Source: Anaerolineales bacterium (GTDB taxonomy: Bacteria > Chloroflexota > Anaerolineae > Anaerolineales > Villigracilaceae). From it: DNA of 64,000 nt. This document shows positions 1-64,000 of the stretch, in pieces (position 1 is the stretch's first letter; each line of letters begins with the position of its first letter). The translations under genes and the position numbers were made by a program. The stretch covers positions 1 through 64,000 of the forward strand of contig JACZJC010000049.1 in assembly GCA_014860745.1 (NCBI GenBank). The letters run 5' to 3'. The notes beneath the pieces are model-generated. The model was given only the letters and a program-made list of their open reading frames with translations, did not search any database and was not told the origin of the DNA.

Positions 1-480
1 CGCGCGGCGTGGGAGAAGAAGACGAATGAGTTCCGCACGCACGGCAAGGCGGAGCCGAAGCCGTTGATCATTGTGGTGGAGGAGGCGCATAAACTGCTCA
101 ACCGCGAAATGGCGGCGCAGACGACCTTTGCAACCATCGCGCGCGAGTTACGCAAATATTATGTGACGCTGTTGATCGTGGACCAGCGTCCGTCGCAAAT
201 TTATGATGAGGTGATGAGTCAGTTGGGCACGCGCATCAGCGGCTGGCTGGGAGATGACCTGGATATTCAGGCGGTGCTTTCGGGTCTTTCAGGGCGCGAC
301 TCCCTGCGCGGGATGCTGGCGCGTTTACAGCCAAAGGAAGAGGTGCTGCTGCTCGGTTGGGGCGTACCGATGCCGTTACCTGTGCGGTCACGAAGGTATG
401 ATGAGGCGTTTTGGAAGGAGATGAGCGGGGGAAAGAAAAGCCGCGAGGAGAGTTTGAAGGAGATGGGGTTTGGCGGGTAG
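1..480 (+). CDS. HerA/DUF87-like ATP-binding protein, C-terminal fragment (starts upstream of window)
   Basis: Open from the window edge; IIVVEEAHKLL (Walker B-like) and LLIVDQRPSQI motifs typical of HerA-type ATPases. Confidence 0.75.
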   Translation, partial: RAAWEKKTNEFRTHGKAEPKPLIIVVEEAHKLLNREMAAQTTFATIARELRKYYVTLLIVDQRPSQIYDEVMSQLGTRISGWLGDDLDIQAVLSGLSGRDSLRGMLARLQPKEEVLLLGWGVPMPLPVRSRRYDEAFWKEMSGGKKSREESLKEMGFGG

Positions 481-488
481 GTAGGTGT

Positions 489-506
489 TATAATCTTACT
501 GGTAAG
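489..506 (+). promoter_or_regulatory. Probable -10 box (TATAAT) plus adjacent inverted repeat CTTAC-TG-GTAAG upstream of antitoxin
   Basis: Read directly in sequence, about 14 nt before the AbrB-like ATG. Confidence 0.5.
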
Positions 507-519
507 AAAAGGAGAGATT

Positions 520-783
520 ATGGAAACCCTAGCCACCACCCGCATGTCATCGAAGGGACAGGTTGTCATCCCTGAAACGATTCGCAAACAACTCAAACTG
601 GAGGAAGGCGCGCAGTTTATTGTTGTCGGGAATGACGATGTCATTATCCTGAAAGCAATTGCCGTGCCAGACCTTGGTGAATTCGATGCGCTAATTCAAA
701 AAGCGCGCAAACAGGCGAAGGAATCAGGTTTGAAGCAGAAGGATATTAAGGCTGCCATTGCCAGGGTGCGGGGACGTAAATGA
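520..783 (+). CDS. AbrB/MazE/SpoVT-type antitoxin
   Basis: TTRMSSKGQVVIPETIRKQLKLEEGAQF: canonical AbrB swapped-hairpin motif. Confidence 0.9.
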   Translation: METLATTRMSSKGQVVIPETIRKQLKLEEGAQFIVVGNDDVIILKAIAVPDLGEFDALIQKARKQAKESGLKQKDIKAAIARVRGRK

Positions 784-1202
784 AGATCGTTCTGGATTTG
801 AAGGTGGTGATGGATACCAATGTGTTTGTCTCTGGTATCTTCTTTAGCGGGGCGCCGTATCAAGTCCTCAGGGCGTGGCAGTCGGGGGAATTTGAATTGG
901 TCGTTTCGCAGGAAATTTTGGAAGAATACAAGCGAGTGGGCGAAGCACTTGGGGAAGACCGCCCTGCCATAGACTGGAAACCAGTCTATGAATTTGTTTT
1001 GAAACATTCAAAAGTTTATAAACCTGTGAAGTTGAAGGAACCCGTTTGCGAAGACCCAGATGATGACAAGTTCTTTGCCTGCGCTCTGGCAAGTGGATGT
1101 GATGTCATTATCAGCGGAGACAAGCATTTGTTGAAGGTCTCTGGCTATCAGGGGATTGAGGTCTTGAAGCCAAGAGAGTTTTTGGATAGGTATTTGAAAT
1201 GA
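780..1202 (+). CDS. PIN-domain toxin (putative TA component, PIN family)
   Basis: VVMDTNVFVSGIFF...SGDKHLL...I..L.PREFL; ATGA overlap with antitoxin stop. Confidence 0.88.
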   Translation: MKIVLDLKVVMDTNVFVSGIFFSGAPYQVLRAWQSGEFELVVSQEILEEYKRVGEALGEDRPAIDWKPVYEFVLKHSKVYKPVKLKEPVCEDPDDDKFFACALASGCDVIISGDKHLLKVSGYQGIEVLKPREFLDRYLK

Positions 1203-1227
1203 ACGACACATCGAAACGAAATGATGT

Positions 1228-1362
1228 TTATCGGTATGACGAGTCGTTTTGGAAGGAGACCCCGCTAACGGGGGCAAGTGTGAGCGGGGGGAAGAAGTCT
1301 CGTGAGGAGAATTTGCCTGTCCCGTCGTAAGACGGGGAAGGAGTTGGGGTTTGGTGGGTAGG
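1228..1362 (+). pseudogene. Degenerate duplicate of the HerA-like C-terminal tail
   Basis: YDESFWKE..SGGKKSREENL..KELGFGG-stop parallels YDEAFWKEMSGGKKSREESLKEMGFGG-stop at 397-480; interrupted by two small hairpin insertions. Confidence 0.7.
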
Positions 1363-1449
1363 GGTTAGTATAAAATTTTGCTGACACCTTCAACAGATCG
1401 TATTCCTTTTGACATATAATAGGAGAAACTATCTCTGGGAGTAAAAGAT

Positions 1450-2961
1450 ATGGCAAAGAAAGCATCTCGGAAAGAAATTACTGCAATTAAGGTGACTCAA
1501 TGGCTTAGCGATTGGAAAAAAATCGAATTTTCAGAAGAGTCTTTTAGGCGCGAACCGCTCCCATATTTTTTTATATTTAAGATGGCTGCTAGTGATTTAA
1601 AAGCACTGTCAGGCATTCAAAAGCGGACTACTGATGGCGGTTTGCCTCGTTCCAGTGATTTTGGTATTCAAAGATTACATGATAAAAAACGTTCAGCTCT
1701 AATCAATGAATTTGTCAAATACGGTTATCCATGGTCCGAATTAAGTGAGAGTAAACGTGCTTCAGGAGATTTTGAAGATCTTCGAAAGCCTGGGTGGTTG
1801 CCGACTTCAATTGTGGTTAACATATTAGACCCAGAAGTAATGCGCCCTGGTCAAACTGTTTCTGAGAATGATCGATTATTGATAAAAAATGAAACCGAAG
1901 ATTTTGTAAAAATCTTGCTTCCAGAAGGATTTTCTGGGCGAAAATGGAAGCCCAGTGCTGAGTATCCTATAGAAGTTATTGATGGGCAACATCGTCTTTG
2001 GGCTTTTGAGAATGAAGATTACTCAGGAAATTTTGAACTTCCTGTTGTGGCGTTTTTTGGTTTGGATATCAGCTGGCAAGCTTATCTTTTTTGGACAATT
2101 AATATTAAACCAGTTCGGATTAATGCCAGCTTGGCATTTGATCTTTATCCATTACTTCGCACAGAAGATTGGCTTGAGAAATTTGAAGGTCCATCAATAT
2201 ATCGCGAGACAAGAGCTCAAGAATTAGTTGAGGCACTCTGGACATACTCAGAAAATCCTTGGTTTCAGAGAATCAATATGCTTGGCGAGACTGGAAAACC
2301 TTATGTGTCACAAGCTGCTTGGGTTAGGTCTTTAGTTGCTACATATATCAAGCCTTGGGAAAGCCGTAGATCTAGTGTTGGAGGTCTTTTTGGGGCGAAA
2401 TTAGGTAAAAATCAAACAGTGTTGCCATGGAACAGAACCCAACAAGCTGCATTCTTAATAATAATGTGGAGATCGATTGAGCAAGCGGTTGCTGCAAGTA
2501 AGGCTGATTGGGCGAAAAATTTGCGGAATGGTGCTCAAGAGTCTTACCTGCTATCTGTTGATGCTGCCTTTGGGAGTACAAATTCATTACTTAATACAGA
2601 TCAAGGTGTTCGTACGATTTTAAATATTACAAACGACTTGTTTTATATTAATTCTGATTTTTTGAAGCTGTCTCAATGGCAGATTGATAGTGATAACGAC
2701 ATCACTGTAGCTGTTGAGTCCCTTGAAAAAAATAAAACGATTGTGGGGTTTATGGAAAAATTAGCAACTGCTTTGAGCAAATATGATTGGCGGACTTCAA
2801 ACGCGCCGGGACTTTCTGAGGATCAAAGAACATTGAAATTAGCATTTAGAGGTAGTGGAGGCTACAAAGAATTAAGAAGGCAATTATTAAAACTTTTAGT
2901 GTCGGAAGCTGAACCAATTGGTAGGTCTGCGAAAGAGGTTATGAAAGCTTTGGGGTATTAA
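1450..2961 (+). CDS. DGQHR-domain protein (DndB-like family)
   Basis: Contains EVIDGQHRLWAF and FWTINIKPVRINASLAFDLYPLL. Confidence 0.85.
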   Translation: MAKKASRKEITAIKVTQWLSDWKKIEFSEESFRREPLPYFFIFKMAASDLKALSGIQKRTTDGGLPRSSDFGIQRLHDKKRSALINEFVKYGYPWSELSESKRASGDFEDLRKPGWLPTSIVVNILDPEVMRPGQTVSENDRLLIKNETEDFVKILLPEGFSGRKWKPSAEYPIEVIDGQHRLWAFENEDYSGNFELPVVAFFGLDISWQAYLFWTINIKPVRINASLAFDLYPLLRTEDWLEKFEGPSIYRETRAQELVEALWTYSENPWFQRINMLGETGKPYVSQAAWVRSLVATYIKPWESRRSSVGGLFGAKLGKNQTVLPWNRTQQAAFLIIMWRSIEQAVAASKADWAKNLRNGAQESYLLSVDAAFGSTNSLLNTDQGVRTILNITNDLFYINSDFLKLSQWQIDSDNDITVAVESLEKNKTIVGFMEKLATALSKYDWRTSNAPGLSEDQRTLKLAFRGSGGYKELRRQLLKLLVSEAEPIGRSAKEVMKALGY

Positions 2962-2964
2962 TAG

Positions 2965-4287
2965 ATGCTGACATTAAGTAACAATCAAACAAGCTATCTT
3001 AACAGGGCTTCTAGGAAGGCTGTGTCAGATATTTTTCAAAGAAAAAATGATCTTCGGAATGGTCGTTGGTTGGAACTGAATAATTCTTATTTAGTTAATA
3101 CAACAAGGAAGATCCATCAGGATTTCAATAGTAGCACATTAAATAATGCTGATTTAGGAGCATATATCAGCGTTTCTGCCCCGTTGCATTGTGTGGATGG
3201 ATGGGCATACCTTAGTCGTGCAGTCAGCGCTCTGTTGCACGGCGATATTAATGCTGCCCGGCACCTTGGTTATTACGCGGAACTGCGAGGAGCAATATCT
3301 ATTCTAGCGACCGAGGGAATAGCAATTTTAGAAAGAGATCATTTTGTTATAGATATTAATGAAAGATGTTCCAGAATACCTTGTAGCAATGGAACTCACG
3401 CAATTGTCTGGCCGGTATTTAAGCATTGGGCAAAGCAGGTAAATGCGGCAAATCTTATTGGGAAAATAATCGCACCATATGGCGTGAATCTTGTTGATTG
3501 GCACACAGTTTTTGCTTCAGGGACAACCTTTCCCGCAATTGCTGAAAACTGGCTGCTGAGCTGGGGATTAGATTTATCTCAATTGGATCTAGATCATGAT
3601 GCAAGAAACGAAGTTAGTTACAGACCATCCAGAATTTCTACATTTCTGCCCGTAGTCCCTCTCGAAATTTCATCTTTTATACTAGAGTTTTGGAATTTAT
3701 TCTCGCCATCTGGTATTTCACGATTTGGTGAGATAGATAGGTTTTTACTCAATAAAAGCTTGCAATTGGCATATAGTGCTTTGCCTGGCAACAAGACATA
3801 TGAAGATCGGGTCAGTGCAGCAACTTCAAATTTGTTTAATGACAAAGAACAAGCTGTAATTCAATCTATTTACCAATTTCTATCAGTAGATCAAGATGCA
3901 CTTGTATTAAGAGAAGCCAATACTCAAGATCCGTCAAGCCATCCGCGTCATGTATATCAATTACTTTCTCGCGCTGGGTTGTTACTTCGACTTGCCATTG
4001 GCGCAAATGCAGAGCTGATATTGTCCGCAGGTGTATCTAATTCTGATTTTGGCTTTTGGTGGAAGCAATTTGGACTCGATGCTGGTTTTTGGGGGTTAGG
4101 AGATGACCCAGCGAATCCTGATGAGATGTGGTTGGACGTTGAAAGTTCTATCACTGAGATTGGTGCATGGATGACACAAGCCGCAAACCCAACAATCAAT
4201 AAGATGTACATAGAAAACCATAATTCAAAACATTACTGGGTACTTAGCGGAACTGAACGCATTGCTATGTGGGGATTGTTCAAATGA
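2965..4287 (+). CDS. Uncharacterised 440 aa protein in DGQHR/methyltransferase cassette
   Basis: Long ORF starting 3 nt after the upstream stop; ATGA overlap with downstream methyltransferase. Confidence 0.8.
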   Translation: MLTLSNNQTSYLNRASRKAVSDIFQRKNDLRNGRWLELNNSYLVNTTRKIHQDFNSSTLNNADLGAYISVSAPLHCVDGWAYLSRAVSALLHGDINAARHLGYYAELRGAISILATEGIAILERDHFVIDINERCSRIPCSNGTHAIVWPVFKHWAKQVNAANLIGKIIAPYGVNLVDWHTVFASGTTFPAIAENWLLSWGLDLSQLDLDHDARNEVSYRPSRISTFLPVVPLEISSFILEFWNLFSPSGISRFGEIDRFLLNKSLQLAYSALPGNKTYEDRVSAATSNLFNDKEQAVIQSIYQFLSVDQDALVLREANTQDPSSHPRHVYQLLSRAGLLLRLAIGANAELILSAGVSNSDFGFWWKQFGLDAGFWGLGDDPANPDEMWLDVESSITEIGAWMTQAANPTINKMYIENHNSKHYWVLSGTERIAMWGLFK

Positions 4288-5423
4288 AATATATGGGCTC
4301 TAAGCGATCCATGCTCAAAAATGGGCTTGGTAAGCTTTTGCTAAGTGAAAGCAAGAAGCATGATCGTTTTGTTGACCTGTTTACAGGAGCGGCATTTGTA
4401 GCTCGATATGTTGCTGAGAATACAGATCGTCCAGTTTTGGCAGTTGATTTACAGAAGTACTCAACAGTTTTGGCGCAGGCTGTTATTGGGCGCACAGAAC
4501 AGATTGATTCGATTAGTTTGAAAGAAAATTGGATTGATGTTGCTGTTGCTCATCGTGACAAAGACTCATTGTGGCAAAAAGCTAACTTACATGACCAGAA
4601 CTTGAAAAAAACAAAAAAATGGGTCTTGGAAGCGCGTGAATTATGCGAGACGAAATCAAAGGTGGGTCCACTTTGGAATGCTTATGGTGGATATTACTTC
4701 AGCCCAACACAGGCTTTAACTTTTGATTATTTGTTAGCAAATTTGCCTGAAAAGAAGCAAGAAAGAGAACTCTGTTTAGCTGCTTGTATTACTGCTGCTA
4801 GTGAATGTGTCGCTGCGCCTGGGCATACTGCTCAACCGTTTCAGCCTACTGAAACAGCAAAGCCGTTTATTTTTGACGCTTGGAGACGTGATGCTGTTGA
4901 TTATGCAAAGAAAAATTTAGTTGAGTTATCTACTCATCATGCGCAAGTCAAAGGTAAGGCAATTACTAGTGACGCAGTTATGCAGATTAAGTATTTAAAT
5001 TCAAGCGACCTTGTGTTTATTGACCCGCCGTACTCTGGAGTGCAATACAGCCGCTTTTATCATGTGCTTGAAATTATGGCGCGTGGCGAAAAGAAAGTAA
5101 AGGTCGAGGGTGTTGGACGTTATCCTTCGATAGAGCAACGTCCTCAATCTAAGTTTAGTAATAACGGACAGGCAAAAGAAGCTCTTAAAACCTTACTCGA
5201 AAATTTAGCAGAGAAAAAGTGTACAGTTATTTTTACCTTTCCAAGTGGACAGGCAAGTAATGGATTGTCTGGTAATTATATAAAGGAAGTTGCTAGTGAG
5301 AATTTCAAAGTAAAAGATCATTCAACTGTAAGTGGCAGATTCAGTACGCTTGGCGGAAATAATACAGGTAGAGAAGCTAGGCAAGACTCTAGTGAATTGA
5401 TATTGTTGATGAAACCGAAATAA
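4284..5423 (+). CDS. DNA methyltransferase, D12/DPPY class (probable N6-adenine)
   Basis: MKYMGSKRSML start, DLFTGAAFVA (motif I-like), FIDPPYSGVQYSRFYH (motif IV DPPY). ORF track start 4269 is probably extended; ATG at 4284 overlaps upstream TGA. Confidence 0.88.
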   Translation: MKYMGSKRSMLKNGLGKLLLSESKKHDRFVDLFTGAAFVARYVAENTDRPVLAVDLQKYSTVLAQAVIGRTEQIDSISLKENWIDVAVAHRDKDSLWQKANLHDQNLKKTKKWVLEARELCETKSKVGPLWNAYGGYYFSPTQALTFDYLLANLPEKKQERELCLAACITAASECVAAPGHTAQPFQPTETAKPFIFDAWRRDAVDYAKKNLVELSTHHAQVKGKAITSDAVMQIKYLNSSDLVFIDPPYSGVQYSRFYHVLEIMARGEKKVKVEGVGRYPSIEQRPQSKFSNNGQAKEALKTLLENLAEKKCTVIFTFPSGQASNGLSGNYIKEVASENFKVKDHSTVSGRFSTLGGNNTGREARQDSSELILLMKPK

Positions 5424-5457
5424 AAAAGATGCTGGCAAATCCAGCGTCTTTTTTATT
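5422..5457. terminator. Bidirectional intrinsic terminator between convergent genes
   Basis: aaaaaGATGCTGGcaaatCCAGCGTCttttt. Confidence 0.75.
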
Positions 5458-5638
5458 ATTCTTCCAGCATGTCAGCAATAAATTCAATAACTTCTGGGCG
5501 GTCTTTGTAATCTCGTAGAAGTTTGACAATTGCATTTCCGAGGTAATAACCTTCTTCAATCCCATATTCGTTTTCGGGAATGAAGGTTTGAAATCTCATC
5601 ATTAAGACTTCTTGGGTGTCGGATTCTTGATTATCCAT
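5456..5638 (-). CDS. Small acidic hypothetical protein (60 aa)
   Basis: ORF immediately downstream of PRTase ORF on the same strand. Confidence 0.6.
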   Translation of the reverse strand: MDNQESDTQEVLMMRFQTFIPENEYGIEEGYYLGNAIVKLLRDYKDRPEVIEFIADMLEE

Positions 5639-5651
5639 TTGTGCCTCTTAA

Positions 5652-6344
5652 TTAGTAAACCCCATCCGCCTTTACCACTTCTGCTGATACTAATTCTTTT
5701 TCAGTTACACCCTGAACTATTCGCACATTATCCACAAAATCTTTGTGTACAGGTTGGCGATCTAACAATGTACATATCCCGACTACTCTAGCCCCAAAAT
5801 TATTTACGGTTTCCATTGTATCTTTTACAGTTCTAGTAGTTGTAATTGCATCTGTAATAATTAAGACTTTAGAACCTTTAGATAATTTTTCAAGCACCTC
5901 TGGACTTCCACTAATTTTTGCGTGAGATGCTCTTTTTCTTAACCTTGCAATTACTGCTGGTAAACCAGTTTGTGAAATGATTCCGCCCATAAGAGATATT
6001 GCTCCAATAGGTCCTGAATCTTTTTCGATAAAAATTAACCCATCTATGTCATCTGAAGACTTAAAGTCGTTCACAACTTCAACATACCAATTTGTTATTG
6101 ACGCAACCTCTTCGGGCACAGTTGTTAAATAGTCTAAGTTGAAATAGTATTTGCTAATTCCGCCTTTGTGAGTCAGCGTATGAGTACTTGATGTTATTGC
6201 TGGCTTTATCCAATTTAAATCAAAAAGCAGTCTCGCCTGTTGTAAGACAAATTGCCTTTTTTCAAACAAGACTAATATGCTTGCTATAGTTATTGCAGTT
6301 CCCCAAATGAAAGGGTTAAAGAATGTGCTAAATATGTCCATCAT
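5652..6344 (-). CDS. Membrane-anchored phosphoribosyltransferase-like protein
   Basis: N-terminal TM segment FFNPFIWGTAITIASILVLF; PRPP-loop-like VLIITDAITTTRTV; RBS AAGGAGG upstream. Confidence 0.8.
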   Translation of the reverse strand: MMDIFSTFFNPFIWGTAITIASILVLFEKRQFVLQQARLLFDLNWIKPAITSSTHTLTHKGGISKYYFNLDYLTTVPEEVASITNWYVEVVNDFKSSDDIDGLIFIEKDSGPIGAISLMGGIISQTGLPAVIARLRKRASHAKISGSPEVLEKLSKGSKVLIITDAITTTRTVKDTMETVNNFGARVVGICTLLDRQPVHKDFVDNVRIVQGVTEKELVSAEVVKADGVY

Positions 6345-6357
6345 ATATTACCTCCTT

Positions 6358-6453
6358 CTATTCTACGCCACTTTTTATTTCGAAAAATAATAAGAGCGTT
6401 GCTAATAATATTGCAATTACCCAAACTGCAGGATTTAGAAAAAAAGATAACAT
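6358..6453 (-). CDS. Unannotated 31-aa single-TM peptide MLSFFLNPAVWVIAILLATLLLFFEIKSGVE
   Basis: ATG with AGGTGAT RBS about 5 nt upstream; stop codon adjoins the PRTase RBS; sequence resembles the PRTase TM anchor. Confidence 0.6.
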   Translation of the reverse strand: MLSFFLNPAVWVIAILLATLLLFFEIKSGVE

Positions 6454-6462
6454 AATTATCAC

Positions 6463-6876
6463 CTATATCATAGAGACGCCAATACCTAGCGTTGCAATAC
6501 CAAGAACGTAACTTACCCATAGTCTCCAGCGTTGATTGCCGCGTTGTCTCTTATTTTGTTCGTAAGTCTTATAAAGAAATATGGCTAATATGTCAAAGAA
6601 GAACAAAGTGCTAAAGCTAAACAGACTTATTCCAACTATTGCTTGGATTGACTGGTCAGAAGAGTGTATTTTTAGCGCCGAATAAAACCTGGATGAATCG
6701 TCAAGTAATGCTGAAACAAAAAAAGAGATTCCGATAAACGCGAACTCAGCTCCAAACCTTCTAATATCTTCCCAAACTTTATTTTTATCGTGCTTGTAAA
6801 TCAACCAGCTCAATAAAATATGCCCAGCAGAGAGCAAAAAAGTTCCAACTAATATCTCTGACTTAATTTGCGACAT
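6463..6876 (-). CDS. Multi-pass membrane protein, unknown
   Basis: Several hydrophobic helices; likely start MSQIKSEILVG (ORF track start 6894). Confidence 0.65.
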   Translation of the reverse strand: MSQIKSEILVGTFLLSAGHILLSWLIYKHDKNKVWEDIRRFGAEFAFIGISFFVSALLDDSSRFYSALKIHSSDQSIQAIVGISLFSFSTLFFFDILAIFLYKTYEQNKRQRGNQRWRLWVSYVLGIATLGIGVSMI

Positions 6877-7330
6877 GTTCCCTCCCCTTATCAAACGCCA
6901 AATTGATATTCTTCAATTCCAGAGTGTATACATTTATTAGTTCACAAAGGGAATTATGTACATTCAGTTCATTTGGAACAATTACTGCTTCTCCAATTTC
7001 AATAAGAGTCTTGCCAATTTGTCGAAAAATATTATCTCGAGTATCGTACATAGTATTGTTATACCCGTTATCACCTGAGATGTTAAAAAAAATATCATCA
7101 ACTATTAAGTTCAGCATGAAAATTAGGCATCGTAGAGATTCGTCCTCAACATTTTTAAGTTTTTCTTGCAAGCTCCTTATTTCACCGCTTACAACTTGTG
7201 GATGTTTTTCTGAAATTAACAACAATCCTGTAGTAACTAATAATTCCCTAACAGCTTGGTTTTTCATTAGCGGCTTCGACCTCCCTTTTGGAGTGTTATT
7301 TATAGATCCAGCCCGATATTCATTGCCCAT
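6863..7330 (-). CDS. Hypothetical protein, first gene of minus-strand PRTase cassette
   Basis: ORF overlapping the downstream membrane-protein start; start codon uncertain (7330 or 7267). Confidence 0.6.
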   Translation of the reverse strand: MGNEYRAGSINNTPKGRSKPLMKNQAVRELLVTTGLLLISEKHPQVVSGEIRSLQEKLKNVEDESLRCLIFMLNLIVDDIFFNISGDNGYNNTMYDTRDNIFRQIGKTLIEIGEAVIVPNELNVHNSLCELINVYTLELKNINLAFDKGREHVAN

Positions 7331-7507
7331 ATATGGGGGGGCAGTTTAAGTCAGACCCTAAATATGGTAATTGTTGCTTTATATTATAGCACTCAAATGT
7401 TCGAATTCAAGAGGCTAAGGGGTAATGGGTAATAGGGAAAAGATCGTGGATAGCGCATAACCTCACCGTACTTAGGAAGGGTTTCAACCCGCACGACGCG
7501 AAGAACA

Positions 7508-7552
7508 AGAGAACGCTGGGATGAATGTCCCAGTATTTTTGGTTTGTGTGGG
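7508..7552 (+). repeat. REP-like hairpin copy 1
   Basis: GAACGCTGGGATGAATGTCCCAGTATTTTTGGTTTGTGTGG; shared with copies at 8539 and 9351. Confidence 0.8.
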
Positions 7553-7586
7553 AATAGAGAGTTGGGAAAACAGGTAAAATAAGGGT

Positions 7587-7925
7587 ATGAAAGCAAAAGT
7601 CCCTGCCAAGATACGCAGACTCATGAAAGAGTTCAAGGAAGGGCTTGTCCGCATTTATGGGGATAAGCTTAAAGCCGTCTATTTATACGGCTCCTATGCG
7701 CGTGGGGATTACCGCGAGGGCTCGGATGTGGATGTGATGATTTTGCTGAAAAACTACAGGAATTATTGGAAAGAGCAAAGCAAGATCAGCCAGTTGGCAA
7801 GTGACATCTCTTTGGAGTATGAAGTTACTGTAAGTTGTATCTTCGTCAAAGAAATCCAATGGGAAACCACCAGCAATGAAAGACCTCTCATTTATAACAT
7901 CCGCAAAGAAGGGCTCCCTGCATGA
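7587..7925 (+). CDS. MNT-type minimal nucleotidyltransferase (HEPN/MNT TA antitoxin)
   Basis: VYLYGSYARGDYREGSDVDVMILL. Confidence 0.9.
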   Translation: MKAKVPAKIRRLMKEFKEGLVRIYGDKLKAVYLYGSYARGDYREGSDVDVMILLKNYRNYWKEQSKISQLASDISLEYEVTVSCIFVKEIQWETTSNERPLIYNIRKEGLPA

Positions 7926-8308
7926 AGGATTATTCCAGCAAGCTATTCAGCAAAGCGCAGGATGCCATTGAAGCGGCTGAAGCCTTATTGAATATCAATA
8001 AAGCAGAGTTTGCCGCAGGTCGCGCCTATTATGCGATGTTTTATGTTGCTGAGGCGTTGCTGTATAACGAATTCGATTTGAAATTCAGTCAGCATGGTCA
8101 AGTCATTGCGGCATATGGAAAGAACTTTGCCAAGACCAAAGCACTTGACCCAAAATTCCACCGTTGGATGCGTGATGGATTCGACAAGAGAATTACAGGC
8201 GATTATGGCGTGGATACGGGGATTGAGGATGAAATCGTATCTACGATGATAAATCAAGCGCGGGAGTTTATGTTGGTGGCGCAGAAGTATCTGAAAGACA
8301 AGGAATGA
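7922..8308 (+). CDS. HEPN-domain protein (toxin partner of MNT)
   Basis: FAAGRAYYAMFYVAEALL; ATGA overlap with MNT gene. Confidence 0.88.
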   Translation: MKDYSSKLFSKAQDAIEAAEALLNINKAEFAAGRAYYAMFYVAEALLYNEFDLKFSQHGQVIAAYGKNFAKTKALDPKFHRWMRDGFDKRITGDYGVDTGIEDEIVSTMINQAREFMLVAQKYLKDKE

Positions 8309-8517
8309 TAGACATTAAAGTCTATTATGACCGTGAAGGCAATACGCTCACGGTTTGGTTCGGCAATCCCGCTGATGAATATGTCGCCGAAGAAACAGGC
8401 GAAGAGATTGTGCTGATGAAAGACCGCGAGGGGAAGGTCATTGGGTTTGAGAAGTTGAATTTCACGGGACAGGTTGGCGATGCAATAAAGGTTGCATTTG
8501 AAACGGTTGCGGTCTAA
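8305..8517 (+). CDS. DUF2283 family protein
   Basis: KVYYDREGNTLTVWFG...EEIVLMKDREGKVIGFEKLNF; ATGA overlap with HEPN gene. Confidence 0.82.
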   Translation: MIDIKVYYDREGNTLTVWFGNPADEYVAEETGEEIVLMKDREGKVIGFEKLNFTGQVGDAIKVAFETVAV

Positions 8518-8538
8518 AACAGAAATTTAGCAAAATGA

Positions 8539-8583
8539 GAGAACACTGGGATGAATGTCCCAGTGTTTTTGATTTGGGTGGAA
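8539..8583 (+). repeat. REP-like hairpin copy 2
   Basis: GAGAACACTGGGATGAATGTCCCAGTGTTTTTGATTTGGGTGG. Confidence 0.85.
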
Positions 8584-9068
8584 TGTCCGCGTGATGGGGG
8601 AAGGGGCGATATCATACCCTTTGGGTACCCGTCAGGGCAGATGGATGAATTGTCGGGGAAACCGTCTATGCAAGAGGGGATGGTGGATGGCGATGGGTGG
8701 GTCCGCCCTTACGGTGACCACGTCATTTATAATTTCGTCATGACGAAATTCGACCCGCAAAATACCCCTTCGGGGCACTTGCATCATCGTCGCTCCATTC
8801 GATTGAAAGGATATGATTACGCACAAGCAGGCGCGTATTATGTCACCATTGTGGCGTGGCGAAGAGATTTCTTGTTTGGGGAGGTTGTGAACGGGGAAAT
8901 GATATTGAACGAGCACGGTCTAATTGCAGATGGGTGTTGGCGCGAAATTCCAAAGCATTTTCCACATGTGGAATTGGGGGCGTATGTCGTTATGCCCAAT
9001 CATGTGCATGCAATTATCGTTATTAATCCTATGGGTGAAAATCGGATTGCGACAAATACATCGCAATC

Positions 9069-9098
9069 CGTAGGGGCGAGGCATGCCTCGCCCCTACG
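9069..9098. repeat. 30-bp perfect palindrome (GTAGGGGCG... family) inside the RAYT ORF
   Basis: CGTAGGGGCGAGGCATGCCTCGCCCCTACG. Confidence 0.9.
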
Positions 9099-9213
9099 CC
9101 CACGCGGGGCATCATCAGGTTCATTGGGTGCAATCGTCGGGTCTTTTAAATCCGCTGTGACAAAACGAATCGGACGCGAATTGAACGAAACAGGTATCTG
9201 GCAGCGCAATTAT

Positions 9214-9240
9214 GGAGCCTGCCCTGAGCCTGTCGAAGGG
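9214..9240. repeat. Insertion of GCCTGCCCTGAGCCTGTCGAAGGG repeat, breaking the RAYT frame
   Basis: Near-identical unit GCCTGCCCTGAGCTTGCCGAAGGG also at about 45073-45096. Confidence 0.8.
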
Positions 9241-9350
9241 AACACATCATCCGCGATGAGAAGGATTTGCAGAATAAAACGGATTACATTGAGGCGAATC
9301 CGCTTTTGTGGGATGAAGATGACGAGAATCCAGCCAATATAAAATAACCC

Positions 9351-9388
9351 GAGAACACTGGGATGAATATCCCAGTGTTTTTGATTTA
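9351..9388 (+). repeat. REP-like hairpin copy 3
   Basis: GAGAACACTGGGATGAATATCCCAGTGTTTTTGATTT. Confidence 0.85.
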
Positions 9389-9644
9389 AACCTGTCAGTT
9401 CTGCAAAAGGCGGCTAACAATTCTGTAAATCATAAACCTTGCCAAATCCAATAGGCATTGTGATAATAATCACAAAACGGGGCAATCCGCACCAGAAAAC
9501 GATCTTACACATGCTCCCCAAACATATCCACACAAAAAACCGCAGGCAGTACAGGATTAGTACAGGAACAGTACAGGATTCAAAATAGAATCGTATAGGA
9601 TACAGCTAGCAATAGCATCCCCGATACAGACAGGAGTTTATGAC

Positions 9645-9950
9645 ATGAAAGTGACCTTCAATCAATCCATTCAGGCAATGTGGGGCAGGATGGGCGGTCT
9701 GGTCTTCCGCCGTTCACACAACGGCAGGGTGGTGGTGGCAGCCGCGCCTGATATGTCCCGCGTAAAATGGAGCGATGCCCAGCAGGCACACCGTCAACGC
9801 TTTAAGGAGGCGGTCGCCTATGCCCGCGCCGCCATGGCAGATGAAACCGCCCGCGGGAAGTATATGGAGATCGCCGCCAAACAAGGCAAACGTCCCTTCG
9901 ACATGGCGGTCTCGGATTATTTCAAAGGCAGGAATTTACTGGAGGGGTAG
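9645..9950 (+). CDS. Conserved-looking hypothetical protein (101 aa)
   Basis: Complete ORF, GRMGGLVFRRSHNGRVVV...GKRPFDMAVSDYFKG. Confidence 0.65.
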   Translation: MKVTFNQSIQAMWGRMGGLVFRRSHNGRVVVAAAPDMSRVKWSDAQQAHRQRFKEAVAYARAAMADETARGKYMEIAAKQGKRPFDMAVSDYFKGRNLLEG

Positions 9951-10045
9951 AACAGACACGGTCATGATATCCGCAATCGTTGGTTCCCTCCCATTCCCAC
10001 CACGGGGGGATTGTCCGCCCTGCCAGCGTGGATAAAATCTGGTGC

Positions 10046-10876
10046 ATGAAAATCAAAACTTATTTTCCCGCCATTGTCACTTCTTTGCTTTCGCTGCTTG
10101 TTCTTATCGGCATACCCGCCTGGTTCCTCATCAACGCCTTCACCTCCAAATATCCCGAAGACGTCTCCACCAAGATCTCCCTCTCCCTCAAACAGGCGCT
10201 TCCGCTTGTTGCCCTGATCATTGTCTTTCTCTGGCTTGGCGCAGGCGTGGATTTTGGACTGACCCGCATCAAAGACAAAGCAAGACGCAAAGCCGCTTCG
10301 CTGATCGTCTATCTCGCCTCTTTCTTCGTTTGTCTTGTCCTGCCCCTCCTCAGTCTGGTATTCGTCTATGGCATTTTCTCCGCTGGCGAAGGCTGGAAGA
10401 AACTCCCCGCTCCGCCAGAAACACCCGTTGCCGTGGCAGCAGGCGGGGGCAGTTCCCTCACCATCGAAACCGAAAATGGAAATTATTACTACTGCTGGGT
10501 CAAGAACCTCGCAGGGTGCTGGCAGCCCGATGACAAACCCAGCTCCCCCGTGATCGGAAGCGAAAATAACACTACCGAGGTAACAGGCAACATGCCCCAG
10601 ATCGCCCCGCCTGATGGAGTGGTCAGCATGCTTGGCATCTCCCACCGCAACGGTCCCGAACTGTTTGAATTCCATTACGCGGTACTCGAAGACGGTACGG
10701 TCTGGTATCTTGAGCGCGAGGTCAATAGCTATGGAGCATGGTTCATCACAGGCTTGCTTGCCATGCTTGTCGTCCCGATTTTATTTTGCTCCCTCGTTTT
10801 CTTCGCAGGGGTAGGCGTCAGTTCTCTTGCCCGTTGGCTGGCGGGGCGTATCTGGCGCGAGTTCGAAACCGCGTAA
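10046..10876 (+). CDS. Membrane protein, unknown
   Basis: Several hydrophobic segments; ATG at 10046 preferred over the 9980 ORF start. Confidence 0.65.
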   Translation: MKIKTYFPAIVTSLLSLLVLIGIPAWFLINAFTSKYPEDVSTKISLSLKQALPLVALIIVFLWLGAGVDFGLTRIKDKARRKAASLIVYLASFFVCLVLPLLSLVFVYGIFSAGEGWKKLPAPPETPVAVAAGGGSSLTIETENGNYYYCWVKNLAGCWQPDDKPSSPVIGSENNTTEVTGNMPQIAPPDGVVSMLGISHRNGPELFEFHYAVLEDGTVWYLEREVNSYGAWFITGLLAMLVVPILFCSLVFFAGVGVSSLARWLAGRIWREFETA

Positions 10877-10877
10877 C

Positions 10878-10914
10878 AAAAATATCCTTCTCAAACGAGA
10901 AGGATATTTTTCTC
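10878..10914. terminator. Bidirectional intrinsic terminator
   Basis: AAAAATATCCTTCTCaaacGAGAAGGATATTTTT. Confidence 0.8.
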
Positions 10915-11318
10915 TATACTTCGACCACTTCCGCCTCATGCGTGATCTCCAGCGCGTCCTTCAACGTGGCATACACCGAGCAATATTTTTCCTCGCTGAT
11001 TCGAATCGCCTGCTTTAACTTCTCGATATCAATGCCCCTGCCAATTGCCTGATAACGGATGTGGATCTTGCGAAACCGCCACGGCGGAGTTTCATCCTGC
11101 AGCGCCTCTGCCGTCACGTTGAGCTGCTCCACTCCCTGGCGCTGTTTCTTTAAGATTTCCACTACGTCATACGATGTGCATCCGATCAACGCCATTGGCA
11201 GCAAATCCGAAGGACTGACTCCCTTTGGCTTGTTCAGGATGATCTGATGGTTTTCGTTGTCCTGAAGAATGAATTGCTGTTCAGGGTTCCATGTGAGGTG
11301 AACTTGTTTGGTCGCCAT
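10914..11318 (-). CDS. OsmC family protein
   Basis: GVSPSDLLPMALIGCTSYDVVEILKKQRQ; EEKYCSVYATL. Confidence 0.88.
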   Translation of the reverse strand: MATKQVHLTWNPEQQFILQDNENHQIILNKPKGVSPSDLLPMALIGCTSYDVVEILKKQRQGVEQLNVTAEALQDETPPWRFRKIHIRYQAIGRGIDIEKLKQAIRISEEKYCSVYATLKDALEITHEAEVVEV

Positions 11319-11400
11319 GTCCGCAGTATAGCACCTCCCAAGTCATCGGCGGAGTGATCTCCTCATTGATTATGGTACGATAACGGCGGGAGGCTCGTTT

Positions 11401-12066
11401 ATGCTTATCTTTTTGATACTCGCGTTCGTTTTTGCCGCGCTCGAAGCGCTGGCATTGCACAAAAACTGGTTCAAGCTCGAAGTCATTGCCAAGCCGGGTG
11501 TGATGGTTTTTCTCTTTCTCTGGCTCTGGCTGTCCGCTGGGCTGGATGGCGCACTGCTGTGGTTCGGGCTTGGGATTCTTCTATCCGTCACAGGGGATGT
11601 GCTGCTGATGATCTCGCTGGATAAATTTTTCCTCGCGGGGCTGGTTGCATTCCTGCTCGCGCACATCGCCTACATTGTCGGATTCAATATCCCCATCCCG
11701 CAGATGAACTTCTTCGGGGTCGTCTTTGCCGTGATGATCGGCATTGGCGGGGCGCGGGTCATCCGCCGCATTCTGGACCGTCTGCCTGGCAGTGGAAACG
11801 AGCGGATGCGCCTCCCGATCATTGTCTACAGCACCGTCATTTCCGTGATGCTGCTCTCCGCGATGTTGAAACTCGTGGATATTTCATGGGATGCCAGCGC
11901 CGCCCTCCTCGTCAGCCTTGGCGCGTTCCTGTTCTATCTCTCAGATATTATCCTCGCCTGGAACAAGTTCGTCGCGCCCATCCAGGGCGGGCGAATCTAC
12001 AACATCGCCGCCTATCACCTCGGACAGATCGCCTTGATCGCAGGGGTGATCGCTCAATTCGGCTGA
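11401..12066 (+). CDS. YhhN family (lysoplasmalogenase-like) membrane protein
   Basis: YhhN-like TM pattern, GDVLLM, FLLAHIAYIVGF. Confidence 0.8.
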   Translation: MLIFLILAFVFAALEALALHKNWFKLEVIAKPGVMVFLFLWLWLSAGLDGALLWFGLGILLSVTGDVLLMISLDKFFLAGLVAFLLAHIAYIVGFNIPIPQMNFFGVVFAVMIGIGGARVIRRILDRLPGSGNERMRLPIIVYSTVISVMLLSAMLKLVDISWDASAALLVSLGAFLFYLSDIILAWNKFVAPIQGGRIYNIAAYHLGQIALIAGVIAQFG

Positions 12067-12161
12067 TAAGCTGCGCCGTCCATTGCTTGTGAACAATCTG
12101 TAATCTTTCCAGCGCGTTAACTCAGGTATCATCCACGAAATCTAAAAACAAAGGAAGAAGA

Positions 12162-12596
12162 ATGCAGCCTGTTTTCTTTATTATTTTGGTCGGTTTGATG
12201 GGTGGGATGGCAATCGGGGTGCAAAGCCCCATGTCCAGCATTATCAGTCAGCGTTTGGGGATGATCGAAAGCTCGTTCATCATCCACGCCAGCGGAGCGA
12301 TTGCAGCCTTGATTCCGCTTTTAGTTTTTGGCAACAAGCTCGGCGAATGGCGAAGCGTCCCGTGGTATGTGTTGGGGGCGGGCGCGTTTGGTCTCGTGGT
12401 CATTTCGTCCATGGGATATATGATTCCCCGCATCGGCGTTTCAGGCGCATTGATCACCCTGCTGGCGGGTCAATTGCTGGTTGGTTCATTCCTCGATCAT
12501 TTTGGTCTCTTGGGCGTTGCCCAGCGAACTGTGGACCTTCAGCGCATTATCGGTCTGGGTGTGGTCATGCTGGGTGTCTGGCTGACGGTGAAATGA
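12162..12596 (+). CDS. DMT-type membrane transporter, DUF606/YdcZ-like
   Basis: GMAIGVQSPMSSIISQRLG...LGAGAFGLVVISS. Confidence 0.75.
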   Translation: MQPVFFIILVGLMGGMAIGVQSPMSSIISQRLGMIESSFIIHASGAIAALIPLLVFGNKLGEWRSVPWYVLGAGAFGLVVISSMGYMIPRIGVSGALITLLAGQLLVGSFLDHFGLLGVAQRTVDLQRIIGLGVVMLGVWLTVK

Positions 12597-12604
12597 AATC
12601 TTTC

Positions 12605-12642
12605 AAACAAAAAGGACACGCATATGCGTGTCCTTTTTGTTT
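12605..12642. terminator. 38-bp perfect palindrome, bidirectional terminator between convergent genes
   Basis: AAACAAAAAGGACACGCATATGCGTGTCCTTTTTGTTT. Confidence 0.85.
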
Positions 12643-12653
12643 GGTAGTCGTTG

Positions 12654-14528
12654 CTACAACGTCACAATGTATTGATGGATCAGATGCGCGTATCGATTCT
12701 GCAAACGGATGAAGTGGTTCTGGATCGCGTCCGCTTCGGAGCCTTCGAGCACGAGGAACTTTCCGCGTTCCACACCGTTTCGCGCGATCTCGCGGCAGAC
12801 CGCCTCAGTGACCAGCTCTGCCAATAGCACCTGACCCTGCACGGTGGTATCGAGGCGGTTGTTTTCATCCAGATAGATCTTTACCGAAGGCGCGCCTGTC
12901 GCAATGACGATGCTTGAGTTTACGCGGTCAAAATAAACACGCTGGCGTGAATCGGTGCGGTCATCAAAACGGATGTCAGTGAAGAGCGCGTTGTTGCTGC
13001 GGGTGGGCGGGGGAGCCAGCGCCTCCTTCTTGGAATGCACCTGCACCATCGCTTCGGCGCGCAGCCTGCCGACGTACGCCGTAACCATGCCTTCGCTGCC
13101 CACCTGCCTGCCTTCCACGCGGATGCGCGCTTCTCCGATGGTCGGGTCATTTTTGTGCGGTTGAATCACCACCTGCGGGGTGGAGATAATGATTTCAGGG
13201 TTATTCGAGATGACGGTGACTGTTGCGCCAGCGCGCGCTTTCTCTGCAATGTCCACGCGCAAGACCAAATTAAGGTGCTGACCTGTTTGCACAAAAGCGC
13301 GTTCGGGGAAGAAGCCAATTCCAGAAGGCGGCAGTTCGATCACCTTTTGCGTGCCGTCAGTTCTTCTATCGCTCAACTCACTTAATGCGATCGTGTTCAA
13401 CTCATGCAAGGCATGGTCTATTTTTTGGCGCAGTTGTTTATCCAGCTTGGTTTGTTCATCATGCACGGCATGTTTGCGCTCGGCTTCGATCAGCGGCTCG
13501 AGTTTGCTCTCCACAGCCAGCTTCAACGCCTTTGCAAATGGATGCGTCCAGTTGATGCCGTCGCGGGTCGCGGTCAACACGGGTTCATCGTTCTTCAACA
13601 GGTCGTGCAAATAATCGCATTGCATCGAGCCGTAAAAATATGCGGCGTAGGGGTCATTCTCGAACTTGAGCATGGTCAGCGAGATCACGGTCGCCTTGCT
13701 GATGACCAGCAGCCCGCCGTCTGCGTAATCGCCTTCCTCGCTGCGGGTGGAAAGTTGAATCCCCGACCGAAAGACATCCAGTTTCACTGTGGCAGGAAAG
13801 CCCTCCACTTTGATCCTCTCGCTCAGGACTTTTTCGCCTCGCGGTGACTTGTAGCTGAGAACATGTTCCTGACGCAGTTTCCCATCTGGGGCAATATCCC
13901 GCAAAATGATCTTGCGGCGCGGGTTGCTCATGATCGGGCGCAATTCAAAATGTCTCTGCAAATAGTTGCGGAAGTTGTCGAACTGCGGCACTTTCACATC
14001 GCCGCGCGAGATGTGAATCTCAAGGATCGTCCCATTGCCTTCTGGAACTTCATACTGCTGGCGCAGCGGAACGGTAGCCCGCACGGGTTCGTCAAGGTCA
14101 AAGGTGGGAATGCCTTTTTTGATGAGCAGGGAGCAGGTGTAGAAATTTCCGCCTTTGAAGGAGCGCACATAGCCATGCCCGAGCCCGAAGATGGAATCTT
14201 TCAGCCCGCGCCCCCACATCCCGCGGACATGTTTATCTTCCTTCAAGCCGCTGGTCGCTTCGCCGTAGGTGCCGACGACTTTGTCCATGCGAATATCGGT
14301 CATACCTTCGGCGTGGTCCCGCACGCGGATGATGGAATTCTTGTGCTTCCTTTGCACGTCAATAATGATCTCGCCGCCCACCGACCAACCCGCCTGTTCA
14401 AGGCGGGAATAACTGTCATTGCAATTGGTAATGACCTCCACCAGCGCGCGGAACACATCCTTGCGAATCGCCTGGTCTGCCTGCTGCAGGGCAACACGGT
14501 CTGCATACTGTAACTTTCTACTGCTCAC
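12654..14528 (-). CDS. GHKL (Hsp90/MutL/MORC-like) ATPase-domain protein with C-terminal Ig-like region
   Basis: RALVEVITNCNDSYSR, IRVRDHAEGM, MWGRGLKDSIFGLG (Bergerat fold motifs). GTG start at 14528 with AGGAAAGG upstream preferred; ORF-track extension to 14615 is repeat DNA. Confidence 0.72.
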   Translation of the reverse strand: MSSRKLQYADRVALQQADQAIRKDVFRALVEVITNCNDSYSRLEQAGWSVGGEIIIDVQRKHKNSIIRVRDHAEGMTDIRMDKVVGTYGEATSGLKEDKHVRGMWGRGLKDSIFGLGHGYVRSFKGGNFYTCSLLIKKGIPTFDLDEPVRATVPLRQQYEVPEGNGTILEIHISRGDVKVPQFDNFRNYLQRHFELRPIMSNPRRKIILRDIAPDGKLRQEHVLSYKSPRGEKVLSERIKVEGFPATVKLDVFRSGIQLSTRSEEGDYADGGLLVISKATVISLTMLKFENDPYAAYFYGSMQCDYLHDLLKNDEPVLTATRDGINWTHPFAKALKLAVESKLEPLIEAERKHAVHDEQTKLDKQLRQKIDHALHELNTIALSELSDRRTDGTQKVIELPPSGIGFFPERAFVQTGQHLNLVLRVDIAEKARAGATVTVISNNPEIIISTPQVVIQPHKNDPTIGEARIRVEGRQVGSEGMVTAYVGRLRAEAMVQVHSKKEALAPPPTRSNNALFTDIRFDDRTDSRQRVYFDRVNSSIVIATGAPSVKIYLDENNRLDTTVQGQVLLAELVTEAVCREIARNGVERGKFLVLEGSEADAIQNHFIRLQNRYAHLIHQYIVTL

Positions 14529-14540
14529 AATAAAAGTACC

Positions 14541-14615
14541 TTTCCTGTTGATGTAAGGGCGACCCTCCAATTCCGTTAAGTTATCTTGCTTTCTCCAGGC
14601 GGGCCGCCCCTGCAT
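14541..14615. repeat. Dispersed GGGCGACCC/GGGCCGCCCCTGC repeat remnant
   Basis: TAAGGGCGACCCTCC...GGCGGGCCGCCCCTGCA flanks the GHKL gene start. Confidence 0.5.
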
Positions 14616-14628
14616 ATATCGATGTCAA

Positions 14629-15777
14629 TTACTTCTTCTTGGCCAATTTCTTTCCAGATGAATGCAATAAAGTTGAAAAACTGTTCTCGACAAAATTCAA
14701 AAAGGCGACCAGGTCTTGCCGGTTTTGAGTGGTTGCATATCCTTTGAACGTATTGACATTCCTTGCCAGCGTCTCAGGCGATGACTCCATGGTGCAAAGC
14801 AGCAGGCTTCGAAAATCAAACTCGCTGATCTTTGATTTCTCGCCGCTCTTTTTATACTGACGATATGCATCCGAAGTCTCCATCACGCGGACAAATTTCC
14901 CAGCCTTCACCTTTTCTTCCTTCGATACTTTAGCCGCCGCAACTGGCGCCGCCGCCGCTTCTTTTTTAACTGGCTTTGGTTCTACCTTTTTTACGGCAGG
15001 CGGAAGAGACATGGTCAACTGCGCCGGGTGTGCGTTTTTGACAGAACCCTGCTTCTTCGGCTTATCCTTTTTAGGCGCGGGCGCTTTCCTGATAGGCGAA
15101 GAAGCAGCAGGTTTTGCTCCTTCTTTTTTCTTCGTCTCCACTTTGAGCTTTGGGAGAAGCGTCTGTTTAACTGGGACGGGCTTTGCGGCCATCTTTACTG
15201 CCGACTGCTTTGGGGTGGTTTTCTTCGCGGGTTTCTTTCCAACGCTGGACGCGGTTAACTTTTTCTTTTGAACCGCTGTCTTTTGCCTGGCGGTATTCTT
15301 TTTCACAGCAGGTTCGGCAGGCTTCACAACTGCCTTTTTCTTTCCCTTTGCTTTGGCAGGCAAGGCTTTCTTTTCCTGCGCAGGTGCAGGCTTCTTTATC
15401 TTTTTTTGAGGCGCAGGCAAAGTGATCCCCAATATCTTTGCCACTTGCTTCACCGTCTGCCTGCCCTGCACCTTTACCGCAAAGCCGTCTGTTGGATTTC
15501 CCTTCAAATCTCCATGTGCTTTTGCCTCGTTCAACGATGACATCACCAGCGCGGAATCAGGCCAGTAGAAATAATTCTTCAACGAAAAGCGGTGGGGGAA
15601 CAGTTTAAAGCAGGTGGATACGATCTCTTCCGTGGCGGCGTACAGACCGTCCTTCTGAACTGCATACACAGCAAAGACAACCAGTTCGCTGGCGGCGGCG
15701 TTGGTATACATATCCAGCTTGAATTCCGGAAGTGAGTTGAGGATGGCTTTGATCTCAGGAAATGCTTTAAACGTCAT
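14629..15777 (-). CDS. Hypothetical protein with Lys/Ala/Pro-rich central linker
   Basis: Complete ORF; AKGKKKAVVKPAEPAVKKNTARQKTAVQKKK tract between two non-repetitive ends. Confidence 0.7.
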   Translation of the reverse strand: MTFKAFPEIKAILNSLPEFKLDMYTNAAASELVVFAVYAVQKDGLYAATEEIVSTCFKLFPHRFSLKNYFYWPDSALVMSSLNEAKAHGDLKGNPTDGFAVKVQGRQTVKQVAKILGITLPAPQKKIKKPAPAQEKKALPAKAKGKKKAVVKPAEPAVKKNTARQKTAVQKKKLTASSVGKKPAKKTTPKQSAVKMAAKPVPVKQTLLPKLKVETKKKEGAKPAASSPIRKAPAPKKDKPKKQGSVKNAHPAQLTMSLPPAVKKVEPKPVKKEAAAAPVAAAKVSKEEKVKAGKFVRVMETSDAYRQYKKSGEKSKISEFDFRSLLLCTMESSPETLARNVNTFKGYATTQNRQDLVAFLNFVENSFSTLLHSSGKKLAKKK

Positions 15778-15831
15778 GGGTTCGGCACCTTTGCTGCGGG
15801 GTTAATGCTGATATTCTAACTGATGTTGGTT

Positions 15832-17358
15832 TTATGGCTGATATTGAAAAACGGTCACATTGTAATCCGGGTTCGTGTACACCACCAAAAACTTTTCAGG
15901 CGCGGCGTTAAGAATGGGCAGAACATCATTTTCAACAAAGCCATCCAATGTAAAGTTGCGCGGCGATTGGAGTTTTGGCGCCACTATGATGTAATCAATT
16001 CCCTGATTGTCCAAATACCTTTCCAGGTCCTGTCCTGCTTTGGGGTAGCCAATGGTCTTTCTCTTCACCTGCACATACGCAGGCACAGGCTCGTTCACCA
16101 TTACGAGTGCATCAAGCGGTGCATTCTCCGCGACCCAACTCGCTCCAATGGATAGATCGGTCATTTGATTCATGACTGGGGTTTGCCAGTCCTGCACATT
16201 TCGGATTAACAATGCCAGGGTGATCAATCCAACCAGTACCGCCTCGGTCCGCCTGCCGGAGTTGGCGATATTCCGAGTCGCTTTTTCCCTCACCCAGACA
16301 ATTCCCTGCATCAAATAGAAATATAGAAATGGAAGGATCGGAATCAAAAAGCGCGCCTTCACACTCCCAACATTTGGATTCCAAAACGCCAGAATTCCAA
16401 AAAGATAGATCACAAAATAAATATCCATGCCCTTGAGCTTCTTAATTGACAAAGCCAGCCCAAAAACAACCGCTAAAAGTATGAGGACGTTTGCAAGTGA
16501 AGGCACAACCTTAAGCCCGTAATTTCCCCAAAAGTCTGTAACTTTCGAGCCGAAGATCGGGATCAGCGAGCCTGCAAATATCTCATTGAAATATCCGAGC
16601 GCATTCGACCCCATCTGTCCGATCTTCTCGGTCACGGAACTGCTAAAAACCTGTGACTGATAGCCTGATGAAACCAGCGAGCCGCCATTGCGCAAGTTGA
16701 ACCAGGTCTGTAAAAGCCCGCCTGCAATAAAAATACCCATTGAAATTCCAGCCTCGCGCCAGCGGCGGTTGAACAGGTAATAAATCACCAGCGCTATCGC
16801 CAGCGAGATTCCGATGGTTCTAATCAATTGGGTATAGAAGGCAAGGACAGCGACCAAAATGACAAGCCAGTCCCTTTTGCCTTCTCTCTTTTCATTCCAT
16901 CTATCCAAAACATTCAGCGCCAGCAGGGAGAAGAACAAATACGCCGATTCAGACATCACCGTTACAGATGTCCCGACCAGCAGCGGATTCAGCGCCGTCA
17001 GCCCAGTGACAATCTCACGATATGGAGATTCAATCTGTTTTGAAAAAATTTCGTAGACCAACAAAATGGAAGCCAGCCACAGCCCAAACGACAGTAATTT
17101 CAGGACGGTGTAATTGCCTGGGAAGAGAAAAGTCAACGGCGCAAGCAAAATGGGCCAGCCCGGCGGAAACGCCCGCTCGATCTGCGGACGCGGAAAATTG
17201 ATAAGCTCATATCCCTGTCCGCTCGAAAGACTTTCGGCAAGAATGATGTAATGCGCGTCATCGTAGGATGTGCCCAGTTGAAGCGAGTTGAAACGTAGCA
17301 TTCCCAGCAGCGCGCTGACAATGACTACGGCGGCAGGAATATATTTTGTGCGAAGCAT
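15832..17358 (-). CDS. GT39/ArnT-like polytopic glycosyltransferase
   Basis: MLRTKYIPAAVVIVSALLGMLRF...DDAHYIILAESLSSGQGYE; many TMs; ORF start 17562 is probably extended. Confidence 0.75.
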   Translation of the reverse strand: MLRTKYIPAAVVIVSALLGMLRFNSLQLGTSYDDAHYIILAESLSSGQGYELINFPRPQIERAFPPGWPILLAPLTFLFPGNYTVLKLLSFGLWLASILLVYEIFSKQIESPYREIVTGLTALNPLLVGTSVTVMSESAYLFFSLLALNVLDRWNEKREGKRDWLVILVAVLAFYTQLIRTIGISLAIALVIYYLFNRRWREAGISMGIFIAGGLLQTWFNLRNGGSLVSSGYQSQVFSSSVTEKIGQMGSNALGYFNEIFAGSLIPIFGSKVTDFWGNYGLKVVPSLANVLILLAVVFGLALSIKKLKGMDIYFVIYLFGILAFWNPNVGSVKARFLIPILPFLYFYLMQGIVWVREKATRNIANSGRRTEAVLVGLITLALLIRNVQDWQTPVMNQMTDLSIGASWVAENAPLDALVMVNEPVPAYVQVKRKTIGYPKAGQDLERYLDNQGIDYIIVAPKLQSPRNFTLDGFVENDVLPILNAAPEKFLVVYTNPDYNVTVFQYQP

Positions 17359-17374
17359 GATGAGCTTAATCTTA

Positions 17375-17950
17375 TCAGGTTTGATTTTGGGTTGATGCTG
17401 AATAAAACTCGCGCAGAAAGCTGGAAGGATGCTTTGCCAGCAGGCGCGGTTTGCCAAAGCCAGCTTGTATTGCGAGCTTTTTGAAGGTCTCAAATGAGAA
17501 TGGGTATGGCACCCATAGATTGCCAGTGTCCACGTTGTATTCCACAACCAATAAAATACCATTCGGATTCAGAAGCGAGCGCACATGTTCAAGTATTTTC
17601 ACTCTGTCCTTGAAGTAATGCAGGGAGTTTGCCATCACGATCCCGTCTAATGGCGGAAGGGGAGCAGCCAGCGGACGCGAAAAATCCCCGACGACAATTT
17701 TCAGGTTCTCTGTATTCCCAAAACGAACCTCGTAATCCTTCTTCAGGCGATTGAGATCATTTCGGTCTTTGTCTACTGCGTGGAGGACTGCGCTCGCGCC
17801 AATCAACTCACGCAGGGCAAATGTAAAAGCTCCCGAACCAGCTCCCAGGTCCGCCCATGAGCCGCCTTGTTGCAAATCCGCAGGTCTTAATAGATTGACA
17901 TGGTCATTGTGATCCATGTGCCGAATCGTATCATATAAAAATCCGCTCAT
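17375..17950 (-). CDS. Class I SAM-dependent methyltransferase
   Basis: WADLGAGSGAFTFALRELIG, IVMANSLHYFKD. Confidence 0.85.
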   Translation of the reverse strand: MSGFLYDTIRHMDHNDHVNLLRPADLQQGGSWADLGAGSGAFTFALRELIGASAVLHAVDKDRNDLNRLKKDYEVRFGNTENLKIVVGDFSRPLAAPLPPLDGIVMANSLHYFKDRVKILEHVRSLLNPNGILLVVEYNVDTGNLWVPYPFSFETFKKLAIQAGFGKPRLLAKHPSSFLREFYSASTQNQT

Positions 17951-18035
17951 AAGAAAATGCCATCAGGTTTTTTGCGTACATGTATATAATGCCCACACTG
18001 GGTATAATCCGCCTATTCGCGAAAGGATTATTGTT

Positions 18036-19763
18036 ATGATGAACAACCGCCAACTTGCTGATACGTTTACTCTTATTGCAAATTTGTGTGAGATCAAAGG
18101 CGAGGTCATTTATGTCATCCTCGCCTATCGCAAAGCCGCTGAGAATTTAATGACCCTCAGCCGCGAAGCCAGCGAATATTGGAAAGAGGGCAAGCTGCGC
18201 GAGATCCCCGGCGTGGGCAAAGCCATTGCCGAAAAGATCGATGAGCTGCTTCAAACAGGCAAGCTTGGGTTTTTGGAAAATCTAAAAAAAGAAGTTCCTG
18301 AAAGTCTGGCAGATTGGCTGCAAGTCCCTGGCTTGGGCCCGAAGAAGATCGCGCTTATCTGGAAGACGTTAAACATCACACTTCTTTCTGAACTGGAAGC
18401 TGCTGCCAAAGCAGGAAAATTGCGCGACCTCCCAGGCATGGGCGTCAAGTCTGAGACAGCTATTTTGGAAGGCATCGCATCTCTCGCCCGCAGGTCCGGG
18501 AGATTGCCGTTGGGGCGCGCGTATCCGTTGGCGCAGGAGATCATCGGTCAGCTCAAAAAGGTGAAGGGAGTCGTCGCAGCAGAACCAGCCGGCAGTTTAA
18601 GAAGGATGCGCTCCACGGTTGGCGATCTCGACATTTTAGTGGCGGCAAAAGATTCAGCCGCGGTCATGGAAGCCTTTGTCAATCTAAAAGGGATCAGCCG
18701 CGTTTTAGGAAAGGGCGAAACAAAAGCCAGCATCGAATTTATGGACGGCGTGCGCGCACAGTTGTGGGTGCATGCGCCTGAAAAGTTTGGCACCGCGCTG
18801 CAATATGCAACGGGCTCAAAAGACCATAATGTTGCCTTGCGTCAAATTGCATTGGATAAAGGTTTATCTTTATCGGAACATTCGCTTTCCAAAGTTAAAG
18901 GTAAAGGTGAAATTCTTTGCGCGACGGAAGAGGAAGTTTACAAAACGCTTGGGTTGCCGTGGATACCACCTGAACTACGCGAAGACCGCGGTGAGGTAGT
19001 TGCGGCGAAGGCGAACAAACTCCCGAAGTTGATTCAAGTGAAAGATATAAAAACGAACTTGCACGCGCACTCCACGCACAGTGACGGAAAATTAAGTATG
19101 CTCGATATGGCGCGCGCTTCCGCAAAGCGCGGACTCAAAGTAATTGCCTTCACCGATCACTCGGTTGGGCTGGGTGTTGCAAATGGTATGTCGATGGAAA
19201 GACATAAAGCGCAGGCTTCTGAAATCAGGAAAATTCAAAAACAGCTTGGTGATGAGATCCTTGTCCTTCACGCAACGGAAGTTGAGATCAAAGCAGATGG
19301 CTCATTGGATTATCCCGATGATTTTCTCGCATCGCTCGACCTTGTGGTGGCTTCCCTGCATTCCAGTTTGCGTCAGCCGCGCGAGAAAGTAACGGAGCGA
19401 TTGTTGAAAGCGGTACATAACCCGCATGTCGATATCATCGGCCATCCGACGGGGCGTGAAATTCCAGACCGCGAAGGCGCGGATTTGGATATGGAGGTGA
19501 TCTTAAAAGCCGCCGCGGAATCAGGCGTGGCAATGGAGATCAGCGCCCAACCCTCGCGCCTCGATCTTGACGATATGTATGCCCGCCGCGCCAAGGAATT
19601 GGGTGTCCTCCTCAGCATCAACACAGACGCGCATTCCGAAGGCGATCTTGACTTGCTTCATTATGGTGTTGCAATTGCGCGGCGCGCCTGGCTGGAGCCG
19701 AAGGATGTCATCAATACGTGGACGGCGAAGAAGCTTACGGATTGGTTGAAGAAACGCAGATAA
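18036..19763 (+). CDS. polX: DNA polymerase X family with PHP domain
   Basis: HhH repeats, AGSLRRMRSTVGDLDILV, NLHAHSTHSDGKLSMLDMA PHP motif. Confidence 0.93.
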   Translation: MMNNRQLADTFTLIANLCEIKGEVIYVILAYRKAAENLMTLSREASEYWKEGKLREIPGVGKAIAEKIDELLQTGKLGFLENLKKEVPESLADWLQVPGLGPKKIALIWKTLNITLLSELEAAAKAGKLRDLPGMGVKSETAILEGIASLARRSGRLPLGRAYPLAQEIIGQLKKVKGVVAAEPAGSLRRMRSTVGDLDILVAAKDSAAVMEAFVNLKGISRVLGKGETKASIEFMDGVRAQLWVHAPEKFGTALQYATGSKDHNVALRQIALDKGLSLSEHSLSKVKGKGEILCATEEEVYKTLGLPWIPPELREDRGEVVAAKANKLPKLIQVKDIKTNLHAHSTHSDGKLSMLDMARASAKRGLKVIAFTDHSVGLGVANGMSMERHKAQASEIRKIQKQLGDEILVLHATEVEIKADGSLDYPDDFLASLDLVVASLHSSLRQPREKVTERLLKAVHNPHVDIIGHPTGREIPDREGADLDMEVILKAAAESGVAMEISAQPSRLDLDDMYARRAKELGVLLSINTDAHSEGDLDLLHYGVAIARRAWLEPKDVINTWTAKKLTDWLKKRR

Positions 19764-19894
19764 TCAGCTATCAGGAATGCAATCGATATGGCTGGTTGTT
19801 GAAGTGATTTTCTGGTATCTTATGAGCGCTCTTCTTTCGGCTGTTCTGGAGATCAACCGCCTGAATGTGGGCGAAAAAATATTACGGAGTCAAT

Positions 19895-20869
19895 ATGGAA
19901 AATTCATCGATACCCGCTGATGAGGTCCGTTTTTTCAGCGGAAGTTCAAACCCCAGGCTGGCTGAAAATATCGCCGCTAAACTGGGCGTGCCTTTGGACA
20001 CGACACATATCTCTCGCTTCAGCAATGACAATATGTATATCCAATTGGGCGCCAGCGTGCGTTACCGCCGCGTGTACATTGTGCAGTCGCTATCGCAGCC
20101 AGTAAATGATCATTTAATGGAATTGTTAATGATGATCGATATTGCGCGCGGTGCGGCAGCCTCGGAAGTCCATGCAATTATTCCTTATTACTCATTTGGC
20201 CGTTCGGACAAAAAAGATGCGCCGCGTATTTCGATTACTGCCCGCCTCGTTGCAGACTTGCTGAAAACAGCCGGCGCCACGCATGTGATGAGCATGATGT
20301 TCCATTCCCCGCAGGTGCATGGATTTTTTGCCGTTCCCACGGATCCGCTAAGCAGCCGATTGGTCTTCAAAGAATATCTTGATACGTGCGACTTGAGCGG
20401 CACCATTGTCGTTGCCCCGGATATGGGACAGGCGAAATCCGCGGCTCGTTTTGCGCGGACGCTTGGTCTGCCGGTTGCGGCAGGAAACAAGGAAAGGATT
20501 TCAGATACGGAAGTCATCATCGGCGGGCTGGTCGGGAATCAGGTAAAGGGGCATAGGCGGGCGCTGATCTATGACGATGAGATCGCGACGGGCGGTTCCA
20601 TTTTGGAGTTGAGCCGCGTGCTTGTTAATGAAGGGATTGAAGATATTATGGTAATGTGCACGCATGGGGTCTTCAGCCGCAATGGGCTGGACAGGCTGGT
20701 GGTTGTCCCTCAGATCAGCCAGATCGTCACAACAGATACGGTCAATATCCCTGCTGAGAAGGCGCACCCGAAGCTGAAAGTGTTGTCTGTGGCGACGGTC
20801 TTTGCAGATGCAATTCGCCATAACTTTAATCACGAGTCGATCAGCGATCTTTTTGTTTTTGGGGAATAA
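19895..20869 (+). CDS. prs: Ribose-phosphate pyrophosphokinase
   Basis: [57 protein letters not shown]; start 19865 or 19895. Confidence 0.92.
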
Positions 20870-20913
20870 CGGATTTCGTAAACGAAAGTATAATCTTAAG
20901 AAAGGAGGCACGT

Positions 20914-21408
20914 ATGATAAGCAAAACAATGCAAGATGCAATGAACGATCAAATTAATAAGGAGTTGTACTCCTCTTATTTGTACCTTTCCATGGCTGCC
21001 TATTTTGAAGATAAGAACCTGCCCGGCTTCGCACATTGGATGCGCATGCAGGAGGCTGAAGAACGCGAGCATGCCATGAAGTTCTATGATTTTCTTCTGG
21101 AGCGCGGCGGGAAGGTGACTCTCAAAGCCATCGATGCGCCAAAATCCGAGTGGAAATCCACCTTGGAGGTGGCTGAAGAGGTGGCGGCACATGAGGCCAA
21201 GGTCACGGCTTCGATTTACGCATTGTACGAAACAGCGCTCAAAGAAAAGGATTATCCCTCGCAGGTAATGCTGCAGTGGTTTATTTCCGAGCAGGTGGAA
21301 GAAGAAAAGAACGCTGCTGAAATCGTCGCAAATTTGAAGTTGATCGAGGAGCGCGGTACAGCCGTATTGATGCTTGATCATCGCCTTGCAAAACGGGGCG
21401 GGGAATAG
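20914..21408 (+). CDS. Ferritin
   Basis: [44 protein letters not shown]. Confidence 0.93.
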
Positions 21409-21415
21409 ACTTAGT

Positions 21416-21456
21416 TTGGTTCCCAAAGGCTAAAAACCTTTGGGAACTTTTTTATC
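21416..21456 (+). terminator. Intrinsic terminator after ferritin gene
   Basis: GTTCCCAAAGGctaaaaaCCTTTGGGAACTTTTTT. Confidence 0.85.
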
Positions 21457-21465
21457 TGGAGGACC

Positions 21466-21906
21466 ATGGAAATTGTAATTCGCCGCGCCACGCTAGACGA
21501 TAACCCTGAGTGGTTTAATATGCGAAAGGGGATTTGGCCCGAAGCGCCGGATGAATATATGGATTTTGATATGGATGATATCCTTGCAAGCGAGAACGAT
21601 GCAGTCTTTTTTGCGTGGGTGGACGGCAAGCCTGTTGGTATGATCGAGGCGCGTTTGCGAGATTATGGAGAAGGGTGTGAAACCAGCCCGGTAGGTTATG
21701 TTGAAGGGTGGTTCGTGTATCCAGAAATGCGGGGCAAGGGAATTGCAGGGGCGCTGACTCAGGCGGCGGAAGATTGGGCCCGCGGCAAGGGTTGTAGCGA
21801 AATGGCTTCAGATACATGGCTGGATAATGAAGCCAGCATCCGCGCCCATTTGAAAATGGGGTATTTTGAAGTGGAGAGGCTGGTCCATTTTGTGAAACAG
21901 TTATGA
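21466..21906 (+). CDS. GNAT family N-acetyltransferase
   Basis: VEGWFVYPEMRGKGIAGALTQAAEDWARGKGC. Confidence 0.88.
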   Translation: MEIVIRRATLDDNPEWFNMRKGIWPEAPDEYMDFDMDDILASENDAVFFAWVDGKPVGMIEARLRDYGEGCETSPVGYVEGWFVYPEMRGKGIAGALTQAAEDWARGKGCSEMASDTWLDNEASIRAHLKMGYFEVERLVHFVKQL

Positions 21907-22101
21907 AGGGGGAAGAAGCTGCTTTGGGAAACTGAGGCAGGCCGAGGGTCGGGCTTGAGGCGAAACTTGTCAATAAGTCGGTAAAATTTTGCTATTTCTA
22001 CCATTATAATTGCCTTACATTTCATGACTGGGTTGGATTATTAGCTTTAAAGTTTGTATAATGGTCTTATCCACGTTTGTGCCTTGTGGCACAGGATTGT
22101 T

Positions 22102-23985
22102 ATGAGCATTCGCCTTAAGGTTATCCTTCCGTTTTTGATTCTGACCGTGGTTGTAGCCATGATCGGGATCTATGTAGTCACGCGCCTGGTGGCGAATAGT
22201 TTGAGCGACCGTCTGACGAATCAATTGCTGGAAGCGGGGCGTGTTGTGTCTGATAGTTTCATCAGGCAGGAATCCAGTCATGTAGAAACAGCGCGTTCCA
22301 TCGTTTTTCTTGAAGGGCTTCCACAGGCGGTTTCCGGGGAGGATGGAGAAAAAGCGTTTAACCTGGCTGCGCCAGTTTTTGTGGGGGTGGGCGCAGCGGA
22401 TAGTTTGATCTTGATCTCACCGCGCGGAACGGAACTGGTTCATTTTTATATGGATTCGGAGGGGAAGCTGCAGCAGGTGCATCAGGATACCGGTGCAAGC
22501 AAGTCTCAAATTGTTGCACCATTCCTTGCGAACCGCAATGTGGATGAAGCGCCTCATCGGGCGCTGGGTGTGAATCTGGCCAATGATGAGGTTTATTATT
22601 ACACGGGTCTTCCAATTTCGAATGATGGCAAGTTTGCGGGGGTTGTTGTCATCGGTACGTCCATCAAGAGTATTTTGCCGTATCTGAAAAGCATAGTCCT
22701 CGCAGATGTCATTATTTATGGCGGGAACGGACGTGCAATTGCAACCACCATGGGGGCGGGGAATGAAACCACGTTAGGCGAGCTTTCCATATCCGAATAT
22801 GAATATCAACAGGTTCTTGGCGCAAAAGAATTTGTTGTAGGCAATAACTTTAAGTTGGATGGACGCGATTACAGGCTTTTGCGCGGTCCGCTGCAAGTAG
22901 GCAATGACCGTATAGGCGTATTTGCCGTTGTACTGCCCTCGGAATTTGTTCTGCAACAAGGAGCGGAAAGCAGGGGCGCCTATACTCAATTGTTTGCGAT
23001 AGTGATGCTCGTAGTAGTTGTCATTGGCTTTTTTATTTCGCGGTTGATCACGAGTCCGCTTTATTCGCTGGTAAACACATCTCAGGCAATTGCGAGCGGT
23101 GATCTTGAGCAACGAACAGGCATTCGGTCACGAGATGAGATCGGGGAGTTGGCTACTACGTTCGATGATATGACTGCAAAGCTTCAAGAGCGGACCGAAG
23201 AACTGGAACAGATCAACGAGCGTTTGCGGAAAATAGATAGAACCAAAACCAACTTTATTCAGATCTCGGCCCATGAGTTGCGGACACCTTTAACCCTCAT
23301 TATGGGATATTCACAAATGCTGGAACAGGACACCCAGGAAAACCCTGAACTGCAAAAACTTGCACAGGGTATTTTGGAAGGTTCCGAACGCATGACCGAC
23401 ATAGTAGATAGCATGCTGGATGTCTCCCGGATTGACAGCAAGGCTCTTGTCCTGCGGAAAGTTTCCGTGGAGATGGACATGGTGATAAAGAAGGTTCGCA
23501 AGGGCTTTAATGAGGCCCTTTTTGAGAGGAACATCAAACTTGATACGGATGAGATAAATAAATTGCCGCCGGTATATGCCGACCCGGAATTGATTCAAAA
23601 AGTTTTTTATCACATTATCATGAATGCCATAAAATTCACCCCGGACGGCGGTTCCATAAAAGTTAGTGGAAGATATTTTAACGGTGATGTTCCTCCGCAG
23701 GTGGAAGTCACCGTTTCTGATACGGGCATTGGCATTGACCCTGCTACCATCCCATTAATTTTTGAGAAATTCGGTCAGACGGGGGAGGTCCTCTTACATT
23801 CCTCCGGGAAAACAAAGTTTAAAGGCGGGGGGCCAGGGCTTGGGCTTGCCATTGCACGGGGAATCGTGAACGCTCATGGAGGGGAAATCAGGGCTGAGAG
23901 CCCGGGGTATAATGAGCAAACCTTTCCGGGCAGCAAATTTGTTGTAACCCTGCCTGTCGAAAAGCAAACGGAGACAGAACCATGA
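22102..23985 (+). CDS. Membrane sensor histidine kinase (Cache-like sensor, HAMP, HisKA, HATPase)
   Basis: SAHELRTPLTLIMGYSQML, GTGLGLAIARG-like GGGPGLGLAIARGIV, HAMP. Confidence 0.9.
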   Translation: MSIRLKVILPFLILTVVVAMIGIYVVTRLVANSLSDRLTNQLLEAGRVVSDSFIRQESSHVETARSIVFLEGLPQAVSGEDGEKAFNLAAPVFVGVGAADSLILISPRGTELVHFYMDSEGKLQQVHQDTGASKSQIVAPFLANRNVDEAPHRALGVNLANDEVYYYTGLPISNDGKFAGVVVIGTSIKSILPYLKSIVLADVIIYGGNGRAIATTMGAGNETTLGELSISEYEYQQVLGAKEFVVGNNFKLDGRDYRLLRGPLQVGNDRIGVFAVVLPSEFVLQQGAESRGAYTQLFAIVMLVVVVIGFFISRLITSPLYSLVNTSQAIASGDLEQRTGIRSRDEIGELATTFDDMTAKLQERTEELEQINERLRKIDRTKTNFIQISAHELRTPLTLIMGYSQMLEQDTQENPELQKLAQGILEGSERMTDIVDSMLDVSRIDSKALVLRKVSVEMDMVIKKVRKGFNEALFERNIKLDTDEINKLPPVYADPELIQKVFYHIIMNAIKFTPDGGSIKVSGRYFNGDVPPQVEVTVSDTGIGIDPATIPLIFEKFGQTGEVLLHSSGKTKFKGGGPGLGLAIARGIVNAHGGEIRAESPGYNEQTFPGSKFVVTLPVEKQTETEP

Positions 23986-25187
23986 AAATGTCAGAGCGCG
24001 ACCGACGGGATTGGAGTCTGCTCATTTTTATTGTGCCGTTCGGCATTCTGTTAATGCTGATCACAGGACAATTTGCCATGCGCATCATCCCTCAGTGGAT
24101 TTTGAATGCGGGGATGGGGTCTAACTTAAAAGTTGAAACGGCTGGCGGGCAACAAACTGTTTTGCACCCCTTATTTAATATCCAGATATTAACTCCATTT
24201 TCCTGGCAAAACACCTATCTTACACCTAATGCGGATAGCGGATTCGTCTTCCCTCCATTTGTTGTGCTGGAGCCAAGCGCCACTCCTACACCTACTGAAG
24301 CACGGCCTACAGAAACTGCCACACCACCGCCGGCCACGGTTTCACCATCGGCGACAACACCTGTTTCAACTGTCACACCTCCTCCCACAGAAGTTGTGAC
24401 AACGCCGCCTGTCACATCACCGGCAACATGCCAAGATTCCAATGCTTCAAACTTTGGCGGACCGCTGCCATGTACCTATCCACCCACAACCTGTCAGGAC
24501 CCTGCTGCAACGAACTTTGGCGGACCCTTGCCATGTACGTATCCACCTACAACCTGTCAGGACTCCGCTGCTACGAACTTTGGCGGCCCCCTGCCATGCA
24601 CGTATCCACCTACGTCAGGCGGAGTGACATCCACACCAGACCCATCTTACACACTTGTTACTCCTGCTCCTGCTGATTTAGGAGTTGGAACTCCACCTGA
24701 CGACAATATCGGTAATATTACAGATGGACAATATGTGGTGATTGGATTGAGCATTGTTGTTGGGCCCACCCCGGATAATAACTATGATCTGGTGCTTTAT
24801 GAATACAACAATGGCGGGTCTATTTACCTGGACTGGATTATCGTTGGCATTTCGAATTCACCTACTGGAAGCGAGTATTATGAAGTATTTAACTGGGGAA
24901 ACAACATTCCCGATGCAAATACAAATGTCGACACAAATGAGTTGGTAGCAGATCCCAATTGCCCGTCTGGTGAAGAGTGTGATGATCGCGAAATTCCCGA
25001 GTCGGATTTGTATCCGAACCCTGGTGCAGGTATTCTGATTGATGTGGATACCGCGACAAGCGCTCCGCCCGCCGGTACCTATGATTACATCGTGGTCATT
25101 TCCCCCAATGGCGGACCGGCAAATGGCGATGCACAGGTCGATTCAATCGAAGTTACTGAAGTGCCAATCCCAACTCCCCCGCCATAG
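23982..25187 (+). CDS. Predicted membrane-anchored/secreted Thr/Pro-rich protein with Cys-containing tandem repeats
   Basis: N-terminal TM, STP-rich stalk, three copies of TCQDxxAxNFGGPLPCTYPPT; ATGA overlap with HK gene. Confidence 0.75.
   Translation: MKMSERDRRDWSLLIFIVPFGILLMLITGQFAMRIIPQWILNAGMGSNLKVETAGGQQTVLHPLFNIQILTPFSWQNTYLTPNADSGFVFPPFVVLEPSATPTPTEARPTETATPPPATVSPSATTPVSTVTPPPTEVVTTPPVTSPATCQDSNASNFGGPLPCTYPPTTCQDPAATNFGGPLPCTYPPTTCQDSAATNFGGPLPCTYPPTSGGVTSTPDPSYTLVTPAPADLGVGTPPDDNIGNITDGQYVVIGLSIVVGPTPDNNYDLVLYEYNNGGSIYLDWIIVGISNSPTGSEYYEVFNWGNNIPDANTNVDTNELVADPNCPSGEECDDREIPESDLYPNPGAGILIDVDTATSAPPAGTYDYIVVISPNGGPANGDAQVDSIEVTEVPIPTPPP
24426..24614 (+). repeat. Three tandem 63-bp (21 aa) repeats
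   Basis: ACATGCCAAGATTCC... / ACCTGTCAGGACCCT... / ACCTGTCAGGACTCC..., in frame. Confidence 0.93.
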
Positions 25188-25211
25188 CTCAAAAAGACTG
25201 TATTCCCTTTG

Positions 25212-25252
25212 TAAAAAAGCTGACGTCAATTTTGCCGTCAGCTTTTCTTATT
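25212..25252. terminator. Intrinsic terminator
   Basis: AAAAAGCTGACGtcaattttgcCGTCAGCTTTTCTT. Confidence 0.75.
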
Positions 25253-26927
25253 CCTGCAAAGTGAAAAACGAACTTAGCCTTTCCATCAGCATGGGATTTA
25301 ATTTTTCCATGCGGCTGTTTTCGCTGGAGAAGGCTAATAATATGCTGACGACAACGGTGAATAGAACAAGCATATTTATCAGGCGCGGATATGTTTTTGA
25401 CGGGCTTGATTTTCGCATCAAGAGCCAGCCGCCGATGATTGCAAGTAATGTAACTTGAGATATCAAATCCACCATGAAGCGCATTTGGCCGTAAAAATAA
25501 AAGAGGATGGCGGCAAAGCTGATCAGGAATGACCCTCCAAGCAGTTGGATGATGAGTTGCTGCAGTTCAGGATTATTTTGTGAAGTGATCTTATTTTTGG
25601 ACTTTGAGGAAAAAGGAAGAACTGCAAGCAATAGAATGGGGGCGTAGAAAAGGATTCCCGTTACCCTTCCGCCCGCATACAGTTTTGGGGCAGTGATGTT
25701 CAGGTTTTGCAGCATGGATGAAAACCCAACGGGCCGCATAAATGGAAATTTTGGAATAAATTCAAACGGCTGAAGAATGTAAGCCTGAACATTGTAGGGG
25801 AAATAATCGGGCTGGAAGGTGAGCGGCATATCCCTGTTTAGGTTGTAGATGGTGATCTGGTAGCGCAAACCAAATTCCAGCGGAGAGTCGAAGCGCGCCC
25901 AGTTGTACCAGCCAATAAGCAGCGCGCCAAGCGCAAGCGGCGTCAATAACGAGGCGGCAAGTCGTGCTGCTCCATTCCAGTCAATCGGCTTCGGTTGATT
26001 CTTCCAAATCCACAGGAGAGACAGCGCGGTCAGGAAGAGGATCGGCAGCACGTTGATGGCGCGCGACCCAACCGAGCAAGCCCAGAAAAGCCCCGCAAGG
26101 AATAAAAATCTTTTTCGGATGTCTTTTTCAAAAGCAAGGATGACGAAATAGATGCCACCGATCAAAAAGAATTGACCGCCGCCGATAGCCGCTTCATAGA
26201 CATCGGGGATGTTGAGCGACCAGAGAATGGGCAGGATCAACCCGATCAGGAAGATGGAGATGACCACGCTCCATGCGGGGATGTCTGGAAAGAAGAGCCG
26301 CCATACCTTTAAGATGATAAGTGAATTGAAGATCAGCAACCCGCTCAAAAAGAAATACACAAGATAGATATCAGCCATGCTTGTATGCAGGGCCAACTGA
26401 ATGGGCATGAGCAGCAAGGCAGGGACGGGTCCCCAGTATAAATAAAGTTTTCCTTTGTAAAGGGATAGATCCCAGACATCGTCTTCAAAAGGAGGGCGCC
26501 CTTCAGAGCTGTACGGGTCTTCCGCCGCGAGAAGGGCTGCGCCGGGTTCCACATCCACGTGCAATTGACCTTTGCTGAAGGCTTCTGCAAGCTGCGTGTA
26601 ATAGCGGGTGGATGCCTTCCAGGTGGTGAACGTTCCGAAGGTGATGAAGAAAGCATAGATCACGAAAATGATCGACCAAATGTGACCGAACAGAAAGATC
26701 ATCTTTGCTTTCTCTGATGTTGAAACTTCAGTTTTTTGTTTGAACAGAAAAACAGAGGCGGCGATCAGCACGAATCCCACTGAGAATAAAATAATCCGTG
26801 AACGCCCCCAATCCGGGTTTGGGTCGAGTCCAAGCGAGTAGGCGAAAAGGGCGAAAAAAACGCTGACCAGACCATCTGTCAACAAGAGGGCTGGAATGAT
26901 GCGGTCTGAAAGTCTGGTTTGAGGCAT
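25248..26927 (-). CDS. Polytopic membrane protein, glycosyltransferase-like
   Basis: Multiple TMs; GT39-like architecture. Confidence 0.6.
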   Translation of the reverse strand: MPQTRLSDRIIPALLLTDGLVSVFFALFAYSLGLDPNPDWGRSRIILFSVGFVLIAASVFLFKQKTEVSTSEKAKMIFLFGHIWSIIFVIYAFFITFGTFTTWKASTRYYTQLAEAFSKGQLHVDVEPGAALLAAEDPYSSEGRPPFEDDVWDLSLYKGKLYLYWGPVPALLLMPIQLALHTSMADIYLVYFFLSGLLIFNSLIILKVWRLFFPDIPAWSVVISIFLIGLILPILWSLNIPDVYEAAIGGGQFFLIGGIYFVILAFEKDIRKRFLFLAGLFWACSVGSRAINVLPILFLTALSLLWIWKNQPKPIDWNGAARLAASLLTPLALGALLIGWYNWARFDSPLEFGLRYQITIYNLNRDMPLTFQPDYFPYNVQAYILQPFEFIPKFPFMRPVGFSSMLQNLNITAPKLYAGGRVTGILFYAPILLLAVLPFSSKSKNKITSQNNPELQQLIIQLLGGSFLISFAAILFYFYGQMRFMVDLISQVTLLAIIGGWLLMRKSSPSKTYPRLINMLVLFTVVVSILLAFSSENSRMEKLNPMLMERLSSFFTLQE

Positions 26928-27013
26928 GCGATGATTCTAAAGCAGAAATCCTTGTTTGTAGAAAATTGGTTGTAAAATAGGAAAAAAACCAGACTATACA
27001 TCAGGGAGGCAAC

Positions 27014-27721
27014 ATGGCCGAACCCGCCCCAAAACCAACCTATCGAATTTCCGATCTTCACGAATCAGACCGCCCGCGCGAACGGCTGGCTGCACTTGGC
27101 CCACAGGCATTGACGAACGCTGAGTTGATCGCCATCTTGCTGCGTGTCGGTGTTGCGGGAGAAAACGCCGTCGAGGTGGGTCAACGACTGCTGCAAAAGT
27201 TTGGCGGATTGATCGGTTTGCATCGCGCGCCGATCAAGGAACTCATGGAGCAGCACGCCATCGGCGAAGCGAAGGCTGCCCAGATCAAGGCTGCGATAGA
27301 GCTGGGCAGAAGATTAACCCTGGAATCTCCCGAAGAGAAGCTTGCCATCAACAGCCCGGGGGATGCGGCGGCATTGGTGCAATATGACATGTCCGCTTTG
27401 GAGCAGGAACATTTGCGCGTGATCCTTTTGGACCGGCGGAATCGCGTGTTGGAAATTGTGGAAGTATATAAAGGCTCGGTAAATTCTTCGCAGGTGCGGG
27501 TGGGGGAGTTGTTCAAGGAGGCGATCCGCGCGAACGCTTCAGCGCTGATCGTGACCCATAACCACCCGAGCGGCGACCCAACTCCCAGCCCCGATGACGT
27601 GGCTGTGACGCGCGCCATTGTGCAGGCGGGAAAATTATTGGATATCGATGTGCTTGATCATTTGGTGATCGGGCAGGGGAAGTGGGTTTCTTTGAAGGAA
27701 AGAGGATTGGGGTTTTCGTAA
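27014..27721 (+). CDS. radC: RadC family JAB/MPN protein
   Basis: [41 protein letters not shown]. Confidence 0.95.
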
Positions 27722-27731
27722 TTATGATCTG

Positions 27732-27766
27732 GTGAAGCGCGGCATGTGCCGCGCTTCACTTTTTAT
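27732..27766 (+). terminator. Intrinsic terminator
   Basis: TGAAGCGCGGCatGTGCCGCGCTTCACTTTTT. Confidence 0.8.
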
Positions 27767-28065
27767 TACATGCTTCTTTTTACCGTAAAGCCTTCCAACA
27801 TGCCGGTCGGCTGTTCATACTCCACTTTTGCCTCGTCTATGCGCGAAACACGCGGACCTTGTTTTACGACCTGAATGAATTCGTCAATCTGGAATTTCGT
27901 GCCTTCGGCCACCGCTTCCACGGTGTCGCTGCCGATGTTGCGCACCCAGCCGAAGACGCCGATCTGCAGGGCGTTGTATTCCACATGAGAACGAAACCCC
28001 ACGCCCTGCACACGTCCCTTAACCCAAATGTGAACCCTGAGCTTTTCATGTTGAGTTGTTCCCAT
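27766..28065 (-). CDS. Acylphosphatase
   Basis: HIWVKGRVQGVGFRSHVEYNA.Q.GVFGWVRNIGSDTVEAVAEG. Confidence 0.93.
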   Translation of the reverse strand: MGTTQHEKLRVHIWVKGRVQGVGFRSHVEYNALQIGVFGWVRNIGSDTVEAVAEGTKFQIDEFIQVVKQGPRVSRIDEAKVEYEQPTGMLEGFTVKRSM

Positions 28066-29275
28066 TTTTTCTCCTTTGGCGCAGCATGTCTATTGTGCCC
28101 CAGAGCGGGACCATCAATACCAATGCAAGCAGCAATAAGAATGGCAGCAGGTTACGCAGGGCAACGCCTGCCGTGTTTTGCCCTAAAACATTTTCCCGCC
28201 AGCGCGCATCCAGTTGACTGAGCGGTGTGCCGAGTGCGTTCGTTGCGCCCAGTTCACAGCCAAAGCCTTCACTGTAGGAATTGGTCAACCTGGTCAGCCC
28301 GGAAGAACCAAATGAATCGCGGATATAGGAGACGAATGACTGGGATTGGGCATATGCCAGAAAGGCGTTGCCTGCGTCAGCGGGGAAGGAGGCGCACAGG
28401 TTTTCGAATGCGATCAATGAATCGTCGCCGCTTGCGATCTCCAGCGCGCGGGCATAGTCGGGGTTGGGATACAGCTCGACCATGGAGGCAATGCCTTCCA
28501 AAAGCCAGATGGGCTGGTTTGCATACGTGTCGCCAAGCGAACGGTAGAGCATCACATGCGCGAGTTCGTGCGGGATTTTTGTTTGCATCTCAATGCCCTG
28601 ACTTGCCCCCGGTGCAATGGCAACGAGCACTACTCCAATTTCAGGGTTGGCGTGCCCTCCCGCCCAGTCCACGCCGCCCAGCATCAATGTGTTTTGCAGG
28701 TCGGTGGTGTTTGAATAAATATAAATATCGATCGGGTCGTTGAGCGAGATGGGGACGAGTTCGTTGATGGCGAGCATGCCTGAGCCAGCCGCATCCAGCG
28801 CGGCGGCGCCAAAGGCATCATCCCCTGCATACCAATGGATGTTGACATTTGCGCGGCTTGTGTCGCGCCAGGGAAAGCGGTCATCCTTGTATTGAAAACG
28901 GATCGGGTCGCTGGTGTAGGTCTGGTTGTCGTTGAGGGTGGCTTGAAACCAGAAGACGATCCAGCTGAACGGAGGAATTAAATTCAACGAAGCATCATAC
29001 GTGAAACTTACAAAACCATCCGCGCCTACGGTCAGCGTTTCAACCCGCGTGGTTTCTTCGTTGATCTCACGAAAGAGAAGGGATATCTGTTGGATGGGGA
29101 TCGGGGAAGTGACCTTCGCTTGAAATGTTATCGACTGCCCAAAGTTGACCGCCACCTGCGGCTGCTCGACCACGATTCCGCCCTGACCTTTTGCCTGCTT
29201 CACGTTAAATGGCAGGACCGCCGCGATAAGCAGAATTGCCATTAATTTCAAAACGAATTTGCGCGGATTGAGCAT
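28046..29275 (-). CDS. Secreted/membrane-anchored MA-clan metallopeptidase-like protein
   Basis: KIPHELAHVMLY (HExxH) ... IWLLEGIASMVE; signal sequence and C-terminal TM. Confidence 0.78.
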   Translation of the reverse strand: MLNPRKFVLKLMAILLIAAVLPFNVKQAKGQGGIVVEQPQVAVNFGQSITFQAKVTSPIPIQQISLLFREINEETTRVETLTVGADGFVSFTYDASLNLIPPFSWIVFWFQATLNDNQTYTSDPIRFQYKDDRFPWRDTSRANVNIHWYAGDDAFGAAALDAAGSGMLAINELVPISLNDPIDIYIYSNTTDLQNTLMLGGVDWAGGHANPEIGVVLVAIAPGASQGIEMQTKIPHELAHVMLYRSLGDTYANQPIWLLEGIASMVELYPNPDYARALEIASGDDSLIAFENLCASFPADAGNAFLAYAQSQSFVSYIRDSFGSSGLTRLTNSYSEGFGCELGATNALGTPLSQLDARWRENVLGQNTAGVALRNLLPFLLLLALVLMVPLWGTIDMLRQRRKNGNNST

Positions 29276-29279
29276 TTCA

Positions 29280-30197
29280 TCACCTCGATAAGAACACGAT
29301 CAGCGGCGTCAGTGTGAGCGGACTTAAAATCGTACCGAGAAAAACAATGGCTGTGACGAGAGAGGGTTCCAGACGATATTCGGTTGCGACGACCGTGGTC
29401 GCCACCGCCGCAGGCATGGCAGCTTCGATGACGCTGCCTTGATGAGCGTGCCCCTGCAGGCCAAACAAACTGGCGAGCAAGAGCCCAACCACGGGACCGA
29501 GAAGGAGCTTTGTGAGTACGCCCACACCCAAAGCGCGGAAACTGTGCGACCATTCGATCTTTGTCAACTCGAGACCAAGCAGGACGATCATGGCGGGGAT
29601 CGCTCCGCTGGCGGCGATCTCTATCGTGCGTGAAAGTGATATGGGGATAACAAATCCCGTTGCTTTTACCAGCAGTGCCAGCACCACGCCGTAGACGATG
29701 GGCAGTTTGAATATACCCAGTATAGCGGATTTCAAGTCGGTATGCCCAAGCGAGGCGATGATCACGCCGATGGTGTTGAAGAGGATGGTGGTGGTCACAT
29801 AAAAGATCGATGCGACCGCCAGCGCTTCATCCCCAAATGCGAATTTGACCAGAGGCAGGCCATAGTTGCCTGTGTTGCCGAACGCCACGGTGAGGATGAC
29901 CGCCAGCAAAAGCGGACGGTCGAGCCGAAGGATCTTCCCAAAGATGAAAGCAAGCAGCCCCATGACGGCGATGACTGCGACCGTGTATTCCACGGTAGTG
30001 ACGGCTTGCTGTACGTTCAACTGGCTTGTGACCATGAGGTTGAAGACCAACAGCGGGCTGAAAATATAGAAGACGATGCGCCCGATGGTGCGCGAATCGA
30101 CGGTGAGGAATTTGCCGAGGATGTAGCCTGCTGCGGCGATGAGTAAAATGGGGAGCAGGTTGTTTGCGAAGGTGCTGAAGAGTTCGTTGAGGGACAT
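29280..30197 (-). CDS. AEC family (auxin efflux carrier-like) transporter
   Basis: Ten-TM-like pattern; GNTGNYGLPLVKFAFGDEAL; start MSLNELF at 30197. Confidence 0.87.
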   Translation of the reverse strand: MSLNELFSTFANNLLPILLIAAAGYILGKFLTVDSRTIGRIVFYIFSPLLVFNLMVTSQLNVQQAVTTVEYTVAVIAVMGLLAFIFGKILRLDRPLLLAVILTVAFGNTGNYGLPLVKFAFGDEALAVASIFYVTTTILFNTIGVIIASLGHTDLKSAILGIFKLPIVYGVVLALLVKATGFVIPISLSRTIEIAASGAIPAMIVLLGLELTKIEWSHSFRALGVGVLTKLLLGPVVGLLLASLFGLQGHAHQGSVIEAAMPAAVATTVVATEYRLEPSLVTAIVFLGTILSPLTLTPLIVFLSR

Positions 30198-30380
30198 AGG
30201 ATGTGATGAAATTATAAACCCCGTTGTGTAAGGGCGCGGTGTGGGAGCGTGCTGCGCCATGTCCTTCGACTTTGCTCCTCGACTTGCACTTGGAGCTCCG
30301 CTCACATCGTCCCGATGTCCTTCGGGAGGACGAAGCCCAAATGAAATAAAAAGGGCGCGAGAACCGCGCCCCTACAGGAA

Positions 30381-31718
30381 TTACAGGGAAATCAGATCAG
30401 GTTGTTTGTGTAACTGTGCCTGCATGGACCACGGTCCCGTCCAGGTGACGGTGACGGGGAGGACTTTGCCGCGCAGGTCTTCTTCTGATTCGACGAAGAC
30501 GATCTTGTTGGTGGGGGTGCGTCCGCGCCAGCGCCCTTTGACCTTGTCTTCAAAGAGGACTTCCACTTTTTCGCCGAGATGTCTTTTGTTGATGTCTGCG
30601 AGGATGCCTTCCTGGAGGTCGTCGAGCATGTGCAGGCGGCGGAGTTTGTCTTCTTCGGGGACATTGTCTTCCATGCGGCGGGTGGCGACGGTTCCCTCTC
30701 TCAGCGAGTAACGTGCCAGATGAGCCACATCCAGTTTCAGGTCGGAGAGGACGCGGTAGGTTTCCATGAATTGTTCTTCCGTCTCGCCGGGGAAGCCGAC
30801 GATGATATCCGTGGCGATGGAACAGCCTGGAATGCGTTGGCGGATCTTTGCGACGAGGTCACGGTATTGCTGCTGGGTGTATCCGCGCTTCATGTTTTTG
30901 AGGACTTCGTCATCGCCCGCCTGGATGGGGAGTTCGATGTGCGGCATGACGCGGGGGAGTTCGGCGATGGCCTGGATGAGGTCATCTTCAAAGTAGTTGG
31001 GGTGTGAGGTGAGGAAGCGGATGCGTTCGATGCCTTCGACTTCGTGCAGGAGGCGCAGGAGAGCGGCGAGGTTGGGACCGTCTGGAATGTCTTTGCCGTA
31101 ACGGTCTACAATTTGTCCGAGCAAGGTGACTTCTTTGACGCCCTGCCTTGCCAGGGAGCGAACTTCGGAGACAATATCGCCAACGGGACGGGAACGCTCG
31201 CCGCCGCGCTTGGAGGGGATGATGCAAAATGTGCAGGCATGGGAGCAGCCGTAGACAATGGGGACATGCGCGCTGACGAGTTTGCCCTGTTCCGCTACGG
31301 GCAGGATGAGTTCTTCATCCATCATCAGGAAGCGGCGGGTCGTTTCGGAGTTTTCGAGGGATTGAACTTCGCCCTGGGTGAGGTGGGAGATCAATGGGCC
31401 AGGGTCAGAGGGCGGGGAGAAGACATCCACAAAGGGGAGTTTTTCGCGCAGTTTTTCTGCGCCGCGCACGCCGACCATGCAGCCCATGAGGTTGATGACG
31501 AGGTTTGGGTTTTTCTTTTTGAGCGGCGCCAGTGAAGTGACGCGCCCGTAGGCTTTGTCTTCGGCGGATTGGCGCACGACACAGGTGTTTAAGACGATAA
31601 CGTCTGCTTCTTCGATGGTTTCGGTAAGGGTGTAGCCAAGGTGCTCAAGGGAAGAGCCGACGCGCTGTGAGTCGGCGACGTTCATTTGGCAGCCTTCGGT
31701 CCAGATGTGGTATTTCAT
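30381..31718 (-). CDS. miaB: tRNA-2-methylthio-N6-dimethylallyladenosine synthase
   Basis: EGCQMNVADSQ, YGCSHACTFCIIPSKRGGERSRP radical SAM, TRAM-like C-terminus. Confidence 0.95.
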   Translation of the reverse strand: MKYHIWTEGCQMNVADSQRVGSSLEHLGYTLTETIEEADVIVLNTCVVRQSAEDKAYGRVTSLAPLKKKNPNLVINLMGCMVGVRGAEKLREKLPFVDVFSPPSDPGPLISHLTQGEVQSLENSETTRRFLMMDEELILPVAEQGKLVSAHVPIVYGCSHACTFCIIPSKRGGERSRPVGDIVSEVRSLARQGVKEVTLLGQIVDRYGKDIPDGPNLAALLRLLHEVEGIERIRFLTSHPNYFEDDLIQAIAELPRVMPHIELPIQAGDDEVLKNMKRGYTQQQYRDLVAKIRQRIPGCSIATDIIVGFPGETEEQFMETYRVLSDLKLDVAHLARYSLREGTVATRRMEDNVPEEDKLRRLHMLDDLQEGILADINKRHLGEKVEVLFEDKVKGRWRGRTPTNKIVFVESEEDLRGKVLPVTVTWTGPWSMQAQLHKQPDLISL

Positions 31719-31922
31719 AGTGGGCGAAATTATACCAAGAGTGGTCAGGATTCAAGCTTTCAGCCTTTGGACAATAAAATAACCGCCATATCCGGCGGTT
31801 TGAGTGATTATTGAAAATTTGATTCTGTGGCGTCATAATTTTACCTGTACCTAATATGAAACGTCCCGAGGGTTCTCTCAGTTTGGGCTTATTTTTCACC
31901 CAAACCTGATGCGTACCATTGG

Positions 31923-32402
31923 TTAATACCATGAGCATGTGTCTTTTTTACTGCTGTAATTGAAATCGTCACAATTGTTAATATCACGCAAATCTTTGCA
32001 TGCGCTCTTACTTCTCACATGTATGGCATTCCCTGGAGTACACGCGAGCTGAGTTGGAGTTGATGAGGCAATGAGGGTTGGTGTGTTGGTTGGGGTTGAT
32101 GATGCAATAAGAGTTGGTGTGTTGGTTGGAATAGCAGATGCAACAGGAGTTGACGCATCGGTTGGAATTGCTGACGTAACAGGAGTGAGTGATGGGCTTA
32201 ACCCTGGGATGTTTAGCACTCCGTCATTCACACTATACCCGCCAGATACTCTTTCTGTAAGATCGGCTGAAAGGGCTTTAATTTCTGGACCGAAAGCCAT
32301 CCAAACACCGGCTCCTATTAATCCGGCCAGAATAGCGGTAAGTATATATTCCACGAGCCCTTGTCCCCTCTCGCTTTTTTTAGTTAAAATCCTTCGATTC
32401 AT
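31923..32402 (-). CDS. Flp/type IV pilin-like protein with Thr/Pro repeat stalk and Cys-rich C-terminus
   Basis: ERGQGLVEYILTAILAGLIGAGVW prepilin-like helix; TNTPTLIASSTP tandem repeats. Confidence 0.7.
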   Translation of the reverse strand: MNRRILTKKSERGQGLVEYILTAILAGLIGAGVWMAFGPEIKALSADLTERVSGGYSVNDGVLNIPGLSPSLTPVTSAIPTDASTPVASAIPTNTPTLIASSTPTNTPTLIASSTPTQLACTPGNAIHVRSKSACKDLRDINNCDDFNYSSKKDTCSWY

Positions 32403-32547
32403 TTTTTACCTGTTGAAAACTTAATAGAATGGGTAATGAATGGGTGCCTCGCCTGTTTGTAGTGGGAAAATAATACCGGAAGAGCTTGTTTAACGCATCC
32501 ATGAGGTGATGAATTCCTGTGTAAACTTTGTTTACGCGGGAATTAAA

Positions 32548-32579
32548 CAAAAAAGCCCCATGTACAGGGCTTTTTATCG
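32548..32579. terminator. Intrinsic terminator
   Basis: AAAAAAGCCCcatgtacaGGGCTTTTTAT. Confidence 0.75.
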
Positions 32580-32601
32580 ATTGATCGATTTCTGGGTCTG
32601 G

Positions 32602-33252
32602 TTAGTCGGTTTTCAGGTGCTGGTGAGCATAAACTACTGCTTGAGTGCGGTTTTTTAACCCCAACCGCTGCAATATATGATGCAGATGTGTTCGTACGGT
32701 AGACTCTTCCAAATGCAGAAGGTTGGCGATCTCGCCATCCGAATTTCCTTCGGACAACAGGAATAGGATTTCCTGCTGCCTGGGAGTGAGAGAAGCCTGC
32801 GTATCGTTTGCAGGTTGTACTATTTTTGACCTGCGTAACCCCTGGAATAACTTCAAGGTAATGCCAGCCGGCATATATGGGACGCCGTCCGCGACTTTCC
32901 GAATGGCTTCCAGCAGATAAGTCCGCGGCGCTGTTTTGGGAAAATACCCCAGTGCGCCAGCTTGAATGGCGGCTACTACTCGTTCCTCATCTTCCATACT
33001 GGAAAGGACCAGAATCTTCGCCTGTGGGTCATTGGCAATGATCTTTTCAATGGCTTCCAGCCCGCTCATTTCAGGTAAAAGCATGTCCATCATAATAACA
33101 TCCGGTTTGAGGGTTTCCAGCAATTTGAGCGCTTTGATTGCGTCCGGCGCTTCGCCGATCATCTCGAGGTCATCTTCGCCCTCGAAAGCCGTCTGTAAGG
33201 CTTCACGCATCATGGGGTGATCATCTACGATCAGGATTTTTATTGTATTCAT
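32602..33252 (-). CDS. NarL/LuxR-type response regulator
   Basis: KILIVDDHPMMREAL; SLTPRQQEILFLLSEGNSDGEIANLLHLEESTVRTHLHHILQRL. Confidence 0.93.
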   Translation of the reverse strand: MNTIKILIVDDHPMMREALQTAFEGEDDLEMIGEAPDAIKALKLLETLKPDVIMMDMLLPEMSGLEAIEKIIANDPQAKILVLSSMEDEERVVAAIQAGALGYFPKTAPRTYLLEAIRKVADGVPYMPAGITLKLFQGLRRSKIVQPANDTQASLTPRQQEILFLLSEGNSDGEIANLLHLEESTVRTHLHHILQRLGLKNRTQAVVYAHQHLKTD

Positions 33253-33253
33253 T

Positions 33254-35002
33254 CTATCCCTTTATTTCGGCGCTGAATAACACACTTGTTCCGTATCCAG
33301 GTGCCGATGTAACAGATAATTTTCCGCTAAGTAATTCTGCGCGTTCCTGCATCGTGCGCATACCCATTCCCCCGCCATTCGAATGGTCGGGATCAAAACC
33401 TGCTCCCTTATCGACAATTTCCATTTCAAGGCGCCTGTCCCTGTAGCGGAAAAAAACTTTGATCTTATTTGTCTGAGCATACTTGAGGGCATTATTCAAT
33501 GCCTCAATCGTAATCCAAAATAGGTTTTCATTCCACTCTGACGGAATGTAAGGCAGTGTACTATCAAGTACGATTTCCGTCTGTACCCCAACACGGTCCT
33601 CTACGAAACTAAAACGTTCGCGCAAGGCGGCAAGAAGATCCGTGATCTCACCCGATTCTTGTGATTGGGTCTCGAACACCAACATGCGAATTTCCTTGAG
33701 CGCCTGCCGGCCGCTTTCCTTTAATCGTTCCGCCACAGATAGCGCTTTATTGATTTGATCCTTCATGAGCAGCGAGATCAGCGTTTCGGAGAACAACATT
33801 AAACTGTGAATGGACTGGTTGACTGAGTCGTGCATATCGCGCGCCAGGCGTTTGCGCTCTTCCATTTTTGCCAGTCTGCGCTGTTGCGCTATGACTTGCC
33901 TCTGGGCAGCTTGAAGATTTTTATTTAATCTTTGAATTTCTACCAGACGTTGTTCCAGAGCCTGTTCCGCTTGATGATGTTTTGTAACATCGCTGCACAT
34001 AAGCAGCTTGCCATATGGTTTCCCGGCACTGTCAATGAATAAAGTCAAGTGTGTATCAAATACTCTTGTCTTGCCTTCGTGTATGATTGTTAATTGGGAT
34101 GATTTATTCGTGTCAGGTAAAAAAAGATCGACAACTTCGGGCCAGTTTGCCATGATTGCTTTGATTTGTTTTCCCATGTGATTCTGACCGATCTTAAAAA
34201 TTTCCTGTGCGGCTGGGTTGAAATCCACCATGCGATTATTCTCATCCAACACCAAAACACAATCGCTCATCTGTTCGATCATTGTGAAACGGGCAATTGG
34301 GACAAGGTCCAGGAGACGCGTGCCATATAAAACCAATATGAATAGGATGCCCAAGACACAGCAGATAATAGGCGCCCAATCCACCCCTTTAAGTCTCTGA
34401 CTCCCCAGTAGATAGATCAGAGCGCTCACTACAGAAAGCATGCTTGTAATAAAAAGCAGGCGGGCTTGCCGTCGTGACAATTCTGTACCTTTACGCGACG
34501 CCGCCCATAAGGGTAGGATAATAATCAAAATTATCGGGAATATAGTGATGGCGGCCCAGTAGTATCCCGCTCCATGCTCGAAGATGACGGCATTATTGCC
34601 AAATTCGCTTCTCGTGAAACTCTTCCAAAGCAATCCATGCCAGTCATTGGTCCACGCCAGCAGGATATTGGATATTGGGATGACCCAAAAAAATACTTTC
34701 GCCGACTTTTTTTTCGCCCAATCCGCAAAACCCGCATACGTCAACGAAAACATTGCAAGGAAAGCGAAGGTAATGTTGTAAAAAGTGTATTCCCATTTCG
34801 CAAGAAAAACTTTTAATGGAATTGGGATAGTAGCATAATTCACTCCGGCAGAAAGCGTCCAAAAAGCGATTCCCCACATTGCCAATGCTATATACAGCCC
34901 TCCCTTGGCATTTCTCCTCTTCCAGCTGACATAAATGTTGAAGGAGTTTATTAAGATGGTTATAAGTAAAATTGTACTGACGTTATTAGTTAGATTGAAC
35001 AT
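33254..35002 (-). CDS. Sensor histidine kinase (7TM N-terminus, PAS, HisKA_3)
   Basis: RKRLARDMHDSVNQSIHSLMLF; GMGMRTMQERAELLSG. Confidence 0.9.
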   Translation of the reverse strand: MFNLTNNVSTILLITILINSFNIYVSWKRRNAKGGLYIALAMWGIAFWTLSAGVNYATIPIPLKVFLAKWEYTFYNITFAFLAMFSLTYAGFADWAKKKSAKVFFWVIPISNILLAWTNDWHGLLWKSFTRSEFGNNAVIFEHGAGYYWAAITIFPIILIIILPLWAASRKGTELSRRQARLLFITSMLSVVSALIYLLGSQRLKGVDWAPIICCVLGILFILVLYGTRLLDLVPIARFTMIEQMSDCVLVLDENNRMVDFNPAAQEIFKIGQNHMGKQIKAIMANWPEVVDLFLPDTNKSSQLTIIHEGKTRVFDTHLTLFIDSAGKPYGKLLMCSDVTKHHQAEQALEQRLVEIQRLNKNLQAAQRQVIAQQRRLAKMEERKRLARDMHDSVNQSIHSLMLFSETLISLLMKDQINKALSVAERLKESGRQALKEIRMLVFETQSQESGEITDLLAALRERFSFVEDRVGVQTEIVLDSTLPYIPSEWNENLFWITIEALNNALKYAQTNKIKVFFRYRDRRLEMEIVDKGAGFDPDHSNGGGMGMRTMQERAELLSGKLSVTSAPGYGTSVLFSAEIKG

Positions 35003-35118
35003 GGAGACTCGGTGTTATGAATAATCTACTTGATTTAGGGTCTGACTTCAATGACAATGAAAAAAACCTGTGCTAACAGTTTTTTTTGAAATGTCAATTT
35101 ATTCCTTCCCCGCAGGAT

Positions 35119-37134
35119 TTATGGTTTGCACTCAGCCTGAAGGAGGGCATTGGCATCCGCAGAAGGCCCTTGTGTTTGTGAAACACGCTCCCAAAGAGTT
35201 TCAAGCGCGGGACATAAGATCTCCTGCGCTTTGATCGTGCGCTCGGTGAGTTTTATCGCCATGTCCGTATCGCCGGTCAAGGCAAAGGCTTCGATGAAGG
35301 GCAGGTATTCCACAGGCAGGCCGGGATTCAATTCCGCTTTTTGGGCTTCACGATACAGCCTGGCAACTTTCTCCCAATCTCCCTTTTGACGCGCGATCTC
35401 CGCTTTAGCATAGGTGAAGCACCATCCATGAGATGGTTCATTTCCGAATAAGACTTCATCCATCACTGGCGGCGGCGCGTCTGTCAGTATCAAGCCTGGG
35501 TCGGAAAGCGGAATGGCTTCGATCAGATAAAAACTTGCGCCGGGAACGGTCTCTGCAGTTCCATAAACCGGGTCGAGCACGCGCAGGCATCCATCCGCTT
35601 CCTTGTAAATGACAACGCTGTTGGATGTGTTTCCGCTGAATTTCACAGTGCGATATGTGAGAGCAAGGGGTTTGTCCGCGCGAAGTTCAGAGGGTGAGAA
35701 TCTTGTCTTGAGATACATCAACACATGAGGCAGGTCGCGGTCTTTCAAATCGGGTGCATACATCCAATTCAGCGGAGCGGTGAGCTGAAAATCGGATACA
35801 TATTTCAGCGGCAGTTCATAGGTCAGCAGGACGGTATCCTCTTTCAGCGCGGGCAACCGCCAGGATAACTGCCAGAAGAAATCACGTTGATTTGCCCAAT
35901 CGCGGCGGAAGGTATTTGCCACCGAAAACTGATAGGCCGTGGACATGCCGATCAAAACGCTCAAAAGGATGAGCTTCGCGCGCCCCTCTCTTAACGTCAA
36001 ATCTGCCAGCCCAACGATGAATAGACTCGCCCCCAGCATGATCGAGATGAAGAAGCGGTCATAATCGAATTCGATTTTGAGCGGAAGTCCCGCCGCCCAC
36101 GAAGGGAGCCTGCCTGCAAAAATGGCAATCAGGCCGATGATGACGGTCCATTTGCCGAAGGATGATTCGGGATTCGTAATTGGCATATCGTAATTTGCAT
36201 GCATTACAAAATAAACGAGCAATGCAGTGACGAGAAAAATTCCCAATGCAGCCGCTTGTGTTGCCGACCCGTCCACTGAGGCAAAAAAATTGAACGTTCC
36301 AAGCCAGGAGGTAAAGCCCGAAAGCGAAAGGGTGTTGATGAATTCGTTGATCAGCGCAAGCGGTGAGAGTGTGGAACTTGAAAAGATGCTGATATCGTAC
36401 GAATTATAGGCTGTGGAGTGATAATAGGCGTACGTCCATATGGCATTGAGAATCCAAACGGTTAAATAGGGGAGCCATCGCAGAAGAGATTTTTTCAACA
36501 GTTCTTTTTTGTCCGCGCCGGTTTCAGCGAAAATGACGATGATGAAGAAGAAACGCAGGATTTCCAGGCCGAAAAAATATTCGGTTGAGAACAAACCCAA
36601 AGCCTGCAAGAGAATGGCGAGCGCGGTGAAATATTTTGGTGCGTTTGTGTGACGAAGGATTTTAACAGTGAAGATGAATGAGGAAAGTAGGAAGAGAAGC
36701 GGGATTAATTCCTGATTGACGTGGGTCAACGCGACCCATTGTTGTCCGTAGGCTGGATAGACGGTGAAAAGCAGAACCACCCATAGCGCGGAACTCTGTC
36801 GGGTGGGCCATACTTTTCGTAACAGCCACCAGACTTCCAGTGCGAGCAGGAAGCGCATGACGAGGCCGAGAATCTGCCAGACGAGCGGATGTCCGCCAAA
36901 GATGGAAGTCGTCGCCATGAAGATAGGTCCCAATAACGGGCGGAATGGGCGGAAGGCTTCGATGAATTCGGAGGGTCCGAAAAATTTCAGGAACCAGGCG
37001 AAAGGCCAGTCGTCCCAATAAAAACCCATCCACGGGATGAGCAGGCCGTATGCCAGAAGCACCAGCAGCAAGAGCAAGCCGGGGATGGTGATATTTTCGT
37101 TGCGAAGAATTTTGATGAGCTTGTCTTTCATCAC
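35119..37134 (-). CDS. Large polytopic membrane protein with C-terminal TPR-like region
   Basis: Many TMs; C-terminus EIARQKGDWEKVARLYREAQKAELNPG. Confidence 0.65.
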   Translation of the reverse strand: MMKDKLIKILRNENITIPGLLLLLVLLAYGLLIPWMGFYWDDWPFAWFLKFFGPSEFIEAFRPFRPLLGPIFMATTSIFGGHPLVWQILGLVMRFLLALEVWWLLRKVWPTRQSSALWVVLLFTVYPAYGQQWVALTHVNQELIPLLFLLSSFIFTVKILRHTNAPKYFTALAILLQALGLFSTEYFFGLEILRFFFIIVIFAETGADKKELLKKSLLRWLPYLTVWILNAIWTYAYYHSTAYNSYDISIFSSSTLSPLALINEFINTLSLSGFTSWLGTFNFFASVDGSATQAAALGIFLVTALLVYFVMHANYDMPITNPESSFGKWTVIIGLIAIFAGRLPSWAAGLPLKIEFDYDRFFISIMLGASLFIVGLADLTLREGRAKLILLSVLIGMSTAYQFSVANTFRRDWANQRDFFWQLSWRLPALKEDTVLLTYELPLKYVSDFQLTAPLNWMYAPDLKDRDLPHVLMYLKTRFSPSELRADKPLALTYRTVKFSGNTSNSVVIYKEADGCLRVLDPVYGTAETVPGASFYLIEAIPLSDPGLILTDAPPPVMDEVLFGNEPSHGWCFTYAKAEIARQKGDWEKVARLYREAQKAELNPGLPVEYLPFIEAFALTGDTDMAIKLTERTIKAQEILCPALETLWERVSQTQGPSADANALLQAECKP

Positions 37135-37226
37135 AGTGGCTTCCCTTTGAAAATTAAATTGATTTTACCACCAAGGGTAAATTGCCCGCCGCAAAGCCTG
37201 ACCATGCCTTTGGTATAATTTTTGGC

Positions 37227-38945
37227 ATGGATCGTAAAAAGATATTTCCCGTTGCGGTTTACCTTGTTTTGACCCTGGCATTTTTAATCCCGCGTTTGCC
37301 CGCCCTTGATTCATTCGTCACCCTCGACGAACCATCCTGGCTGAGCCAGGGTGCGAATTTTTATTACGCGCTTGGGCAAAGGGAATTTCAAAATACGGTG
37401 TATGAATACCAGCCCGCCGTCACCACCATGTGGATCATCAGCATAGCCATGCTGATTTATTTCCCGGAATACCGCGGCTTCGGTCAGGGATATCTCGATT
37501 ATGAAAAAGGCAGGCTCGATCCATTTATGGTTGAACATGGATATGATCCGCTCGTCCTGCTGCAAATCGCACGTTTGATTCAGGTCGTAATTATCGTTGC
37601 TTTATTTCTTGTTATTTTTACCTTGCTGCAAAGGATCATTCCAAAACTTCCCGCCGCGTTCGCGGTGCTCATCGCCTCGTTCGATCCGTTCTTTCTTGGC
37701 CAGTCGCGCCTGCTCGACCATGAAGCCATGGTCTCGTTGTTTGTTGTGGCATCCCTGCTGGCTTTTCTCATTTATCTTTCGTACGACCGCAAATTCATAT
37801 TTTTATTGACCTCTGCCGTGTCAGCGGGGCTCGCTCAACTCACCAAATCCTCCGCCGTCGCCATGCTTGCGCCGATCGGCGTTTTTCTACTCATTCAAAT
37901 TTTTCAGGAACGGCAGAACGGTTTGCTGAAACCGTTTTGGAACAATGCAAAGATTTTCATTCTCTGGTTTGCCCTGCTAGCCATCGCATATTTTGTGTTC
38001 TGGCCGGGCATGTGGGTGGCACCGGGCAAAATGCTATATGAAGTCTACGGCAACGCCTTCAGCTATGCCTTTCAGGGCGCGCGCCTAAAGATCACCGAAG
38101 AACTGGAAGTGTCTCAATTCAGTCTTAACACAAATCTGGGTGGGATATGGGAAGTGACGAAGGTCTTGATCTCGCGAACGACTCCGTTGACATGGCTCGG
38201 CGTCCTGCTCGGATTTGCACTGCCGTTCCTTCCCAGCCGCGAACTGGTTCGGCCAAACAGGCAGTTATTCACCCTGCTGCTGACCACTTCAATTGCCTTC
38301 ATCCTACTGATCGGCATTGCGCAGGGACGGAATTCCCCCCATTACATTCTCTCGAGTTATCTCGCATTGAATCTGCTTGCGGGGCTGGGATGGTTTTATT
38401 TGCTCGGCTGGCTTCAAGAACGGTTTGCCTTTACTGATAAATTGCACTTTGCCGCTTTGTTTCTCCTATTGGCTTTTCAAATATCAAGCGCGGTTTCCTA
38501 TTATCCTTACTTTTTTACCTATCGCAACCCCGTCTCATACAGCCTGGGGGTGAATAAGGACTTTCCACAATTTCCCTACGGCGAGGGACTGGAATTTGCC
38601 GCACAATATCTTGCCCAGCTGCCGGATGCAAAAGACTCCACAGCCCTGGTCTATTACAGCCGCGGGTGTTTCTCCTACTTTTATCCCGGTACCACCACCA
38701 GCTTCCGGCCTTATTACGTGGACGGGGAACATGCCATAGACTTGTTGAATTTTGTCCGCGATGCGGATTATCTGGTGGTGTATTACGCCAACCAGGGTCA
38801 ACTGGAAAAATATGGCCCCTATCTCGATATTCTTTCCACGGTGGAGCCCATCCATGAGATTTGGATGGATGGCTATCGATACGTTCAGATCTACCGGGTG
38901 GATTCCTTTCCGCCGGAACTCTTCGATGCGCTTGCCGATCTGTGA
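37227..38945 (+). CDS. GT39-like membrane glycosyltransferase, paralog 1
   Basis: VTLDEPSWLSQGANFYYAL...YEYQPAVTTMW...SRLLDHEAMVSLF. Confidence 0.82.
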   Translation: MDRKKIFPVAVYLVLTLAFLIPRLPALDSFVTLDEPSWLSQGANFYYALGQREFQNTVYEYQPAVTTMWIISIAMLIYFPEYRGFGQGYLDYEKGRLDPFMVEHGYDPLVLLQIARLIQVVIIVALFLVIFTLLQRIIPKLPAAFAVLIASFDPFFLGQSRLLDHEAMVSLFVVASLLAFLIYLSYDRKFIFLLTSAVSAGLAQLTKSSAVAMLAPIGVFLLIQIFQERQNGLLKPFWNNAKIFILWFALLAIAYFVFWPGMWVAPGKMLYEVYGNAFSYAFQGARLKITEELEVSQFSLNTNLGGIWEVTKVLISRTTPLTWLGVLLGFALPFLPSRELVRPNRQLFTLLLTTSIAFILLIGIAQGRNSPHYILSSYLALNLLAGLGWFYLLGWLQERFAFTDKLHFAALFLLLAFQISSAVSYYPYFFTYRNPVSYSLGVNKDFPQFPYGEGLEFAAQYLAQLPDAKDSTALVYYSRGCFSYFYPGTTTSFRPYYVDGEHAIDLLNFVRDADYLVVYYANQGQLEKYGPYLDILSTVEPIHEIWMDGYRYVQIYRVDSFPPELFDALADL

Positions 38946-38953
38946 GAACCGAC

Positions 38954-40660
38954 ATGAATAAAACCAAATGGAATTTAATCCTGACGATCCTTGTCCTGCT
39001 GATATTGATCGTCCCTTCCCACGTCATTGGCAATGACCAGGTCGTCACCGTGGATGAGCCCTGGTGGGTGATCTCCGGGTCAAATTATTACTACGCGCTT
39101 ACACACAGGGATTTTGCGAACACGATCTACGATTATCACCCCGCGGTTACCACCACCTGGGTCGTCACAGCGGGGATGCTGAGTTATTTCCCTGAATATC
39201 GTGGATTTGGGCAGGGATATTTCGACGTCCGCAAGCCAAAATTCGAAGAGTTCATGCGCGAGAACGGGAAGGAGGCGATTGAGCTCGTCCGCAACAGCAG
39301 GTTGATTCAAACCGCCTTGCTATTGGCGCTCGCGTTATTGAGTCTCTACCTCCTGCAATTGCTGGTTGACCGAAATTCGGCCCTTCTCGCAATTGCGCTG
39401 GCAATGACAGGTCCGTTTTTCCTCGGTCATTCACGCCTGCTCAACCACGAAGGCATGCTTGCCATGTTCGTGCTCGCCTCATTTTTTGGGATGCAGGTTT
39501 ACCTCAACAAAAACCGAAAGCTGGTTTACCTGCTTATTTCCGGCGCAGCGTTTGGTCTCGCGCAATTGACCAAGTCATCTTCCATTGTAGTCGTCGGAGT
39601 GCTTGGCCTGATTCTATTAATCGGGTTATTCAAACGCGACGAAAAGGCAGTCGGTGGAAAACTTTGGGATGCGGTTAAAACATTTGTAATCTGGTTTGGG
39701 GCGGCGGCGCTCGTCTACATCATCCTCTGGCCGGGGATGTGGGTTGCCCCGGACAAAATGCTTTCAGGGGTATATGGAAATGCATTTAGTTATGCGTTTC
39801 AAGGCGCTCGTTTGGATGTGACGGAGGAATTACAACCTTCCAGCTTTAGCCTCGTCAGCGGATTGGATGGAATTTTCCAGTACGTGCGAAGTTGGGTGGC
39901 TTCATCCACTTTCATCACGTGGCTTGGGTTGGTTTTTGCCGTTCTCTTACTTGCTTCAAAAAAGATGGATAGAACCCCCGCGCCATTAAAGTCCACGCTT
40001 GTATATCTGGCTGTACTTGCCGGGCTTTTTATTCTTATGTTTGGCGTCGCGCAGGGACGCAACGCCGCGCACTACATTACCAGCTCTTACGTCGCCTTCG
40101 ATGTGATCGCAGGCATTGGCTGGGGAAACTTTTTGCTGTGGGCGCAAAAAAGATGGGCTGTATTGGATCGGGTCTACGTAAATATTTTGGCGGTTGTGGT
40201 TCTTACGCTTGTTCAGATCGGGGTTGGGCTTCCGTATTATCCATATTATTTCACCTACAAGAATCCCTTCGCAAATACGGCTTCCACGCTGGGTTATGGG
40301 GAAGGACTGGCTCAAGCAGCTGAATACCTGGCAGCGAAACCAAATTCAAAGGACATTCAAGCTTATGTTTATAGCGGCATGGGAACATTTTCCTTCTTTT
40401 TTCCCGGCGAAACTGTTGTGTTGAAAAGAGTATTCCTGGTAGACGACGATATGCTTACCATTACAACTGAAATGCGCAGCGCGGATTATTTGGTCTTATA
40501 TCCAATCGCGCAAAGCAGGCTGGCTGAGTCCCACAACCTTTTGGAGGCCTTTGAGGGGGTTGTTCCCGAAAAGATGATTGTCATTAATGAGATGGAGTAT
40601 ATAACCATCTATCGAGTTGCGGATATTCCCGACGCTGTATATAAAAAACTCGATAAATAA
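38954..40660 (+). CDS. GT39-like membrane glycosyltransferase, paralog 2
   Basis: VTVDEPWWVISGSNYYYAL...YDYHPAVTTTW...SRLLNHEGMLAMF; collinear with paralog 1. Confidence 0.82.
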   Translation: MNKTKWNLILTILVLLILIVPSHVIGNDQVVTVDEPWWVISGSNYYYALTHRDFANTIYDYHPAVTTTWVVTAGMLSYFPEYRGFGQGYFDVRKPKFEEFMRENGKEAIELVRNSRLIQTALLLALALLSLYLLQLLVDRNSALLAIALAMTGPFFLGHSRLLNHEGMLAMFVLASFFGMQVYLNKNRKLVYLLISGAAFGLAQLTKSSSIVVVGVLGLILLIGLFKRDEKAVGGKLWDAVKTFVIWFGAAALVYIILWPGMWVAPDKMLSGVYGNAFSYAFQGARLDVTEELQPSSFSLVSGLDGIFQYVRSWVASSTFITWLGLVFAVLLLASKKMDRTPAPLKSTLVYLAVLAGLFILMFGVAQGRNAAHYITSSYVAFDVIAGIGWGNFLLWAQKRWAVLDRVYVNILAVVVLTLVQIGVGLPYYPYYFTYKNPFANTASTLGYGEGLAQAAEYLAAKPNSKDIQAYVYSGMGTFSFFFPGETVVLKRVFLVDDDMLTITTEMRSADYLVLYPIAQSRLAESHNLLEAFEGVVPEKMIVINEMEYITIYRVADIPDAVYKKLDK

Positions 40661-40668
40661 TACGTATC

Positions 40669-40702
40669 AAAGGCGGGGCTTGCATGCAAGCCCCGCCTTT
40701 TC
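40669..40702 (+). terminator. Intrinsic terminator
   Basis: AAAGGCGGGGCTTGCATGCAAGCCCCGCCTTTT. Confidence 0.88.
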
Positions 40703-40728
40703 AATTGATTACGGGGGATGTTGAGTTT

Positions 40729-41991
40729 TTATGGACTTGGCGGCCCGCCCGCAGGCATACACGCCAGTTGACTTGAGTTGGGCGGCGTGCCACAGGTTCC
40801 GCTTACTGTGCCATTGGGTGTGTTGATACTGCAAGCCGCACCCTGGGTCAGACCAACACAAGCAGTGATCGCTTCTTGCGGAGGCTGTTGCCCATTAGCT
40901 GGTCCCCCGCCTTGGGTGGGTTGACCACCGGCGGGCGGCTGACCCTGCTGACCTTGTCCTTCGCCTGCTGAAAGTGCGCGCACAGCAGGCTCGCCATGGA
41001 AACAACCGACCACGTACGGGAATTCATGCGTGGCATGGTAGTGGTACATTTCCACCATCTGACCATCCCATTCGATCATATGAGTGTGACCGTGGCACTG
41101 ATCGAGATCTTCATTCTCCATTTCCGCGCCGTCTTCGCCGTAGTAGCCGTAGATGCCATAACCGTCAAAGGCGTAGCCGACCAATGAGGAATGTCCGCTT
41201 GTTGCGGTATCCACGATGCAATCGCTCAGGCTGTGATAATGATAGAAACCGGAAACTTGCGGGTGGCCATCGCAGTTATCCTGCACTTCATGAGCAACGG
41301 CATCGCGGCCTTCCGCATCGAACGCGCTGAAGATGACCACGCCTGAGAGCATAATGCCCACTTCTCCACCGACACAATTCGGCTGGGCTGAAGCGATGGG
41401 GTTGACAGGCAGGCTCAATGTTATGGTCTGTTCCTGAATGGTGTTGGGATTGCGGTCCACTGCATAAGCATCGTCGCTTGGGGCAACTGGAAAATTGCCG
41501 GTAGGGTGGTTCGGCAGGTCGTTGCCGGTGAAAATGCGCTGGTCACCTTGAACGGAAATTGAGAAACTGCCTGGCCATATGACGGAGCCGTCCACGACAG
41601 CTTTCTTGGTTGCGTCCCATGTGCTGTCGCCGTTCATCCAATTGCCCGTGCCGGAAGCGCCGCCGCCGTTGAAGGCGGTCATGCAGGAATATACATACCC
41701 AGCCTGTGGACTGGCGGAGTACTTTCCGTCGCCGACTTCGAGGCGGGTCAAATCCACATCGGAATGATGTTCTGCATCAGTGTGACCTTGAGAATTTTCG
41801 GTTGAAGTGGCGGCAGGTTGAACGGAATCCTGAACGGGCGCAGCCTGACCGCTTCCTTGTCCCTGTGAATTGGATGCGTTTTCCTGCGCGGGAGTGCCCA
41901 AACAGGCTGACAAAACAATCGAGCTGATGACGAGCAGGGCGAATATTTTACTTTTAAACATTTTTCTCTCCTTTTGTAATGATGGTTTCAT
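40729..41991 (-). CDS. YHYH-domain lipoprotein-like secreted protein
   Basis: Signal/lipobox VLSACLG; GFYHYHSLSDC, GYAFDGYGIYG, MYHYHATHEFPY. Confidence 0.85.
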   Translation of the reverse strand: MKPSLQKERKMFKSKIFALLVISSIVLSACLGTPAQENASNSQGQGSGQAAPVQDSVQPAATSTENSQGHTDAEHHSDVDLTRLEVGDGKYSASPQAGYVYSCMTAFNGGGASGTGNWMNGDSTWDATKKAVVDGSVIWPGSFSISVQGDQRIFTGNDLPNHPTGNFPVAPSDDAYAVDRNPNTIQEQTITLSLPVNPIASAQPNCVGGEVGIMLSGVVIFSAFDAEGRDAVAHEVQDNCDGHPQVSGFYHYHSLSDCIVDTATSGHSSLVGYAFDGYGIYGYYGEDGAEMENEDLDQCHGHTHMIEWDGQMVEMYHYHATHEFPYVVGCFHGEPAVRALSAGEGQGQQGQPPAGGQPTQGGGPANGQQPPQEAITACVGLTQGAACSINTPNGTVSGTCGTPPNSSQLACMPAGGPPSP

Positions 41992-42070
41992 TGTACCGAT
42001 GTAAAAAGAATGTAAAGAGTGTGTGAAATCATTGAATTCGCACAGACCCCATGCAATCGTTCACAAGATG

Positions 42071-42089
42071 TCATGACAGGTGTCATGGG
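42071..42089. promoter_or_regulatory. Inverted repeat TCATGACAGGTGTCATGGG upstream of YHYH gene
   Basis: 18-bp identical copy at 45222-45239. Confidence 0.55.
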
Positions 42090-42098
42090 TTTAAATGA

Positions 42099-42132
42099 AC
42101 AACTCCCGCAGTTCAAACTGCGGGAGTTGTTA
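42099..42132. terminator. Intrinsic terminator-like hairpin
   Basis: AACAACTCCCGCAGTTcaAACTGCGGGAGTTGTT. Confidence 0.75.
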
Positions 42133-42153
42133 TCGCCCCTGCATTGCAGATAT

Positions 42154-44325
42154 TTACTTGCACATATAAAGTGTCATCGCCTGGTCTCGCTGGTTTTGTT
42201 GATTCCCCATGTTTGTCTGGCTGTAATCTAACACTGCAACACAAGATGACTTCAGCCAGTTGGCAATGTCCGCTTTGTTGCCGCGCTCGCCGCCGTACAA
42301 CACATAACGCAGTTCTCCGTTCGCAACCATCTTCGCCAGATCATCCGCATTAACAACTTCATCCTGCCCGCCGAAGCCGCCCATGTATAGAACGGGACGT
42401 CCCGTTGCCAGCACAAACTGCGCGCCTTGCTGCGACGATGGAACTGCCACGAGGTATTCCATCCCTTGCGTGTTTGCTTCAAGATAGGCAAGCATTTCTG
42501 TGTTGACATTCGAGCCTGGCTGTTGGCGCGCGCGATCCACACCATCCTGTGCTTGATTGTTACCAGTGTATGCAGTGGGCAGGTTGATATCCGAATTCGA
42601 TACCACAGTCATTATTGTCCAATACAGTGGGATGACCATCATCGCCGCCAGAATCGTGACGTACGCCAAACGCCTCTGGACGACCATAAAAATGATTCCC
42701 AGCCCAAGCAGGATGCCACTTCCAAGCATCCACCATGATGTCTCGTTATATTGGGTTGTGGCAAAATATTGGAAGCCAATTGTCAACGCCGCAGAAACAG
42801 CCAGCAGAATGCCGACCCATTTTTTATCCACGCTCCATGACCATACCTGGGTAAAGCCAATGCCAACCATCGCACCAAGCGACGGAGCGAGCATGATGGC
42901 GTAATAAGCGTGGAAAATACCGGAGACCATGCTGAAGAAGACCACACAAATCAATAGCCACCCGCCCCACAGGATGAGCGCCTTGTGCGCGCCAGATTCA
43001 ATGGGTAATTGAATACGTGAAGCGAAAAGCGCGAGCAGGACACTGATCAACGCAAAGGGCAGCAGCCACGACATTTGCCTGGACAACGGCTGTGTAAAGA
43101 AGCGCAAGACTCCAGGCACACCAGTCTCTTGACTGAACGGAGTTCCGCCGCCTTGACCAGCAGGACCCTGAGCAACGGGGCCGCCAGCAGGATTGCCTTG
43201 TTCCTGCGGAATCATACCTTGCGGGGCGCAAGCCAATTCGCTTGAGTTGGGAGGCGTAATGCAGGAGCCGTCAATTGAATTACCATTTGGCAGCGTGAAA
43301 GAACAGGATGCGCCCTGCGTGGAATTTGCACATGCAGCCAACGCTTCCTGCGGCGGACCTTGACGGGGATTCTGCTGAGGCTGAGTCGCTTGATTGGGAT
43401 TTGTACCAGCAATCGGCGCGGAGGGCGATGCGTTGAGTTCATCGAAACGAGGCGGTTGTCCATTTTGTGGGCCGCCTCCTGGTCCGCCGCCATTACTTTC
43501 GAGTCGTGAAATTCCGTTATGCCCGAAGATCAATCCCATCACGGTGTTGTCACCGCTTGAACCAATGTACGGACGCGAGTCCGCGGGAACCAGATCGACG
43601 ACGACTGCCCACGAAAGCGAAACGGCAGCGAGCAAAATGGTTGCAATGCCAAGGTTGATGATCTTGCGCAGCCAGCCTTCTTTGGAGCCGAAGAAATATA
43701 GTGCGTAAAATGCGGGCAGCGGCAAAAAGGCTTGCAGCATTTTGATGTTGAAGCCAAGACCGACGATGAACGCGCCGAGCAGAAGCCATGTGAGCTTGCC
43801 CGACTCGGTGGCTTTGATAAATGCCCACGCCGCGAGAAGCAGGAAGAAAACCAGCAGGCCGTCCATGGTGTTGTTGCGGTTGGTGGCCACGAAGACGGGG
43901 GTGATCGCCATAACGAAAGCGGCGACGAGACCCGCAAGTTCGCCCATGTATTTTTTGACCATTGCATACAAAAGCGGAATTCCGAACACGCCCGCGAGAA
44001 TATTTGGCAATGAAACGCTGAAGCCGCTCACGCCGAGAAAGTAGGCGAAGACCGCTTCGATCCATAATCCCAGCGGAGGTTTATCTACGCTGACCGAGCC
44101 GCCTGGTTCGGCCGCGACGAAGAAGAAGTTGCTCCACGATTTGAGCATGGATTCCACTGCCGCTGTGTAATACGCATTCGCATCACCGATGGACTCGATG
44201 TTGTACATGTGAATGGCAAACGAGAAGACCATGATAGCGATGACGAGAAAGGTTGAGATCGTCACGCCGAAGAAAAGGTTCTTCTTCAAAAAAGAAGGTT
44301 GGGTTTGAAGTGTCGCTGTTGTCAT
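42154..44325 (-). CDS. GT39/ArnT-like mannosyltransferase family protein with inserted Cys module
   Basis: SVSVDKPPLGLWIEAVFAYFLGVSGFSVSLPNILAG; TM-rich; C-terminal soluble domain. Confidence 0.85.
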   Translation of the reverse strand: MTTATLQTQPSFLKKNLFFGVTISTFLVIAIMVFSFAIHMYNIESIGDANAYYTAAVESMLKSWSNFFFVAAEPGGSVSVDKPPLGLWIEAVFAYFLGVSGFSVSLPNILAGVFGIPLLYAMVKKYMGELAGLVAAFVMAITPVFVATNRNNTMDGLLVFFLLLAAWAFIKATESGKLTWLLLGAFIVGLGFNIKMLQAFLPLPAFYALYFFGSKEGWLRKIINLGIATILLAAVSLSWAVVVDLVPADSRPYIGSSGDNTVMGLIFGHNGISRLESNGGGPGGGPQNGQPPRFDELNASPSAPIAGTNPNQATQPQQNPRQGPPQEALAACANSTQGASCSFTLPNGNSIDGSCITPPNSSELACAPQGMIPQEQGNPAGGPVAQGPAGQGGGTPFSQETGVPGVLRFFTQPLSRQMSWLLPFALISVLLALFASRIQLPIESGAHKALILWGGWLLICVVFFSMVSGIFHAYYAIMLAPSLGAMVGIGFTQVWSWSVDKKWVGILLAVSAALTIGFQYFATTQYNETSWWMLGSGILLGLGIIFMVVQRRLAYVTILAAMMVIPLYWTIMTVVSNSDINLPTAYTGNNQAQDGVDRARQQPGSNVNTEMLAYLEANTQGMEYLVAVPSSQQGAQFVLATGRPVLYMGGFGGQDEVVNADDLAKMVANGELRYVLYGGERGNKADIANWLKSSCVAVLDYSQTNMGNQQNQRDQAMTLYMCK

Positions 44326-44351
44326 TTTGATTATTCCTTTTTTGCTGATGC

Positions 44352-44490
44352 TGGTGGTCGAGTAGAGTGGGTGTTCGTCCCGCTCATGCCGAGACCACGT
44401 ATTGCGAGTATATTTTTAATTTCTTGTTTACTTGTCATTGGTGGTCTCGATACGCCTTTGGCTGTCGCCTCAGGTTACTCGACCACCAGT
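44352..44490. repeat. Paired inverted REP-like units (GGTGGTCGAGTA / GGTGGTCTCGATA), pair 1
   Basis: TGGTGGTCGAGTA...CCGAGACCAC and TGGTGGTCTCGATACGCC...GGTTACTCGACCACCA. Confidence 0.8.
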
Positions 44491-44530
44491 GTTTTTTTTC
44501 TTTCCTTCGTGCTCTTTGTGCCCTTCGTGG

Positions 44531-44959
44531 TTAAGCTTTAAATGTCCAGATCCGATTTGCGAAATAATTCCAAAACACAACTACGCCTGTGGCGATGACT
44601 TTTGCAGGCAGGTATCCCCATTCGGGTTGCCCGAAAATAATTCCAAAAACATTTTCCAGCGAAAGCACAATGATGTTGTTCAAAATCAGCCCCACCAAAC
44701 TGACTGCCGTGAACTGCACCAGTTGCTTTTTCCAGTTCGACTGAGCCACATCGTTGAATGTCCACAGGCGATTGAAGGTGAAATTGTTGATCAATCCCGC
44801 AGTGAACGAAATACTGTTGGCAATCAATGTAGGCAGGCCTGCCAGTTTCAGCAGGGTGAGCAGGCAAAAATCCAAAACCGTGCCGACGGCTCCCACGGTT
44901 AGGAAGCGTGTAAAGCGTTCGCTCTCTTTGTTTGAGGATGAGTTTGAAAAAGCGGCCAT
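44531..44959 (-). CDS. GtrA family membrane protein
   Basis: RFTRFLTVGAVGTVLDFCLLTLL...NFTFNRLWTF; start MAAFSNSSS. Confidence 0.88.
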   Translation of the reverse strand: MAAFSNSSSNKESERFTRFLTVGAVGTVLDFCLLTLLKLAGLPTLIANSISFTAGLINNFTFNRLWTFNDVAQSNWKKQLVQFTAVSLVGLILNNIIVLSLENVFGIIFGQPEWGYLPAKVIATGVVVFWNYFANRIWTFKA

Positions 44960-44977
44960 AGATTCTCCTTTTATATA

Positions 44978-45121
44978 CTGGTGGTCGAGTAGGGCGAGTA
45001 CTCTTCTCGCCTGTATTGAGACCACCAGTCTTAGGTTTACTTTTCATCTGTGGTTTCGATACGCTCCTCAAAGCCTGCCCTGAGCTTGCCGAAGGGAGCA
45101 TTCGGAGCTACTCAACCACCA
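44978..45121. repeat. Paired inverted REP-like units, pair 2 (second unit contains the CCCTGAGCTTGCCGAAGGG repeat)
   Basis: ACTGGTGGTCGAGTA...TTGAGACCACCAGT and TGTGGTTTCGATACGCTCC...GGAGCTACTCAACCACCA. Confidence 0.8.
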
Positions 45122-45221
45122 ATCTTTTCAATGACATAGAGTTTATATTCCCCCGCAAAAACCAGAGAGTGAAGGCAGTCACCACTTGCCGCCAATGCCC
45201 ATGAATCCCCGCATCTGCATC

Positions 45222-45239
45222 CATGACAGGTGTCATGGG
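45222..45239. promoter_or_regulatory. Inverted repeat CATGACAGGTGTCATGGG upstream of histidine kinase
   Basis: Identical to 42072-42089. Confidence 0.55.
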
Positions 45240-45308
45240 ATAGTTGGGGGAAACGTGACGGCGCGCACAGGGCAGGCAAGACCCTTCGTGATAAGATATT
45301 GATAAATA

Positions 45309-45367
45309 GACCCTAAAGGTTTTCTGATAAATCAGGACGAACAATCAGCAAGGAAACCTTTAGGGTC
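45309..45367. repeat. Long inverted repeat, hairpin upstream of histidine kinase
   Basis: GACCCTAAAGGTTT ... AAACCTTTAGGGTC. Confidence 0.85.
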
Positions 45368-45389
45368 TTAATCTCAGGATAAGATTTTT

Positions 45390-46715
45390 ATGTCATCATC
45401 TCACGACTCAACCCGCTTTCTCCGCATCGCCGCCTTGATCTGGATCGGTTACCTCATCGCCATGGCCGTGATGGATTTTGCGCTTTACACGCCGCAGGTT
45501 CAGCGCATGTTCGCCGAAAATTCCCAGCCGTTAATACCGAATCAACCGCTCTTTCCGAACAGCCAGCCCAATCTTCCCCAAACATTCAACCCACCGCCCA
45601 ACCAGCTTGCGCCGGTCTTTTTGTATTATGCCGCGAACGGCCTGGTTGCATTGATGTTCCTGCTTTTCACGCATTGGGGCTGGATACAAAACAAACTGGG
45701 CGGCCTGTATTATCCTCTTTTAGTGCTTGCCATATCCACCGCGCCGATCTTTATCAACGTGGTGGTTGTCCCGCGTTTCCCGCAGGGGCCGCTTGCCAAT
45801 GCAGAAGGCATGGCGCTTCGTCAATTGCCAGTTTTGTTTGTTGCACTGGCGTTAGTGGCATGGGAGTATCAACTTCCGCATATCATCTTCTTCAGTATTT
45901 CCACCACTGTGCTCGAACTGGGACTCATCCTCTTTGCCTCGGTCCAGTCGCGCAGTATTTTTGTCTTTCTTTTCATCGCCATCATCCGCACCATCAGTTT
46001 TATCGCGCTCGGCATTTTCATCAACCTGCTCGTCAACCGTCTGCGCGGGCAAAGCGAATCGCTGCGCGAAGCGAATGCCAATCTTTCGCACTATGCGTCC
46101 ACGCTGGAACAGCTTGCAGTGAGTCGCGAGCGTAACCGTCTCGCGCGCGAACTGCACGACACGCTCGCTCATTCCCTCACCGCCATTTCCGTCTCACTTG
46201 AAACCGCCAAAGCCTATTTCGATATTGATATCAACAAAACCCTCGAATTTATAGACAAGTCCCTCGACGCCACCCGCAAAGGAGCCGATGAAACCCGCCG
46301 CGCCTTGAAAGCCCTGCGTTCATCTTCATTGGAAGATATGGGACTTGGACTCGCCATTCAACGGGCGGCTGAATCCGCCGCTGCGCGATTCCATCTTAAT
46401 CTGACGCTTGATCTTAAAAATCCCATGCCCACTCTCAGCCCGGACGTTGAGCAGACCATCTTCCGCGTGGCGCAGGAAGCGATTGAAAATATTGCCAACC
46501 ATTCGCAGGCGAAAAATTTCAGCGTGCATCTTGAAAGCAATGGTCATACCAAGCTCACTATTCAAGATGACGGCATCGGCTTTGACTCAAAGTCCAAAGA
46601 ACCCACGGGACATTTCGGTCTCGTCGGCATGTACGAACGCGCCGAACTCGCGGGTGGCAGGTTGAAGATAGAGAGCGAAAAGGGCAAAGGCACGCAGGTT
46701 GTGCTGACGATATAA
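45390..46715 (+). CDS. Sensor histidine kinase (HisKA_3 type)
   Basis: RNRLARELHDTLAHSLTAISVSLETAKAY; GHFGLVGMYERAELAGG. Confidence 0.92.
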   Translation: MSSSHDSTRFLRIAALIWIGYLIAMAVMDFALYTPQVQRMFAENSQPLIPNQPLFPNSQPNLPQTFNPPPNQLAPVFLYYAANGLVALMFLLFTHWGWIQNKLGGLYYPLLVLAISTAPIFINVVVVPRFPQGPLANAEGMALRQLPVLFVALALVAWEYQLPHIIFFSISTTVLELGLILFASVQSRSIFVFLFIAIIRTISFIALGIFINLLVNRLRGQSESLREANANLSHYASTLEQLAVSRERNRLARELHDTLAHSLTAISVSLETAKAYFDIDINKTLEFIDKSLDATRKGADETRRALKALRSSSLEDMGLGLAIQRAAESAAARFHLNLTLDLKNPMPTLSPDVEQTIFRVAQEAIENIANHSQAKNFSVHLESNGHTKLTIQDDGIGFDSKSKEPTGHFGLVGMYERAELAGGRLKIESEKGKGTQVVLTI

Positions 46716-46725
46716 TCTTACAAAA

Positions 46726-46810
46726 AAACCTGACAGGTCTCATCCGCGCCGCATCTCTGCATGGATATGATTCACTGTTAACCAGGTTCCCGCTAAGACC
46801 TGTCAGGTTT
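46726..46810. repeat. Inverted repeat with 15-bp arms between HK and RR genes
   Basis: AAACCTGACAGGTCT ... AGACCTGTCAGGTTT; arm sequence also at about 60503-60518. Confidence 0.85.
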
Positions 46811-46823
46811 GGGAAAGCCAACC

Positions 46824-47456
46824 ATGAAAATCCTCCTCTGTGACGACCAGGCCGTGATCCGTGATGGACTTGAAATGCTTCTCAATCTCGAGAAGGATTT
46901 CCAAGTGATTGGCGTAGCGCAAGACGGCGCCGAAGCCGTTGAACTCGCCGCCCAAAAGCAGCCCGATTTAATTTTGATGGATCTGAAAATGCCGATCATG
47001 AACGGCATCGAAGCCACGCGCGAGATCCGCACGAAATTCCCCAACATAAAAATCCTTGTCCTCACCACCTACGACGATGACGAATGGGTCTTCGACGCCA
47101 TCCGCGCGGGCGCGTCAGGCTACCTGCTCAAAGACACCCCGCGCCAGAAAATAGTCGAAGCCATCCGCGGGACAATAGACGGCAAGTCCTTCGTCGACCC
47201 TGCCATTGCAGGCAAACTGCTCAACCAGGTCGCCAGCAAACAAACCCAACCAACCTCCATCCTCACCGACAAACTCACCGAGCGTGAACTGGATGTGTTG
47301 CGTTTAATTGCAAAGGGAATCAACAACGGCGAGATCGCAAATCAATTGCACCTGTCCGAAGGCACAGTGCGGAATCATGTCAGCGCTATTTTGGAAAAAC
47401 TGGGAGTTTCAGATAGAACACAAGCGGCGGTGATTGCAATTCAGCACGGGTTGTGA
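46824..47456 (+). CDS. NarL/LuxR-type response regulator
   Basis: MKILLCDDQAVIRDGLEMLL; LTERELDVLRLIAKGINNGEIANQLHLSEGTVRNHVSAILEKLG. Confidence 0.94.
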   Translation: MKILLCDDQAVIRDGLEMLLNLEKDFQVIGVAQDGAEAVELAAQKQPDLILMDLKMPIMNGIEATREIRTKFPNIKILVLTTYDDDEWVFDAIRAGASGYLLKDTPRQKIVEAIRGTIDGKSFVDPAIAGKLLNQVASKQTQPTSILTDKLTERELDVLRLIAKGINNGEIANQLHLSEGTVRNHVSAILEKLGVSDRTQAAVIAIQHGL

Positions 47457-47458
47457 TT

Positions 47459-48169
47459 CTACAACGGCGTCTTCGCCGCCATCCCCGCATTGCGTGGATA
47501 CTTCGGCGGTGTGGCAGCGACCTTGTCCACGAGCACGAGGAAACGGTCATCGGCGACGCCGGGCAAATTGACGGGGATCAACTGGCGTAATTTCCCGCCC
47601 AACAATTTCATCGCCTTTTCAGCGGACTGTGCTTCGGCGGGTCCGCTTTCACCTTTTTGGGCGAGCATCAATCCGCCAATTTTTACAAAGGGGAGCAGGT
47701 ATTCGCTTAGTATATTAAGTTGCGCCACGGCACGCGCCACGGCGCAATCAAAGGTTTCGCGGAACTCGGGTTTCTGCCCCAAGTCCTCAGCGCGGGCATG
47801 GACCACTTCTACATTCTCCAAGCCCAGCTTGCTGATGATGTGCTGGCAGAACATGGCTTTCTTGCCGACCGATTCCACGAGCGTCACATGCATGGTAGGG
47901 TAGATTATTTTCAGGGGAATGCCCGGGAAACCGGCGCCAGTTCCAACGTCCACGAGGCGAAGCGGGGGCATTCCCTTCCATGCCAGCACACAGGAATATG
48001 AATCCAAAAAATGCTTGGTGCGGATCGATTCCACATCCCGAATGGCAGTCAGGTTGAATTTCTGATTCCATTCGAGCAGTTCTTTTTCATAATTTATGAG
48101 CGCCATCACCTGCCGCGCCGTCAGGTGGACATTGAAGAGAGTGCGCGCATCGTTGATTAATGATTCCAT
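47459..48169 (-). CDS. rsmG: 16S rRNA (guanine527-N7)-methyltransferase
   Basis: ELLEWNQKFNLTAIRD..SIRTKHFLDSYS; LVDVGTGAGFPGIPLKI. Confidence 0.94.
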   Translation of the reverse strand: MESLINDARTLFNVHLTARQVMALINYEKELLEWNQKFNLTAIRDVESIRTKHFLDSYSCVLAWKGMPPLRLVDVGTGAGFPGIPLKIIYPTMHVTLVESVGKKAMFCQHIISKLGLENVEVVHARAEDLGQKPEFRETFDCAVARAVAQLNILSEYLLPFVKIGGLMLAQKGESGPAEAQSAEKAMKLLGGKLRQLIPVNLPGVADDRFLVLVDKVAATPPKYPRNAGMAAKTPL

Positions 48170-48200
48170 GTAAGGTGATTATAAAGCAAATGTGTCCCAT

Positions 48201-48296
48201 GTCATTGCGAGGAGGGTGTACTTCCCGACGAAGCAATCTCAAAACCGAGTTTAAGATTGTTTCGTCGCACAAACCAAGAGCGCTCCTCGCAATGAC
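48201..48296. repeat. 96-bp imperfect palindromic element (GTCATTGCGAGGAG family)
   Basis: GTCATTGCGAGGAG...GACGAAGCAATCT...AGATTGTTTCGTCG...CTCCTCGCAATGAC. Confidence 0.88.
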
Positions 48297-48304
48297 ATAA
48301 TAAA

Positions 48305-48331
48305 AGAGGACGGCGGCGACGCCGTCCTCAA
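48305..48331 (-). terminator. GC-rich hairpin between rsmG and DUF4349 gene
   Basis: GAGGACGGCGgcgaCGCCGTCCTC. Confidence 0.55.
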
Positions 48332-48349
48332 CTCAATACTCGTTACTTG

Positions 48350-49309
48350 TTACTTCTTCTCTTCCTCAACCTCAACCTTCGTTTCCACCTTCTTCTTGTT
48401 CCCGCGCAATTTTCTAAACACGGCGCGGACACCGATGAAGATCAAGTACAGCGGAATACCGACGGTGACCCACACAGGCAGGGTGTAGATGACGAAACGG
48501 ATGACGAAGTTCACGAAATCCTGGTAGAAGTAGATCAAATCCTGCACGGCATCCTTTGCAACACCCTGCGGTTCCCATCCGCCGATCTCGATGGGTTGTT
48601 CTTTTTCCTCGGCAATAATGCGGACGGTGATCGCGGAAAGAGCGGCCGCCTCTTCATAATATTTCATCTGGCCTTTGACGATCTCGATCTGCTCGCGATA
48701 ATACACAAGCTGGTTGAAGATATTCACCACATCCTCTGTCTCGGTGGCGGTTTCCATGATGCGGCTCAATTGTTCTTCTGCGGCTTCATAGTTGGCGAGA
48801 CGTGATTTCAGGTCCACATATTCGGCGGTGACATCCTGTCCGGAGCGATTCTCGTTCTGGATTTCGACCACATCCTTCTTGATCTGTTCCAGCGCTTCAT
48901 CCAGTTTTTCGGCTGGCACGCGGATGACCACCTGCGCCTCGGGTACTTCGACATAATTGTTGTTGAAGCTTTGGTAAAGGTTCGACGAAACCACAAACCC
49001 GCCCATCTGCTCTGCCATGATCTGGATATTCTTCATGCGGCCTTCCACATCAGCGACCACGATGGAAATATCCGCGTTCTGGATGACGATGCGTTCAACA
49101 GCCGACGCTTCTCCGCCGCCCCCGGAGCTGGCTGGAGCTTCCTGGGCAGTCATAAACCCGGCGGTGGGCGCCGGCGCGGCGGCGTATAACTCCGGCTGGA
49201 TTCCGTCCGCAACATAGACTTCAGTGGCTTGCGATGCACGGGAACTGCCGCATGCGGCGAGGAACAATGCGGCGATGACAATCAAACTGAATGGCAATAT
49301 CTTTTTCAT
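48350..49309 (-). CDS. DUF4349-type lipoprotein
   Basis: LAACGSS lipobox; IQNADISIVVADVEGRMKNIQIMAEQMGGFVVSSN; C-terminal TM. Confidence 0.82.
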   Translation of the reverse strand: MKKILPFSLIVIAALFLAACGSSRASQATEVYVADGIQPELYAAAPAPTAGFMTAQEAPASSGGGGEASAVERIVIQNADISIVVADVEGRMKNIQIMAEQMGGFVVSSNLYQSFNNNYVEVPEAQVVIRVPAEKLDEALEQIKKDVVEIQNENRSGQDVTAEYVDLKSRLANYEAAEEQLSRIMETATETEDVVNIFNQLVYYREQIEIVKGQMKYYEEAAALSAITVRIIAEEKEQPIEIGGWEPQGVAKDAVQDLIYFYQDFVNFVIRFVIYTLPVWVTVGIPLYLIFIGVRAVFRKLRGNKKKVETKVEVEEEKK

Positions 49310-49448
49310 GATTTCTTCTCCTTATTTCTCTTTGGCGAATTCTCCACCCGTTTGACGAAGGTGCTCAATAAATAGTTCCCAATTTAGACGATTGACGGTG
49401 GACCGTAAGCAATTTCCACGGTCTATCGTCCGCGGTCTACCGTCTCTT

Positions 49449-50180
49449 TTACCATCCCTCCGCAATGCGGACAGCATGTTTTTCGGGCAGTCCCGCCGCG
49501 CGGATGCGCTCCTGCACTTCGGCAAAATTGTATGCCGCGCGGCGCGGAGTCCACGTGCGGGCATCGGAGTCGTAAATGGCATAGGCCGCGCGCGGGTCGC
49601 GGTCGCGCGGCTGGCCGACTGAGCCCGGGTTCAGAATCAGCTTCGGATGGATGGAGACCACCTCATTCGGTCTCACATGTTCGAGGGTCACACGGTCCTT
49701 TTCCACATCGAGCGCGAACATGCACTGAATGTGCGAATGTCCCACAAAACAGGCCGGCGTATCGAAATGGTCGAAGTTGAGCCGCGCCGAAAGGGTGTTC
49801 AAAATATATTCCCACAACGGGTCGCGCGGACTGCCATGCGCCAGCGTCACCTCGCCGCGCACTTTTGTTTTCGTCGGCAGCGAACGCATGAAATCCATAT
49901 TACTGGCGGATATAACTTTTTCGTGATGCATCAGGGATTTTCGCGCGTCGCCATTGAAAGTTTCGAGCGGCATCCTGCCGATGACAGCCACATCATGGTT
50001 GCCCAGCAGGCAGATGAGGTTTTTTATATCGCGCACCTCCTCCACCACGGCGTTGGGGTCGGGGCCGTAGCCCACCAGGTCGCCGAGGCACCAGGTCTCA
50101 TCCACATTTCCGGCATCCTTCAAAACCGCTTCGAGCGCGGTGTAATTAGCATGAATATCCGACATAACTAAAATACGCAT
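49449..50180 (-). CDS. Metallophosphoesterase (YfcE/MJ0936-like)
   Basis: MRILVMSDIHANYTALEAVL, CLGDLVGYGPDP, LLGNHDVAVIG, VGHSHIQ. Confidence 0.93.
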   Translation of the reverse strand: MRILVMSDIHANYTALEAVLKDAGNVDETWCLGDLVGYGPDPNAVVEEVRDIKNLICLLGNHDVAVIGRMPLETFNGDARKSLMHHEKVISASNMDFMRSLPTKTKVRGEVTLAHGSPRDPLWEYILNTLSARLNFDHFDTPACFVGHSHIQCMFALDVEKDRVTLEHVRPNEVVSIHPKLILNPGSVGQPRDRDPRAAYAIYDSDARTWTPRRAAYNFAEVQERIRAAGLPEKHAVRIAEGW

Positions 50181-50181
50181 A

Positions 50182-51387
50182 TCACTCCAACAGCCTTGCA
50201 ATGTGTTCGATGATTTTTTCAGCCGCTTCGGTCTTGCTCATCAACGACAGGGTTTCCTTCGAACCGTCTGCAAACAACAACGTGATTCGATTCGTATCCG
50301 TTCCAAAGCCCGCATCGCTTGCGGAGATGTCATTGGCGGCGATGAAATCCAATCCCTTGGATTTTAACTTCTCTTCCGCGTTTTCAAGCAGAGATTGACT
50401 CTCCGCCGCAAATCCCGCGGTCACTTTGAAACGCCTCTTTTTTCCGCCGAGGGTTGACAGGGTTCCAAGGACATCGGGCGCCGCTTCGAGTTCGATCTGC
50501 GGAATGCCGTCCCGTTTTTTCATTTTTTCCCTGGCAACCTGCGTTGGGCGGAAATCCGCTGCCGCAGCCGCCATTACCAATGCATCTGCGGATTCGCTTA
50601 TCAGGACATCGAGCATTTCCTGCACGCTCTTCACATCGACGACTTTTGCGCCGACAGGCGGAGTCAACGCGGTGGGGGTGGTGACCAGTAAAACTTCCGC
50701 GCCTGCATCGAGTGCGGCTTGCGCGAGGGCATAACCCTGTTTTCCTGATGATCGGTTCGTAATCACGCGGACGGGGTCAATGGCTTCCTGAGTTCCGCCC
50801 GCTGTGACGATGATTTTTTTGCCAGCCAGTTTTCCCTTTTTCCCAAGTGCCAGGCGGATGTGACCCAGCACTTCCATTGGCTCGATCATGCGGCCTTTGC
50901 CGGAAAGACCCGAAGCGAGGTGTCCGCTTGCAGGACCGGCAACCAGCGCGCCGCGGGAAAGAAGCGTGGATAAATTTTGCTGCGTGGCGGAGTGGTCGAA
51001 CATCCCGCCGTCCATCGCAGGCGCGATCAAAATCGGGCAGGTCGCTGCAAGGGCAGTGACAGTCAATAAGTTATCCGCGATGCCGTGTGCGAGTTTTGCC
51101 ATTGTGTCGGCGGTGCAGGGCGCAATGACAAGCAGATCCGCGGTTTTGCCAAAACTGATATGCAGAATATGGGCTTCATCACCCCAGAGGTCTTTGTCGG
51201 TGTACGCGCGTCGCCCGGTGACCGATTGAAAAGTAAGCGGTGAAACGAATTTCTCCCCCGCGCCCGTCAGGATCACATCTACTTGCGCGCCGGCCTGTGC
51301 CAGCTTGGAGGCCAGGTCAGCTGCTTTGTAAGCCGCAATAGACCCTGTGACGCCAAGAAGGATGTGCTTACTTGAAAGGATGGACAT
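50182..51387 (-). CDS. coaBC: Phosphopantothenoylcysteine decarboxylase/phosphopantothenate-cysteine ligase
   Basis: ILLGVTGSIAAYKAADLASKL; PAMDGGMFDH; IIVTAGGTQEAIDPVRVITNRSSGKQGYALA. Confidence 0.94.
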   Translation of the reverse strand: MSILSSKHILLGVTGSIAAYKAADLASKLAQAGAQVDVILTGAGEKFVSPLTFQSVTGRRAYTDKDLWGDEAHILHISFGKTADLLVIAPCTADTMAKLAHGIADNLLTVTALAATCPILIAPAMDGGMFDHSATQQNLSTLLSRGALVAGPASGHLASGLSGKGRMIEPMEVLGHIRLALGKKGKLAGKKIIVTAGGTQEAIDPVRVITNRSSGKQGYALAQAALDAGAEVLLVTTPTALTPPVGAKVVDVKSVQEMLDVLISESADALVMAAAAADFRPTQVAREKMKKRDGIPQIELEAAPDVLGTLSTLGGKKRRFKVTAGFAAESQSLLENAEEKLKSKGLDFIAANDISASDAGFGTDTNRITLLFADGSKETLSLMSKTEAAEKIIEHIARLLE

Positions 51388-51485
51388 ATCAAGTTGATTA
51401 TACTTCCAACGCAAAACAAAACCATGAGCGAAATTCCGTTTTTTGTCCATAAATCCGTATAGAGTCTGTTTACAAATTTTCCCCC

Positions 51486-51514
51486 TTGACGCATCTGCAT
51501 GACGGGCATAGAAT
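51486..51514 (+). promoter_or_regulatory. Sigma70-like promoter: TTGACG - 17 nt - TAGAAT
   Basis: Exact 17-nt spacer; upstream of leader ORF. Confidence 0.75.
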
Positions 51515-51524
51515 AGCGCCCAAC

Positions 51525-51602
51525 ATGCTTAAGTCTGCCCGTTGGTTTGCGTTTTATTTTTATTACGGTTTCCGAGGTTCGGTTGCCGTTGGTGGCGCTT
51601 AA
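51525..51602 (+). CDS. Putative aromatic leader peptide MLKSARWFAFYFYYGFRGSVAVGGA
   Basis: 25 codons, 8 aromatic residues within WFAFYFYYGF; ATG about 11 nt after the -10 box; followed by terminator and aroH. Confidence 0.75.
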   Translation: MLKSARWFAFYFYYGFRGSVAVGGA

Positions 51603-51632
51603 GTAAACAGAGAATCAAACCTGTTCACGTAA

Positions 51633-51664
51633 AAGAGCGAGACCACGCGGTCTCGCTCTTTTTT
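51633..51664 (+). terminator. Intrinsic terminator/attenuator before aroH
   Basis: AAGAGCGAGACC-ACGC-GGTCTCGCTCTT-TTTT. Confidence 0.9.
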
Positions 51665-51709
51665 ATTATCTCGCAGGGGCGACCCTGCAACAATGAGGAG
51701 AATTTATTT

Positions 51710-52081
51710 ATGCCAATCCGAGGAATCCGCGGCGCGACCACTGTCCCCGCAGATGAGCAAGACCTGATCCTGGAAGCCACGCGCGAACTGCTCGAGGCTA
51801 TTCTTGCCGAAAACGACGATATGCGTCCCGAAGACATCGCCAGCGCGGTCTTCACCGTTACCGACGATCTCGCCGCCACCTTTCCCGCGCAAGCGGCAAG
51901 ACAAATGGGCTGGGGACTCGTCCCCATGCTGTGCGCGCGCGAGATCCCCGTGCCGGACAGTCTGCCGCGCGTCGTTCGCGTGCTGGTGCATTGGAACACG
52001 GAAATACCGCAGGACGAGATCACCCACGTCTATTTGCGGGACGCAGTCAGGTTGAGACCCGATCTGGTCTCGGCGCAGTAA
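51710..52081 (+). CDS. aroH: Chorismate mutase, AroH class
   Basis: RGIRGATTVPADEQDLILEATRELLEAIL...RVVRVLVHWNT; start MPIRG at 51710. Confidence 0.92.
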   Translation: MPIRGIRGATTVPADEQDLILEATRELLEAILAENDDMRPEDIASAVFTVTDDLAATFPAQAARQMGWGLVPMLCAREIPVPDSLPRVVRVLVHWNTEIPQDEITHVYLRDAVRLRPDLVSAQ

Positions 52082-52093
52082 AATCCATGTACC

Positions 52094-52212
52094 GGTGGTT
52101 GAGTGCGCCGAAGGCGCGTATCGAAACCACCAAGTAACAGGTAAACATAAAATATCTTATAAACATGTGGTCTCGATATGACACTCGCTACGCTCGTGTC
52201 TACTCGACCACC
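52094..52212. repeat. Paired inverted REP-like units, pair 3, between aroH and aroF
   Basis: GGTGGTTGAGTGCGCCGAAGGCGCGTATCGAAACCACC and GTGGTCTCGATATGACACTCGCTACGCTCGTGTCTACTCGACCAC. Confidence 0.82.
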
Positions 52213-52229
52213 GAAAATAGGAGAACAGA

Positions 52230-53276
52230 ATGATCATCGTAATGAAACCCAACTACACCCCCCAGCAGCTGGAGGGGGTCATCTCTTCAGTCAAGGCGCA
52301 CGGACTGACTCCCCACATCACCTATGGGGTGGAGACCGCCATCATCGCCGCGGTCGGCGAGTTCCATGTCACATCGCTGGACCCGTTTGAAGTCCTGGAA
52401 GGAGTCGAAAGCGTGAAACGAATATCACAGCCGTTCAAACTTGGCTCGCGCCAGGCGCATCCTGAAAATTCCATCTTCCCCATCGACGGTTTCACCATCG
52501 GCGGGAACGACATCGCCATCATCGCGGGACCTTGTTCGGTCGAGTCACGAAGCCAGATCCTCGAAACAGCCCATGCGGTGAGAGAAGCGGGTGCAAATGC
52601 GCTGCGCGGCGGAGTCTTCAAACCGCGCACGTCGCCCTATTCCTTCCAGGGGCTTGGAGAAGAAGGTCTCGAATATCTTGCCGAAGCCCGCGAACAGACG
52701 GGCATGCCCATCGTGGTCGAGATCATGTCGCAGACGCAGCTCGACGTTATGTTGAAATATGTGGATGTCTTCCAGGTGGGCGCGCGCAACATGCAGAACT
52801 TCAACCTTCTGCGCGCGCTTGGTGAAACGCGCAAAACGATTTTGCTCAAGCGCGGTTTGAGCGCGACCATCGAAGAATTGCTCATGTCCGCCGAATATCT
52901 TCTGGCGGGCGGCAACAAGCAGGTCGTTTTGTGCGAGCGCGGCATCCGCACCTTTGAAACCACCACGCGCAACACCACCGACATCAACGCCATTCCCGTG
53001 CTGAAAAAACTCACACACTTGCCTGTCATTCTCGACCCGTCCCACTCCACAGGTCACGCCGATTACGTAGCCGCTATCGCGCGCGCTGCCATTGCTGCAG
53101 GCGCCGACGGCCTCATCGTCGAAGTCCACCCTGAACCATCCAAAGCTGTTTCCGATGGCAAGCAATCGCTCAAGCCCGAAGCCTTTGCCGAGATGGTAAA
53201 ACAGATCAAAGCGATTGCCAAGATCATGGATCGCCGCGTCGCGCCCATCAAAAAGCCCGTCACTGCCGGCTGGTAA
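52230..53276 (+). CDS. aroF: 3-deoxy-7-phosphoheptulonate synthase
   Basis: IAGPCSVESRSQILETAHAVREAGANALRGGVFKPRTSPYSFQGLG. Confidence 0.95.
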   Translation: MIIVMKPNYTPQQLEGVISSVKAHGLTPHITYGVETAIIAAVGEFHVTSLDPFEVLEGVESVKRISQPFKLGSRQAHPENSIFPIDGFTIGGNDIAIIAGPCSVESRSQILETAHAVREAGANALRGGVFKPRTSPYSFQGLGEEGLEYLAEAREQTGMPIVVEIMSQTQLDVMLKYVDVFQVGARNMQNFNLLRALGETRKTILLKRGLSATIEELLMSAEYLLAGGNKQVVLCERGIRTFETTTRNTTDINAIPVLKKLTHLPVILDPSHSTGHADYVAAIARAAIAAGADGLIVEVHPEPSKAVSDGKQSLKPEAFAEMVKQIKAIAKIMDRRVAPIKKPVTAGW

Positions 53277-53278
53277 TC

Positions 53279-54163
53279 ATGGAGGATGGCTTTTCGTTGA
53301 AGGATTCTTGCATTGGAATTATCGGACTGGGACTCATGGGCGGCTCGCTTGCCATGCGTCTCAAGGGAAAATGCGCCCGCCTGATCGGATTCGACTCGCA
53401 TCCTCCCACGCTCGAAATTGCTCTTTCCAAGGGAATCATTGACCACGCCGAAAGTGATTCTGCCAACTTCCCCGCCCAAGTCGACATCTTGATTCTCGCC
53501 ACCCCCGTCCCTTCCATCCTCGAAACCCTTCACCAAATTTCAATTACCAATCACCAATTACCAAAACACCCCTGCATCGTCATGGACATCGGCTCGACCA
53601 AAAGGGACATCCTGCAAGCCATGATTGCCCTGCCCGTAAACTTCGACCCCATTGGCGGGCATCCCATTTGCGGAAAAGAAAAACTCGGCCTGGAAAACGC
53701 CGATGTGAATTTGTATCAGAACGCCCCGTTCATCGTCACCCCGTTGGAACGAACGACGGAACGGGCAAAATCGGCTGTGGGACAAATCATCTCTGCCATC
53801 GCTGCGGACCTCGTTGAAATGTCCGCCAATGAACATGACCATATCCTCGCATCCACGAGCCACCTTCCGTTTTTGCTCTCCTCCGCTCTCGCCCATACCA
53901 CCCCGCAGGAATTCGCTCCCTTTATTGGGCCAGGCTTCCGCTCGACATCCCGTCTTGCAGGCACACCCGCCCACATGATGCTTGGAATTCTGAAATCGAA
54001 TCGGGACAATGTTCTGAATGCAATTCAATCCTTTCGTAATTCGCTCGATGAAATTGAAATCGTTCTTCGAGATGAAAAATATGCTGAATTGGAAAACCTG
54101 CTGAATCAGGCTTGCTCAAACTATTACTCCATCACAGACAATCCTCCGATACCCAGTCACTAA
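53279..54163 (+). CDS. tyrA: Prephenate dehydrogenase
   Basis: IGIIGLGLMGGSLAMRLKG; FDPIGGHPICGKEKLGLENAD. Confidence 0.92.
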   Translation: MEDGFSLKDSCIGIIGLGLMGGSLAMRLKGKCARLIGFDSHPPTLEIALSKGIIDHAESDSANFPAQVDILILATPVPSILETLHQISITNHQLPKHPCIVMDIGSTKRDILQAMIALPVNFDPIGGHPICGKEKLGLENADVNLYQNAPFIVTPLERTTERAKSAVGQIISAIAADLVEMSANEHDHILASTSHLPFLLSSALAHTTPQEFAPFIGPGFRSTSRLAGTPAHMMLGILKSNRDNVLNAIQSFRNSLDEIEIVLRDEKYAELENLLNQACSNYYSITDNPPIPSH

Positions 54164-54180
54164 TTCTCTTTTGCACCCTC

Positions 54181-55461
54181 ATGCGAATCCTTCCGATCCA
54201 TCACCCTCTCAACGCCACTGTGCGCGTTCCTGGCTCCAAGTCGCTGACCAACCGTGCCTTGCTCATCGCCGCGCTCGCGGATGGAACCACGCACCTGACC
54301 AACGCCCTGTTCTCCGATGACTCGTGCTACTTCGCCAAAGCATTACATATTTTGGGGTTTGATGTTCAACTCGACGAGGCCAATCAAGAAATGACGGTCA
54401 CAGGCTTGGGCGGAAGAATCCCTGCGAAGAAAGCCGAACTCTTCATTGGCAATGCAGGTACGGCGGCGCGTTTTCTTTCTGCGTTCCTCACTCTTGGCAA
54501 TGGGGAATATCTTTTGGACGGCGATCCGCGCATGCGCGAACGTCCCATCGGCGATTTGGCTGCTTCACTCACTCAACTCGGCGCGAAATTGGAAACGACC
54601 AACAATTGTCCACCTGTGAAGGTTACGGCATCTGGCTTACGCGGCGGTAAAACAACAATGGCAGGTGACATTTCATCTCAATTCCTGTCCGCCCTTTTGA
54701 TGGTCGCTCCATACGCGCAAAGCCCAATTGAATTCGTCCTTTCCACTGAACTCAATTCCAAACCTTACGTGGACATGACCATCGCCATCATGAAAGACTT
54801 TGGCGTGGAAATTGAACGTCGCGGTAACGAACACTTCACTATCCGTCCCTCTTTCTTCTTTCCTCTTTCTTCTTATTCAATCGAATCTGACGCATCCGCC
54901 GCCGCCTACTTCTTCGCCGCGCCTGCCATTTGCGGCGGGACGGTAAAAGTGGAAAATATCTCGCGTAACTCCGTGCAAGGCGATATCCGCTTTTTGGATG
55001 TGCTTCAAAAAATGGGCTGTGTTGTTACAGAATCTGGCAACTCGATCACGGTCCATCGCCCGCAGGGATCGTCCATCGTCGGAATTGATGTGGACATGCG
55101 CGACATCCCCGACACCGCCCAAACCCTCGCCGCCATCGCCCCCTTTGCTGGTTCATCGACCCGCATTCGCGGCATCGCCTCTGCGCGTGTGAAGGAGACC
55201 GACCGAATCCACGCTACCTGCACAGAATTGGCGCGGCTCGGCGTCCGTGTGGAAGAAGCTGATGATGGAATGACCATCCATCCCGTAGAAAAGATGCGTC
55301 CTGCCGCCATCCAGACCTATAACGATCATCGCATGGCAATGGCATTCTCCCTCATCGGTCTGCGCTTCGACGGCGTCACCATCGAAAACCCAGCCTGTGT
55401 TTCCAAGACCTTTCCAAATTTCTTTGAAGTCCTTGACCAATTGAGCAAGCACCCTGCATGA
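54181..55461 (+). CDS. aroA: 3-phosphoshikimate 1-carboxyvinyltransferase (EPSP synthase)
   Basis: VPGSKSLTNRALLIAALADG; GNAGTAARFLSAFLTLG; YNDHRMAMAFSLIGLR. Confidence 0.95.
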   Translation: MRILPIHHPLNATVRVPGSKSLTNRALLIAALADGTTHLTNALFSDDSCYFAKALHILGFDVQLDEANQEMTVTGLGGRIPAKKAELFIGNAGTAARFLSAFLTLGNGEYLLDGDPRMRERPIGDLAASLTQLGAKLETTNNCPPVKVTASGLRGGKTTMAGDISSQFLSALLMVAPYAQSPIEFVLSTELNSKPYVDMTIAIMKDFGVEIERRGNEHFTIRPSFFFPLSSYSIESDASAAAYFFAAPAICGGTVKVENISRNSVQGDIRFLDVLQKMGCVVTESGNSITVHRPQGSSIVGIDVDMRDIPDTAQTLAAIAPFAGSSTRIRGIASARVKETDRIHATCTELARLGVRVEEADDGMTIHPVEKMRPAAIQTYNDHRMAMAFSLIGLRFDGVTIENPACVSKTFPNFFEVLDQLSKHPA

Positions 55462-56363
55462 ACTCAACCAATTACCAATTGCCAATTACCAATTACCAAC
55501 TGGGCTTGATCGGCCACTCCCTCGGCCACTCCCTCTCGCCCAAGATCCACACTGCTGCCCTCAACGCCTGCAACTTGCAAGGAACCTATTCCCTATTCCC
55601 CGTTCACCCCGGCGACAAACAGGGATTGAAGGATTTGCTTGCTCGTGTCCGCGCTGGTGAGTTGCACGGACTCAACGTCACCATTCCGCACAAACAGAAT
55701 GTCATTGAGTTAATGGACGGACTCACGCCCACCGCCCAAGCCATCGGAGCAGTCAACACGATCTATTTGCGTGAAGATAAATTGATCGGTGGCAATACCG
55801 ACGCGCCAGGTTTTTTATCGGACTTGAAGAGGTATATGGCAGAGTCCCCCTCTCCCCAAATGGGAGAGGGGCTAGGGGTGAGGGGGAAATCAGCATTGGT
55901 GTTGGGAGCAGGCGGTTCAGCACGGGCGGTTGTCTACGCCCTTCTCAACGACGGTTGGAATGTAACAATCTCATCCCGCCGACTTGAACAAGCCCAAGAA
56001 CTTGCTAAATCCTTCCCCGATTACCAACCTGCCCTAAGCATAGCCGAAGAGGTACCAATTACCAATTTCACCAACTTTCCACTTTCCACTTTCCACTTGA
56101 TCGTCAACACCACACCTCTCGGCATGGCACCCAATACAGATCAATCGCCCCTGCCCGAAAATCTGTCACTACCTTCCAATGCTTTTGTGTATGATCTTGT
56201 TTACAATCCAAGAGAAACGAAACTTGTCAAATTAGCCCGCGCGCAGGGACTGTCCGCAACCACTGGACTTGGCATGTTGATCGAACAAGCCGCCCTCGCC
56301 TTCGAAATCTGGACAGGTCACAACCCGCCGCGCGAAACTATGTTTCAAAGCGTTGATCAATAA
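55458..56363 (+). CDS. aroE: Shikimate dehydrogenase
   Basis: LIGHSLGHSLSPKIHTAALNA; GLNVTIPHKQNVIELMD; GAVNTIYLREDKLIGGNTDAPGF; ATGA overlap with aroA. Confidence 0.93.
   Translation: MNSTNYQLPITNYQLGLIGHSLGHSLSPKIHTAALNACNLQGTYSLFPVHPGDKQGLKDLLARVRAGELHGLNVTIPHKQNVIELMDGLTPTAQAIGAVNTIYLREDKLIGGNTDAPGFLSDLKRYMAESPSPQMGEGLGVRGKSALVLGAGGSARAVVYALLNDGWNVTISSRRLEQAQELAKSFPDYQPALSIAEEVPITNFTNFPLSTFHLIVNTTPLGMAPNTDQSPLPENLSLPSNAFVYDLVYNPRETKLVKLARAQGLSATTGLGMLIEQAALAFEIWTGHNPPRETMFQSVDQ
55468..55502 (+). repeat. Five tandem 7-mers (CCAATTA-type) in aroE N-terminal codons
   Basis: CCAATTA CCAATTG CCAATTA CCAATTA CCAACTG. Confidence 0.92.
55845..55886 (+). repeat. Palindromic CCCCTCTCCC...GGGAGAGGGGctaGGGGTGAGGGGG repeat inside aroE
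   Basis: Encodes ESPSPQMGEGLGVRG immediately before NADP-binding ALVLGAGGSARA. Confidence 0.88.
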
Positions 56364-56440
56364 TTATTTCTTCTTTCATCTTTCCTTCACACGGATAAAT
56401 TTTTCACTTACTACTTATCACTTTCCACTTGGAGACCCAC

Positions 56441-57652
56441 ATGCCCTTACGCTTCCTCACTGCTGGCGAATCCCACGGACCATCGCTCACCACCATCCTC
56501 GATGGCATTCCCGCAGGACTTCCCCTCACGACCGAGATCATCAACAAGGAACTCGCCCGCCGTCAGCACGGATACGGCTCAGGTGGACGGATGAAGATCG
56601 AAAAGGACACTGTTCAGATTCTTGGCGGCGTGATAGGCGGCGAAACGACAGGCGCGCCGATTTCCTTGCTCGTGCAAAACGCAGACCATGTCAAGTGGAA
56701 GGGCAAAACCATCGAGCCAATGACAACCCCGCGCCCAGGTCATGCGGATTTAACAGGCGCGGTCAAATATGGCTATAAAGATTTGCGCCCCGCCCTCGAA
56801 CGCGCGTCTGCCCGCGAGACCGCCATGCGCGTCGCCGCTGGTGCAGTGTGCAAGCATTTCTTGAATCAATTTGGAATCATCGTCGGCGGATACGTTTCAT
56901 CCATTGGCGAAATCCAAACAGATTTTGGCGACATGCCCTACGAAGAACGCTTCATCCGCGCTGAAGAGTCCGATGTGCGCTGTCCCATCGAAACATATGC
57001 AAATCAAATGCGAGCTGAAATCGAAAAGACCATTCATGGCAAAAATACATTGGGCGGCGTGCTTGAAATTGTCGCGCTCAATCTTCCAGTGGGCCTCGGC
57101 AGTTTTGTCCAATGGGATCGCCGTCTCGAAGCCAAACTTGCCCACGCCGTCATGTCCGTGCAAGCCATCAAAGGCGTGGAAGTCGGCGATGCGTTCGAGA
57201 ATGCAAAACGGATTGGAACGGAGGCCCACGACCCGATCCAATTGCAGAATGCAGAAGGCGGAATGCAGAATACGAACTCACGACCTTCGACCTTTGACCT
57301 TCGACGTTCAACGAACCGTGCAGGCGGAATTGAAGGCGGAATCAGCAACGGACAGCCGATCATCATCCGTGCCGCGATGAAACCGATTGCCACCACGCTT
57401 CTCCCCCAGCCGACAGTTGATCTTGCTTCGGGAACAGAATCTCCCACTAAATATGAACGCTCCGACTTTTGCCCCGTCCCCCGCGCCGTTCCCATCCTCG
57501 AAGCGATGGTCGTCTTCGTCCTTGCCGACGTCTTGCTCGAAAAACTTGGCGGCGACTCCATGGACGAAATCAAACCGCGCTTTGAATCGTTACGCAAAGC
57601 CACGCTCGAAGACCTGCCAATGGACAACATCCCGCACGTATTTTGGGAATAA
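56441..57652 (+). CDS. aroC: Chorismate synthase
   Basis: MPLRFLTAGESHGPSLTTILDGIPAGL; TNRAGGIEGGISNGQPIIIRAAMKPIATT. Confidence 0.95.
   Translation: MPLRFLTAGESHGPSLTTILDGIPAGLPLTTEIINKELARRQHGYGSGGRMKIEKDTVQILGGVIGGETTGAPISLLVQNADHVKWKGKTIEPMTTPRPGHADLTGAVKYGYKDLRPALERASARETAMRVAAGAVCKHFLNQFGIIVGGYVSSIGEIQTDFGDMPYEERFIRAEESDVRCPIETYANQMRAEIEKTIHGKNTLGGVLEIVALNLPVGLGSFVQWDRRLEAKLAHAVMSVQAIKGVEVGDAFENAKRIGTEAHDPIQLQNAEGGMQNTNSRPSTFDLRRSTNRAGGIEGGISNGQPIIIRAAMKPIATTLLPQPTVDLASGTESPTKYERSDFCPVPRAVPILEAMVVFVLADVLLEKLGGDSMDEIKPRFESLRKATLEDLPMDNIPHVFWE
57244..57313 (+). repeat. 70-bp stretch of 7-bp-period repeats inside aroC
   Basis: GCAGAAT GCAGAAG GCGGAAT GCAGAAT ACGAACT CACGACC TTCGACC TTTGACC TTCGACG TTCAACG. 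Confidence 0.85.
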
Positions 57653-57655
57653 TCT

Positions 57656-57754
57656 GTTGGTCGAGTAGCCGAAGGCGTATCGAGACCAACAAGTTGTAGA
57701 ATAACGCGATATAACTTGAAACAAGGTGGTTTCGACTGCTTGCGCTCAACCACC
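57656..57754. repeat. Paired inverted REP-like units, pair 4, between aroC and aroKB
   Basis: GTTGGTCGAGTAGCCGAAGGCGTATCGAGACCAAC and GGTGGTTTCGACTGCTTGCGCTCAACCACC. Confidence 0.82.
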
Positions 57755-57771
57755 GAAGCCTATATGAACCT

Positions 57772-59301
57772 ATGACCCATATCTTCCTTTACGGTCCCCC
57801 AGGGACAGGCAAATCCACCATCGGCAAATTGCTGGCGCAGAATTTACGCCTGCCATTCATTGACCTTGACCGCGTCATCGAAACAAACGCGGGCATGTCC
57901 ATTTCGCAGATCATGGAAGGACAGAGCGAATCCGCTTTCCGTGAGATGGAAACATCCGCGCTGAAATCCCTCACCCCGTCCCCTCTTCCTGAGGGAGAGG
58001 GGCAAGGGGTGAGGGATAGCGTCATCGCCCTCGGTGGCGGTGCATTGCTCCGTGACGAAAACCGCGCATTCGCAGAATCCAACGGAAGCGTCCTTCTGCT
58101 CATGGCGGAGCTGCCCACCTTGCTGGAACGCATGAAAAAAGAATCGGGAAAACGTCCGTTGCTGGCTGGTGATCTGAGAACAAAACTCACCGTCCTGTTG
58201 GAAAAACGCAGCGAACATTACAACTCCTTCCCGCTAAAACATCATGTAGATGGAAAACCTGCCGAGCAAAATGCGTATCTCGCGCAAGTTGCGCTGGGCA
58301 GGCATCACCTCTCCGCAATGGGCGAATATGATGTCATCGTAGGGCAAGTTTCTAACGTGCCAACCCTACCGAATCCCATCATCGTCACCGATGAGAACGT
58401 GGCGAAATTTCACCTTGAAAAAATCCAAACCCTCTTCAACGCCAAATCTGTTATCGTGCCTGCTGGGGAAAAGCACAAAAGACTCGAAACAGTTTCCCAT
58501 CTGTGGAAAACTTTCCTTGAAAACGGATTGGACCGCAAGAGCACAGTCATTGCTCTCGGCGGCGGCGTGATCGGCGACATGGCGGGCTTTGCCGCCTCCA
58601 CCTACATGCGCGGCGTCGATTGGATCGGCATCCCGACAACCCTGCTTTCGATGGTGGACGCTTCGCTCGGCGGGAAGACTGGATTCGATCTACCTGAGGG
58701 GAAAAATCTCATCGGCTCGTTTTACCCGCCGAAACTTGTTCTGGCTGATCCGCAATTCCTTGAAACATTACCCGAACGCGAAATGCGCTCAGGCATGGCG
58801 GAAGTGGTCAAGCATGGCATCATCTCCGACCCTGATTTATTCGCCATGTGCCAGCGCGGCATGGACTGGGTAAAAGCCAATCTCGAAGAAGTGATCAAGC
58901 GCGCGATGGCGGTGAAGATTCAAGTCATCGAGGAAGATCCATACGAAAAGGGAATTCGCGCGAAATTGAATCTCGGTCACACGGTTGGTCATGCAGTGGA
59001 ACTTGTCAGTAAATATAAATTGCGGCATGGAGAGGCGATCTCCATTGGCATGGCGGCTGAGGCGAGGTACTCTGCTCGGGTGGGGCTGGCAGCCGCCGGC
59101 TTGGTTGAAGCGATCGAGGCGACGTTGTCGGCATTAGGTTTGCCCATCCAAATTCCCGAAGGAATGCCGCGGGAAGAAATCATCCGCGCAATGAGGGTGG
59201 ATAAAAAGAAGAATGCGAAATCCATCCGTTTTGCGCTGTCGATTGAAATTGGTAAAGCGGAATTGATGGATGTCGATAATCTGGAGTCGGTTTTGGAGTG
59301 A
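57772..59301 (+). CDS. aroKB: Fused shikimate kinase / 3-dehydroquinate synthase
   Basis: FLYGPPGTGKSTIGKLLAQNLRLPFIDLDRVIE (AroK) and VIALGGGVIGDMAGFAASTYMRGVDWIGIPTTLLSMVDASLGGKTGFDLPEGKNLIG (AroB) in one ORF. Confidence 0.94.
   Translation: MTHIFLYGPPGTGKSTIGKLLAQNLRLPFIDLDRVIETNAGMSISQIMEGQSESAFREMETSALKSLTPSPLPEGEGQGVRDSVIALGGGALLRDENRAFAESNGSVLLLMAELPTLLERMKKESGKRPLLAGDLRTKLTVLLEKRSEHYNSFPLKHHVDGKPAEQNAYLAQVALGRHHLSAMGEYDVIVGQVSNVPTLPNPIIVTDENVAKFHLEKIQTLFNAKSVIVPAGEKHKRLETVSHLWKTFLENGLDRKSTVIALGGGVIGDMAGFAASTYMRGVDWIGIPTTLLSMVDASLGGKTGFDLPEGKNLIGSFYPPKLVLADPQFLETLPEREMRSGMAEVVKHGIISDPDLFAMCQRGMDWVKANLEEVIKRAMAVKIQVIEEDPYEKGIRAKLNLGHTVGHAVELVSKYKLRHGEAISIGMAAEARYSARVGLAAAGLVEAIEATLSALGLPIQIPEGMPREEIIRAMRVDKKKNAKSIRFALSIEIGKAELMDVDNLESVLE
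57968..58015 (+). repeat. Palindromic CCCTCACCCC...GGGGTGAGGG repeat inside the AroK part
   Basis: CCCTCACCCCGTCCCCTCTTCCTGAGGGAGAGGGGCAAGGGGTGAGGG, encoding SLTPSPLPEGEGQGVRD. Confidence 0.88.
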
Positions 59302-59303
59302 CG

Positions 59304-59738
59304 ATGAAAATATTGATTTTGCACGGACCGAATTTAAATTTGCTGGGAACCCGCGAGCCTGAGGTTTATGGCTCGATGACGATGGATGACATCAATAAAA
59401 AGATGATTGCATTGGGAAAAGAATTAGGTGCAGACGTGACCTGCCTGCAATCGAATCATGAAGGCGCATTGATTGATGCGCTGCACGATGCGCGGACGTG
59501 GGCTGCGGGTGTGGTGTTCAACCCGGGCGGGTATACGCATACTTCGATTGCGTTACGGGATGCAATCTCTGCGATTCAAATCCCTGTCGTCGAGGTGCAT
59601 CTTTCGAACGTGTATGCGCGCGAAGAGTTTCGGCATACGTCGCTGGTGTCGGCGGTGTGCAAGGGCAGGGTGACGGGGTTTGGCTGGAGATCGTATGAAT
59701 TGGGTTTGCGCGGGCTCGTTGATATAATCAGAATGTGA
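59304..59738 (+). CDS. aroQ: 3-dehydroquinate dehydratase, type II
   Basis: MKILILHGPNLNLLGTREPEVYG; FNPGGYTHTSIALRDAI. Confidence 0.95.
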   Translation: MKILILHGPNLNLLGTREPEVYGSMTMDDINKKMIALGKELGADVTCLQSNHEGALIDALHDARTWAAGVVFNPGGYTHTSIALRDAISAIQIPVVEVHLSNVYAREEFRHTSLVSAVCKGRVTGFGWRSYELGLRGLVDIIRM

Positions 59739-60502
59739 ACACTCAAATCATTCCGACAACGGAACCTTTTTTTCTTCCTGGCGGGCGCACAGGCGTTTTG
59801 CTGACGCACGGCTTCACGGGTGCGCCCAAGGAAATGCGCTGGATGGGAGATTATCTCAATGAACAGGGATATACCTGTCTGGGGATTCGCCTGGCGGGAC
59901 ATGCCACCGACCCAGAAGATATGATCCGCTCCCACTGGACCGATTGGGCTGCTTCTGTTGAAGACGGCTTTCATCTGCTCTCTGGCAGTGTCGACCGAAT
60001 CTTCCTTGCGGGGCTTTCGATGGGCGGTGTGCTGTCGTTGTTGATGTCCACACGGTTGGACGCGGCAGGAGTGGTGGCGATGTCTACGCCGTACAAGCTG
60101 CCTGATGATCCCCGCCTGCGGCACATCGAATGGATCAGCAGGATTGTTTCCTACATGCCCAAGAGCGATGAAGAACCCGGCGCAAGTTGGTTCGACAAGG
60201 AATCTTTCAAAGATCACGTGTCGTATCCGCAGAATCCCGTGCGCTCAATCGGGGAGTTGAACAAATTGCTCGGGGAGATGCGCGCTGCGCTGCCGAACCT
60301 GCACGTGCCAGTACTATTAATCCATTCAAGGGATGATAAATATGTGCTCCCTGAAAATATGGAAATGATCTTTGCTGATCTGAAAAATACGTCAGACAAG
60401 ACGAAGGTTTATATAACAGGGTCAGGCCACGTCGTCACGCGCGATGCGGCTCGTCAGCAGGTGTTCGATTTGGTGCGGGATTTTATCAAACGCGTGGAAT
60501 GA
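59735..60502 (+). CDS. Alpha/beta hydrolase (carboxylesterase-like)
   Basis: GVLLTHGFTGAPKEMRWMGDYLNEQGYT; LAGLSMGGVLSLL; GTG start overlapping the aroQ stop. Confidence 0.88.
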   Translation: MNTQIIPTTEPFFLPGGRTGVLLTHGFTGAPKEMRWMGDYLNEQGYTCLGIRLAGHATDPEDMIRSHWTDWAASVEDGFHLLSGSVDRIFLAGLSMGGVLSLLMSTRLDAAGVVAMSTPYKLPDDPRLRHIEWISRIVSYMPKSDEEPGASWFDKESFKDHVSYPQNPVRSIGELNKLLGEMRAALPNLHVPVLLIHSRDDKYVLPENMEMIFADLKNTSDKTKVYITGSGHVVTRDAARQQVFDLVRDFIKRVE

Positions 60503-60533
60503 AACCTGACAGGTCTTTTTCAGAAAGGAAACC

Positions 60534-61652
60534 TTGAATCGAAATCTTTTTTTCATTGCTGCCGCCCTTTTGCTGTGGGGGCTTGGTGAGGGGATGTTTT
60601 TTAATTTTGTGCCGATCCGTCTTGAAAACGAATTCTTGTTGAATAAACAACAAGTGGGTTTTGCTTTAGGCGCGTTCGGGTTTTTCATGGCCATCACGCA
60701 CATCCCTGGCGGCCATCTCGCGGACCATATTGGCAGGCGCCCGTTGTTGATCACCGCCTGGCTGTTTGGCGTCGTCTCAACCTTGATGATGGGCGTTGCA
60801 AAATCGCTGCCCATTTATCTGGTGGGGCTCTTTGCGTATGGATTGACTGCCTTCGTAGCTTCGCCGCTTGGAAGTTATGTAACGGCCGCGCGCGGAAAAT
60901 GGGAGGTGGGCACCGCGCTCTCCCTCACAACAGCAACGTTCAGCCTGGGCATGTCGCTTGGACCTGTGACGGGCGGCTGGATTGCCGAACATTATGGAAT
61001 GAATTCAAGTTATCTCGTAGCGTTTGGGACCTTTGTGATTTCCACCTTGTTCGTGATCTTCATCCACCCGCAGCCGATCGATGGCCACGACCCCGCTTCT
61101 CCGCCGATAAATCTGTGGAGGAATACACGCCTCATCAATTTTGTGATGATCTATGCCTTTGCGGTTTTTGCATTGTACCTTGCCCAGCCACTCACGCCGA
61201 ATTTTCTCAAAGGGGTGCGCGGACTCACCTTGAGCGAAACAGGCTGGGTCTTTTCCGCGGGCGCGCTGGGGAATTCCCTGCTGGCGATCTTCTTCAGTCG
61301 TTTCAACCCGCGCCGTGGATTTTTATTTGCTCAAATGCTGGTTGCCGTGTTTGCCCTGCTGATCTGGCGGGGAGCGGGTCTGCCGGTTTTCATGCTCGGT
61401 TATTTTCTGCTGGGCGGATTCCGCGCGGCGCGCCCGATGGCATTGGCGCAGGCTCGCGGTCTGGTGCACGACTCGCAGATGGGCATCACCTATGGCACGA
61501 TGGAAACGGTCAGCGCAATTATTTTCATCGTTGCCCCGCCGATTGCCGGATTTATCTTTGAGCGCGATCCTTTCTTTGTGTATCCGTTATCGGTCGGGTT
61601 GATTGCTGTTTCAGTTATCATCGGTTACTTTTTCTCCCCGCAAAAGACATAA
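60534..61652 (+). CDS. MFS transporter
   Basis: 12-TM-like; GGHLADHIGRRPLLITAWLFG. Confidence 0.9.
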   Translation: MNRNLFFIAAALLLWGLGEGMFFNFVPIRLENEFLLNKQQVGFALGAFGFFMAITHIPGGHLADHIGRRPLLITAWLFGVVSTLMMGVAKSLPIYLVGLFAYGLTAFVASPLGSYVTAARGKWEVGTALSLTTATFSLGMSLGPVTGGWIAEHYGMNSSYLVAFGTFVISTLFVIFIHPQPIDGHDPASPPINLWRNTRLINFVMIYAFAVFALYLAQPLTPNFLKGVRGLTLSETGWVFSAGALGNSLLAIFFSRFNPRRGFLFAQMLVAVFALLIWRGAGLPVFMLGYFLLGGFRAARPMALAQARGLVHDSQMGITYGTMETVSAIIFIVAPPIAGFIFERDPFFVYPLSVGLIAVSVIIGYFFSPQKT

Positions 61653-61734
61653 ACCGTAAGGGCGACCCGCCTAGCGGGAGCAGGTTGTCCCGAAGATATT
61701 GATGGGTCGCCCCTACTGATGAAAGGTAAACCCC

Positions 61735-62373
61735 ATGCTCGAAATCGTTCCCTTCACTCTTGGACCTGCACAAACGAACGCTTATCTTGTTGCCGACCCC
61801 GAAACTACGGAGGCCATCGTCATAGACCCTTCCTGGGATGGACATCTCATTTTAAAAGCCGCGCAGGATCGCGGCTGGCGCATCGGTCATCTTTGGTATA
61901 CGCATGCGCACTTCGATCACATCGGCGGAGCTGCGGCGATCGCGGATGCTTTGAATCCACTGCCGCATGTGGCCTTGCATCCCGATGACCATATTCTCTG
62001 GCGGGCGGGTGGTGGTGGCGCGAAATTCGGATTTGATATCGATCCCGGCCCCGAGCCGACGATTGATTTTGTGCACGGCATGAAGCTCAAACTTGGTTCG
62101 AATGAATTTGAAGTCCGTTACACGCCGGGGCATACCAAAGGTCACTGCGTCTTATACGTTGAAAAGGAAAGCATTTGTTTTTGCGGCGATCTCATTTTCA
62201 ATGGCAGTGTGGGCCGCACCGACCTGCCCGGAGGCGATTGGGATACTTTGGAGAACAGCATCCGCACGCAAATTTTTACCATGCCCGATGATACGCGGTT
62301 GCTGTCGGGCCATGGCCCCGAAACAACCGTGGGATATGAAAAACAATTCAATCCCTTTGTAGGTACATCATGA
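61735..62373 (+). CDS. MBL-fold metallo-hydrolase (glyoxalase II-like)
   Basis: WYTHAHFDHIGGAAAIAD; YTPGHTKGHCVLYV; FCGDLIFNGSVGRTDLPGGD. Confidence 0.92.
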   Translation: MLEIVPFTLGPAQTNAYLVADPETTEAIVIDPSWDGHLILKAAQDRGWRIGHLWYTHAHFDHIGGAAAIADALNPLPHVALHPDDHILWRAGGGGAKFGFDIDPGPEPTIDFVHGMKLKLGSNEFEVRYTPGHTKGHCVLYVEKESICFCGDLIFNGSVGRTDLPGGDWDTLENSIRTQIFTMPDDTRLLSGHGPETTVGYEKQFNPFVGTS

Positions 62374-63260
62374 AACATGCTGTGGGAATCAGCCTCGGCA
62401 GTTCGAAGCGCGATAAAAGCGTGAAGGTTAATCTCAAAGGTGTAGAGATTCTTGTCGAACGCATTGGCACGGATGGCGATATTGAGAAGGCGCGCCAGAT
62501 GTATCTGGATTTGGATGGCAAAGTGGATGCCTTCGGCGTCGGCGGTGTGGATCTTTATTTACGTCTGGATGAAAAGGAGTATCCGCTTCATGCCGCGCTC
62601 AAGCTTGTCTCCGGTGTCAAGCAGACTCCACTCTGTGACGGGCGTGGACTCAAGCACACTCTCGAGCGGCGCGTGTTTCAACTGGCAAAGCCTCAACTGG
62701 GAGATATTCGATTTAACCAGGCGTTCGTCCCTGTCGCGGCTGATCGGATCGGGTTGGCTGAAGCAGTTGCCGAGGTCGCAGAAAGAACCGTGTTCGGTGA
62801 TTTGATGGTTGCCCTGGGAGTCCCGCTCCCCATTTATGGAATCCCCGCATTTAAACGAGTCGCAAGAGTCATGCTGCCTTTTGTCAGTCATTTCCCCATG
62901 AGCATGATCTTCTACGGCAGCGACGGCGCGGAACATGAGCCGAAGTATGTGAAATATTTTGAAGAATCAGATTTGATCGCAGGCGATTTTTTGTTCATGC
63001 GAAAATACATGCCGAAGAATCTGACTGGCAAGACCATCGTGACCAACACAACCACGGAAGATAATATCGCCCTGCTCAAAGAGCGCGGGGTGAAACGGGT
63101 CATCACCACCACGCCGCGCTACGAGGGCCGTTCATTTGGCACAAACACCACTGAAGCCATGCTCACCGCCTACGCGGGCAAAGGACGAAGACTGACGGAT
63201 GATGAATTGAATGAATTAATTGACGAATTGGGGTTGAGACCAACGGTTATCGAATTTTAG
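62370..63260 (+). CDS. Conserved protein of the type sometimes labelled quinate 5-dehydrogenase
   Basis: Intact 296-aa ORF overlapping MBL gene stop; label from memory of similar Chloroflexota proteins, activity not supported by sequence alone. Confidence 0.55.
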   Translation: MKHAVGISLGSSKRDKSVKVNLKGVEILVERIGTDGDIEKARQMYLDLDGKVDAFGVGGVDLYLRLDEKEYPLHAALKLVSGVKQTPLCDGRGLKHTLERRVFQLAKPQLGDIRFNQAFVPVAADRIGLAEAVAEVAERTVFGDLMVALGVPLPIYGIPAFKRVARVMLPFVSHFPMSMIFYGSDGAEHEPKYVKYFEESDLIAGDFLFMRKYMPKNLTGKTIVTNTTTEDNIALLKERGVKRVITTTPRYEGRSFGTNTTEAMLTAYAGKGRRLTDDELNELIDELGLRPTVIEF

Positions 63261-63271
63261 GCGAGGATGGA

Positions 63272-63310
63272 ATCAAAAAAAGGATGACCAAGATCATCCT
63301 TTTTTTTATT
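63272..63310. terminator. Bidirectional intrinsic terminator between convergent genes
   Basis: AAAAAAAGGATGAccaagaTCATCCTTTTTTTT. Confidence 0.88.
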
Positions 63311-64000
63311 TACTGAACAACCTGGTCCAGATATTTCAAACCAGAACCCGTATTGAATATAACGATCTTTTCGTCCGGTTTTACCCACTTCTGTTTTACC
63401 AATTCTTCGAGCGCGGCGAGGCAGGCGGCGCCTTCGGGGGCGGCGAAGATGCCTTCCATGGCGGCCAGTTTTTTCTGGGCCTGCATCAATGCCTCATCGC
63501 TGACGGCTACCGCTGTGCCGTTGCTTTCGCGGATGTTGGAGAGAATGATCCGGTCGGCGAAGCTCTTCGGTACTCGCAAGCCGGATGCCACAGTTTGGGC
63601 GCCCGGCCAAAAGTCACAGAATGAGGCGCCTGCATGGAAGGCTTTCGGAATTGGAGCACATCCTTCTGCTTGCACAGAAATTATGCGCGGACGTTTTGTA
63701 TCTGCAAGCCAGCCGAGGGTTTCCATCTCGGCAAAGGCTTTCCACATGCCGACGAGTCCAGTCCCGCCGCCGGTGGGGTAGAGGATCACATCGGGCAAGG
63801 TCCAATCGAAGGCTTCCGCGAGTTCGTAGCCCATGATTTTTTTGCCTTCAACGCGGTAGGGTTCCTTGAAGGTGGAGACATCGAACCAGCCTTCTTCGCG
63901 CGCCTTGATGCCTGCCATCTTCGCCGCATCGCTGATGAGGCCGTCCACAAGGATCACTTCTGCGCCTGCAATGCGGCTTTCCTGAATGTTTGCGTTGGGC
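63310..64000 (-). CDS. Threonine synthase-like PLP enzyme, partial (continues past window end)
   Basis: YPTGGGTGLVGMWKAFAEM; EGIFAAPEGAACLAALEELV; frame open to window edge. Confidence 0.85.
   Translation of the reverse strand, partial: PNANIQESRIAGAEVILVDGLISDAAKMAGIKAREEGWFDVSTFKEPYRVEGKKIMGYELAEAFDWTLPDVILYPTGGGTGLVGMWKAFAEMETLGWLADTKRPRIISVQAEGCAPIPKAFHAGASFCDFWPGAQTVASGLRVPKSFADRIILSNIRESNGTAVAVSDEALMQAQKKLAAMEGIFAAPEGAACLAALEELVKQKWVKPDEKIVIFNTGSGLKYLDQVVQ

Follow-up and report, generated by a model that had tools for sequence, protein, structure and literature searches.

A three-gene cassette from an Anaerolineales bacterium looks like an undescribed DNA-modification-linked system built on a conserved DGQHR-MID pair

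The window analysed here is a stretch of 64,000 nucleotides from an Anaerolineales bacterium (contig JACZJC010000049.1, positions 1 to 64,000). Three tightly packed genes lie on its plus strand. The first (1450-2961) encodes a 503-aa DGQHR/DndB-like protein and is separated by a gap of 3 nt (2962-2964) from the second (2965-4287), which encodes a novel 440-aa protein, here called MID, modelled as all helical and perhaps HEPN-like in its N-terminal half. The third (4284-5423) encodes a 379-aa D12-class DNA adenine N6-methyltransferase (MTase, type A) with a DPPYSGV motif. Its mechanical open reading frame opens at GTG 4269, ATG 4284 (MKYMGSK...) being the likelier start, and given this start the MID and MTase genes share an ATGA overlap (4284-4287). 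The cassette is followed by an intrinsic terminator (5419-5457; RNA fold of -21.3 kcal/mol, z = -7.5 relative to shuffles), probably bidirectional, since its near-symmetry means that it can also serve a converging minus-strand gene. The GC content of the cassette is ~39-42%, against 53-55% further along the window, and an AbrB/MazE-PIN pair (520-1202) and a RAYT-like gene (8551-9342, judged by eye) are found in its surroundings. The start of the window is the contig end. Coordinates, RNA fold and composition are thus in agreement with the first-pass annotation, which had described three packed genes ended by a terminator in an AT-rich stretch with toxin-antitoxin and RAYT neighbours. Among the genes scanned at 64-7330 no cognate restriction nuclease was found beside the MTase, the PIN toxin being the sole nuclease-family match, and no match to dndC (TIGR03183) was detected anywhere in the window's genome.

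Profile searches confirm the D12-type assignment of the MTase (Pfam PF02086, E 7.6e-18; PADLOC MTase_II, E 2.8e-24), and the DPPY motif is kept in 25/25 type-A rows. The DGQHR protein carries QR (residues 74-75), DGQHR (178-182, within EVIDGQHRLWAF, residues 175-186) and FxxxN (214-218) motifs, which are invariant in 37-38 of the 38 homologues and place the family in the ParB/Srx superfamily, this motif set being the one that ties DGQHR/DndB to the ParB/Srx fold in PMC4619093. The window protein matches TIGR03187 (E 4e-14, 53.0 bits, cut-off 58.85) and TIGR04172 (E 4e-14, 52.6 bits, cut-off 450 bits) below their NCBIfam cut-offs, and PF14072 with a score of 17 against a cut-off of 29.1, so that it stays under the curated limits of TIGR04172 and PF14072 for DndB proper; TIGR03187 and TIGR04172 are both matched by all 38 homologues. 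NF041060 (DpdB, cut-off 300 bits) is not matched by the window protein and is weakly matched by 23 of the 38 homologues, the best member (E 4.2e-10) lying well below the cut-off. Foldseek of the DGQHR model against pdb returned nothing at E<=0.001. PMC10853773 assigns DndB to the ParB superfamily, which has NTPase and nuclease members. NTP use would also be expected of DGQHR-MID, because a DndB-like protein binds ATP/GTP (PMC12704722). By analogy, the DGQHR protein is probably an NTP-binding switch, a ParB/Srx-type relative of DndB.

MID, the large protein that had previously resisted assignment, remains without a sequence family or a fold match: its single sequence matched nothing in Pfam, NCBIfam, PADLOC, PHROGs or PDB, family-wide searches of Pfam and PDB were equally negative, and its AlphaFold (AF2) model (pLDDT 89.7, pTM 0.92, all helical) found no Foldseek match at E<=0.001 among solved structures (pdb) and viral models. 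No recognised catalytic motif is present in MID. Nineteen columns are invariant in the 40 MID rows, including H75, D78, H100, Y103, Y104, R108, T144, H145, R214, N215, Y219 and R336, and their conservation suggests an active or ligand site. A helix of MID, HAARHLGYYAELRAALSILASEGI in the family consensus, is similar to the RAYYAMFYAA helix of PF05168 proteins; the order of the motifs after it is also shared, and the invariant RNxxSY of MID resembles R..xDY of PF05168. Comparison of MID with HEPN by hhalign was weak (25% probability, P 8e-4; reversed control 0.018, unrelated profiles ~0.3-0.7). HEPN proteins took ranks 1, 2 and 5-8 of 237 single-sequence comparisons with MID (Mann-Whitney P 5e-5), a likeness that was noticed before testing and that spans one helix, the top-ranked alignments all falling at this same helix. 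The HEPN RNase motif RX4-6H is not present, its His being replaced by Tyr219, invariant in 40/40 rows, and neither Foldseek nor Pfam returned a HEPN fold for MID. A HEPN nature of MID may thus be taken as a lead from sequence.

MID loci were gathered by a single scan each of a genome collection and of viral sequences, by plasmid searches and from relatives, and the 40 MID rows correspond to 39 distinct loci, L002 and L013 being counted as one genome (zero distance, identical layout). Their hosts include Chloroflexota, Pseudomonadota, Actinomycetota, Cyanobacteria, Planctomycetota, Nitrospina, Spirochaetes, Bacteroidetes, Ignavibacteriae, KSB1, Verrucomicrobia and others, as well as the archaeal Methanoregula. 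A DGQHR gene lies directly upstream of MID in 38 of the 38 distinct testable loci, L005 being left out of this count as its contig begins at MID. Searching from the DGQHR side, MID adjoins all ten full-length DGQHR loci besides the window, namely G166 and nine viral loci, three of which repeat earlier ones. At the other junction, an MID-MTase overlap of -4 or -1 is kept in 23 of 25 type-A rows. The arrangement is therefore beyond chance, and the conserved co-occurrence that the first-pass annotation had proposed to look for is total for DGQHR-MID. The family is rare: of 400 Chloroflexota genomes, two carry a full-length DGQHR.

On the contrary, the modifying partner of the pair changes. Over the 39 loci it is a window-type D12 MTase in 24, a DpnM/Dam-like MTase (type B) in seven, Dnd/Pbe phosphorothioate genes in four and an MT-A70 MTase with a BglII-type nuclease in one, while three show none. 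Type A and type B MTases both lie downstream of DGQHR-MID, and type B, which keeps GLYRVN/FNVP, has DpnM (2dpm, E 9e-52) and E. coli Dam as its nearest solved relatives. In Pseudanabaena (L010, L011) DGQHR-MID sits between pbe genes and dndC, dndD and dndE, dndC being present in L011; the neighbours of the pair in Methanoregula (L014) are PbeA, PbeC and DndA, and in L012 a cysteine desulfurase is found at the contig end. Upstream of a frameshifted DGQHR gene and MID, L034 has a BglII-family nuclease together with an MT-A70 MTase, and it is the only relative with a nuclease beside the MTase as in type II restriction-modification (RM). Regarding the loci with no visible partner (L015, L024, L028), L028 stops at the contig end, and the L024 genome has two Dam-like MTases elsewhere, neither of them adjoining DGQHR-MID. 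The DGQHR+MID tree requires at least seven partner changes among groups A, B, PT and none, type B not forming one clade, and distances correlate better between DGQHR and MID (r 0.88) than between each of them and the MTase (0.66-0.68). Linkage, partner swaps and covariation thus point to DGQHR-MID as the constant core and to the marking enzyme as the exchangeable part. The earlier proposal of a Dnd connection is in this way strengthened, as related DGQHR+MID pairs adjoin dndC/dndD/dndE and pbe genes, while a role of MID as specificity factor for the MTase becomes less likely, since MID is constant while the modification enzyme changes.

The surroundings of these loci are mobile and rich in defence genes. 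In 37 of the 40 rows the core has a lower GC content than its flanks, and several loci are prophage- or plasmid-borne (plasmids, L003, L004 and L011; viral contigs, L036-L040 and L075-L083). Integrases or resolvases lie beside L003, L020, L025, L027 and L038, type I RM beside L025 and L030, a retron-type RT with PRTase-CE beside L015, and N6/N4 MTase and ResIII-helicase genes beside L035. In L080 an intact MTase stands next to broken DGQHR and MID genes, a pattern like that left when a system loses its restricting part but retains the protector. Adenine MTases are likewise found next to other DGQHR families. The order MTase - membrane protein - DGQHR occurs on plasmids of Roseateles and of Acinetobacter, in the latter with a BglII/BstYI nuclease, and in Chloroflexota a ~770-aa PD-(D/E)XK - DGQHR - HEPN-like protein is found beside a Dam-like MTase (L089, L091) or, as judged by eye, an MT-A70-like MTase (L092, L094). 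The DGQHR core of this protein aligns with the window-type DGQHR at E 1.8e-23, and its C-terminus is HEPN-like (HEPN_Swt1, E 0.005; PDC-M34B), with an RNRVxH-type motif; the idea that MID corresponds to this C-terminal HEPN region was unsupported by hhalign. Additionally, the type-A profile matches the MTase beside a BglII/BstYI nuclease in L041 (E 9e-42), the BglII site being AGATCT and that of BstYI RGATCY. Altogether, these families favour a role near restriction or effector functions over pure gene control. GATC is not enriched upstream (30 seen vs 38 expected), and the idea of a GATC-marked promoter was dropped.

We give about an even chance to the cassette being a modification-based self/nonself system, in which DGQHR-MID would be the reader/effector and the MTase the self-marker. 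The MTase would mark adenines within a short site, both in the DNA of the host and in that of the element, whereas DGQHR and MID would assemble into the constant part of the machine, probably NTP-driven, and sample DNA for the mark; at places that lack it, MID, either alone or together with DGQHR, would act on the invader or on the cell, with a presumable anti-phage effect. Because the same pair is found beside methylation and phosphorothioate enzymes, what it would read is probably whether a site carries a mark, and not one chemistry. A common GATC-type site is suggested considering that (i) type B resembles GATC enzymes, (ii) haloarchaeal Dnd-Pbe marks GATC (PMC6459918), and (iii) BglII/BstYI nucleases accompany relatives. 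A more far-reaching version, which we consider unlikely, would have DGQHR-MID as a chemistry-blind reader/effector policing one site class, probably GATC-containing, whose mark would be methylation (type A, type B, MT-A70) or phosphorothioation depending on the host, MID being a new all-helical effector fold. The Zymomonas ZM4 methylome, in which the type-B MTase might have left its trace, is reported with CAGN4CTG, GAAGN7TCC and GANTC only, with no GATC, in an isolate that may lack the 30.9-kb plasmid pZZM405 (PMC8432527). Against the self/nonself reading stand the absence of a nuclease from the window cassette and most relatives, the absence of MID from the defence library PADLOC, and loci L024 and L015, which, with no neighbouring MTase and no visible partner, respectively, indicate that cells can sometimes tolerate DGQHR-MID when no marker is linked to it.

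Its main rival, somewhat unlikely in our estimation, is that the DGQHR-MID pair serves to regulate, load or target the modification enzyme and that a DNA mark is the only product, of use in gene control or in protecting mobile elements against restriction by the host. This would need no nuclease and would fit with the pair adjoining modification genes in all chemistries, with several loci being on prophages or plasmids, with the experimentally described repression of dnd genes by DndB (PMC4507180), and with DpdB being an ATPase of the dPreQ0 inserting step (PMC12839542). Nonetheless, a Dpd or Dnd control protein keeps one chemistry while DGQHR-MID moves among several, the enzyme to be served is smaller than the pair itself, no operator-like shared inverted repeat was found upstream in the loci inspected, and restriction nucleases occur with DGQHR-MID in L034 and with other DGQHR families.

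A quite improbable alternative is an abortive or toxin-like scheme, with MID as a HEPN-like RNase or nucleotide-acting effector and the MTase or its product as safety catch, MID being released when a phage disturbs methylation or binds DGQHR. The one-helix HEPN ranking, the helix order and RNxxSY motif shared with PF05168, the HEPN-like C-terminus of the related ~770-aa DGQHR protein, and the membrane protein that replaces MID in two distant MTase-DGQHR loci are consistent with it, but the profile comparison is weak, the motif His has become an invariant Tyr and Foldseek gave no convincing match. Finally, orphan adenine MTases are common and the window has no dedicated nuclease, yet an ordinary solitary MTase with two unrelated neighbours is scarcely credible, contradicted as it is by the total DGQHR-MID linkage and the overlapping MID-MTase junctions across many phyla.

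Several known systems share parts of the self/nonself candidate. Dnd systems with DndB (PF14072, TIGR04172) have in common the DGQHR motif and the ParB/Srx-type set, and Pseudanabaena carries DGQHR+MID upstream of dndC, dndD and dndE; however, the window protein scores under the DndB cut-offs, its genome has no dndC, an MTase provides the mark, and MID, not reported in canonical dnd operons, is added. PbeA and PbeC of DndCDEA-PbeABCD (CxC ABC-ATPase/DndE) adjoin the pair in three cyanobacterial/archaeal relatives, whereas most relatives and the window have no Pbe gene nearby, and published PbeABCD comes without DGQHR-MID. According to PMC10853773, methylases are possible in place of sulfur in CxC systems. 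DpdB of 7-deazaguanine (Dpd) systems likewise combines a DGQHR domain with a modification enzyme, but the window family is far under the DpdB cut-off and its partner is a methyltransferase. Type II RM of the DpnII and BglII/BstYI kinds is approached by the window's adenine MTase with DPPY, by type B near DpnM/Dam, by the BglII-family nuclease of L034 and by the type-A match in L041; unlike it, the window cassette has no nuclease and holds two extra conserved genes. GmrSD/SspE (DUF262, DGQQR, plus HNH) share a related ParB/Srx-type motif set (PMC4619093), but the window cassette lacks an HNH domain and has MID as partner, and GmrSD attacks modified DNA. No description of the trio was found in the accessible text of the DGQHR literature searched (published open-access papers), nor in passages of reviews on Dnd and BREX-type systems.

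The cassette had been proposed as an undescribed modification or defence system, and it holds up as a conserved, mobile, modification-linked set that matches no named system and whose MID matches no known family. We regard the trio as a modification-linked system with a new protein family, and it looks like an undescribed candidate self-versus-foreign DNA system, mobile and present in scattered bacteria and archaea. If this is true, a single conserved pair would have been joined with phosphorothioation as well as with several methyltransferase families, the role of DndB-like DGQHR proteins, be it to control or to read the mark, would become directly testable in a three-gene MTase version, and MID would represent a new protein family in modification-linked immunity.

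An AbrB/MazE-type antitoxin and a PIN-domain toxin are paired shortly 5' of the cassette (window 520-1202), and a nucleotidyltransferase-like gene and a PF05168 HEPN gene, probably forming an MNT-HEPN pair, lie at 7587-8308. On the minus strand at 5652-7330, genes for a membrane-anchored phosphoribosyltransferase-domain protein and two other, unassigned products run convergently toward the cassette terminator, within the most AT-rich stretch (35-37% GC). A DarTG-like pair of DUF4433 and macro-domain genes is located 3' of the Zymomonas plasmid cassette (L004, 11851-13601).

Among other relatives, the DGQHR gene and that of MID, the novel helical protein, are immediately preceded by an MT-A70 methyltransferase and a BglII-family nuclease in L034 (588-5283), whose DGQHR gene is frameshifted, which may be an assembly error, and by a retron-type reverse transcriptase, accompanied by a PRTase-CE protein, in L015 (790-3395). 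A degraded copy in a viral contig (L080, 5989-11734) carries a frameshift in DGQHR and ~1.7 kb interrupting MID, its methyltransferase being intact.

In methyltransferase-membrane protein-DGQHR sets of an Acinetobacter plasmid (L041, 2062-5051, with a BglII/BstYI nuclease) and a Roseateles plasmid (L042, 4263-6813), the membrane protein occupies the position of MID. In other Chloroflexota (L089, L091, L092 and L094), an adenine methyltransferase, Dam-like by profile in the first two loci and MT-A70-like as judged by eye in the others, lies beside the gene of a ~770-aa protein combining PD-(D/E)XK-like, DGQHR and HEPN-like parts; this two-gene set looks like a compact restriction-modification-type system.
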